34,940 nucleotides of DNA from an uncultured Erysipelotrichaceae bacterium (GTDB taxonomy: Bacteria > Bacillota_I > Bacilli_A > RFN20 > CAG-826), in contig CACZZG010000009.1 of NCBI GenBank assembly GCA_902785645.1, forward strand, positions 5,321 through 40,260, written 5' to 3'. Under the pieces are notes generated by a model. It saw nothing but the letters and a program-made list of their open reading frames with translations. It had not been told where the DNA came from and made no database searches. Shown one piece after another: positions 1-34,940 of this stretch. Each line of letters begins with the position of its first letter. Positions within the stretch are counted from its first letter, which is position 1. A program made the translations under genes and the position numbers.

Positions 1-510
1 AGCAGGAACTATTCTGCCTATGGAGAAAAGATGACTAGATCAATAGCCAGTGGATTAGCACAGGCTGGTTATGTCATTGTTTCTGGAATGGCAATAGGAA
101 TTGATACTATCGCACAAAATGAAGCAATTGAAAATGGTGGTGGAACAGTTGCGGTATTAGGGTCTGGGATAGATTATTGTTATCCCGCAAGAAATAAGAA
201 ATTATACGAGCATCTAAAGAATTATCACTTAGTGATAAGTGAATATCCCGGAGATATAGTTCCGGAAAGCAGATTCTTTCCAATTAGAAATCGTATAATC
301 GCTGGAATCAGTAAAACATTAGTGATTACAGAAGCTGAACCATTATCTGGAACATCCACAACTGCTGCCTTAGCATTAAACGGAAATGCTGATGTGATGT
401 GTGTTCCTTATTTGGCAGGCTCACATTCTGAATGTAATAGACTTATCGCAGCTGGTGCAACTTTGGTGGAAGAGGCTGAAGATGTCATTAACAACATGTC
501 GAGATATTAG
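1..510 (+). CDS. dprA: DNA processing protein DprA, 5' truncated by window edge
   Basis: DprA loads RecA onto incoming single-stranded DNA during natural transformation. The frame is open from base 1, so the gene starts upstream; the ATG at 31 is internal, since the codons before it encode SRNYSAYGEK, which matches the conserved SRxxSxYG segment of the family. The visible 169 residues carry the Rossmann-like DprA core: SGMAIGID, VAVLGSGIDYCYP, SEYPGD, FPIRNRIIAGIS, and the SGTSTTAALAL segment. It ends in TAG. The order dprA-topA is the same as in B. subtilis. The C-terminal winged-helix domain of some homologues is missing, because the protein stops about 20 residues after the core. Family assignment is firm. 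Confidence 0.93.
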   Translation, partial: SRNYSAYGEKMTRSIASGLAQAGYVIVSGMAIGIDTIAQNEAIENGGGTVAVLGSGIDYCYPARNKKLYEHLKNYHLVISEYPGDIVPESRFFPIRNRIIAGISKTLVITEAEPLSGTSTTAALALNGNADVMCVPYLAGSHSECNRLIAAGATLVEEAEDVINNMSRY

Positions 511-569
511 TAAAAAAATCTTAAATAAATAAGTGTTTTATTTAATATAGAAAAGACTGATTGAAGTAG

Positions 570-598
570 TTGACAAAGGTGTTTTAAGTCAGCATAAT
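570..598 (+). promoter_or_regulatory. Promoter of topA
   Basis: A consensus TTGACA at 570-575 and CATAAT at 593-598 are separated by 17 nt. Transcription would start near 605, just before the Shine-Dalgarno sequence of topA. This makes topA independent of dprA. Confidence 0.75.
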
Positions 599-623
599 TT
601 AGAGCGAATAAGGGGGTGGATTG

Positions 624-2720
624 ATGAAATTAGTGATTGTTGAATCCCCTGCGAAGTGTACTACTATTAAGAAATATTTAGGTGAAGACTATCGTGTTGA
701 AGCATCCCTAGGCCACGTTAGAGACCTCGCCACAAGAGGAAAAGGCGGACTTGGTGTTGACGTCGATAATGGCTTCGCGCCCACGTATATTATTAATAAA
801 GATAAAGAAGCCGTCGTATATAAATTAAGAAATGCTGCTAGAGAAGCTGATGAAGTTATTTTAGCAACCGACCCTGATAGAGAAGGTGAAGCTATTGCCT
901 GGCATTTAGCAGTTGTTTTAGGTTTGAACCCACAAACCGCCAAAAGATTGGAATTCCACGAAATCACTAGAGATTCAATTACCGAAGCCATGAAACATCC
1001 TCGTACTATCGATGGTAATTTAGTGGCTTCCCAAGAAACTAGACGTATCTTAGATCGTATTATTGGATTTAAATTATCTACTTTAATGTATAAAAAAATT
1101 CATTCTCGTTCCGCGGGAAGAGTGCAATCTGCCACACTTAAATTAATCGCGGATCACGATAAGGAAGTTGATGAATTTATTCCTAAGGAATATTGGAATA
1201 TTTTGCTCAACGCAAAAGTCGGCAAAAAAGACTTCGCTTTGACCTTCCTTGGTGAAGATGGAAAAGCCATTGAAGTGAATAATGAAGAACAAGCTAGAGC
1301 CATCATTAATTCCATTCCGGATGATTTGAAAGTGGTGTCAGTAAATAAGGAATATCGCTTTAAAGAAAGCAAAGAACCATTTACCACTTCCACAATGCAA
1401 CAAGAAGCATTCTCCAGACTTAAATTCAAAACTGATAAAACTCAAAAAGAAGCTCAAAAATTATATGAAGGTATTAATTTAGGTAATGAGCATGTTGGTT
1501 TAATCACCTATATGCGTACCGATTCCACACGTTTGTCATCTACGTATGTAGCACGTGCTCAAGCTTATATTATTGAAACTTTTGGCAAAGAGTATTTAGG
1601 TAAAGTTAAAAAGGAACATAAAGCTGAATTGGCTCAAGATGCACACGAAGCCATTCGACCAACTTCTAACCACCGTACACCTGAATCGGTTAGGCCTTAT
1701 TTATCTAATGATCAATATAGACTTTATAAATTAATTTATAATCGCGCTTTAGCTTCCTTGATGAAACCAAAGAAAGAAGAAGTTTTGGTGGTTGTTCTTC
1801 AAGGTGGAAGATACACCTTTAAATTTGAATTAACTCATACCGTTTTTAAAGGTTATGAAATCGTTCTTCATGATCCTGATGAACCAAAAGATTATTCTGA
1901 TAGTTTTCCTTCAATTAAAGAAGGTGATTCACTCCCGGTTAGTAAAAAGGATTGTGAACAAAAATTCACTCAAGCACCCGCGAGATATTCGGAAGCTAAA
2001 TTAGTTAAATTAATGGAAGAAGTGGGAATTGGTAGACCATCAACCTATGCTTCCACAATTAAGATTCTTAGAGATAGAAAATATGTCGATGATGTCGGTG
2101 GCATTTTAACTACCACAGATCAAGGAAAGAAAACATCTTATGTTTTAAATAAATATTTCCCTGAAATTGTCGATGCCAAATATACCGCTCAAATGGAATC
2201 TAAACTAGATAATATTCAAGAAGGTAATAGTTCTAGATTAGATATTCTTACTAATTTCTACACATCATTCAATGATCAAGTTGTTAGAGCAACACATATT
2301 ATGTATGTCGATGAAGATGAACCAACTGGTGAATTGTGTCCTGTTTGTGGTTCTCCATTAGTCATTAAGAATGGTGTGAATGGACAATTTGTTGGATGCA
2401 GCAATTATCCAAATTGTAAATATGTCAAAAAAGAACCCAAAAAAGAACTCGAATACATTGATGAACTTTGCCCAGTTTGTGGCAAACCACTTGTGAAAAG
2501 AAAAGATAAAAAAGGTAAAGAATTCATCGCTTGTTCCGGCTATCCAACATGTCATTATGTCAAACCAACAGAACAAAAACCTGCGGAAATTGTTAAAACA
2601 TGTCCACAATGTGGCGGTGGATTAATTAGAAAAAGAGGCAAATATGGTTATTTCCTCGCATGTAATAATTATCCTAAATGCACATATATGGAAAAAATCA
2701 TCAGAAAGAAACGGAAATAA
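624..2720 (+). CDS. topA: DNA topoisomerase I (type IA)
   Basis: Relaxes negative supercoils behind moving RNA polymerase. The 698-residue protein starts with the TOPRIM domain (IVESPAKCTTIKKYLG; DPDREGEAIAWHL near residues 83-95) and has the catalytic tyrosine in GLITYMRTDSTR (Y296). Three C-terminal zinc ribbons follow, each with two CxxC-type pairs (CPVCGSPL, CPVCGKPL, CPQCGGGL, each paired with a CxxYPxC segment), near residues 570-695. Length is close to the B. subtilis enzyme. I chose ATG 624 rather than TTG 621 because it lies 7 nt after the GGGGG of a strong AGGGGGTGGA ribosome site. The gene has its own promoter and a terminator that overlaps its stop codon. Confidence 0.97.
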   Translation: MKLVIVESPAKCTTIKKYLGEDYRVEASLGHVRDLATRGKGGLGVDVDNGFAPTYIINKDKEAVVYKLRNAAREADEVILATDPDREGEAIAWHLAVVLGLNPQTAKRLEFHEITRDSITEAMKHPRTIDGNLVASQETRRILDRIIGFKLSTLMYKKIHSRSAGRVQSATLKLIADHDKEVDEFIPKEYWNILLNAKVGKKDFALTFLGEDGKAIEVNNEEQARAIINSIPDDLKVVSVNKEYRFKESKEPFTTSTMQQEAFSRLKFKTDKTQKEAQKLYEGINLGNEHVGLITYMRTDSTRLSSTYVARAQAYIIETFGKEYLGKVKKEHKAELAQDAHEAIRPTSNHRTPESVRPYLSNDQYRLYKLIYNRALASLMKPKKEEVLVVVLQGGRYTFKFELTHTVFKGYEIVLHDPDEPKDYSDSFPSIKEGDSLPVSKKDCEQKFTQAPARYSEAKLVKLMEEVGIGRPSTYASTIKILRDRKYVDDVGGILTTTDQGKKTSYVLNKYFPEIVDAKYTAQMESKLDNIQEGNSSRLDILTNFYTSFNDQVVRATHIMYVDEDEPTGELCPVCGSPLVIKNGVNGQFVGCSNYPNCKYVKKEPKKELEYIDELCPVCGKPLVKRKDKKGKEFIACSGYPTCHYVKPTEQKPAEIVKTCPQCGGGLIRKRGKYGYFLACNNYPKCTYMEKIIRKKRK

Positions 2721-2732
2721 TTTCCGTTTTTT
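2709..2732 (+). terminator. Intrinsic terminator of topA, stop codon in the loop
   Basis: AAACGGAAA (2709-2717) pairs with TTTCCGTTT (2721-2729) and is followed by a T run. The three-base loop is the TAA stop codon itself, so the last codons of topA form the stem. Confidence 0.85.
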
Positions 2733-2756
2733 ATTTATAAATAATAAAATAGTGTT

Positions 2757-3695
2757 ATGAATAAACCGACCCATGACTTTTTAGAGTATTTAAAAAAGGA
2801 AAGAAACTATTCAGATAAGACTATTTTGAGTTATCAACATGACATCGATAAGTTTTTTAATTTCATTCTTAACGAAGGTGTCTTAATGGATGAAGTTGAT
2901 CAAATAGTTATCAGGAATTTTTTAACTGAAGAACTCAATAGTGGTGTTAGTAAAAGATCCTGCAAAAGAAGACTTTCTGCATTAAAAGGTTTCTACTCAT
3001 ATCTTGTTAGAGAAAAAGTTGTGAAAGAAAATCCATTCTTATTAGTCTCTTCACCGAAATCTGATAAAACTTTTCCTCGTGTTTTATATAAAGACCAAAT
3101 CAACGAAATAATTGATAACAATCGTAAGAGAACCGACCCATTGAAAGTAAGGGATCAAGCCATCTTATCAATGCTTTATTTCTGTGGACTTAGAGCTGCA
3201 GAATTAGTGGGATTAAATGTCCAAGATGTGAATCTTAGAAACCGTTATGTGAGAGTGCTTGGTAAAGGAAGAAAAGAAAGACTTGTTCCATTTACTGAAG
3301 AGTGTAAAAACGATGTACAAGAATATATCGATAATTTGCGTCCAGAGCTATTAAAAATCCAAAATAAGCCAACTCCTGCGCTGTTTTTGCCTGATTATAC
3401 GTATACATCCGATACAGAAGAGAAGGCAAAAAAGGAGCCAAGAATGACCACAAGAGGACTTGAATATATCCTTGATAAAATTGAAGAAAAAACCGGGACG
3501 TTTGTCGGTTTACATCCACATATTTTGCGTCATAGTTTTGCCACTCATCTTCTTGATAATGGAGCGGATTTAAAAGTCATTCAAGAACTACTTGGACACA
3601 CTTCTTTAAATGCCACACAGGTATATACTCATGTCTCTGTTGAAGCCATGAAGCAGGCATACATAGACGCATTTCCGCGTGCAAAAAAGAAATAA
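2757..3695 (+). CDS. xerC: Tyrosine recombinase XerC/XerD family
   Basis: Site-specific recombinase that resolves chromosome dimers at dif. The 312-residue protein has the N-terminal SAM-like core-binding domain (about 1-90) and the catalytic domain with all six expected residues: R146 (GLRAAEL), K170 (GKGRKER), H255 and R258 (HILRHSF), H281 (LLGHTS) and Y290 (QVYTH). Position after topA matches B. subtilis codV/xerC, so xerC is more likely than xerD, but only the context says so. No Shine-Dalgarno is visible; TAAAAT lies at 2745-2750, six bases before the ATG, which suggests a leaderless message. An insert near residues 205-225 (TEEKAKKEPR) is slightly longer than in typical XerC. Confidence 0.88.
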   Translation: MNKPTHDFLEYLKKERNYSDKTILSYQHDIDKFFNFILNEGVLMDEVDQIVIRNFLTEELNSGVSKRSCKRRLSALKGFYSYLVREKVVKENPFLLVSSPKSDKTFPRVLYKDQINEIIDNNRKRTDPLKVRDQAILSMLYFCGLRAAELVGLNVQDVNLRNRYVRVLGKGRKERLVPFTEECKNDVQEYIDNLRPELLKIQNKPTPALFLPDYTYTSDTEEKAKKEPRMTTRGLEYILDKIEEKTGTFVGLHPHILRHSFATHLLDNGADLKVIQELLGHTSLNATQVYTHVSVEAMKQAYIDAFPRAKKK

Positions 3696-3696
3696 T

Positions 3697-3720
3697 GCCT
3701 TGTCTTAGACAAAGGCTTTT
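3697..3720 (+). terminator. Probable terminator after xer
   Basis: GCCTTGTC and GACAAAGGC form a bulged hairpin (3697-3715), followed by TTTT. The T run is short, so termination may be partial. Confidence 0.6.
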
Positions 3721-3725
3721 GATAG

Positions 3726-3854
3726 TATATTAAACGCTGTGAGTATCACAGACTACACACATCGTGGATTGAACTCCCGTTGTGCTTCCTAAGAGAATTG
3801 GAAGTGGTTGAGTTCTTAGAAACGGTGGAGGAAAAACATAAGGAGGCTCAAAAA
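3726..3854 (+). promoter_or_regulatory. rpsB promoter region and structured 5' leader
   Basis: A TATATT -10-like box sits at 3726-3731 with only a weak upstream hexamer. The leader of about 115 nt contains a CTGTGA-GTA-TCACAG hairpin (3737-3751) and a CTAAGA/TCTTAG pairing (from about 3789 to 3821), then an AGGAGG site at 3841-3846. S2 represses its own synthesis through the leader in E. coli; a similar role here is inference. I do not recognise a named RNA family. Confidence 0.45.
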
Positions 3855-4901
3855 ATGAGTGAAGAAGAAAAAGTTGTCGCTCCTGAAGTAGCGGCTCCTG
3901 CAACCAATGAAATGGAAGCAGTCATGCATGATCCTGATGCACCAGTTATTACAATGAAGAAATTGTTAGAAGCTGGTTCACATTTTGGTCATCAAACACG
4001 CAGATGGAACCCAAAGATGAAAAAATACATCTATGGTGCTCGTAATGGTGTTTACATTTTAGACTTACAACAAACAGTTGATCTAGTCACAGTTGCTTAT
4101 AAGGCAATGAAAGAAATCGTTGATAATGGCGGTAAAGTCTTATTTGTCGGTACAAAAAGACAATGCCAAGAAGCTGTTCAAGCTGAAGCATTACGTTCCG
4201 GTTCCTTCTACATCAACAATCGTTGGTTAGGTGGTACATTAACAAACTTCAAAACAATCCAATCTAGAATTAGATACTTAAAAGACTTAGAGAGAAGAGA
4301 AGAAGAAGGCGAATTAGATCTCCTTCCAAAACAAGAAGCTGCTCAACTCCGTAAAGAAAAAGAAAAATTATCCAAGAACTTAGAAGGTATCAAGGAAATG
4401 AGAAAAGTTCCTAACGCCTTATTCGTTGTTGATCCAAGAATTGAACACAATGCAGTTGCTGAAGCTCGCAAATTAAACATTCCTGTCTTCGGTATTATTG
4501 ACACAAACAGCGATCCAGATGTCGTTGACTATGTCATTCCTGCAAACGATGACGCTATCCGTTCCGTTAGCTTAATCTTAGCGGTTATCGCTGATGCTAT
4601 CGTTGAAAGTAAGGGTGGTTTACCAGTCGTTGCTTACGTCAAAGATGAAGGTGAATCAGTCACAATGAAAGACGTCATTCGTCAAACAGAAAAAGAAAAC
4701 GCTGAAAAATTAGCAAGAATCAGAGCTGAAAGAGCAGCACGTCAAGAAGCTTATGAAAAAGAACAAGCTGAACGTGAAGCTGCTAGAGCCGCCGCTAATG
4801 GTGAAGAAGGCAAAAAAGCTCCTGCTAAAAAACCTCTTAGAAAGAAACCAGAACCAAAAGCCGAAGCCCCAAAAGCTGAAGCAGAAGGAGAAAGCAAATA
4901 A
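3855..4901 (+). CDS. rpsB: 30S ribosomal protein S2, with N- and C-terminal extensions
   Basis: Small-subunit protein S2. The core is clear: [71 protein letters not shown] and [25 protein letters not shown] 3855 is chosen because AGGAGG lies 8 nt before it; the frame stays open upstream to a TTG at 3780 but that has no ribosome site. At 348 residues it is about 100 longer than the B. subtilis protein. The excess is an acidic, proline/alanine-rich head of roughly 28 residues and a long tail after about residue 275 that is first KE-rich, then made of PxKK/PKAEA repeats. The stop overlaps the tsf start (TAATG), so the two are translationally coupled. Confidence 0.96.
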
Positions 4902-5782
4902 TGGCTGAAGGAAATTTAATTGAATTAATTAAAGAATTACGTGAAAGAACCGGTGCCGGTTTAATGGATTGCAAAGGCGCATTATTAGCCAATGATTGCG
5001 ATTTAGATAGAGCATCCGATTACTTACGTGAAAAAGGTTTAGCAAAAGCTGCTAAGAAAGCTAGCCGTATTGCTGCTGAAGGTTTAGCAATTGCTAAAAG
5101 ATGTGAACGTTGTGGTTCCGTCGTCGTCTTAGAAGTCAACTGTGAAACAGACTTCGTTGCTAAAGGCGATGCCTTCCGTGCATTAGTCGATGAAGTTGCT
5201 AGTGTCATCTTAGAAAAGAGACCTGCAAACGTCGAAGAAGCTAAAGAACTTACATCTGAATTATTCGCAGATGCTACAGTCAAAATGGGCGAAAAATTTG
5301 ATCTTCGTAGATTTGTTGTCTTAGATAGCAAAGATTCCGCTTATATCGCCAGCTACATCCATATGGGTGGCAAAATTGCTGTTGCTGTTGCATTAGATAA
5401 AGAAGATGCCGAACTCGGCAAAGGCTTAGCTATGCACATCGCTGCAAACAATCCTCAATACTTATCATTAAATGATGTTGCTCCAAGTGAAGTTGCTCAT
5501 GAAAAAGAAGTTCAACTTGAAGCCGCAAAGAACGATCCAAAATTAGCCGGTAAACCTGCTGAAATGTTAGCCAAGATTATCGATGCTAAAGTTACTAAGT
5601 ACTATTCCGAAATGGTCTTAGGTTCACAAATCTTCTTAATGGATGATTCCAAGACAGTTGCTCAAGTCTTAAAAGAAAAGGGCATCAACGTTTTGAAATT
5701 TGTCCGTTACCAAGTCGGTGAAGGTATTGAAAAACGTAAAGACGACTTCGCTAGCGAAGTTATGAACGAAGTTAACAAATAA
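4901..5782 (+). CDS. tsf: Elongation factor Ts
   Basis: Nucleotide exchange factor for EF-Tu. The N-terminal UBA-like segment (IKELRERTGAGLMDCKGALL), the hallmark NCETDFVAKGDAF and the core IHMGGKIAVAVAL are present; 293 residues is normal. The start shares bases with the rpsB stop (TAATG), with AGAAGGAG upstream inside rpsB. One oddity: a CxxC pair (C68, C71; KRCERCGS) sits just before the conserved EVNCETDFVA strand, giving three nearby cysteines. It is followed by a strong terminator before pyrH. Confidence 0.97.
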   Translation: MAEGNLIELIKELRERTGAGLMDCKGALLANDCDLDRASDYLREKGLAKAAKKASRIAAEGLAIAKRCERCGSVVVLEVNCETDFVAKGDAFRALVDEVASVILEKRPANVEEAKELTSELFADATVKMGEKFDLRRFVVLDSKDSAYIASYIHMGGKIAVAVALDKEDAELGKGLAMHIAANNPQYLSLNDVAPSEVAHEKEVQLEAAKNDPKLAGKPAEMLAKIIDAKVTKYYSEMVLGSQIFLMDDSKTVAQVLKEKGINVLKFVRYQVGEGIEKRKDDFASEVMNEVNK

Positions 5783-5789
5783 CTAATTT

Positions 5790-5816
5790 AGAAACACCTT
5801 TGGTGTTTCTTTTTTT
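5790..5816 (+). terminator. Intrinsic terminator between tsf and pyrH
   Basis: GAAACACC (5791-5798), loop TTT, GGTGTTTC (5802-5809), then seven T. pyrH starts 20 nt later, so it either depends on read-through or on a promoter within tsf; none is obvious. Confidence 0.88.
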
Positions 5817-5835
5817 ACAGAAAAGGAGACGATTC

Positions 5836-6555
5836 ATGTATAAAAGAGTGTTATTGAAGTTAAGTGGTGAAGCCTTAAAAGACGAAAACGCCATGCAAAT
5901 TTTAAACGTCAGTTGTGTCCATAAAATGGCAGAAATGATGAAGGAACTACATGATCAAGGAGTTCAAATTTCTGTTGTTATCGGTGCTGGAAATATCTGG
6001 CGTGGTAATTTGGCAGATGGAATTGGTATTGAACGTGCACCAGCTGACTATATGGGCATGATGGGTACTGTAATGAACGCAGTGGCTATGTCTAGTGCTT
6101 TAAAGAAAAATGGTGTTGATTCAGTGGTGTTCTCTGCCTTACCTGCAATAGATGGTTTAACCACTCCATATAAAGTTGAAGAAGCAATTAAAGCGATGGT
6201 ACAAGGTAAAGTCGCTTTCTTAGCAGGTGGTACTGGTAAACCATTCTTTACCACAGATACCGCTGCCACATTAAGAGCTCTTGAAACTAAGTGTGAAGCA
6301 ATCTTCATGGGCAAGAATGGTGTAGAAGGTATTTACGATAAAGATCCAACGAAATTTTCTGACGCTAAATTCTTCGAAGAAATCACTTATCAAGAAATTC
6401 TTGAAAAGAAACTTCAAATTATGGATCTTTCCGCTGTAGAATTAATTAAAGATAAGGATGTGGAGATCAGAGTGTTTTCCATGTCAGATCCTAATAATTT
6501 CTTAAGAGTAGCGATGGGTGAAAAAATCGGTACTACATGTAAAAAAGGAGAATAA
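5836..6555 (+). CDS. pyrH: UMP kinase (uridylate kinase)
   Basis: Phosphorylates UMP to UDP for pyrimidine nucleotide synthesis; a hexameric amino-acid-kinase-fold enzyme. Motifs: YKRVLLKLSGEAL at the N-terminus, VIGAGNIWRG, ADYMGMMGTVMNA, FLAGGTGKPFFTTDTAA and KNGVEGIYDKDP. 239 residues is the usual length. ATG 5836 follows AAAGGAG by 7 nt; the upstream in-frame extension runs through the tsf terminator and is not coding. frr follows 3 nt after the stop, the standard pyrH-frr pair. Confidence 0.97.
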   Translation: MYKRVLLKLSGEALKDENAMQILNVSCVHKMAEMMKELHDQGVQISVVIGAGNIWRGNLADGIGIERAPADYMGMMGTVMNAVAMSSALKKNGVDSVVFSALPAIDGLTTPYKVEEAIKAMVQGKVAFLAGGTGKPFFTTDTAATLRALETKCEAIFMGKNGVEGIYDKDPTKFSDAKFFEEITYQEILEKKLQIMDLSAVELIKDKDVEIRVFSMSDPNNFLRVAMGEKIGTTCKKGE

Positions 6556-6558
6556 TTT

Positions 6559-7104
6559 ATGGATGAAATCGTTTTAGAAATGAAAGAGAGAATGACTAAG
6601 TCTATTGAATCACTTCATTTAAATCTTTCTACTTTAAGAACAGGTCGTGCTTCACCAGCCATCGTCGCCGGTGTTCAAATCGACTATTATGGTTCCATGA
6701 CACCAATCAATCAAGTGTCTTCAATCTCTGTTCCAGAGCCAAGACAATTATTGATTAAGCCATATGATAAAAATGATGTAAAAGCTATCGTTTCTGCAAT
6801 AAATGCTGCAAATCTTGGCTTAAATCCAATAAATGAAGGTACAGTTATTCGTTTAATTATTCCTGCATTAACACAAGATAGACGTGTTGAAATTTCTAAA
6901 CAAGCCAAGAGATATGGCGAAGAAACCAAGGTCGCTGTCAGAAACATTCGTCGCGATTATGTCGACCTAGTTAAAGAAGATGACAGCATGCCTGAAGATT
7001 ATCAAAAGAATGTTCTTGATGACATTCAAAAAGTGACTGATGAGACAATGAAACAAATTGATAACATCGTCGCTGAAAAAGAAAAAGAATTAATGTCAAT
7101 TTAA
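6559..7104 (+). CDS. frr: Ribosome recycling factor
   Basis: Splits post-termination ribosomes together with EF-G. The 181-residue protein matches RRF end to end: KSIESLHLNLSTLRTGRASP, DYYGSMTPINQVSSISVPEP, DKNDVKAIVSAINAANLGLNP, TQDRRVEISKQAKRYGEETK and VRNIRRDYVD. It follows pyrH with an AAGGAG site inside the pyrH end, so the two genes are one transcript. Confidence 0.97.
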   Translation: MDEIVLEMKERMTKSIESLHLNLSTLRTGRASPAIVAGVQIDYYGSMTPINQVSSISVPEPRQLLIKPYDKNDVKAIVSAINAANLGLNPINEGTVIRLIIPALTQDRRVEISKQAKRYGEETKVAVRNIRRDYVDLVKEDDSMPEDYQKNVLDDIQKVTDETMKQIDNIVAEKEKELMSI

Positions 7105-7119
7105 TAAGGAGATATAAAT

Positions 7120-7353
7120 ATGGCAGACGCAAAAGTTAAAGTTTATCACGTTAGCAAAAGAGCTTCCGACAACAAATGGCAAGTTTTCATTAGAGGAAGC
7201 GACAAAGTCATCAAGCTATTCTCCACAAAAGCTGAAGCTGAAGAATACTGTGCTAAGATGGCTAAGAATCAAGGTGCTACCTTATTAGTCCATAATTCCA
7301 AGGGCGCAAATAAAGGTAAAACCGGTGCTGCTAAAGTCAAAAAAGGCAAATAG
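7120..7353 (+). CDS. Small basic DUF2188-like protein
   Basis: A 77-residue protein with the pattern KVYHVSKRASDNKWQVFIRG, then FSTKAEAEEYCAKMAKNQGA and LLVHNSKG, which fits the DUF2188 family (HV...W.V..., TKxEAxxxA...A, L.VH..DG). The last 17 residues are a lysine/glycine tail. AAGGAGAT lies 8 nt before the ATG, and the gene closes the rpsB-to-frr group, ending at a strong terminator. The function of DUF2188 proteins is unknown to me; the basic tail would allow nucleic acid or ribosome binding, which is inference only. Confidence 0.75.
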   Translation: MADAKVKVYHVSKRASDNKWQVFIRGSDKVIKLFSTKAEAEEYCAKMAKNQGATLLVHNSKGANKGKTGAAKVKKGK

Positions 7354-7370
7354 TTAGAGCATTTATTAAT

Positions 7371-7398
7371 GACCGTCGTTATTCGGCGGTCTTTTTTT
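7371..7398 (+). terminator. Intrinsic terminator before uppS
   Basis: GACCGTCG (7371-7378) pairs with CGGCGGTC (7384-7391), loop TTATT, then seven T. It separates the translation-factor unit from the uppS-polC unit. Confidence 0.92.
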
Positions 7399-7410
7399 GT
7401 ATGTATTATA

Positions 7411-7439
7411 TTTTTAATAAAGCATTTTTATTGTATAAT
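7411..7439 (+). promoter_or_regulatory. Promoter of the uppS-polC operon
   Basis: TATAAT at 7434-7439 with a weak TTTTTA hexamer 17 nt upstream. The predicted start near 7446 gives a leader of only about 10 nt before the uppS ATG and no Shine-Dalgarno sequence. Confidence 0.6.
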
Positions 7440-7455
7440 AAACAAAAATATTACT

Positions 7456-8178
7456 ATGGCTAATAAAAACGAATTAAAACATATCGCCTTCATCATGGAT
7501 GGTAATGGTAGATGGGCGAAAGCAAGACACTTACCAAGACACTTAGGGCATAAAGCAGGTTGCGAAAGAGTAACAGAGATTTATGAAGAATGTTACGCGA
7601 TTGGAATTAAAGCAATGTCTTTATATGCTTTTTCCACTGAAAACTGGAATCGTCCTAAAGCAGAAATTAATCATCTTTTTACCTATTTAGAAATTTTCTT
7701 TAAAAAAGAAATCAATCGTATGCTTAAAGATGGTTGCCGCATTATTGCTTCTGGTGATTTATCTAGACTTCCTTTAAAAACACAAAAGGTTGTTAATGAC
7801 GCAATTGAAAGAACTAAAGAAGGAAAGAACTTCACTTTTAATATTTGTCTTAATTATGGTGGTAAGGCCGAAATCGTTAGAGCCGCTAAACTATTTGCTC
7901 AAGATGTTGTTGAAGGAAAAAGAGATATTGATTCATTAACTGAAGAAGAATTTGAACAATATTTATACACCAAAGATTTACCGCCTGTTGATCTATTGAT
8001 TAGAACTAGTGGTGAGATGAGAACGTCCAACTATATGCCTTGGCAATTAGCGTATTCGGAATTTATATTCACAAAAGTGCCTTGGCCTGATTTTTCAAAA
8101 GAAGAATTACACAAATGTATAGATGAATTTAACAATCGAAATAGAAGATATGGAGGAATCTCCGAAGATGAAAAATAA
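7456..8178 (+). CDS. uppS: Undecaprenyl diphosphate synthase
   Basis: Cis-prenyltransferase making the C55 lipid carrier for peptidoglycan and other wall polymers. Motifs: HIAFIMDGNGRWAKAR with catalytic D15, HLGHKAG, LYAFSTENWNRP, and the C-terminal DLLIRTSGEMRTSNYMPWQ with YSEFIFTKVPWPDF. 240 residues is typical. ATG 7456 begins the conserved protein; the longer open frame upstream crosses a terminator and the promoter. It heads a tight operon in which uppS and cdsA overlap by 11 nt. Confidence 0.96.
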   Translation: MANKNELKHIAFIMDGNGRWAKARHLPRHLGHKAGCERVTEIYEECYAIGIKAMSLYAFSTENWNRPKAEINHLFTYLEIFFKKEINRMLKDGCRIIASGDLSRLPLKTQKVVNDAIERTKEGKNFTFNICLNYGGKAEIVRAAKLFAQDVVEGKRDIDSLTEEEFEQYLYTKDLPPVDLLIRTSGEMRTSNYMPWQLAYSEFIFTKVPWPDFSKEELHKCIDEFNNRNRRYGGISEDEK

Positions 8179-9184
8179 AGAACTAGTACCAAACGAATTA
8201 TCAAAAGAAACAAAAGCTTCAATGAAGACTCGTATTATTAGCGCGATAGTTGGAGCAATCATCGTTATCCCCGTTATCTTTGTAGGTGATTTTTTCATCT
8301 TTGGTGTAATGGCTTTCATTCTTTTGGTCAGCACATATGAAATCATTCACTGTGCGAAAAGAAAGTACAATATTGCCTTATATATTGTCGCCTTTATCTT
8401 GGCCTTATTAATGACATATTGGCCAATTATTAGATCTATGCCTGATTGCTTTAAAACGGCTGGATATGACTGGTCAAGTTGGAGAGTATTTAATGCATTT
8501 AATGAAATTTATATTTCATTATCAGTGTTAGCTTTATCCGCATTTGGTCTGTTTGTAATGGTCCTTATCGATAAAGGGTTCACTGTTAGGGATGCATGTT
8601 TTATTTTCACAATGATGTTAATCATCACTGTCGGATATCAATCTATTTTATATATTAGATATTTACCATCTAGTGCATATCATCAAGTCAACCATGTTGA
8701 AAATTATTTCAATATGTATGACAACTTAGAATCTTGTTTGTTGTTAGTCTATGTCTTATTAGGAACATTTATGACAGATATCGGTGCTTATTTCGTTGGT
8801 GTCTTTTTTGGAAAAAATAAGATGCTCGAAAGAATTTCTCCAAAGAAAACATGGGAAGGATTCTTTGGCGGTGTCATTATTTCCACGATTGCATCCTTTG
8901 GTTTTGGTATGGCATTCTGCTTAACTGGTCATCCATTAGTTTTAGGAATTTTAGATAAAGAACATTGGTATTTTATTCTTGCCTTGTCATTAATCATTCC
9001 TCTTACTTCAGTTTTGGGTGACTTTGTCTTTAGTGCCTGTAAGAGACATTTTGATATTAAAGACTTTGGAAATATTATTCCTGGTCACGGAGGAATGCTC
9101 GATAGACTTGATAGTGTTATTTTCTCTATGATTGCCACTGCAGTCTTTCTTGAACTCATTCAATATTGGAGCGCAATTATTTAA
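8168..9184 (+). CDS. cdsA: Phosphatidate cytidylyltransferase (CDP-diglyceride synthase)
   Basis: Converts phosphatidic acid and CTP to CDP-diacylglycerol for phospholipid synthesis. A multi-spanning membrane protein of 338 residues; the C-terminal signature SACKRHFDIKDFGNIIPGHG followed by GMLDRLDS fits the CdsA consensus exactly. SPKKTWEG lies earlier, as expected. ATG 8168 follows GGAGGA by 10 nt and lies inside the end of uppS; the stop shares bases with the dxr start (TAATG). The N-terminal half (TM region with long hydrophilic loops near residues 90-190) is longer and more divergent than in B. subtilis. Confidence 0.95.
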   Translation: MKNKELVPNELSKETKASMKTRIISAIVGAIIVIPVIFVGDFFIFGVMAFILLVSTYEIIHCAKRKYNIALYIVAFILALLMTYWPIIRSMPDCFKTAGYDWSSWRVFNAFNEIYISLSVLALSAFGLFVMVLIDKGFTVRDACFIFTMMLIITVGYQSILYIRYLPSSAYHQVNHVENYFNMYDNLESCLLLVYVLLGTFMTDIGAYFVGVFFGKNKMLERISPKKTWEGFFGGVIISTIASFGFGMAFCLTGHPLVLGILDKEHWYFILALSLIIPLTSVLGDFVFSACKRHFDIKDFGNIIPGHGGMLDRLDSVIFSMIATAVFLELIQYWSAII

Positions 9185-10335
9185 TGAAAAAGATTTGCTT
9201 ATTAGGAGCATCTGGATCCATCGGTAAACAAACTATCGATGTTATGAAGAAGAATCGACAAGATTTCGATTTGATTTCTTTTTCTGTGGGTAAAAGAACT
9301 AGATGTATTTCTTCTTTAATCAAATCATTTCCAAATGTAAAAGCTATTTGCATCAAAGATAAAAACAAAATCAATTACTATCAAAAGAAATATCCCGACA
9401 TTAGTTTTGTATATGGTGATGAAGGTTTACTTAAAGTCATTGATCAAGACGTCGATATGGTGGTGAATGCTTTAGTGGGTTTTGTTGGTTTATATCCAAC
9501 GATTTATTCATTAAAGAAAAATCTTATTGTTGCTTTAGCAAATAAAGAAGCTTTAGTAGTGGGTGGAGAGATAGTTAATGATTTGCTCAACCAAGGATTT
9601 GGGAAACTATATCCAATTGATAGTGAACATTCTGCGATTAAAAAATGCCTTTTAGTTGATGATCAAAACATTGAAAAGATAGTTTTGACCGCAAGCGGAG
9701 GCGCATTTAGAAAATTAAGCCGTGAAGAATTAGTTAATGTTACTCCAGAAGATGCTTTGAAGCATCCTACATGGAAGATGGGAAATAAAATCACTATCGA
9801 CTGTGCGACAATGGTTAACAAATCTTTTGAAATTATTGAAGCTCATTATTTATTCAATTATCCATATGACAAAATTGGTATCAAACTACATGATGAAAGT
9901 TATGTTCATTCATATGTTGTTTATAAAGATGGAACAATGAGATTAGATATCGGAAAACCAGATATGCGTAATCCAATTAGATTAGCGTTATATGAATTTA
10001 ATACAAGCTTTAAAACAGTTACTGTAAATAGACTCGATCAGATAGTGGGATATCATTTCCATGACTTTGATATTAATCGATATCCTGTAGTTAACTTTGC
10101 CAAAACCGTCATTGAAAATAAAGGTACATATGGTGCTGTTTTTAATGCGGCAAACGAAGTTGCTGTTAATGCTTTTTTGAATCACCAAATTCCTTTTTTG
10201 GCGATTGAAGAAATCATTGACTGCTTAATGAAAAAGAACAAAAACATCAATCATCCAACCTATGAACAAATCTTGGAAATTGATAGAAAAACCAGGCAAA
10301 ATGCCGCTGAAATGGTGAAAAATTGGAGAAAATAG
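9184..10335 (+). CDS. dxr: 1-deoxy-D-xylulose 5-phosphate reductoisomerase
   Basis: NADPH-dependent second step of the MEP isoprenoid pathway, feeding UppS. The N-terminal NADPH site is LLGASGSIGKQT; other motifs are ALANKEALVVGGE, PIDSEHSAI (metal ligands D and E), LTASGGAF, HPTWKMGNKITIDCATMVNK and NAANEVAVNAFL. The 383-residue length is normal. One stretch is unusual: the IHPQSIIHS segment of the family reads LHDESYVHSYV here, with the serine kept. The start overlaps the cdsA stop and rseP follows after one base. Confidence 0.95.
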   Translation: MKKICLLGASGSIGKQTIDVMKKNRQDFDLISFSVGKRTRCISSLIKSFPNVKAICIKDKNKINYYQKKYPDISFVYGDEGLLKVIDQDVDMVVNALVGFVGLYPTIYSLKKNLIVALANKEALVVGGEIVNDLLNQGFGKLYPIDSEHSAIKKCLLVDDQNIEKIVLTASGGAFRKLSREELVNVTPEDALKHPTWKMGNKITIDCATMVNKSFEIIEAHYLFNYPYDKIGIKLHDESYVHSYVVYKDGTMRLDIGKPDMRNPIRLALYEFNTSFKTVTVNRLDQIVGYHFHDFDINRYPVVNFAKTVIENKGTYGAVFNAANEVAVNAFLNHQIPFLAIEEIIDCLMKKNKNINHPTYEQILEIDRKTRQNAAEMVKNWRK

Positions 10336-10336
10336 C

Positions 10337-11608
10337 ATGAATGTATTGATGACAATTCTTTACATATTACTATTTATAGTCTGCCTATCCGTACTCATTA
10401 TGATCCATGAGTTAGGTCATTTTACTGCGGCTAAAATTTTTAAGGTTTATGTTCAAGAATATTCCATTGGTTTTGGTCCTGCAATATTCCATAAAAAAAG
10501 AAAAAATGGTGAGACATATTTCTCCTTAAGAATTATTCCGTTTGGTGGATATGTTTCTATGTATGGAGAAGGTGTTGAATTAGAAGATGGTGTACAAGTT
10601 GATCAATCTAGAAGTTTAGACGGCATTAAGAAATGGAAACGTGCAATTATTCTAGCAGCTGGTGTTACCATGAATGCTATTTTGGCGCTTCATTTGTTCT
10701 TTATTTCAAATATCGCTTTTAGAGAACAACAACTTTATCTCAGAAACATGACAGTTGAAGTTGATTCAAAAGCTGCTGCAGCAGGTTTAAAGACTTTAGA
10801 TGTTATTGCCTTAGATTCTGAGATAAATAGTGATGTTGATTCATGGCACGCAAAAGATAATTCCTCATTACATCTATTAGATTCAAAAGCAACAGTTACA
10901 TATCAAGATGACTCAACAGCTACTGCTTTTGCTTTTATTGATGTTAGTGGAGTGAAAGATTATAAGAATATTTCTATAAATAAATTTATTTGTTTATATG
11001 CTTCTAATGAAGGTAAGGTCAACTACGCAAGTCCTATTACTCCAGATAATAATTTCAAATCTGTTCTTATTGATTTTAAAACTGTGACTGAATTCAATGA
11101 AAAAGATGTCGCTATTAGTTTTGAGTCTCATCCAATCTTGGTAGAGAAAGATATTAATGGTGGATTTGAAGATATCGGATATAAGTTCTATCACTATATT
11201 GGTAAACAACTTAATTTTGGTGAAGCGCTTGGAAAATCTTTTGTGGATTTTGGTGAATCATCAACTTTAATTGTTAGAGCTTTAGGCACTTTATTTACTA
11301 AAGAAACTTGGAACAGTATGGGTGGCATAGTTGCTATTGGTTTCCAATCGACATCCATCTTGCAGAATCTTGGTTTAGGTAAATATATTTACCTATGGGG
11401 TGCACTTTCAGTCAACTTAGCGATTGTTAACTTATTACCTTTCCCGGGTCTTGATGGATGGCAACTTCTTGTTTTAGCGGTGGAAGCAGCTACTCGTAAA
11501 AAGATACCTAATAAGGTCAAAACAATTGTATCAATTGTTGGACTTGTTATTCTTTTTGCCTTTATGGGTGTAATATTAATAAAGGATCTAATTACTTACG
11601 TATTTTAA
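10337..11608 (+). CDS. rseP: Site-2 intramembrane metalloprotease RseP/RasP
   Basis: Membrane zinc protease that cuts anti-sigma factors and remnant signal peptides. The first membrane segment holds the HELGH zinc site (H24, E25, H28). A PDZ-like region lies near residues 130-200, and the third zinc ligand is in LLPFPGLDGWQ near the C-terminus, followed by a last membrane helix. 423 residues is standard. The gene sits between dxr and polC as in B. subtilis, except that proS is missing after it. Confidence 0.94.
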   Translation: MNVLMTILYILLFIVCLSVLIMIHELGHFTAAKIFKVYVQEYSIGFGPAIFHKKRKNGETYFSLRIIPFGGYVSMYGEGVELEDGVQVDQSRSLDGIKKWKRAIILAAGVTMNAILALHLFFISNIAFREQQLYLRNMTVEVDSKAAAAGLKTLDVIALDSEINSDVDSWHAKDNSSLHLLDSKATVTYQDDSTATAFAFIDVSGVKDYKNISINKFICLYASNEGKVNYASPITPDNNFKSVLIDFKTVTEFNEKDVAISFESHPILVEKDINGGFEDIGYKFYHYIGKQLNFGEALGKSFVDFGESSTLIVRALGTLFTKETWNSMGGIVAIGFQSTSILQNLGLGKYIYLWGALSVNLAIVNLLPFPGLDGWQLLVLAVEAATRKKIPNKVKTIVSIVGLVILFAFMGVILIKDLITYVF

Positions 11609-11610
11609 TT

Positions 11611-14600
11611 ATGACTGACAAAATGATTCGCTTTTTAACAAGTTTACAGATCAATAATATTGATGATTTTGATCTTGAATTTGAAATGCTCGGTTATGAC
11701 CGTTTTGATAAGAAGCGCCTCAATATGGTCATTATTAAACAAACTCCTTGGAAATATGAACTATTAAGACAATTCCAAGATGGCTTAAATACCATTAACT
11801 ATAAATATTTATTACGTTTCTCTTATAGAGTTAGACCTAATGGTTCTGATGTTATTCATCTATTTGAAGATTGGTATCAAACACTATATAGACTTCCACA
11901 CAATTTAGACATTAAATGCGAAGATGATGAACACATCATCGTTGAATACGCAAACGAAGCGGAAAAAGAACAGTATCAATCTGCTATCAAAGATTTCCAA
12001 TCTTTCTTAGAGTTTATTTCTTATGAATTTATCGTTCAAGAAAGCGTCAAACCCGAAGAAGAGGAAGAGGTTCAAATCAGTGAAAGCAAGATGAATCGTA
12101 TTGTGAAAGCAGCTTCAAAAGAAGCTACTGAAGCAATTGAAAACGAAGAAGAAGGTGAAGAAGCTAATGATGCTTCTGTTGCTGAAGAATTAATTGAAAA
12201 AGAAAGAGAAGAATTAAACCGCAATGTCGGCGATGCTTTCTTAGAGATGGCAAGGCAAAATCAACTAGCCATGATCGAAGAAAGAAAAAGAGCTAGATTA
12301 AATAAGCGTGGTAATTATCATCCTATAGATAATATCGATTCCATTAATAACAATTCCGGTAGTGTTGACTTCAATGGAAAAGTTTTTGCGATTGAAATTA
12401 AAGAATTTGGTGGCCGTAAAAGACTCAATATTGGTGTTGGTGATGATCTTGGTGGTGCTATATATGTTAACATGTATGAAAACAACCAAGTCAATGATGA
12501 TGTTATCAAGCACCTAGTAAGAAACGCTAACATTCGTGTTAGAGGTGTTGCTTACATTGATGATTTTACTAAAGCCTTAACTATTAAAGGTCATTATATT
12601 GATTTACTTCCACCTGATGTTGTGGAACCAGAAAAATCTGAATATCATCGTGTCGAATTACATCTACATTCACAGATGTCTGCGATGGATGGTGTCAGTG
12701 GTATGAAGGATTATTGTGACTATGCGAAAGCCCTTGGTCACAACGCAATTGCCATTACCGATCACGCTGTTGTTCAAGGATTCCCAGATGCTCAAAAAGC
12801 AGCGGATTCAACAGGTTTAAAGATGCTTTATGGTTGCGAATTCTATATGGTGGATGCAACGCTAAATGCTATCAAAAATCCTGTAAAAACCCCATTAAGT
12901 AAAGCAAAATACGTAGTTTTAGACTTAGAAACTACAGGTTTAAGTTGTCGTTATAACCGTACTATTGAGTTTGGTGCTGTCAAAGTTGAAAATGGCATTG
13001 AAACCGGTAGATTAGATATATTAATTAATCCAGGTGTACCAATCCCAAGAAAGATTGCGAACTTAACTCATATCACTGATGAGATGGTGAAAAACCAACC
13101 CAAGATTGAAGAAGCTTTTCCAAGAATATTAGAATTCATTGGTGATGCTATTTTAGTTACTCATAATGCTGAATTCGATATCTCTTTCTTACAAGAAGAA
13201 TTAAAGAGATGTGGAAGACCAATTTTAACTAACCCTGTTATTGATACATTAGCCTTATCAAGATACCTATTCCCTAAAAATAGAGGTCATAGTTTAGGTA
13301 ACTTATGTCGTAACTTCGAAGTTAATTATGATGAAGAAGGCGCTCACCGTGCTGACTACGATGCTAGTGTGTTAAACGAAGTGTGGCAACCAATGATTGT
13401 TATGCTCAATAAAGAGCATCCTGGTATCACCCACGAAGATTTAGGCAAATTAGAAGTTAGCAACGATTTATTAGAGCATTTAAGACCTGTACACACAGTT
13501 GCTTTAGCAAAAGATAAAGTTGGCCTTAAACAACTATATAAACTTGTTTCTATGTCGCATATTCAATATCTTGCGGGAGTTCCAAAGATTCCAAAACAAG
13601 AAATTAATAAGATGCGTGACCATTTAATTATCGGATCAGCTTGTTTTAATGGTGAAGTTTTTAGAACCGCAAGATACTATAACGAAGATGTTCTTAAGAA
13701 AGTCATGGAATTTTATGACTATATTGAAGTTCAACCATTAGAAAACTACTCATGGTTAGTAAATATGGGCGAATTGGAACAAGAAGAAATCGTCCAATAT
13801 ATCAAAGATATAGTTAAAGCCGCAGATGAAATTGGAAAGATGGTTTGTGCGACTGGTGATTGCCATTATGTGAAACCATCAGATAAGAAATACCGTGATG
13901 TTTATATTTCCGCGAAAGGATTAGGTGGTACAGTTCACCCATTAAATCCTTATGCACGTTCTAGAGTGCCGCAATTTGAGAATCCAGATCAACATTATCG
14001 TTCAACTGATGAAATGTTAGAGGCGATGAGCTTCCTTGGCAAAGAAAAAGCTTTCGAAATTGTTGTGACTAATACAAATAAAGTTGCTGATAGCATCGTT
14101 CCTTTAAGACCATTACCAAACGATAAACTATATACTCCATCAATTGAAAACTGTGAACAAATGCTCACTGATATGGTGTTTGAAAAAGCTCACAAATTGT
14201 ATGGTGACCCATTACCAGAATTAATCCAAAATCGTTTAGAAACTGAATTAAACGGTATTATTTCTAATGGTTATTCTGTTATTTATTACATCGCTCACAA
14301 GATTATTAAGAAAGCGAATGAAGATGGATTTATTGTTGGTTCACGTGGTTCTGTTGGTTCTTCTTTGGTTGCTACAATGGCTAATATTACCGAAGTTAAT
14401 CCATTGCCACCTCATTATATTTGTCCACACTGCCATCATTTAGAGTGGGTTAATGAAGTTGATAAGGATGTAAGAAGTGGTGATGACCTTCCAGACAAGA
14501 AATGCCCAATCTGTGGAGAAGAGATGATTCATGACGGTCAAAACATTCCTTTCCAAACATTCTTAGGATTCAACGCTGAAAAGGTTCCTGATATTGACCT

Positions 14601-16041
14601 TAACTTCCCACCAGATTATCAAGCAAGAGCACATGCTTATACAAAAGAATTATTAGGTGCAGATAAAGTCTTTAGAGCCGGTACCATATCCGGTGTCGAA
14701 GAAAAGACTGCTTTTGGTTTTGCTCGTGGTTATATTGAAAGAATGGGATTAAACCCTGATGAATATCCACGTGCTAAAATTGCTTATTTAGCTTCTGGGT
14801 GTGTTGGTGTTAAACGTACAACTGGTCAACACCCAGGTGGTATTGTCGTTGTTCCTAGTGAATATGAAATCTATGATTTTACACCAATTCAATATCCTGC
14901 TGACGATAAGACTTCAGCGTGGATGACAACTCACTTTGATTTCCATTCTATTCACGACACAATTCTTAAGCTTGACCTTTTAGGTCACGTTGACCCATTA
15001 GCTCTTAAGATGATGGCGGATTTAACTGGTGTTGATATCCATACAATCCCAATGAATGATCCCGCTGTTTTGTCTTTGTTTACATCTTCTAAAGCCTTAA
15101 AGATGGAACATGACTATTTGCAGAATAGAACAGGGGCAATGGGTATTCCTGAATTTGGTACTGAAAACAGTAGGCGTATTTTGGAAGAAACTATGCCAAC
15201 AAAGTTCTCAGATTTAGTTATTATTTCTGGTCTTTCTCATGGCACAAACGTTTGGAGTGGCAATGCTGAAAAACTCATTCAAAGTGGTCAAGCAACATTA
15301 AGAGAAGTTATTGGATGTCGTGATGATATTATGACTTACTTAATCGGTAAAGGACTACCTCCTGATGTTTCATTTGCCATTATGGAAGATGTCCGTAAAG
15401 GTAAGGGCTTAAAAGAAAAATATGTCGAAATTATGAAGGTCCATAAAGTTCCTCAATTCTATATGGATTCTTGTAATTTAATTAAATATATGTTCCCGAA
15501 AGGACACGCTGTTGCGTATGTTACTCAAGCGGTTCGTGTGGGTTATTTCAAAATTTATTATCCACTTGAATTCTATGCCACATTCTTCTCGGTAAGATGT
15601 GATCAATATGACATTAAAGCGATGATTAAAGGCGAACAAGCCATTATCAATCGATTAGATGAATTAAAGCTTAAATCAAGAAGCAAAGTGGAGAAACTAT
15701 CACCTAAAGAAACTGAACAAATTAAAACTTTGTCCATGGCTTTGGAAATGGTGCAAAGAGGATATAAGTTTGAAAACATTGATATTGATAAGAGTGATTC
15801 TGTCAATTTCGTTGTTGATAAAGCAAATAAAGCACTTATTCCTCCATTTATTACCATTGATGGTTTAGGTGCAAACAACGCTCAAACAGTAGTGGAAGCA
15901 AGGAAAGATGGACCATTCCACTCGAAAGAAGAATTGCTTAGAAGAACAAAATTAACAAGCACAAATGTCGATGATTTATCTGAAATGGGTGTTTTAGATG
16001 GTTTGGATGAGACCGACCAACTATCTTTATTTGATTTTTAA
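11611..16041 (+). CDS. polC: DNA polymerase III alpha subunit, Gram-positive PolC type
   Basis: Replicative polymerase with built-in 3'-5' proofreading. Domain order fits PolC: N-terminal region (1-150), an acidic, glutamate-rich linker (about 150-200), OB fold (about 250-335), PHP domain begun at HRVELHLHSQMSAMDG and split by the inserted DEDD exonuclease (VVLDLETTGL, D438/E440), a zinc finger (CPHC...CPIC), and the polymerase palm with PDIDLNF (D994, D996). HHH-type C-terminal motifs end near DQLSLF. 1476 residues is slightly longer than the usual 1440. It starts 2 nt after rseP without a clear ribosome site. Confidence 0.97.
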   Translation: MTDKMIRFLTSLQINNIDDFDLEFEMLGYDRFDKKRLNMVIIKQTPWKYELLRQFQDGLNTINYKYLLRFSYRVRPNGSDVIHLFEDWYQTLYRLPHNLDIKCEDDEHIIVEYANEAEKEQYQSAIKDFQSFLEFISYEFIVQESVKPEEEEEVQISESKMNRIVKAASKEATEAIENEEEGEEANDASVAEELIEKEREELNRNVGDAFLEMARQNQLAMIEERKRARLNKRGNYHPIDNIDSINNNSGSVDFNGKVFAIEIKEFGGRKRLNIGVGDDLGGAIYVNMYENNQVNDDVIKHLVRNANIRVRGVAYIDDFTKALTIKGHYIDLLPPDVVEPEKSEYHRVELHLHSQMSAMDGVSGMKDYCDYAKALGHNAIAITDHAVVQGFPDAQKAADSTGLKMLYGCEFYMVDATLNAIKNPVKTPLSKAKYVVLDLETTGLSCRYNRTIEFGAVKVENGIETGRLDILINPGVPIPRKIANLTHITDEMVKNQPKIEEAFPRILEFIGDAILVTHNAEFDISFLQEELKRCGRPILTNPVIDTLALSRYLFPKNRGHSLGNLCRNFEVNYDEEGAHRADYDASVLNEVWQPMIVMLNKEHPGITHEDLGKLEVSNDLLEHLRPVHTVALAKDKVGLKQLYKLVSMSHIQYLAGVPKIPKQEINKMRDHLIIGSACFNGEVFRTARYYNEDVLKKVMEFYDYIEVQPLENYSWLVNMGELEQEEIVQYIKDIVKAADEIGKMVCATGDCHYVKPSDKKYRDVYISAKGLGGTVHPLNPYARSRVPQFENPDQHYRSTDEMLEAMSFLGKEKAFEIVVTNTNKVADSIVPLRPLPNDKLYTPSIENCEQMLTDMVFEKAHKLYGDPLPELIQNRLETELNGIISNGYSVIYYIAHKIIKKANEDGFIVGSRGSVGSSLVATMANITEVNPLPPHYICPHCHHLEWVNEVDKDVRSGDDLPDKKCPICGEEMIHDGQNIPFQTFLGFNAEKVPDIDLNFPPDYQARAHAYTKELLGADKVFRAGTISGVEEKTAFGFARGYIERMGLNPDEYPRAKIAYLASGCVGVKRTTGQHPGGIVVVPSEYEIYDFTPIQYPADDKTSAWMTTHFDFHSIHDTILKLDLLGHVDPLALKMMADLTGVDIHTIPMNDPAVLSLFTSSKALKMEHDYLQNRTGAMGIPEFGTENSRRILEETMPTKFSDLVIISGLSHGTNVWSGNAEKLIQSGQATLREVIGCRDDIMTYLIGKGLPPDVSFAIMEDVRKGKGLKEKYVEIMKVHKVPQFYMDSCNLIKYMFPKGHAVAYVTQAVRVGYFKIYYPLEFYATFFSVRCDQYDIKAMIKGEQAIINRLDELKLKSRSKVEKLSPKETEQIKTLSMALEMVQRGYKFENIDIDKSDSVNFVVDKANKALIPPFITIDGLGANNAQTVVEARKDGPFHSKEELLRRTKLTSTNVDDLSEMGVLDGLDETDQLSLFDF

Positions 16042-16118
16042 CGGGAAGTAGCGCAGCTTGGTAGCGCGCTTGGTTCGGGACCAAGAAGTCGTGAGTTCGA
16101 ATCTCATCTTCCCGACCA
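16042..16118 (+). tRNA. tRNA-Pro(CGG)
   Basis: Full cloverleaf of 77 nt with encoded CCA. Acceptor CGGGAAG/CTTCCCG, D-stem GCGC/GCGC, anticodon loop TTCGGGA (anticodon CGG, codon CCG), T-loop TTCGAAT. It begins on the base after the polC stop and so must be transcribed with polC and cut out of that message. Confidence 0.96.
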
Positions 16119-16128
16119 TTTGGTCACT

Positions 16129-16156
16129 AATGATAATCTTTAGATTATCATTTTTT
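16129..16156 (+). terminator. Terminator of the uppS-polC-tRNA-Pro unit
   Basis: AATGATAATC (16129-16138), loop TTTA, GATTATCATT (16143-16152), followed by a run of T. Confidence 0.88.
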
Positions 16157-16210
16157 ATTTGTCTTAGATAGTGCTTAGTTTTTTATATTTTATAAAAATA
16201 TGAAAGAGAC

Positions 16211-16216
16211 TATACT
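16211..16216 (+). promoter_or_regulatory. -10 box giving a near-leaderless message
   Basis: TATACT ends 8 nt before the ATG at 16225, and no Shine-Dalgarno is present, so transcription would begin at or next to the start codon. The -35 region is only T-rich. Confidence 0.5.
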
Positions 16217-16224
16217 ATTAAAAT

Positions 16225-17073
16225 ATGAGCGAAGTAATGACTGCGACACATTCAATATCAAGAAAGCCCGGTGCTTTTGAAAAAAGAATCCACGAAATTG
16301 ATTTTGTTAGAGGTTTTCTTATTGCTTTAGTCTTAATGGATCATCTTTTTTGCTGGCTTTGGCAATATAACGAAGGATGGGCTTATTCTGCGATGCAAGC
16401 TGGAAGACCATATGAATTCTATAAAGCCATGGGCGATGCATTTAGATTCTATTGGTATAGTAATGCTAGAGACATTGTTCGTTTTATAGCGTTGTTTGGT
16501 TTCTGTTTTGTATCTGGTATTTCTACAGCATTCTCTAGAAATAACTGGATAAGAGCTGCACAGATGATTGCTTTTGCTTTTGCTTTAGCAATAGGGTCGA
16601 ATATTCTTAATGCATTCTTGAGAGAACCACTAGGACTTGATTCGATGAGAATTGATTTCAATGTTATTGCTGTTTTAGCATGGTCGACATTGTTCTATTG
16701 TTTCATTCAAAATAGGTCCTGGAAGGGACTTGTCGCAATGCTTTTAGGAACTTTACTAATTGCTTGGTACTTTGTGCCTTGGCTAGCGGAAGTTAATTAT
16801 GAGAAAAATCTCAATATTTATGCTCCTCCATTTATTGAACCAGATGCCGCTCAAGCAGATTGGATGCCTTTATTTCCATTTATGTGTTTCTTCTTAATGG
16901 GGGCCTTGCTTTCATATTTTGTTTATGCACCTACTAAACAATCATTAATTAAACATAAAGGCAATTGGGAAAGACCGTTATGTTTTATGGGAAGGCATTC
17001 CTTACTTTTCTATGTTTGTCATCAAATGATTTTGATTCCATTTTTCTTACTTTTAGACGTATTTTTAGGATAA
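16225..17073 (+). CDS. DUF1624 / heparan-alpha-glucosaminide N-acetyltransferase-like membrane protein
   Basis: A 282-residue polytopic membrane protein. The opening KRIHEIDFVRGFLIALVLMD followed by HLF is the hallmark of the HGSNAT catalytic (DUF1624) and related acyltransferase-3-like families, in which a membrane histidine takes an acetyl group from cytosolic CoA and passes it to a glycan. About seven membrane segments can be seen, ending in GRHSLLFYVCHQMILIPFF. It is 4 nt from an acyl-CoA ligase, so the pair probably activates and transfers an acyl group to an envelope glycan or lipid; the acceptor is unknown. The message appears leaderless. Confidence 0.72.
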   Translation: MSEVMTATHSISRKPGAFEKRIHEIDFVRGFLIALVLMDHLFCWLWQYNEGWAYSAMQAGRPYEFYKAMGDAFRFYWYSNARDIVRFIALFGFCFVSGISTAFSRNNWIRAAQMIAFAFALAIGSNILNAFLREPLGLDSMRIDFNVIAVLAWSTLFYCFIQNRSWKGLVAMLLGTLLIAWYFVPWLAEVNYEKNLNIYAPPFIEPDAAQADWMPLFPFMCFFLMGALLSYFVYAPTKQSLIKHKGNWERPLCFMGRHSLLFYVCHQMILIPFFLLLDVFLG

Positions 17074-17077
17074 AACT

Positions 17078-18727
17078 ATGCAAAAACCAACTATTTATGA
17101 GAAATTACAAGAAGCGATTAACGACTTTCCACACGGTTTAGCCGTATATTATAATGGTCGAAAAATAAGCTATCGCAAGCTCGATAAACTCATTGACAGA
17201 ACCGCTGATATTTTGGTTAATCGTTTAGGAATTAAAGCTGGGGATAAGTTATTAATAGCACAGCCTAATATTCCTGATGTTTTGAATCTTTTCTATGCCG
17301 CAAATAAGATTGGTGCTATTTGTGATTTTGTCCATCCATTTACACCCTTCAACCAAATCGTTGCTGATATGCGTGCTGCTGATGTTAAATATGCATTCCT
17401 GTTCGAACAAAGAATAGCTAAAGAAGTTGAAAGATATCGTGATATCGCTGACAAGATTATCGTTACTCGAGTTGAAGACTATCTTCCTTTAGGAAAAAGA
17501 TTCATTTATCACAACTTCATGAATAACGCCATTAGACGAAAATTAGGTAAGTGGAGAGGCTCATTCAAAGGATTTAGGTACTTTAAAGATTTAAAGCCAA
17601 CCGGAAAAATTCCTCAAACAGTTACTGGTAAAGCTGATCAAATTTCCGTTATGCTTCATAGCGGTTCTACTACAGGTGATCCTAAAACGATTTGTTTGTG
17701 TGATAACAATTTGAACTTTGTCGCTGAACACGCATGTGAGATGCTTGCATGTAAACCAGAAGAAATTCGTGGTGGTGGAATGTTATCTGTTCTTCCATCA
17801 TTCCATGGTTTTGGTTTGTGCATTACCATGCATGCGCCTTTGATTACACGCTTTGCATGTATACTTGTGCCTAAGTTCTCCGCGAAAGAAACCGCAAAAA
17901 TTATGAGAAAGACAAAAGTCTCTTGCATATGTGGTGTGCCTACAATGTATGAAAATTTACTCAAGTGTGATGAATTCACTCATAATCCAAAACTTAAGAG
18001 ATTACATGTTGTTTTCTGTGGTGGCGATTCTTTATCAAGCAAACTCCAAGAACAATTTAATGAAGTGATGAAACGGAATGGGTCACATTGCCAAATGTTT
18101 GAAGGATACGGTTTAACAGAAGCGGTATGTGTTAACATTGTTAATACATTTGACCACAATAAAGCCGGTTCCATTGGTTATCCAATTTCTGGTGCTGAAT
18201 TCAAGATCGTTGATGAAAATGGCAAAGAATTACCAAGAGGAGAAATTGGCGAAATCACCCTTAAATCTGAAGCTGTAATGGTGGGATATTTTAATGATGA
18301 AAAAGCCACAAAAGAAGCAGTAAAAGATGGCTGGTTATATACTGGCGATTTAGGTTATATGGATGAAGATGGTTATGTCTTCTTCAAGCAAAGAAAAAAG
18401 AGAGTTGTTAAAGTCTCCGGTGTTGGTGTTTTCCCAACCGAAATAGAAAGATTAGTTGAGTCTGTTCCTGGTGTCAGTGCATGCTGTGCAATTGAAATAC
18501 CTGATCCTAGACTTCAAAGTGCAATTAAAATCTTTGTCGTGGCAAAGTATTTTGATGAAATTGGCATGAGAAATGCCATTATGGATACTTGTAAAAAGTA
18601 TCTTATTAGATGGGCCGTCCCTAAAGAGATTGAATTCTGTGACGATTTACCAAAGACTCTATTAGGTAAAATTGATTTTAAAGTGTTACAGAAACAAGAA
18701 GACCTGAAGAGGGGAATTACACGGTAA
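17078..18727 (+). CDS. Acyl-CoA synthetase-like AMP-binding enzyme
   Basis: Class I adenylate-forming ligase of 549 residues. The P-loop-like A3 motif is MLHSGSTTGDPKT, A5 is FEGYGLTEAV, A7 is YTGDLGYMDEDGYVFF, A8 is KQRKKRVVKVSGVGVFPTEI, and the catalytic A10 lysine is in TLLGKIDFK near the end. Specificity (acetate, fatty acid or other) cannot be read from the motifs. It follows the DUF1624 membrane gene by 4 nt and precedes tRNA-Leu by 10 nt, with no terminator in between, so the tRNA is likely on the same transcript. Confidence 0.87.
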   Translation: MQKPTIYEKLQEAINDFPHGLAVYYNGRKISYRKLDKLIDRTADILVNRLGIKAGDKLLIAQPNIPDVLNLFYAANKIGAICDFVHPFTPFNQIVADMRAADVKYAFLFEQRIAKEVERYRDIADKIIVTRVEDYLPLGKRFIYHNFMNNAIRRKLGKWRGSFKGFRYFKDLKPTGKIPQTVTGKADQISVMLHSGSTTGDPKTICLCDNNLNFVAEHACEMLACKPEEIRGGGMLSVLPSFHGFGLCITMHAPLITRFACILVPKFSAKETAKIMRKTKVSCICGVPTMYENLLKCDEFTHNPKLKRLHVVFCGGDSLSSKLQEQFNEVMKRNGSHCQMFEGYGLTEAVCVNIVNTFDHNKAGSIGYPISGAEFKIVDENGKELPRGEIGEITLKSEAVMVGYFNDEKATKEAVKDGWLYTGDLGYMDEDGYVFFKQRKKRVVKVSGVGVFPTEIERLVESVPGVSACCAIEIPDPRLQSAIKIFVVAKYFDEIGMRNAIMDTCKKYLIRWAVPKEIEFCDDLPKTLLGKIDFKVLQKQEDLKRGITR

Positions 18728-18737
18728 GTGTGATTAT

Positions 18738-18822
18738 GCGGCCATGGCGGAATTGGTAGACGCGCTAGTTTCAGACGCTAGTGGGGAGACCCATGGAAGT
18801 TCAAGTCTTCTTGGCCGCACCA
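18738..18822 (+). tRNA. tRNA-Leu(CAG)
   Basis: An 85-nt class II tRNA with a long variable arm and encoded CCA. Acceptor GCGGCCA/TGGCCGC; anticodon stem CTAGT/GCTAG with one T-G pair; loop TTCAGAC gives anticodon CAG (codon CTG). T-loop TTCAAGT. Confidence 0.93.
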
Positions 18823-18838
18823 ATTAGTTTCCAAAAAT

Positions 18839-18867
18839 AGGTTATTGTTAGAATTACAATATCAACC
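18839..18867 (+). terminator. Weak hairpin downstream of tRNA-Leu
   Basis: GGTT-ATTGT pairs with ACAAT-ATC-AACC, with a bulge; only ATTTATT follows. It may act as a weak terminator or a processing signal. Confidence 0.35.
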
Positions 18868-18897
18868 ATTTATTAACTTATAAAAGAAGGTGTTTAT

Positions 18898-19230
18898 ATG
18901 AAAAAGAAAGAACTCTATTTTGTATTAGAAAGTTCTGAAAGAGCATTCTCGACATTAGAAGAGATTAAACAAGCTGGTTTTAATGCGACAGTGGTTTCCA
19001 CAGAGAGCTTAAGACACGCTGTTGAATATACTCCTGAAGATCATCATTTTTTGAATTTAAGACATATTGAGCAAAACCAACTATTACAGAGTATTCTTTG
19101 TCTATTTGTCGTTGATGAAAATAGATTAGAAGAACTTAAAGAAGTCATTAGAAGATGCACAAATAACTTTAAGGGTTTAAAGGGATTTATGTATTCTCGT
19201 GACATTTTAGATTACGAAGGATCAATTTAA
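18898..19230 (+). CDS. Small cytosolic protein coupled to an antiporter, possibly PII-like
   Basis: I do not recognise this 110-residue protein by name. Its secondary-structure pattern looks like beta (KELYFVLES), helix (AFSTLEEIKQAGF), beta (NATVVSTE), a middle insert rich in H and E (about 44-65), beta (SILCLFVVDE), helix (NRLEELKEVIRRC), beta (LKGFMYSRDI). That order is compatible with a ferredoxin-like PII or PII-like regulator. It has a GAAGGTG ribosome site, no membrane segment, and lies 6 nt before a cation/proton antiporter, so a regulatory role for the transporter is a reasonable inference but nothing more. Confidence 0.55.
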   Translation: MKKKELYFVLESSERAFSTLEEIKQAGFNATVVSTESLRHAVEYTPEDHHFLNLRHIEQNQLLQSILCLFVVDENRLEELKEVIRRCTNNFKGLKGFMYSRDILDYEGSI

Positions 19231-19236
19231 TCTTTT

Positions 19237-20535
19237 ATGGATTTCCATATATTTTTATACATAGCTGTTCTTTTGCTTGCGGCTTTATTATCTTCACGTT
19301 TAATGAAGGTATTAAAACTTCCTAACGTTACTGGTTATATCATTACCGGTATCATTATGGGTCCTTTTGTCTTTGGTTTATTTTTTAATAACTTCAGTTA
19401 TGACGGAATCAAAGAAAGTATTATCTTTGAATTTGTTAATAAAATTAAATGGGTATCCACAATTGCCCTAGGATTTATTGCTTTCTCTATTGGTACATCT
19501 TTTAAGATGACTGTTATTAAAACTGTCGGTAAGAAAGTTCTTGTTATTACAGTATTAGAAGCATTATTTGCCTCAATAGCGGTTATCTTGGTTTTAGTGG
19601 GTGTACATTTCATTTTCCCAAAAGATGTTTCTTGGGAGCTTGTTCTAACATTAGGCGCAATCGCTAGTGCAACAGCACCGGCCGCTACCTTAATGGTTAT
19701 TAAGCAATATAAAGCTAGAGGTCCACTTGTTGATACACTTCTTCCTGTCGTGGCATTAGATGATGCTGCGGCGTTGATTCTTTTTGCTATTTTATTCCAA
19801 GTGGCAAGCACAATTTCACTTGGTGGATCATTTGATTTTGTTAAGATGCTTGTTAAACCAATAGTGGAAATAGTGGTTTCCGTTGTTATAGGTGCCGCCT
19901 TTGGTTTCTTTATTAGTTTCTTAAATCGTTTCTTTAAATCAAGAAACAATCGTTTAATCATTTGTATTTTCTCAATCTTTGCAGCATGCGGTCTTTATTA
20001 TCTAATTAAAAGTATTAAATTAGGATCATTTGGTTCACTTGAACTCAGTTCCTTATTAATGTGCATGATGATAGGCGCTGTATACACAAATATGTTTAAG
20101 GAAAGTGGAAGAACACTCGATGTTATGGATCGTTTTACTTCTCCAATATATTTGATGTTCTTCGTCATTTCTGGCGCTTCATTAGATTTGACAATATTCT
20201 TTAATAAGAATGGTTTAATCGTTTTAGCGATTGCCGGATTCTATATGGTCTCAAGAGTTATTGGTAAATGGGCTGGTGCCTTTACTGGTGCTTCAATATC
20301 AAGATGCGAACCTAAAATCAGAAAGTATCTTGGTTTCGCTCTTATTCCTCAAGCCGGCGTTGCTATCGGTCTTGCTACTAGTGCTAGTGCTCTGTTTTAT
20401 GAAAGCGGAAATCTTGAAGCCAGTGCGCTTGTCATTGCTATTGTATTGACCTCAACATTGGTCTATGAATTAATAGGTCCATTAGTGAGCAAGTTCGCTC
20501 TAAAAAAAGCTGGAGAAATACCGGAAAACGAATAA
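19237..20535 (+). CDS. Cation/proton antiporter, CPA family (Na+/H+ exchanger domain)
   Basis: A 432-residue polytopic protein with about 12-13 membrane segments. Family features: LPNVTGYIITGIIMGP at the N-terminus, the LGAIASATAPAATLMVIKQY segment and VVALDDAAALILFAI with the paired aspartates of ion exchange, and a C-terminal LGFALIPQAGVAIGLA segment. No C-terminal TrkA/RCK domain is present, which fits a separate small regulatory partner (the preceding 110-residue gene, 6 nt upstream). The ion, Na+ or K+, cannot be fixed from the sequence. Confidence 0.88.
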   Translation: MDFHIFLYIAVLLLAALLSSRLMKVLKLPNVTGYIITGIIMGPFVFGLFFNNFSYDGIKESIIFEFVNKIKWVSTIALGFIAFSIGTSFKMTVIKTVGKKVLVITVLEALFASIAVILVLVGVHFIFPKDVSWELVLTLGAIASATAPAATLMVIKQYKARGPLVDTLLPVVALDDAAALILFAILFQVASTISLGGSFDFVKMLVKPIVEIVVSVVIGAAFGFFISFLNRFFKSRNNRLIICIFSIFAACGLYYLIKSIKLGSFGSLELSSLLMCMMIGAVYTNMFKESGRTLDVMDRFTSPIYLMFFVISGASLDLTIFFNKNGLIVLAIAGFYMVSRVIGKWAGAFTGASISRCEPKIRKYLGFALIPQAGVAIGLATSASALFYESGNLEASALVIAIVLTSTLVYELIGPLVSKFALKKAGEIPENE

Positions 20536-20540
20536 AAAAC

Positions 20541-20564
20541 GCGCAAAAACCTATTATTTTGCGC
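20541..20564 (-). other. Hairpin with T run only on the minus strand
   Basis: GCGCAAAA (20541-20548) pairs with TTTTGCGC (20557-20564). On the plus strand it is followed by AAAAAT; on the minus strand by GTTTTTT, so it looks like a terminator for minus-strand transcripts, although no minus-strand gene lies nearby. It lies between the antiporter and tRNA-Arg. Confidence 0.4.
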
Positions 20565-20570
20565 AAAAAT

Positions 20571-20648
20571 GTGCCTGTAGCTCAGTTGGATAAGAGCGTA
20601 ACCCTCCGAAGGTTAAGGTCGTACGTTCAATTCGTACCAGGCACTCCA
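20571..20648 (+). tRNA. tRNA-Arg(CCG)
   Basis: Acceptor GTGCCTG/CAGGCAC, encoded CCA, anticodon stem TAACC/GGTTA with loop CTCCGAA (anticodon CCG, codon CGG), T-loop TTCAATT. 78 nt. It starts 35 nt after the antiporter stop. Confidence 0.95.
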
Positions 20649-20657
20649 AATATCTAT

Positions 20658-20693
20658 AAATCCCGATGTGGAAAATTCATTAGGGATTTTTTT
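20658..20693 (+). terminator. Terminator after tRNA-Arg
   Basis: AAATCCC (20658-20664) pairs with GGGATTT (20683-20689) across an 18-nt loop, then a seven-T run. Confidence 0.8.
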
Positions 20694-20694
20694 G

Positions 20695-20724
20695 TTGCAA
20701 CATTTATTATTAGTAAACTAAAAT
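20695..20724 (+). promoter_or_regulatory. Promoter of tRNA-Leu(CAA)
   Basis: TTGCAA (20695-20700), 18-nt spacer, TAAAAT (20719-20724); start predicted just before the tRNA at 20735. Confidence 0.6.
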
Positions 20725-20734
20725 ATGTAAAGTT

Positions 20735-20821
20735 GCCCGAGTGGTGAAACTGGTAGACGCACTGGACTCAAAATCCAGCGGTAGCGATACCGTGTCGGTT
20801 CAAGTCCGACCTTGGGCACCA
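20735..20821 (+). tRNA. tRNA-Leu(CAA)
   Basis: Class II tRNA of 87 nt. Acceptor GCCCGAG/CTTGGGC, encoded CCA, anticodon stem CTGGA/TCCAG, loop CTCAAAA (anticodon CAA, codon TTG), variable arm GCGGTAGCGATACCGT, T-loop TTCAAGT. Confidence 0.95.
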
Positions 20822-20835
20822 ACAAGTTCAGAATG

Positions 20836-20857
20836 CCTTGATCCATCAAGGTTTTTT
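20836..20857 (+). terminator. Terminator after tRNA-Leu(CAA)
   Basis: CCTTGAT (20836-20842), CC, ATCAAGG (20845-20851), then TTTTTT. Confidence 0.88.
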
Positions 20858-20907
20858 CTTTTTCTATTAAAAATTAATTTTATTTATGGTGTGCGCGTAG
20901 CGATTTC

Positions 20908-20937
20908 TTGACTGTTGTTTTGTTGGTCATATATGAT
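20908..20937 (+). promoter_or_regulatory. Promoter of the lipoprotein gene
   Basis: TTGACT (20908-20913), 18-nt spacer, TATGAT (20932-20937). An AAGAGGA ribosome site follows about 10 nt before the ATG at 20964. Confidence 0.65.
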
Positions 20938-20963
20938 AAAAAAGAAAAGAGGATTATCTCATA

Positions 20964-21410
20964 ATGAAATTAAAAAATATTTTCCTTGCTTTAACATGTT
21001 TGAGCACCGTTGCTCTTGGCGGATGTAAATCTCAAAATGTTAAACCGAGCTCAGATGCCCATGAACATCTTGCTGATGCATATGGTTTTTGTTCTTGCGG
21101 TGCTTATTTAGGTGAAACATTCGAATTTACCGATGATATTGTTACAAAAATTTATCCTGAAATGGAAGATAACGGAGCTTATTTCTTCCGCGTTGCTTCT
21201 TCAGATGGATATGGATACGATATCATTAATTTGGATGAGATTGATGATGAAGAGGTCTTTGGTTTCACAATGTATGGTGGCAGTCCAACAAATATGACCT
21301 TCGATAAAACCAAAACACCTTTAGGTGAAGATGGCTATATCTATTTAGCGATTCATACTAAAAGTGCTCATAATAATGCACTCATTTCAATAGAAAGAAG
21401 ACCAAAATAA
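20964..21410 (+). CDS. Small secreted lipoprotein with HxH and CxC motifs
   Basis: A 148-residue predicted lipoprotein: basic start MKLKN, hydrophobic core, and lipobox VALGGC with the modified cysteine at C21. The mature part opens with AHEHLADAYGFCSCGAYLG, containing an HxH pair and a CxC pair that could bind metal, then an acidic, beta-rich domain (DDIVTKIYPEMEDNGAYFFR, DEIDDEEVF). I do not recognise the family. It is a single gene with its own promoter and terminator. Its neighbour is the riboswitch-controlled metal ATPase, but the terminator separates them, so shared function is only a guess. Confidence 0.7.
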   Translation: MKLKNIFLALTCLSTVALGGCKSQNVKPSSDAHEHLADAYGFCSCGAYLGETFEFTDDIVTKIYPEMEDNGAYFFRVASSDGYGYDIINLDEIDDEEVFGFTMYGGSPTNMTFDKTKTPLGEDGYIYLAIHTKSAHNNALISIERRPK

Positions 21411-21448
21411 AAAGTAGGGTATTGACTACATCTATTTATTTACTTAAT

Positions 21449-21491
21449 AAGAAGCCAATTCAAAAGAATACTGATGGCTTCTTTTCTTTTT
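21449..21491 (+). terminator. Terminator after the lipoprotein gene
   Basis: AAGAAGCCA (21449-21457) pairs with TGGCTTCTT (21475-21483), followed by a T-rich tract. The 21411-21580 stretch holds nothing else that I can identify. Confidence 0.8.
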
Positions 21492-21579
21492 GCAAATTCA
21501 ATAGAGTAAATACATTACCAATTAAAGTAATAAAAGAGAAAAAACAGCATTTGTTATTTTTCTTATTTGGATTATTCCT

Positions 21580-21585
21580 TATAAT
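21580..21585 (+). promoter_or_regulatory. -10 box of the riboswitch/ATPase transcript
   Basis: TATAAT at 21580-21585 places the transcript start near 21592, a few bases before the riboswitch aptamer. The -35 region is T-rich without a clear hexamer. Confidence 0.55.
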
Positions 21586-21596
21586 AGATAAGGACA

Positions 21597-21680
21597 ATTT
21601 AAGCGGGAGTAGCAAAGTCATAAGTTCGTCAGCACGATGAATAATCCGGACTATGACCACATTAGTGAGCGAGACGTATT
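21597..21680 (+). ncRNA. yybP-ykoY manganese riboswitch
   Basis: The hallmark GGGAGTAGC (21605-21613) is followed by a GTCATA/TATGAC stem (21618-21623 with 21652-21657), a second hairpin TTCGTC-AGCAC-GATGAA, the inner CCGGAC segment, and the second hallmark loop GCGAGACG (21669-21676). The order matches the yybP-ykoY aptamer, in which the GGGGAGTAGC and GCAAGACC loops dock to hold Mn2+. The outer stem is short and bulged (AAGCG with CGTATT). No terminator follows; the aptamer ends just before the AAGAGGAG ribosome site, so control at translation initiation is likely. Confidence 0.85.
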
Positions 21681-21698
21681 TCCAAGAGGAGTATTTTT

Positions 21699-24500
21699 AT
21701 GTTTGAAACAAAAAACACCAAAGAAACACTTCAAGAACTTAATGTCGATCCTAAACAAGGTTTAACGACAGAAGAAGCTGGGAAAAGAATTAGCCAATAC
21801 GGTTTAAACAAACTAGCCGAAAAGAAAAAAACTCCGCTCATTCTTGTGTTTTTAGGTAACTTCAATGATCCAATGATCTTTATTTTAATTGCGGCAGCTT
21901 TATTATCTGTCGCAATTTCTATTTTTAACACCATTCATAATGGTGATAAGTTTGATTTTGCTGATCCAATTATCATCATGGGTGTTTGTGTTCTTAATGC
22001 GATTATTGGAACCGTACAAGAAAGCAAAGCAGAAAAATCACTAGAAGCATTGAAGAGAATGTCTTCACCAACATGTATTGTGAGACGTGATGGTAAATTA
22101 GTGGAATTAAAAGCGGAAGAATTAGTTCCTGGTGACATCGTTATCTTAGAAGAAGGAAGAACAGTTCCTGCAGATTTACGCTTAATCGAAACTATTAACT
22201 TAAAAACTGATGAATCATCTTTAACCGGTGAATCATTACCAGTAGAAAAAGACGCAAACATCGTATTCACCGACGAAGTTGGTGTTGGTGATAGAGTCAA
22301 TATGGCTTATATGTCCACGCCAGTTGTCTATGGACGTGGTGAAGGTGTTGTCGTTTTAACAGGTATGAAAACAGAGACTGGTAAAATCGCCAAATTATTA
22401 TCTGAAAGCGAAGATGATACCACACCTTTACAAAAGCAACTTGCTAAATTATCAAAATTCCTTGGAATTTTAACAATCGCAATTGTCGTTATTTTATTTG
22501 GTGTCCAATTAATTGACTTAGTTAAACACTTACATGTCGCTGGTGAAATGAGTAATGGTGGTGCTTGGTTAGATGGCATTATCGAGAACTTCATGTTTGC
22601 TATTTCATTAGCCGTTGCCGCTGTTCCTGAAGGTTTGCCAGCTGTTGTTACTATTGTTTTAGCCTTAGGTGTTCAAAAGATGGTTAAAGCTAACACAATT
22701 GTGAGAAAGCTTCCTTCTGTTGAAACTTTAGGTGCTGTCTCAGTTGTTTGTTCAGATAAAACCGGTACATTAACACAAAATAAGATGACCGTTGTTAGAG
22801 CCTACATTAACGAAAAATTATTAGGCGAAGATGAAATATTAGATGAACAATGCAAGATGCTTTCTATGGGTCTTTCATTATGTAGTAATGCTTCTGTTGA
22901 TAATGGTGTCTATGGGGACCCAACAGAAGTCGCTTTAGTGGAATATGCGAATAAGATGAATCAACACAAAGGTGATTTAGAGAAAATTGCTCCACGTATT
23001 AATGAATATCCATTTGATTCAGTCCGTAAAATGATGACCACTCAACATGATTATCAAGGCAAAAAGATCATCTTCACCAAAGGTGCAATTGACTCCATCT
23101 TAAAAGTTGCCGATAGAATTGATATTAATGGTAAAGTCAGAAAAATTACTGATGAAGATAAGAAAAATATTATGAATGCAAGTGATGCGATGGCAGTGGA
23201 TGCCTTACGTGTATTAGGTCTTGCGTATAGTTATACAGATGAATTAAAAGAAGAACAATTAGTCTTCTGTGGTTTAGTGGGTATGATTGATCCACCAAGA
23301 CCAGAAGCGAAGAACGCTGTTTCTATCTTCAAGAAAGCTGGTATCACCACAATTATGATTACTGGTGACCACAAAACAACCGCTTTAGCAATTGCTAAAC
23401 AATTAGGTATTACCGATGAAAATGGTGAAGCTTTATCTGGTGATGAAATCGACGCATTAACACCTGAACAATTACAAGAGAAAGTCAAAACAGTTCATGT
23501 CTTTGCTCGTGTTTCTCCAGAAAATAAAGTTCAAATTGTTACCGCAGTTAGAGCTAACGGAAATATCGCCGCTATGACAGGTGACGGTGTTAACGATGCT
23601 CCATCCTTAAAGAATGCAGATATTGGTATCGCAATGGGCATTACCGGAACTGACGTTGCTAAAGGTGCGGCGGATATGGTTTTAACCGATGACAACTTTG
23701 CCTCTATTGAAAAAGCTGTTGAAGAAGGTCGTGGCATTTATGCCAATATTAAGAAAACAGTCTTATTCTTATTATCCACAAATATCGCTGAAGTTTTAGC
23801 GATGTTCGTCGTAGTAGTGATGTCTTTATTCTTACAAAACTATAATATCCCAACTCCATTACTCGCCATCCATATTTTATGGGTCAACTTAATTACTGAC
23901 TCATTACCAGCGGTTGCTTTAGGCGCAGACGCTAAAGAAGATGGCATCATGGATGATCAACCAAGAAATCCAAAAGAATCCTTATTCTCCCGTGGTGGTT
24001 ATTGGATTACATTTGGTTATGGCTTATTAATTACCGTTACTACAGTGTTTGCCTTCTTAATGATTCCAATCTTTGAAGGACATGCTACATCACTTAACCA
24101 AATCGCTGAGATTTTATCTAAAGGCGCAGAAGCCTTAAAGACAGGCAACACTGAATTAGCAGAATATAAATACTACATGATGTCTGTCACATCAGCGTTC
24201 TGTGTGTTAGGATTATCCGAATTATTCCATATGCTCGGTATGACATCTATTAGAAAATCATTCGTTCATAACTTCACATCTAAGAACTGGTTATTATGGG
24301 TTTCATTCACGGTGGGTATTGGTTTACAAATTGCTGTTGTCAACATTCCACATGTCAATACGTTCTTCAAATGTTATCCATTAGATATCGCACACTGGGG
24401 AATTATCTTCGCATTAAGCGCCGCTCCAGTAGTGGTTCATGAGATTGTCGCTCTTATTCTCTTCATAAGAAGAAAAGTCAAAAATAGAGCCGCAAAATAG
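21699..24500 (+). CDS. P-type II cation ATPase, probable Mn2+ (Ca2+) exporter
   Basis: A 933-residue P2-type ATPase with a cation-ATPase N-domain start (FETKNTKETLQELNVDPKQG), actuator TDESSLTGESLPVEK, membrane AVAAVPEGLPAVVTIV, phosphorylation site SDKTGTLTQNKM (D353), hinge TGDGVNDAPSLKNADIGIAM, and the sixth membrane segment WVNLITDSLPAVAL with the cation-site N and D. By sequence alone it would be called a calcium ATPase of the Pmr1/SERCA group. The manganese riboswitch directly upstream argues that Mn2+ export is its main job, as shown for yybP-ykoY-controlled ATPases in lactic acid bacteria. AAGAGGAG lies 7 nt before the ATG. Confidence 0.93.
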   Translation: MFETKNTKETLQELNVDPKQGLTTEEAGKRISQYGLNKLAEKKKTPLILVFLGNFNDPMIFILIAAALLSVAISIFNTIHNGDKFDFADPIIIMGVCVLNAIIGTVQESKAEKSLEALKRMSSPTCIVRRDGKLVELKAEELVPGDIVILEEGRTVPADLRLIETINLKTDESSLTGESLPVEKDANIVFTDEVGVGDRVNMAYMSTPVVYGRGEGVVVLTGMKTETGKIAKLLSESEDDTTPLQKQLAKLSKFLGILTIAIVVILFGVQLIDLVKHLHVAGEMSNGGAWLDGIIENFMFAISLAVAAVPEGLPAVVTIVLALGVQKMVKANTIVRKLPSVETLGAVSVVCSDKTGTLTQNKMTVVRAYINEKLLGEDEILDEQCKMLSMGLSLCSNASVDNGVYGDPTEVALVEYANKMNQHKGDLEKIAPRINEYPFDSVRKMMTTQHDYQGKKIIFTKGAIDSILKVADRIDINGKVRKITDEDKKNIMNASDAMAVDALRVLGLAYSYTDELKEEQLVFCGLVGMIDPPRPEAKNAVSIFKKAGITTIMITGDHKTTALAIAKQLGITDENGEALSGDEIDALTPEQLQEKVKTVHVFARVSPENKVQIVTAVRANGNIAAMTGDGVNDAPSLKNADIGIAMGITGTDVAKGAADMVLTDDNFASIEKAVEEGRGIYANIKKTVLFLLSTNIAEVLAMFVVVVMSLFLQNYNIPTPLLAIHILWVNLITDSLPAVALGADAKEDGIMDDQPRNPKESLFSRGGYWITFGYGLLITVTTVFAFLMIPIFEGHATSLNQIAEILSKGAEALKTGNTELAEYKYYMMSVTSAFCVLGLSELFHMLGMTSIRKSFVHNFTSKNWLLWVSFTVGIGLQIAVVNIPHVNTFFKCYPLDIAHWGIIFALSAAPVVVHEIVALILFIRRKVKNRAAK

Positions 24501-24530
24501 TGACAGTAGAATTAAATAGTAAATGAGTAG

Positions 24531-24549
24531 AGCCGGATTTCCGGCTTTT
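24531..24549 (+). terminator. Terminator after the P-type ATPase
   Basis: AGCCGGA (24531-24537), TT, TCCGGCT (24540-24546), then TTTCTCTT. Confidence 0.8.
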
Positions 24550-24552
24550 CTC

Positions 24553-24580
24553 TTGTTTACTTAATATATTTATATATAAT
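24553..24580 (+). promoter_or_regulatory. Leaderless promoter of the oxidoreductase gene
   Basis: TTGTTT (24553-24558), 16-nt spacer, TATAAT (24575-24580). Only six bases separate the -10 box from the ATG at 24587, so the first transcribed base should be the start codon. There is no Shine-Dalgarno sequence. Confidence 0.7.
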
Positions 24581-24586
24581 AACGGC

Positions 24587-26116
24587 ATGAACAGAAAAAC
24601 GATTCTCATTGTTGGAGCTGGTGTTAGTGGCCTTACTGCAGGTATATACGCCCTTAAGAGTGGATACCACGTAATTTTATTAGAAAAGAATCCCTCTGTC
24701 GGTGGTCTATGTACAGGTTGGTACCGTAAAGGTAGATACCTTGATGGATGTATCCATTGGTTAACTGGCACAAACGAAGGTAATGACCTTAACAACATGT
24801 GGCATGATGTTGGAGCTTTAGAAAAAGACACCAAAATCATCCAATTAGGTAGTTGGGGTACCTTTGAATATCAAGGCCAAAAAGTCACTTTTTGGTCTGA
24901 TTTAAAACGCGCTGAAAAAGAATGGATCGAAATATCACCTATCGATAAAAAAGAAATCAAACACTTCTTTAAAATGGTTAAAGATATCATGTCCGTGGAT
25001 TTACCACTTGATAAACCAGTTAGCATGATGAACCCATTTAAAGTTTTAAAACTTGGATTAGATGTTTTAAATGTTTGGCCAAGTTATTTACTCACGATGA
25101 GAATGAGTTGTGAACAATACGCAAAGCGTTTCAAATCTGAAGCTATTAGATGGGCAATTACACACGCACAACCAGGCGCAGGTAACTTATACTCCATGTT
25201 ATTCTGCTATGGCACAATTGCAAGCGGTAATGGTGGTATTCCTGAAGGTGGTTCAAAAGCTATGGTTGAGAGAATGAAAAACCGTTTCTTATCTCTCGGC
25301 GGAACATTAAAACTCAATACTCCTGTTAGTCATATCTTGAAGAAAGGTAATAAAGCGGTGGGAGTTGTCACTAATGAGGGTGAAAAATATTACGCTGACT
25401 ATGTCATTTCTGCCCTTGATCCACATTACACATTAAATCACTTATTACTCAATCAATATTCCTTACCTAAATTTGAAAAGAGATATGATAGTTTCAAAAA
25501 GAATCCTACTCCATCATGTTGTATGGTCATTCTTGAAGCTAAAGATATTAATGTCCCTGTTCCATATTCATTTGAATGCGAACCGTTCTATGTCGGTGGT
25601 GAACTAATTAGTCACATCACAATTAGAAACCACAACTATGACAAAGATACATTTGTGAAGAATGGAAAGACTATTATTTCTGTCCTTATTGACCAATATA
25701 GCGAACACTATCAATACTGGAACAAATTGTATAAAGAAAACCCAATGAAATATCGTTTGAAAAAAGAGCAACTCGGTTTATTGGTTATGAACAAAATTAT
25801 CAAAAAAATCCCAGAAATGCAGGGAAATATTGAGGTTTTAGATGTTTTTACACCAAAAACACTCAATCGATACACCAACTCTTCTAGAGGTGCTTATATG
25901 GGATTCTTGTTCACCAAAAACAAAGGTATGTTTACCCATAATGGCATGGTTAAAAACCTCAATAATTTCATGATGACAGGTCAATGGATGCAATGCCCAG
26001 GTGGACTTCCATTAGCATTGTCTCAAGGTAAGTTTGCCATTCAAAGAATTAATAAGATTGAACATATCAAAACAGCGCTTTCCACAAATCGAGTTTATAA
26101 GAAAGAAAATGCATAA
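24587..26116 (+). CDS. FAD/NAD(P)-dependent oxidoreductase, phytoene desaturase/CrtI-like
   Basis: A 509-residue flavoprotein of the phytoene dehydrogenase/carotenoid isomerase superfamily (COG1233 type). The dinucleotide-binding motif is ILIVGAGVSGLTAGIYALKS, continued by the acidic EKNPSVGGLCTGW; a second FAD segment is GNGGIPEGGSKAMVERM with the ADYVISALDPHY strand, and the C-terminus has MTGQWMQCPGGLPLALSQG. No carotenoid genes (crtB, crtE) lie in the window, so the substrate is unknown; many gut Bacillota carry such orphan paralogues. It is a single gene reading toward a convergent gene across a shared terminator. Confidence 0.85.
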   Translation: MNRKTILIVGAGVSGLTAGIYALKSGYHVILLEKNPSVGGLCTGWYRKGRYLDGCIHWLTGTNEGNDLNNMWHDVGALEKDTKIIQLGSWGTFEYQGQKVTFWSDLKRAEKEWIEISPIDKKEIKHFFKMVKDIMSVDLPLDKPVSMMNPFKVLKLGLDVLNVWPSYLLTMRMSCEQYAKRFKSEAIRWAITHAQPGAGNLYSMLFCYGTIASGNGGIPEGGSKAMVERMKNRFLSLGGTLKLNTPVSHILKKGNKAVGVVTNEGEKYYADYVISALDPHYTLNHLLLNQYSLPKFEKRYDSFKKNPTPSCCMVILEAKDINVPVPYSFECEPFYVGGELISHITIRNHNYDKDTFVKNGKTIISVLIDQYSEHYQYWNKLYKENPMKYRLKKEQLGLLVMNKIIKKIPEMQGNIEVLDVFTPKTLNRYTNSSRGAYMGFLFTKNKGMFTHNGMVKNLNNFMMTGQWMQCPGGLPLALSQGKFAIQRINKIEHIKTALSTNRVYKKENA

Positions 26117-26145
26117 AAAAGAACGGTTATTAAATCGTTCTTTTT
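26116..26145. terminator. Bidirectional terminator between convergent genes
   Basis: AAAAAGAACG (26116-26125) pairs with CGTTCTTTTT (26136-26145), giving a T run on both strands. The stop codon of the minus-strand gene (26130-26132) lies in the loop, and the last two sense codons of that gene form part of the stem. Confidence 0.85.
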
Positions 26146-26807
26146 GCTTCTATTAATTTGAATATCAATACGCCTAATATTGGTCCAATAGAATTAAAGA
26201 CTATTACTAGTGCAAGGTTGATGAACATGTTTGAATTGATATGATTTCCAAATCCAAAGTAGAACATGTTAGCAATGCAGTGTTGGAAACCACAGTAGAC
26301 GAATATAAACACAAAGAAGACCAATAAACCAATGCCTAATGGTTTGAGCCTATTTAAATTAAATAATTTAACCGCCATATAGACACAAAAGCCACAGAGG
26401 GTTGATTTGATGATACAGGATAAATAATCATTAAATGTTTTTAATGTAGTTCTCACACCGCAAGTGGCGTTTACTGTATCCATGATATTTGTGTCTTTAA
26501 AAATAAAGAAGCATAAATAACCTAATGCGAATGCTCCAATGGCATTTCCAATAAGCATGACTGGTAATGATATATAAAATTCTTTTGTTTGTTTGCCTTC
26601 ATAGATCATTCCGATCTTGCCTGTGTATAATGACAATTTAAACGTGCAAACAAGGAATAATCCGATAGCGAATAGTAGTGAACCAAGGACTTTACCTAAT
26701 TCGCCTTCAACATAATGAACCATCAAAATATATAAAAAGCCACCGAGACCGATTGATAGGCCAGCTAATATACCTTTGAGAAAATTCAATAATATGTTCT
26801 TAACCAT
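26130..26807 (-). CDS. Formate/nitrite transporter (FNT) family channel
   Basis: A 225-residue membrane protein with about six membrane segments. It begins FLKGILAGLSIGLGGFLYIL and contains FKLSLYTGKIG and the hallmark GFQHCIANMFYFGFG, in which the central histidine of FNT pentamers lies. Homologues carry formate, nitrite, lactate or hydrosulfide; which one applies here cannot be decided. At 225 residues it is shorter than the usual 260-285, with a trimmed N-terminus. No other formate gene is nearby. A TATAAG hexamer lies about 16 nt before the ATG on the minus strand, again with no Shine-Dalgarno. Confidence 0.85.
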   Translation of the reverse strand: MVKNILLNFLKGILAGLSIGLGGFLYILMVHYVEGELGKVLGSLLFAIGLFLVCTFKLSLYTGKIGMIYEGKQTKEFYISLPVMLIGNAIGAFALGYLCFFIFKDTNIMDTVNATCGVRTTLKTFNDYLSCIIKSTLCGFCVYMAVKLFNLNRLKPLGIGLLVFFVFIFVYCGFQHCIANMFYFGFGNHINSNMFINLALVIVFNSIGPILGVLIFKLIEAKRTI

Positions 26808-26868
26808 AATTAATTACGTATATCTTATATCGTTAGTTAGATTAGAAAAATAGTTTTTATAAAAAACT

Positions 26869-26896
26869 TTGACTTTAAGGAGAATATTAGTATAAT
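26869..26896 (+). promoter_or_regulatory. Promoter of the tRNA-Thr/tRNA-Val transcript
   Basis: TTGACT (26869-26874), 16-nt spacer, TATAAT (26891-26896). Start predicted near 26903, about 74 nt before tRNA-Thr. Confidence 0.75.
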
Positions 26897-26902
26897 TATC
26901 AC

Positions 26903-26976
26903 TGCGCTAGAAAGAATAGGGTGACCTATTTGACTAGCCGATGCCGTAAGATTTACTGAATAATAAGCGGTTAGTT
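26903..26976 (+). other. Structured leader upstream of tRNA-Thr
   Basis: The leader opens with a two-part hairpin: GCTAG (26906-26910) with CTAGC (26934-26938), and inside it AATAGG (26915-26920) with CCTATT (26925-26930), capped by GTGA, a GNRA tetraloop. A smaller GTAA/TTAC pairing follows (about 26947-26957). There is no ORF and I do not recognise an RNA family. It may be a processing leader or a separate small RNA. Confidence 0.45.
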
Positions 26977-27053
26977 GCCGACTTAGCTCAATCTGGCAGA
27001 GCAACTGAATCGTAATCAGTAGGTTGTTGGTTCAATTCCGATAGTCGGCACCA
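26977..27053 (+). tRNA. tRNA-Thr(CGT)
   Basis: Acceptor GCCGACT/AGTCGGC, encoded CCA, anticodon stem ACTGA/TCAGT with loop ATCGTAA (anticodon CGT, codon ACG), T-loop TTCAATT. 77 nt. Confidence 0.95.
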
Positions 27054-27056
27054 TTT

Positions 27057-27132
27057 GGGTATTTAGCTCAGCTGGGAGAGCACCTGTTTGACGTACAGGA
27101 GGTCGGCGGTTCGATCCCGTCAGTACCCACCA
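27057..27132 (+). tRNA. tRNA-Val(GAC)
   Basis: Acceptor GGGTATT/AGTACCC, encoded CCA, anticodon stem CCTGT/ACAGG with loop TTGACGT (anticodon GAC), T-loop TTCGATC. Three bases after tRNA-Thr and on the same transcript. Confidence 0.95.
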
Positions 27133-27143
27133 GATGGATTGTT

Positions 27144-27168
27144 AGCCTGTTCTATGAACGGGCTTTTT
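27144..27168 (+). terminator. Terminator after tRNA-Val
   Basis: AGCCTGTTC (27144-27152), TAT, GAACGGGCT (27156-27164), then TTTT. Confidence 0.85.
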
Positions 27169-27181
27169 ATTTTCTGTATTA

Positions 27182-27210
27182 TTGAATTTTCCCTATAAAG
27201 AAGATATAAA
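27182..27210 (+). promoter_or_regulatory. Promoter of tRNA-Gly
   Basis: TTGAAT (27182-27187), 17-nt spacer, TATAAA (27205-27210), ending 10 nt before the tRNA. Confidence 0.7.
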
Positions 27211-27220
27211 TATTAAGCAT

Positions 27221-27294
27221 GCATCTGTGGTTCAATGGTAGAACGTTAGCTTCCCAAGCTGAATACGCGGGTCCGATTCCCGTCAGGTGCTCCA
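27221..27294 (+). tRNA. tRNA-Gly(CCC), unusual T-loop
   Basis: Acceptor GCATCTG/CAGGTGC, encoded CCA, D-arm GTTC/GAAC with GG kept in the loop, anticodon stem TTAGC/GCTGA, loop TTCCCAA (anticodon CCC, codon GGG), T-stem GCGGG/CCCGT. The T-loop reads TCCGATT instead of TTCGATT, so position 55, normally T (pseudouridine), is C. The other six tRNAs here all have TTC. Confidence 0.93.
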
Positions 27295-27306
27295 AAAGAT
27301 TGAAAG

Positions 27307-27328
27307 ATGCCCGGTTAATGGGCTTTTT
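27307..27328 (+). terminator. Terminator after tRNA-Gly
   Basis: GCCC (27309-27312), seven-base loop, GGGC (27320-27323), then five T. The stem is short. Confidence 0.65.
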
Positions 27329-27375
27329 AATTAATCCTTTTATTTATATCTTTATATTTATAAAATTAAAAAGAA

Positions 27376-28242
27376 ATGTATTACGATCCTAAAACTAATC
27401 GTTACCCGTATCCAGAGAGCACCGATGCCCATTATTTACATGTGAAAAAGAATAATGGTTTAGTTTTTGATGAAAACTATCCATATATTGATAAAAGCAA
27501 ATCTTTCCTATTTAAACAAAAGATGACGAGATTACTTCTCTATATTATTGTTTTTCCATTAACTCGTTTGCGTTTTGGGTTAAAGATTAAAGGTAAAGAG
27601 AATCTTAAAAAATATAAAGCCGTATTAGATAAAGGTGTTATTTCGGTATGTAATCACGTCCATATGTGGGATTATTTAGGAATTATGAGCGCAGTTAGAC
27701 CTCGTAAGACCTATATCTTAGCGTGGGCACCAAATATCCGTGGCGAAAATGCTTCGATGCTTAGAAGTGTTGGAGCAATTCCTGTTCCCGATGGAAATAT
27801 GAAAGGAACATTCGCTTATTTTGAGGCGATTAAAAATCATCTCCAAAATGGTGGATGGCTCCATATTTATAGCGAAGGTAGCATGTGGGAATATTACGCA
27901 CCTATTAGACCATTTAAAAAAGGTGCGGCTTATTTTGCTGTCGCTAATGATCGACCAATTCTTCCATTGGCATATTCTTATCGAAAAGCTAGTTGGTGGA
28001 GAAGAAAGATTATGAAACAAATCGCAGTCTTTACATTAAATATTGGTGGACCAATCTTCCCTAATAAAGAATTGCCAAAGAGTCAGCAAGAATTGGATTT
28101 AACAATACGCAGTCATGATGCAGTTTGCCGTTTAGCAGGAATTGATCCAAAAGAGAATGTTTATGGCCCTGTTTTTGATAAATCAAAAAGAGTGGATTAT
28201 TATACAAGTGAATATGGTGTGGGGTATAGAGGCTCATGGTAG
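27376..28242 (+). CDS. PlsC-type 1-acylglycerol-phosphate acyltransferase family protein
   Basis: A 288-residue LPLAT-fold acyltransferase. Block I is SVCNHVHMWDYLG with the HxxxxD catalytic pair; block III reads IYSEGSMWEYY rather than the usual PEGTRS; block IV follows in KKGAAYFAVANDRPILPL. A hydrophobic segment (LLLYIIVFPLTRLRFGL, near residues 54-70) anchors it to the membrane. It most likely acylates lysophosphatidate or a related lipid. A TATAAA lies 11 nt before the ATG without a Shine-Dalgarno, so the leader is very short. Its stop lies within the next gene (7-nt overlap), indicating coupling to the acetyltransferase. Confidence 0.82.
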   Translation: MYYDPKTNRYPYPESTDAHYLHVKKNNGLVFDENYPYIDKSKSFLFKQKMTRLLLYIIVFPLTRLRFGLKIKGKENLKKYKAVLDKGVISVCNHVHMWDYLGIMSAVRPRKTYILAWAPNIRGENASMLRSVGAIPVPDGNMKGTFAYFEAIKNHLQNGGWLHIYSEGSMWEYYAPIRPFKKGAAYFAVANDRPILPLAYSYRKASWWRRKIMKQIAVFTLNIGGPIFPNKELPKSQQELDLTIRSHDAVCRLAGIDPKENVYGPVFDKSKRVDYYTSEYGVGYRGSW

Positions 28243-28853
28243 ACAATAAAACTTTAATGCTTCAAGGAAAGATATATGATCCAAGTGATCCTATATTAGT
28301 AAAAGAAAGATTAACAGCACATAATCTATGTCGAGAATATAATTCTCTTCCAGAAGATGCTGAAAGAAGACAAGAAATCCTAAAATATTTCTTCCCAGAT
28401 GCCGAGGGACTTTATTTAACCGGCCCTATATTTTTCGATTATGGAACAAATATCAAATTTGGGAAAAATTGCTATGCAAACTTTAATTTCACAGTCATTG
28501 ATGTTTGCCCAGTAATTATTGAAGATAATGTTTTCTTTGGTCCTAATGTTAGTATTCTTCCACCTTTACATCCTTTATTAGCGGAAGAAAGAAAACTATA
28601 TTTTGATGAAGATAAACAATATTGGACTGATAAAGAATATGGAAAACCAGTTCATATTGGAGAAGGAACATGGATTGCCGGAAACGTTGTAATTAATGGC
28701 GGTGTGAAAATTGGAAAACACTGTGTCATAGGTTCAGGAAGTGTTGTTACTAGAGATATACCTGATGGCTGTTTAGCCTTTGGAAATCCCGCGAAAGTCG
28801 TTAGAAAATTAGATAAAAACGACTCAATATATCTTAAAAAAGAACTGTTTTGA
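28236..28853 (+). CDS. Hexapeptide-repeat acetyltransferase, maltose/galactoside O-acetyltransferase type
   Basis: A 205-residue left-handed beta-helix acetyltransferase. The N-terminal cap (MLQGKIYDPSDPILVKERLT, HNLCREYN) and NFNFTVIDVCPVIIEDNVFF, GPNVSILPPLHPL, TWIAGNVVINGGVKIGKHCV and GSGSVVTRDIPDG are typical of the Maa/LacA (NodL) group; the catalytic histidine is in PPLHPL. Substrate is probably a sugar. It starts 7 nt before the stop of the PlsC-like gene. It ends in TGA, followed at once by an in-frame TAA. Confidence 0.9.
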   Translation: MVDNKTLMLQGKIYDPSDPILVKERLTAHNLCREYNSLPEDAERRQEILKYFFPDAEGLYLTGPIFFDYGTNIKFGKNCYANFNFTVIDVCPVIIEDNVFFGPNVSILPPLHPLLAEERKLYFDEDKQYWTDKEYGKPVHIGEGTWIAGNVVINGGVKIGKHCVIGSGSVVTRDIPDGCLAFGNPAKVVRKLDKNDSIYLKKELF

Positions 28854-28870
28854 TAAAAAATAATGAAGAT

Positions 28871-28893
28871 GATGGGCTTTGCCCATCTTTTTT
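28871..28893 (+). terminator. Terminator after the acetyltransferase
   Basis: GATGGGC (28871-28877), TTT, GCCCATC (28881-28887), then six T. Confidence 0.9.
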
Positions 28894-28895
28894 AT

Positions 28896-28915
28896 ATATG
28901 AAAAATTGTTCATAT
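28896..28915 (+). promoter_or_regulatory. ArsR-type operator, copy 1
   Basis: Perfect inverted repeat ATATGAA-N6-TTCATAT, lying just upstream of the -35 box. Same arms as copy 2, with centres 30 bp apart. Confidence 0.8.
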
Positions 28916-28919
28916 GTTA

Positions 28920-28948
28920 TTGAAAATATGAATCGTTGTTCATATAAT
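28920..28948 (+). promoter_or_regulatory. Promoter of the arsR-zntA operon
   Basis: TTGAAA (28920-28925), 17-nt spacer, TATAAT (28943-28948). The second operator fills the spacer almost exactly, so a bound repressor would block RNA polymerase. A GAGG site lies about 9 nt before the arsR ATG. Confidence 0.82.
28926..28945 (+). promoter_or_regulatory. ArsR-type operator, copy 2
   Basis: Perfect inverted repeat ATATGAA-N6-TTCATAT between the -35 and -10 boxes, overlapping the first bases of the -10. Confidence 0.85.
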
Positions 28949-28967
28949 ATTATCGAGGCTAGAAATT

Positions 28968-29273
28968 ATGAAAACAAAAAATATGCCAAACGAAGAAATT
29001 ATAACCAAGATGTGTGAGATGTTATCTATCGCTAGTGATCAAACACGTATGAAGATATTATTTTCTCTTCTTGATGAACCAAAAGAAAAATGTGTTAGTG
29101 AAATAGTGGATGATGTTCAAGCAAGTCAATCTTTAATCTCTCACCATTTAAAATTGCTTAAAGATTTTGATTTAGTGGCGACAAGACGTGATGGTAAAAA
29201 GATTTATTATTCTTTAAAAGATGATCACGTTAGACAATTAGTTAGCGTTGCTCTCGAACACGCGGAGGAATAG
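28968..29273 (+). CDS. ArsR/SmtB-family metal-responsive repressor, probably Zn2+ sensing
   Basis: A 101-residue winged-helix repressor: IASDQTRMKILFSLL, then the recognition helix SQSLISHHLKLLKDFDLVA and the wing TRRDGKKIYYSLKD. The C-terminal helix carries the complete alpha-5 zinc site of SmtB and CzrA, DxHx10HxxE (D85, H87, H98, E101), ending on the last residue. C42 in KCVSEI is at the position of the alpha-3 metal site, but the second cysteine of the CadC pattern is absent. It precedes its target ATPase by 4 nt, and two perfect operators cover its promoter. Zinc (or cobalt) relieves repression by family precedent. Confidence 0.93.
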   Translation: MKTKNMPNEEIITKMCEMLSIASDQTRMKILFSLLDEPKEKCVSEIVDDVQASQSLISHHLKLLKDFDLVATRRDGKKIYYSLKDDHVRQLVSVALEHAEE

Positions 29274-29277
29274 TGGT

Positions 29278-29721
29278 ATGAAAAAGATTTATCATATTTC
29301 CGGTTTTGATTGTGCAAACTGTGCCGCTAAAACTGAGAGACATTTAAATAGCAAAGAAGAAATTGAATCCGCGAAAATCGATTTTGCGGCGAATAAAATG
29401 TATATCAACTATGTTGATGAAGCTTATGACCTTAATCAATTAAAGAATGCCATCAAAGAAGTTGAAAGTGATCCTTTAGAAATCTATGAAGAAGGATTAG
29501 TAAAAAAGACTTATCACATTTCTGGATTTGATTGCGCAAACTGTGCGGCAAAAACAGAAAGATATTTAAATAATAAAGATGGTATTAGTTCCGCAAAGAT
29601 AGATTTTGCTTCTAATAAAATGTACATCACTTATGAAGGCAAAGCCTTAAGTGTTGAACAATTGAAAAATGTTATTAAAGAAGTAGAGTCCGATCCATTA
29701 GATATTCATGAAGAAGTTTCT
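29278..29721 (+). repeat. Tandem duplication encoding the two HMA domains
   Basis: Two units of 222 bp (29278-29499 and 29500-29721) encode 74-residue copies sharing YHISGFDCANCAAKTER, SAKIDFA.NKMYI.Y and KEVESDPL. The close identity points to a recent internal duplication. Confidence 0.85.
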
Positions 29722-31701
29722 TCAAATAAAAAGAAACCAGAACAAAAGATTTTTACAAAACATTTATGGCTTATTTTAATTAGAGTCATATTTGCGACAG
29801 TGGTGACTTTGGTATGTGTTTTCCTTTTAGGAAAGACAGAATATAACTGGTTAAGATTTGCTTTATATGGTGTCGCTTTATTTGTGGCGGCATATGACGT
29901 CTTTTGGAAAGTCATATTGCACATTATCCATAGAACCAATCCATTTGATCATAATTTATTAATTACTTTATCCGCATTTGGCGCCTTTGCGCTTTGCATT
30001 ATTCAATTTACTCATCTTGATATTCATGAAGAACATATCATTCATTATTTGAATTCTTCTTATTCTATCGCTATGGATCATGCGATGGATGCTTTAATGG
30101 TTGTTATCTTATTCCAAATCGGAAGAATTATTGAATCTGTTGCAACCAATAAGAGTAAAGCAGCAGTTATGAAGACTGTGGAGCTCAGGGTTGATACCGC
30201 AAACCTCGTAACTGAGAGTGGCGTAGAAGTTATCAATCCAGAAGAATTAGAAGTCGGTCAAACCATTTTAGTTAAAATTGGTGAATTAATACCTGTTGAT
30301 GGTGTTGTTATCGATGGTGAAGCGCAAGTGGATACATCTTCTTTAACTGGTGAATTTGTTCCTGTTAGAGCCACAAAAGATAGTGAAGTTTTTAGTGGTT
30401 GTTTGATTAAACAAGGGCAAATATATGTCCGAGTAAAGAAAGTCTATTCCGAATCAACTGTCAGCAAGATTATTGAATTAATTACTAGTGGTGGTGAAAG
30501 AAAATCTAAAGCCGATGAATTTATTGCAAAGTTCTCTAGATTCTATACTCCAATCGTCTTTGCATTATCAATAATTGTCATGGTGGTTATGGGCTTAGTA
30601 AGTCAAGATTGGATGAATTCCGTCTATATCGGACTAGAAATATTAGTTACTGGATGTCCATGTGCTATTGTCATTTCTGTACCACTTGCTTATTTTGCAG
30701 CAATTGGTTTAGCTAGTAAAAATGGTATCGTTGTTAAGGGAGCTGCTTTCTTAGACAAATTGTTTAATCTTGGAATGCTTGTTACTGATAAAACTGGAAC
30801 ACTCACAAAAGGCAGTTTCTCGATTCAAAAAATATCCACGAATGAATGCAGCGAAGATGAGCTTCTTGAGGCTCTTTACGCCATTGAATCAATGAGCAAT
30901 CACCCAATTGCAAAAGCGATTGTTCACGATGAAAAAATCCGCAAATTCACAGCAAATATCGCCAATTTTAACGAAATTACTGGTTTTGGTGTTGAAGGAG
31001 ATTATGAAAAACACCATATCGTTGCAGGCAATAAAAAGATGATGAATAAGTATCAAATTGCCTTTAATGAAGCTAATGAAATTGGAACCGCAATTTATGT
31101 CGCAAAAGATAATAAATATTTAGGATATGTTATCCTCTCAGACGAGATTAAAGAAACAGCAAAACAGACCATCTCTTTATTGCACAAAAACAAGGTTGAG
31201 GTTGTTTTATTAACTGGTGACCATGAAGAAAATGCTAAAGATATTTCTGAACGTATTGGCATTGATCGTTACCACAGCGAATTATTACCAGAAGAAAAGA
31301 CTGATATCTTAGTTGAAGAAATGTCTAACACTAAGAAATCTGTAGCCTTTATTGGTGATGGAATTAATGATGCACCAAGCATTATTAGAAGTGATGTCGG
31401 TATCGCTATGGGTGGCATTGGTAGTGATATCGCCGTTGAGAATGCTGATATCGTTATCATGAACGATGATCCAATTAAAGTTTATGAAGCTTTAAAGATA
31501 TCTAAGATTGCTAGACGTGTTTCCATTTTTAACATCACATTCTCTTTGATCATTAAAGCTGTTGTGGCTGTATTAGCTATTATTTCAAAACCGGCATTTG
31601 GATTTGAACTACCAATGTATGTTGCAGTTTTAGCAGATACCGGTCTAACAGTTGTGATGGTCTTAAATTCACTCGCAGTCTTATATAGAAAACTCAAATA
31701 A
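29278..31701 (+). CDS. zntA: P1B-type Zn2+/Cd2+-exporting ATPase with two HMA domains
   Basis: An 807-residue heavy-metal exporter. Two N-terminal HMA domains carry CxxC pairs in GFDCANC (C12/C15 and C86/C89). The membrane ion path has CPC (C460-C462), with a lysine in IIKAVVAVLAI and an aspartate in LADTGLTVVMVLNS, the pattern of the P1B-2 (Zn/Cd/Pb) group. Other motifs: DTSSLTGEFVPV, TDKTGTLTKG (D504), SNHPIAKAI and GDGINDAPSI. A histidine-rich stretch (THLDIHEEHIIHYL, near residue 245) lies in an outward-facing loop. I chose ATG 29278 with GGAGG 9 nt before it; an earlier in-frame ATG overlaps the repressor gene and has no ribosome site. Confidence 0.94.
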   Translation: MKKIYHISGFDCANCAAKTERHLNSKEEIESAKIDFAANKMYINYVDEAYDLNQLKNAIKEVESDPLEIYEEGLVKKTYHISGFDCANCAAKTERYLNNKDGISSAKIDFASNKMYITYEGKALSVEQLKNVIKEVESDPLDIHEEVSSNKKKPEQKIFTKHLWLILIRVIFATVVTLVCVFLLGKTEYNWLRFALYGVALFVAAYDVFWKVILHIIHRTNPFDHNLLITLSAFGAFALCIIQFTHLDIHEEHIIHYLNSSYSIAMDHAMDALMVVILFQIGRIIESVATNKSKAAVMKTVELRVDTANLVTESGVEVINPEELEVGQTILVKIGELIPVDGVVIDGEAQVDTSSLTGEFVPVRATKDSEVFSGCLIKQGQIYVRVKKVYSESTVSKIIELITSGGERKSKADEFIAKFSRFYTPIVFALSIIVMVVMGLVSQDWMNSVYIGLEILVTGCPCAIVISVPLAYFAAIGLASKNGIVVKGAAFLDKLFNLGMLVTDKTGTLTKGSFSIQKISTNECSEDELLEALYAIESMSNHPIAKAIVHDEKIRKFTANIANFNEITGFGVEGDYEKHHIVAGNKKMMNKYQIAFNEANEIGTAIYVAKDNKYLGYVILSDEIKETAKQTISLLHKNKVEVVLLTGDHEENAKDISERIGIDRYHSELLPEEKTDILVEEMSNTKKSVAFIGDGINDAPSIIRSDVGIAMGGIGSDIAVENADIVIMNDDPIKVYEALKISKIARRVSIFNITFSLIIKAVVAVLAIISKPAFGFELPMYVAVLADTGLTVVMVLNSLAVLYRKLK

Positions 31702-31723
31702 TATATTTATATATTAAAAGAAT

Positions 31724-31799
31724 TCTACTGATTAAATAATTAACTCTACTAAATCGAAATATTGATTGTGGAGAAAACTGATTTATCAGTAGATTTTTT
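31724..31799 (+). promoter_or_regulatory. Terminator-like region with two exclusive hairpins
   Basis: TCTACTGAT (31724-31732) can pair with ATCAGTAGA (31785-31793), which is followed by TTTTTT. The same 3' strand can instead pair with ACTGAT (31777-31782) to make a small hairpin. It follows zntA by 23 nt and ends about 25 nt before the hemolysin III gene. It is either a plain terminator with a large loop or an attenuator. Confidence 0.5.
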
Positions 31800-31822
31800 A
31801 TTTTGGAAAAACTTACTAATAT

Positions 31823-32509
31823 ATGGCCATGTGCATTGATGAAGTGAAGATTCCAAGATATTCCCTTGCGGAAGAACTATTAAATTCTATATCACACGGA
31901 CTAGGTGCGATTTTTGGTATTGTGGCATTAGTGTTGATGCTCATTAAAACCATACCCACCGGTGATCCTTTTGCAATTGTTAGTTCTATTATTTATGGAT
32001 TATCTCTAATAATCTTATTCACCATATCATGTGTGTATCACGCTTTAGCGAAGAATAAAGCTAAAAAGGTATTAAGAATTTTAGATCATGATGTAATTTA
32101 TATTTTAATTTCAGGTACATATACACCATACATGCTTGTGGCTTTAAGACCTTATAATGTTTGGAATTTAGGTACTGGAGTAGTGGCATATACAATGTTT
32201 GCCTTTGTCTGGGCATGTTGCATTGTTGGGGCAGTATTTAACACAATAGACATTCATAAATACCGCATCTTAAGTATGATTTGTTATTTACTATCTGGTT
32301 GGACAGTAATATCAGCATTATTTGTCTTATGGAACATCATTACTGCCGCGGGAGTATTGCTACTTTTAAGCGGTGGTATCGTCTATACCATTGGTGCGGT
32401 ATTATATGCGATAGGCGCAAAGAAAAAGTATTTCCATTCTTTGTTTCATCTATTTGTTCTTATCGGTGCAGTATTAATGTTCATATCAGTTTACTGCTTT
32501 GTACTATAA
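31823..32509 (+). CDS. Hemolysin III (YqfA/PAQR) family membrane protein
   Basis: A 228-residue protein with seven membrane segments of the HlyIII/PAQR superfamily. Conserved metal-site pieces are visible: ELLNSISHGLGA, SCVYHALAKNKAKKVLRILD, DHDVIYILISGTYTPYML and HSLFHLFVLIGAVLMF, with the three characteristic histidines. These proteins are proposed to be metal-dependent hydrolases or homeostasis proteins; the bacterial role is not settled. Two ATGs are possible (31823 and 31829). TAATAT at 31817-31822 lies six bases before the second, which would make a leaderless message starting at 31829; no Shine-Dalgarno is present. Confidence 0.88.
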   Translation: MAMCIDEVKIPRYSLAEELLNSISHGLGAIFGIVALVLMLIKTIPTGDPFAIVSSIIYGLSLIILFTISCVYHALAKNKAKKVLRILDHDVIYILISGTYTPYMLVALRPYNVWNLGTGVVAYTMFAFVWACCIVGAVFNTIDIHKYRILSMICYLLSGWTVISALFVLWNIITAAGVLLLLSGGIVYTIGAVLYAIGAKKKYFHSLFHLFVLIGAVLMFISVYCFVL

Positions 32510-32534
32510 AAAAAGACCCTATTGGGTCTATTTT
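32507..32534. terminator. Shared terminator between convergent hlyIII and deoD
   Basis: AGACCC (32514-32519), TATT, GGGTCT (32524-32529). On the minus strand it is followed by seven T (from the A run at 32507-32513), a good terminator for deoD; on the plus strand only ATTTTG follows. Confidence 0.75.
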
Positions 32535-32547
32535 GTTGTAAGTTTAA

Positions 32548-33270
32548 TTATTTAGCAAATCTTTCGGCGGTTGCAATGGCCACACCAATCATTTTGCCTA
32601 AGCCTAATTGTCTTTGTTCAGCAGTGGCTTTTTGATCTTTCTTAATGAAGTGGTCAGTGACAGTTAATAAGCATAATGCTTTTTTGCCCATTCTGGCAGC
32701 GTTGCAATATAAAGCATAAGATTCCATTTCCACACCCATGACACCGAGCTTTGCCCAGTTTTTCCATGTATTTGGATCATCATCATAGAAGACATCGGCG
32801 GAGAGAATGTTACCACCATGATATGGGATGCCAGCTTTTTTACTTTCTTCATAAGCCGCAATAGCGAGTTCGAAGTCACTTCCAGCGGAATAGACGCCAT
32901 TAATGCCATATTGGCTTGCCCAGTTACTATCTGTACTTGCAGTGGTGCATATTAATACATCGAATAAGTTAATATCTTCACGATATGAACCGCATGTGCC
33001 AACGCGGATAATGTATTCCACGCCATAGGCATCATATAATTCGTGAGAGTAGATACCGATTGATGGTTGACCCATACCTGATGCCATAACTGAAATTCTT
33101 TTTCCGTTTTTGGTATAACCTGTAAAGCCTAAGATACCACGAACATTAGTGACTTCTTTATAATCGTGCAAGAAATTCTCGGCAATCCATTTAGCGCGTA
33201 AAGGATCTCCAGGCATTAAAACAACATTTGCAAAATCTCCAGGGTTTGCATTGATATGAGGTGTTCCCAT
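32548..33270 (-). CDS. deoD: Purine nucleoside phosphorylase, DeoD type
   Basis: Cytosolic hexameric phosphorylase splitting purine (deoxy)nucleosides into base and sugar phosphate for salvage. The 240-residue protein has the family N-terminus (TPHINANPGDFANVVLMPGD), PLRAKWIAENFL, SGMGQPSIGIYSHEL, RVGTCGSYR, GVMGVEMESYALY (nucleoside-binding MEME variant) and TVTDHFI with the catalytic aspartate. AAGGAG lies 8 nt before the ATG. It is a lone gene, divergent from the IS110 element to its right. Confidence 0.96.
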   Translation of the reverse strand: MGTPHINANPGDFANVVLMPGDPLRAKWIAENFLHDYKEVTNVRGILGFTGYTKNGKRISVMASGMGQPSIGIYSHELYDAYGVEYIIRVGTCGSYREDINLFDVLICTTASTDSNWASQYGINGVYSAGSDFELAIAAYEESKKAGIPYHGGNILSADVFYDDDPNTWKNWAKLGVMGVEMESYALYCNAARMGKKALCLLTVTDHFIKKDQKATAEQRQLGLGKMIGVAIATAERFAK

Positions 33271-33296
33271 AAATATATCTCCTTATAACCTTTAAT

Positions 33297-33326
33297 ATTT
33301 TATCGCATTTGCTTTCTTTATAACAA
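33297..33326 (-). promoter_or_regulatory. Promoter of deoD
   Basis: On the minus strand, TTGTTA (33326-33321), 18-nt spacer, TAAAAT (33302-33297). The IS110 element begins about 35 bp further upstream, so the promoter is intact. Confidence 0.65.
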
Positions 33327-33390
33327 TAAAGGATTAATATTTTAGGTCATTAAGTATAGACTATTAATATCTCATTAACAATATATGTAT

Positions 33391-33441
33391 CCAAGGGATG
33401 CATTATTGATTGACCCCTAGGGGTCGCTTTTTCTTCCTTGG
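33391..33441 (+). repeat. Nested palindromes in the element's left end
   Basis: CCAAGG (33391-33396) and CCTTGG (33436-33441) enclose the perfect 14-bp palindrome GACCCCTAGGGGTC (33412-33425), followed by GCTTTTTCTT. The inner part may terminate transcription entering from outside or form a 5' hairpin of the element's RNA. Confidence 0.55.
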
Positions 33442-33453
33442 TAAAATATATAA

Positions 33454-33612
33454 GGATAGTCGCGGGCTATACTATTACTACTGCTAGACAGTCTGATTTT
33501 CATACTGAGGACGCGGCTTCCCTATTAAACGTTGTTTGTAGGATGAGGCGTTGACCTTCTATTTGAGATATTACGTTAGGGAAGCTCAGCGAATTGCCCA
33601 AAGTAACTATCC
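33454..33612 (+). ncRNA. Candidate bridge RNA of the IS110 element
   Basis: About 159 nt closed by GGATAGT (33454-33460) with ACTATCC (33606-33612) and GGGC (33464-33467) with GCCC (33596-33599). Inside are a hairpin CAGTCTGA-TTT-TCATACTG (33489-33507) and a large stem-loop: GCTTCCCT (33516-33523) with AGGGAAGC (33578-33585), AACG with CGTT, and a 42-nt loop (33532-33573). The loop carries TTGTAGG, identical to the element's right end, and TGAGATATTA, complementary to its left end. The earlier hairpin carries TAGAC and TTTCATA, matching the left and right flanks. This is the arrangement known for IS621-type bridge RNAs. Boundaries are approximate. Confidence 0.65.
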
Positions 33613-33629
33613 AAAAGGAGGTTTTATTT

Positions 33630-34844
33630 GTGCCTACTTATTTTGTGGGTATCGATGTCAGCAAGTTTAAGCACACCTGCTGTATCATTGACGGAGACGG
33701 AGAAATAATTAAAAAGAGTTTTGACTTTTCCAATTCAAAAGAAGGATTTGATTCATTGATAGAAACATTTAAATCAATTGATCAATCTGAATCATTGTTT
33801 CAAATAGTGATGGAAGCAACTGGTCATTATCATGAATGTTTATTTAGATATTTAGTTGCTAATAATTATTTAGCCCAAATTAAAAACCCTGTCGTGATAG
33901 CGAGATTTAAACAATCTGAATATCTCGACAAGGCGAAGACTGATAACCTTGATGCACTTATTATTGCCCAATATGCATCAAAGCATCCATTCAGCCCTTC
34001 TACGATTAAATCATACAACATTGAAAGAATTAGGCGTATATCTAGAGCAAAATACTTTCTTTATCAAGACAAGGAAAGAACAATTAATCATCTTCATCGA
34101 TATCTAGATGAATCTTTTCCAGAATTAGTACCTTTCTTAAGAAAAAGAGGAGATATTAAGCGATATCAAGGTCGTAATTTCTTTGATTCAAAAACTACTT
34201 TATGGTTTGTGGAGAACTTCCCATCCGCGAAGAAATTTTCTAATGCAAGAAGTGAAACAGCGGAAAAACTTAGAAGAATGTCAAAAGGTGCGTTTTCTTT
34301 AATTAAATTCAACGAACTTAGAAATATTGCTAAAAATTCTATTGGTGTTTCATTCCAAGAAACCGAAGAAATAATAATCCAATTAGTTCAAGAACTTAGA
34401 AACATCCAAGAAAGGAATGACAAATTAGATGAACTTTTAATCCCTTTAATTGACGAAACATCACCTAACTTATTAACTGTTCCTGGGATTGGTTATCGTT
34501 TAGCGGGTCTACTTATTAGTGAAATAGGAGATGCGTCCCAATTTCCAAGTGCGGATAAGATAATTAAATTTGCAGGACTAGATGTAAGAGTTTATCAATC
34601 TGGAACTATTGAAAAGCATGGGGCGATTAGAAAAAGAGGATCACCTTTACTTAGATATGCTTTATTCCAAGCAGCGGAGAAAGCTCGTATTCATTGTCCT
34701 GAGATTGCAGAATTCTATTCAAAGAAAAAGAGTGAAGGAAAACATCCAATTTGTGCCTTAACTCATACAGCAAGAAAGATACTTCGAATTGTTTGGGCTT
34801 TATTAAAAACTGGGCAAAACTATAGTCGATCTATCTCTGATTAG
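33630..34844 (+). CDS. IS110-family transposase (DEDD RuvC-like recombinase)
   Basis: A 404-residue enzyme with the N-terminal DEDD RuvC-like domain: FVGIDVSKFKHT (D9), MEATGHYHE (E62) and AKTDNLDALIIAQYA (D105, D108). A coiled helical linker leads to the C-terminal transposase_20 domain: LLTVPGIGYRLAGLLISEIG, and AIRKRGSPLLRYALF with the candidate catalytic serine S338. I chose GTG 33630, 8 nt after AAAGGAGG; the TTG at 33594 lies inside the RNA structure. The gene ends in TAG and appears intact, so the element may still be active. Confidence 0.94.
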   Translation: MPTYFVGIDVSKFKHTCCIIDGDGEIIKKSFDFSNSKEGFDSLIETFKSIDQSESLFQIVMEATGHYHECLFRYLVANNYLAQIKNPVVIARFKQSEYLDKAKTDNLDALIIAQYASKHPFSPSTIKSYNIERIRRISRAKYFLYQDKERTINHLHRYLDESFPELVPFLRKRGDIKRYQGRNFFDSKTTLWFVENFPSAKKFSNARSETAEKLRRMSKGAFSLIKFNELRNIAKNSIGVSFQETEEIIIQLVQELRNIQERNDKLDELLIPLIDETSPNLLTVPGIGYRLAGLLISEIGDASQFPSADKIIKFAGLDVRVYQSGTIEKHGAIRKRGSPLLRYALFQAAEKARIHCPEIAEFYSKKKSEGKHPICALTHTARKILRIVWALLKTGQNYSRSISD

Positions 34845-34940
34845 TGCTTAAATCAGCAGAATATTTAAAACTTTATCATAGATACAGTTTTTTCGTCGTG
34901 GACTTTAAGAAAAAAATACTTGATAATTGTAGGTATGAAA

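Follow-up and report, generated by a model that had tools for sequence, protein, structure and literature searches.

The last 1.6 kb of the analysed stretch of DNA (the window, 34,940 nt; G000:C9:5321-40260) contain an IS110 element, and the locus raises the question of where this element begins and ends, what its non-coding RNA reads, and why it is found where it is. The recombinase matched the Pfam domains PF01548 (6.9e-38) and PF02371 (3.9e-21), and its profile matched the solved IS621 and ISCro4. The two parts by which the IS110 family is recognised, the DEDD RuvC-like domain and the Tnp domain with a catalytic serine, were both present. The catalytic residues lined up with those of IS621 (chain 8wt6_A), and D9, E62, D105, D108 and S324 were invariant in an alignment of nine recombinase relatives. 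About 260 non-coding bases upstream of the recombinase gene form the left end and encode the predicted RNA. By every feature examined the element is a member of the IS110 group. Its parts and borders are as follows.

33355 to 33368, + strand: left half of the host target, TATAGACTATTAAT, the -10-like part of the promoter that the insertion interrupts (from empty sites of relatives)
33369 to 33370, + strand: AT core at the left junction, corresponding to bases 1 and 2 of the target ATG (from junction comparison)
33371 to 33629, + strand: left non-coding end, conserved among copies from 33368/33369 on
33617 to 33621, + strand: ribosome-binding site GGAGG of the recombinase gene (from sequence)
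33630 to 34844, + strand: IS110 DEDD recombinase gene, 404 aa, with a GTG start where most relatives have ATG
34845 to 34934, + strand: right non-coding end, ending in ...GATAATTGTAGGT (from conservation)
34935 to 34936, + strand: right copy of the AT core, which forms the ATG of the downstream gene (N-ATG at all 53 genuine right junctions)
34937 to 34940, + strand: start of the host right target half (GAAA), which runs on in C17 (ATGAAAGAATTAG...; from synteny with relatives)

Further copies were sought in the element's own genome (G000, a 1.17-Mb assembly of 47 contigs) and in 224 genomes of the family. The own genome yielded a second left end in C20 and right ends in C13 and C17, and the family search added more left and right ends. 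The assemblies that supplied these copies are fragmented metagenome assemblies, and not every copy is independent of the others. The same genome also carries a second IS110 on a truncated contig (L005/L012, G000:C36), with a recombinase 52% identical to that of the window; its right end precedes the ATG of a lipoprotein gene. No relative was found among viral contigs and no near match among plasmids; the relatives in phage records were all at about 32% identity or less.

The copies, dozens of them from related gut Bacilli, fix the ends of the element. The preliminary description had placed the left end at 33362 with a TA core. Every other copy diverges upstream of 33368/33369, which puts the left end at 33369-33371; position 33362 therefore lies in host DNA, as sequence is shared only from about 33368/33369 on. 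The core is AT, at 33369-33370 and 34935-34936, and not TA: at left junctions the base preceding AT follows the host site, whereas at right junctions the element determines it. At 42 left junctions this base was T in 29, A in 7 and C in 6 cases; at the right junctions subfamilies s1 and s2 had T, apart from rare exceptions, and s3 and s4 had C. The left core itself was AT in 39 and GT in 3 of the 42 junctions, preceded by a variable host base. The three GT cores (L025, L062, L115) are as expected if the target start codon was GTG and was turned into ATG by the insertion; IS621 tolerates both GT and AT cores (PMC11208158). Both junctions show a 2-bp core and no longer target duplication, and the empty site deduced from relatives agrees with this.

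In the window copy the left junction reads TATAGACTATTAAT|AT. Empty sites with the same motif were found in two genomes of the same genus, TATAGACTATAAAAG|TATGAAAG in G005 and TATAGACTATTAAGG|TATGAAAG in G002. The gene at the empty site is divergent from deoD and encodes a protein of 125 aa (MKELE..ITHIKILDTIS..). The ortholog of this protein in the own genome begins exactly at the right junction in C17, and C17 is therefore the right flank of the window copy. The C20/C13 pair would then be a second insertion, before an M6-peptidase lipoprotein gene. In four genomes left ends (L011, L059, L061, L069) were observed beside homologous flanks (...GATGATGATTTCTAA...), a shared or repeated site.

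The left end was already described as encoding an IS110 bridge RNA with target and donor guides in the order known from IS621, and the related copies strongly support this. The elements of the predicted RNA are listed below.

33442 to 33447, + strand: TAAAAT, a possible -10 box for transcription of the bridge RNA, suggested by its position and its conservation in the alignment
33454 to 33606, + strand: predicted bridge RNA, ends approximate, target loop followed by donor loop (from the two-loop consensus fold)
33467 to 33480, + strand: left target guide CTATACTATTACTA (from flank tracking)
33480 to 33492, + strand: apical hairpin of the target loop, ACTG-CTAGA-CAGT, which holds TAGAC and is constant despite different flanks
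33497 to 33504, + strand: right target guide TTTTCATA, complementary to TATGAAA(A) (from flank tracking)
33517 to 33584, + strand: donor-binding loop with its closing stem (CTTCCCTA / TAGGGAAG; from the consensus fold and compensatory changes)
33536 to 33542, + strand: left donor guide TTGTAGG, equal to the right end of the element (identical to 34927-34933)
33564 to 33570, + strand: right donor guide TGAGATA, complementary to (T)ATCTCA of the left end (from sequence)

Covariation folding, as proposed in the preliminary description, was carried out with RNAalifold on 14 sequences. It gave the closing stems of both loops, and these covary, with two-sided compensatory changes in 11 of 25 pairs. 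The apical hairpin stem also covaries across the subfamilies (ACTG:CAGT, ACAG:CTGT, ACGG:CCGT, GCAG:CTGC). The single-sequence folding energy of the RNA was no better than that of shuffled sequences (z -0.6 to -1.2), so that the support for the fold is comparative only. An Rfam scan gave no match at E<=1, and no -35 sequence was recognised for the candidate -10 box from which the RNA would be transcribed. At 33464-33468 the target-loop stem of the window copy lacks 4 nt (ACCT) which all aligned relatives keep in some form; the window copy may be impaired by this loss.

The aligned left ends were nearly identical except for two segments of the target loop. One of them resembles TATAATNNNNNTA and is hypervariable among copies otherwise about 95% identical. 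In 24 pairs this left target guide matched its own left flank with p<=5e-5 by several statistics when shifts were tolerated; matching in a fixed register was weaker (p 0.0013). A scan of the RNA for left-flank tracking, using 10-nt windows and 21 de-duplicated elements, gave a single peak (z 6.4) at 33467-33480. The guide of the window copy matched its own flank at 9 of 11 positions in register and that of L035 at 14 of 14. In G118 both the guide and the flanks of the copies contain TAAAATA in place of the TATAAT of other copies. The segment TAGAC, which had been taken for the left target guide, does not serve as such: it is constant in copies with unrelated flanks, does not track the left flank (z about -1.1) and sits in the apical hairpin. 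The second variable segment is the right target guide. TTTCATA (33498-33504), proposed for this role before, was borne out by the other copies, in which it changes together with the right flank (TTTACATA with TATGTATA, TTTCCATA with TATGGAAT; p 6e-4). The covariation of guides and flanks on which the preliminary description had staked its model was thus found for the target guides. Contigs ending at 33466 could suggest that copies in one genome differ in the guide; this reading was rejected, as their overlap of about 99 nt fits an assembly k-mer length.

By sequence comparison the donor guides matched the own ends in the closest subfamily, with other matching sequences in s2 and s3. TTGTAGG stood as proposed, and s3 has ATTGTTGG both at the left donor guide and at the right end. 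The 10-nt donor match at 33564-33573 held in part: TGAGAT(A) is the right donor guide, with AACAGAT facing ATCTGTT of the left end in s2, but the extra 3 nt fall in the host flank. In other copies the same TGAGATATTA stands opposite different flanks, so that this part of the match is due to chance. Of the four guides originally named, three (TTTCATA, TTGTAGG, TGAGAT(A)) are therefore retained. The distance from the guide-matched -10 to the core varied by -1 to +2 nt relative to the guide, for which a rigid contiguous duplex of left target guide and target does not account. The guides carry C at the position where the second core base is T.

The nature of the target, which had been overlooked, became apparent from the flanks. 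A search for the right-end pattern gave 55 hits, two of which were left out as chance: L012 s1, which lies inside an antisense transposase ORF, and L082 s3, which has no element context. All 53 genuine right junctions read N-ATG. Wherever enough sequence was available, the ORF opened at the junction was a real gene. Known-family matches were obtained for most of 19 downstream proteins scanned, with NCBIfam for Fmt, TruB, RimM (twice, in different genera), SurE, Spx, PlsY, a Sir2-type deacylase, YfcE and XerC/D, and with Pfam for a response regulator, DnaD, M6 peptidase, aldose epimerase and others. As several NCBIfam matches start within the first few residues, the junction ATGs are mostly true start codons. 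The exceptions, L088 and L099, open very short ORFs and have probably decayed. On the left side TATAAT (<=1 mismatch) was present 4-9 nt before the core in 37 of 42 flanks, perfectly in 24; shuffled flanks gave 8.2, with a maximum of 19 in 500 shuffles, and a control window 15 nt upstream gave 6. A -10 box a few bases upstream of N-ATG identifies the site as the junction between the promoter and the start codon of a leaderless gene. Leaderless-type starts of this kind were found, within about 400 kb of the own genome, at about 45 of 299 long ORFs (about 15%) versus 27 of 854 control ATGs (3%).

The ends of the element carry two further signals.

33411 to 33436, + strand: intrinsic-terminator-like hairpin (TGACCCCTAGGGGTCG plus a T run), from a terminator scan, with a putative terminator function
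34899 to 34927, + strand: outward promoter-like pair TGGACT-17-GATAAT, placed 7 nt upstream of the start codon and agreeing with the consensus at 9 of 12 bases

The right end was kept in dozens of copies up to the T preceding ATG. GATAAT was kept at the same spacing before ATG in subfamilies s1 to s4, while the -35 part was clear in the closest subfamily only. The 7 nt between GATAAT and ATG are the spacing of a leaderless promoter. A promoter scan alone did not place the right-end pair above chance. The region 33369-33440 folded with z -3.66, and the terminator-like hairpin at this edge would stop the transcript of the host promoter. When the ends are joined, both promoter hexamers come from the right end, with the terminator-like hairpin behind them in the left end; the sequence permits a circle-junction promoter. 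In six right-end remnants of other genomes (L099, L100, L101, L125, L126, L127) the last 40-70 nt, about from the -35 to ATG, were kept before a gene start, which suggests that they are promoters retained by the host.

These features are best explained by an IS110 element that carries a bridge RNA directed at the starts of leaderless genes and brings a replacement promoter in its end, with a probability of roughly 0.85 judged from sequence comparison. The left target guide, a -10 box plus spacer (consensus TATAATNNNNNTA), would read the bottom strand and the right target guide (of the TTTTCATA type) would read TATGAAA in the top strand, so that together they would spell TATAAT-N5-T-ATGAAA. The donor loop would read the joined element ends (TTGTAGGT-AT-CTCA), and the recombinase would exchange strands at the AT core, the first two bases of the target ATG. 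As the core lies within ATG, the element would insert between host promoter and start codon. The right end TGGACT-17-GATAATTGTAGGT would then set a new -10 seven bases before ATG; the severed host promoter would thus be replaced by the pair TGGACT-17-GATAAT, and the effect on the host gene would be near-neutral.

It is possible, though rather doubtful, that an ordinary IS110 bridge RNA recognises an AT-rich site, that gene starts are hit since the motif is common, and that the right-end promoter is the circle-junction promoter usual in such elements and does nothing for the host gene. The promoter which IS621-type elements form across their joined ends (PMC11208160) and the unremarkable promoter scan agree with this. 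However, every one of the 53 junctions is at N-ATG, whereas only 13 of 43 TATAAT-N4-8-ATG sites in about 400 kb lie in frame near the start of a long ORF, and more misses would be expected unless selection removes them. The remnants, which retain roughly the -35 to ATG only, also argue against it. Less probable still is broader insertion with persistence only before start codons whose promoter was restored. Insertions into coding sequences would be selected against in genomes of about 1.2 Mb, but the guides themselves spell -10 plus ATG and change with the flank, and selection acting on hosts would not put this into the RNA; such survivorship may add to the targeting. It is very improbable that the guide takes its sequence from the flank once the element has inserted, by gene conversion or templated acquisition. 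The hypervariable left target guide would fit this, as would the guide-flank match that survives spacing shifts; yet G118 and G150 each have two copies with one guide at different sites with the same motif, and the flank therefore does not rewrite the guide. The exact model of the preliminary description can be dismissed: all eight strings quoted in it are present where it placed them, but the copies diverge upstream of 33368 and TAGAC does not follow the flanks.

The proposed programming of the bridge RNA for leaderless gene starts would set the window element apart from the closest known systems. Like IS621 and the IS110 group (Durrant 2024 PMC11208160; Hiraizumi 2024 PMC11208158), it has a DEDD-Tnp recombinase and a bridge RNA in a long left end, the target loop before the donor loop, left guides equal to the top strand, right guides complementary to it, and a 2-bp core. 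Unlike IS621, its target is a promoter/start-codon junction and not a repeated palindrome, its AT core belongs to the start codon, its right end contains both promoter hexamers, and the spacing between the match of the left target guide and the core varies. The ISEc21 and IS1111-type seekRNA elements (PMC11187229) likewise have an RNA from a non-coding region with one segment per target strand, and natural retargeting is reported for them. IS1111 has its RNA downstream of tnp and subterminal inverted repeats; the RNA of the window element lies upstream of tnp and differs from IS1111 in this respect. Gene-start targeting by these elements was not found in the passages of PMC11187229 that were consulted. 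Nor was targeting of leaderless genes, start codons or Shine-Dalgarno sites by an IS110 found in searches of open-access papers. Relative to that literature the target logic and the promoter replacement look new.

A sister IS110 clade (L157-L173, L040, L048, L216-L268; 31-39% identity) occurs in the same family and in Clostridia. Its right junctions read GTCTCC or GCCTCC after ...AATAGTTA, a right end related to AATAGTTG of subfamily s2, and a Shine-Dalgarno complement was found in 33 of 48. Its right target guides, for example AAGGAGGC, contain AGGAGG-like text and matched their own flanks (own 206 versus 118 permuted, p<=5e-5). A divergent ORF starts within 24 nt in 26 of 36 left flanks. From its junctions this clade is one that inserts antisense into Shine-Dalgarno sites. 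It shares with the window element the RNA layout and guides that name gene-start signals, but differs in the antisense orientation, the Shine-Dalgarno target and the text of the right target guide. Copies in Anaerococcus (L231-L233, L246, L251) appear beside short intergenic repeats and not at gene starts; the target therefore changes within the wider clade.

There is about an even chance that a broad IS110 group has bridge RNAs that spell the consensus of gene-start signals, either a sense -10 plus ATG or an antisense Shine-Dalgarno sequence, as well as ends that carry replacement signals, so that transposition would be nearly neutral for the host. A further advantage of this target may be that RNA polymerase has the very same stretch melted already. 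The element would be a natural, repeated case of a transposon guide RNA that reads a functional consensus and not one fixed sequence, which would explain the spread of IS110 across many genera to harmless sites. The dozens of guide-target pairs are a resource for the targeting rules of bridge RNAs, including the AT core and the variable spacing, and in uncultured bacteria the elements show which start codons are the true ones. Once the rest of the element has decayed, the right end may persist in the host as a mobile promoter.
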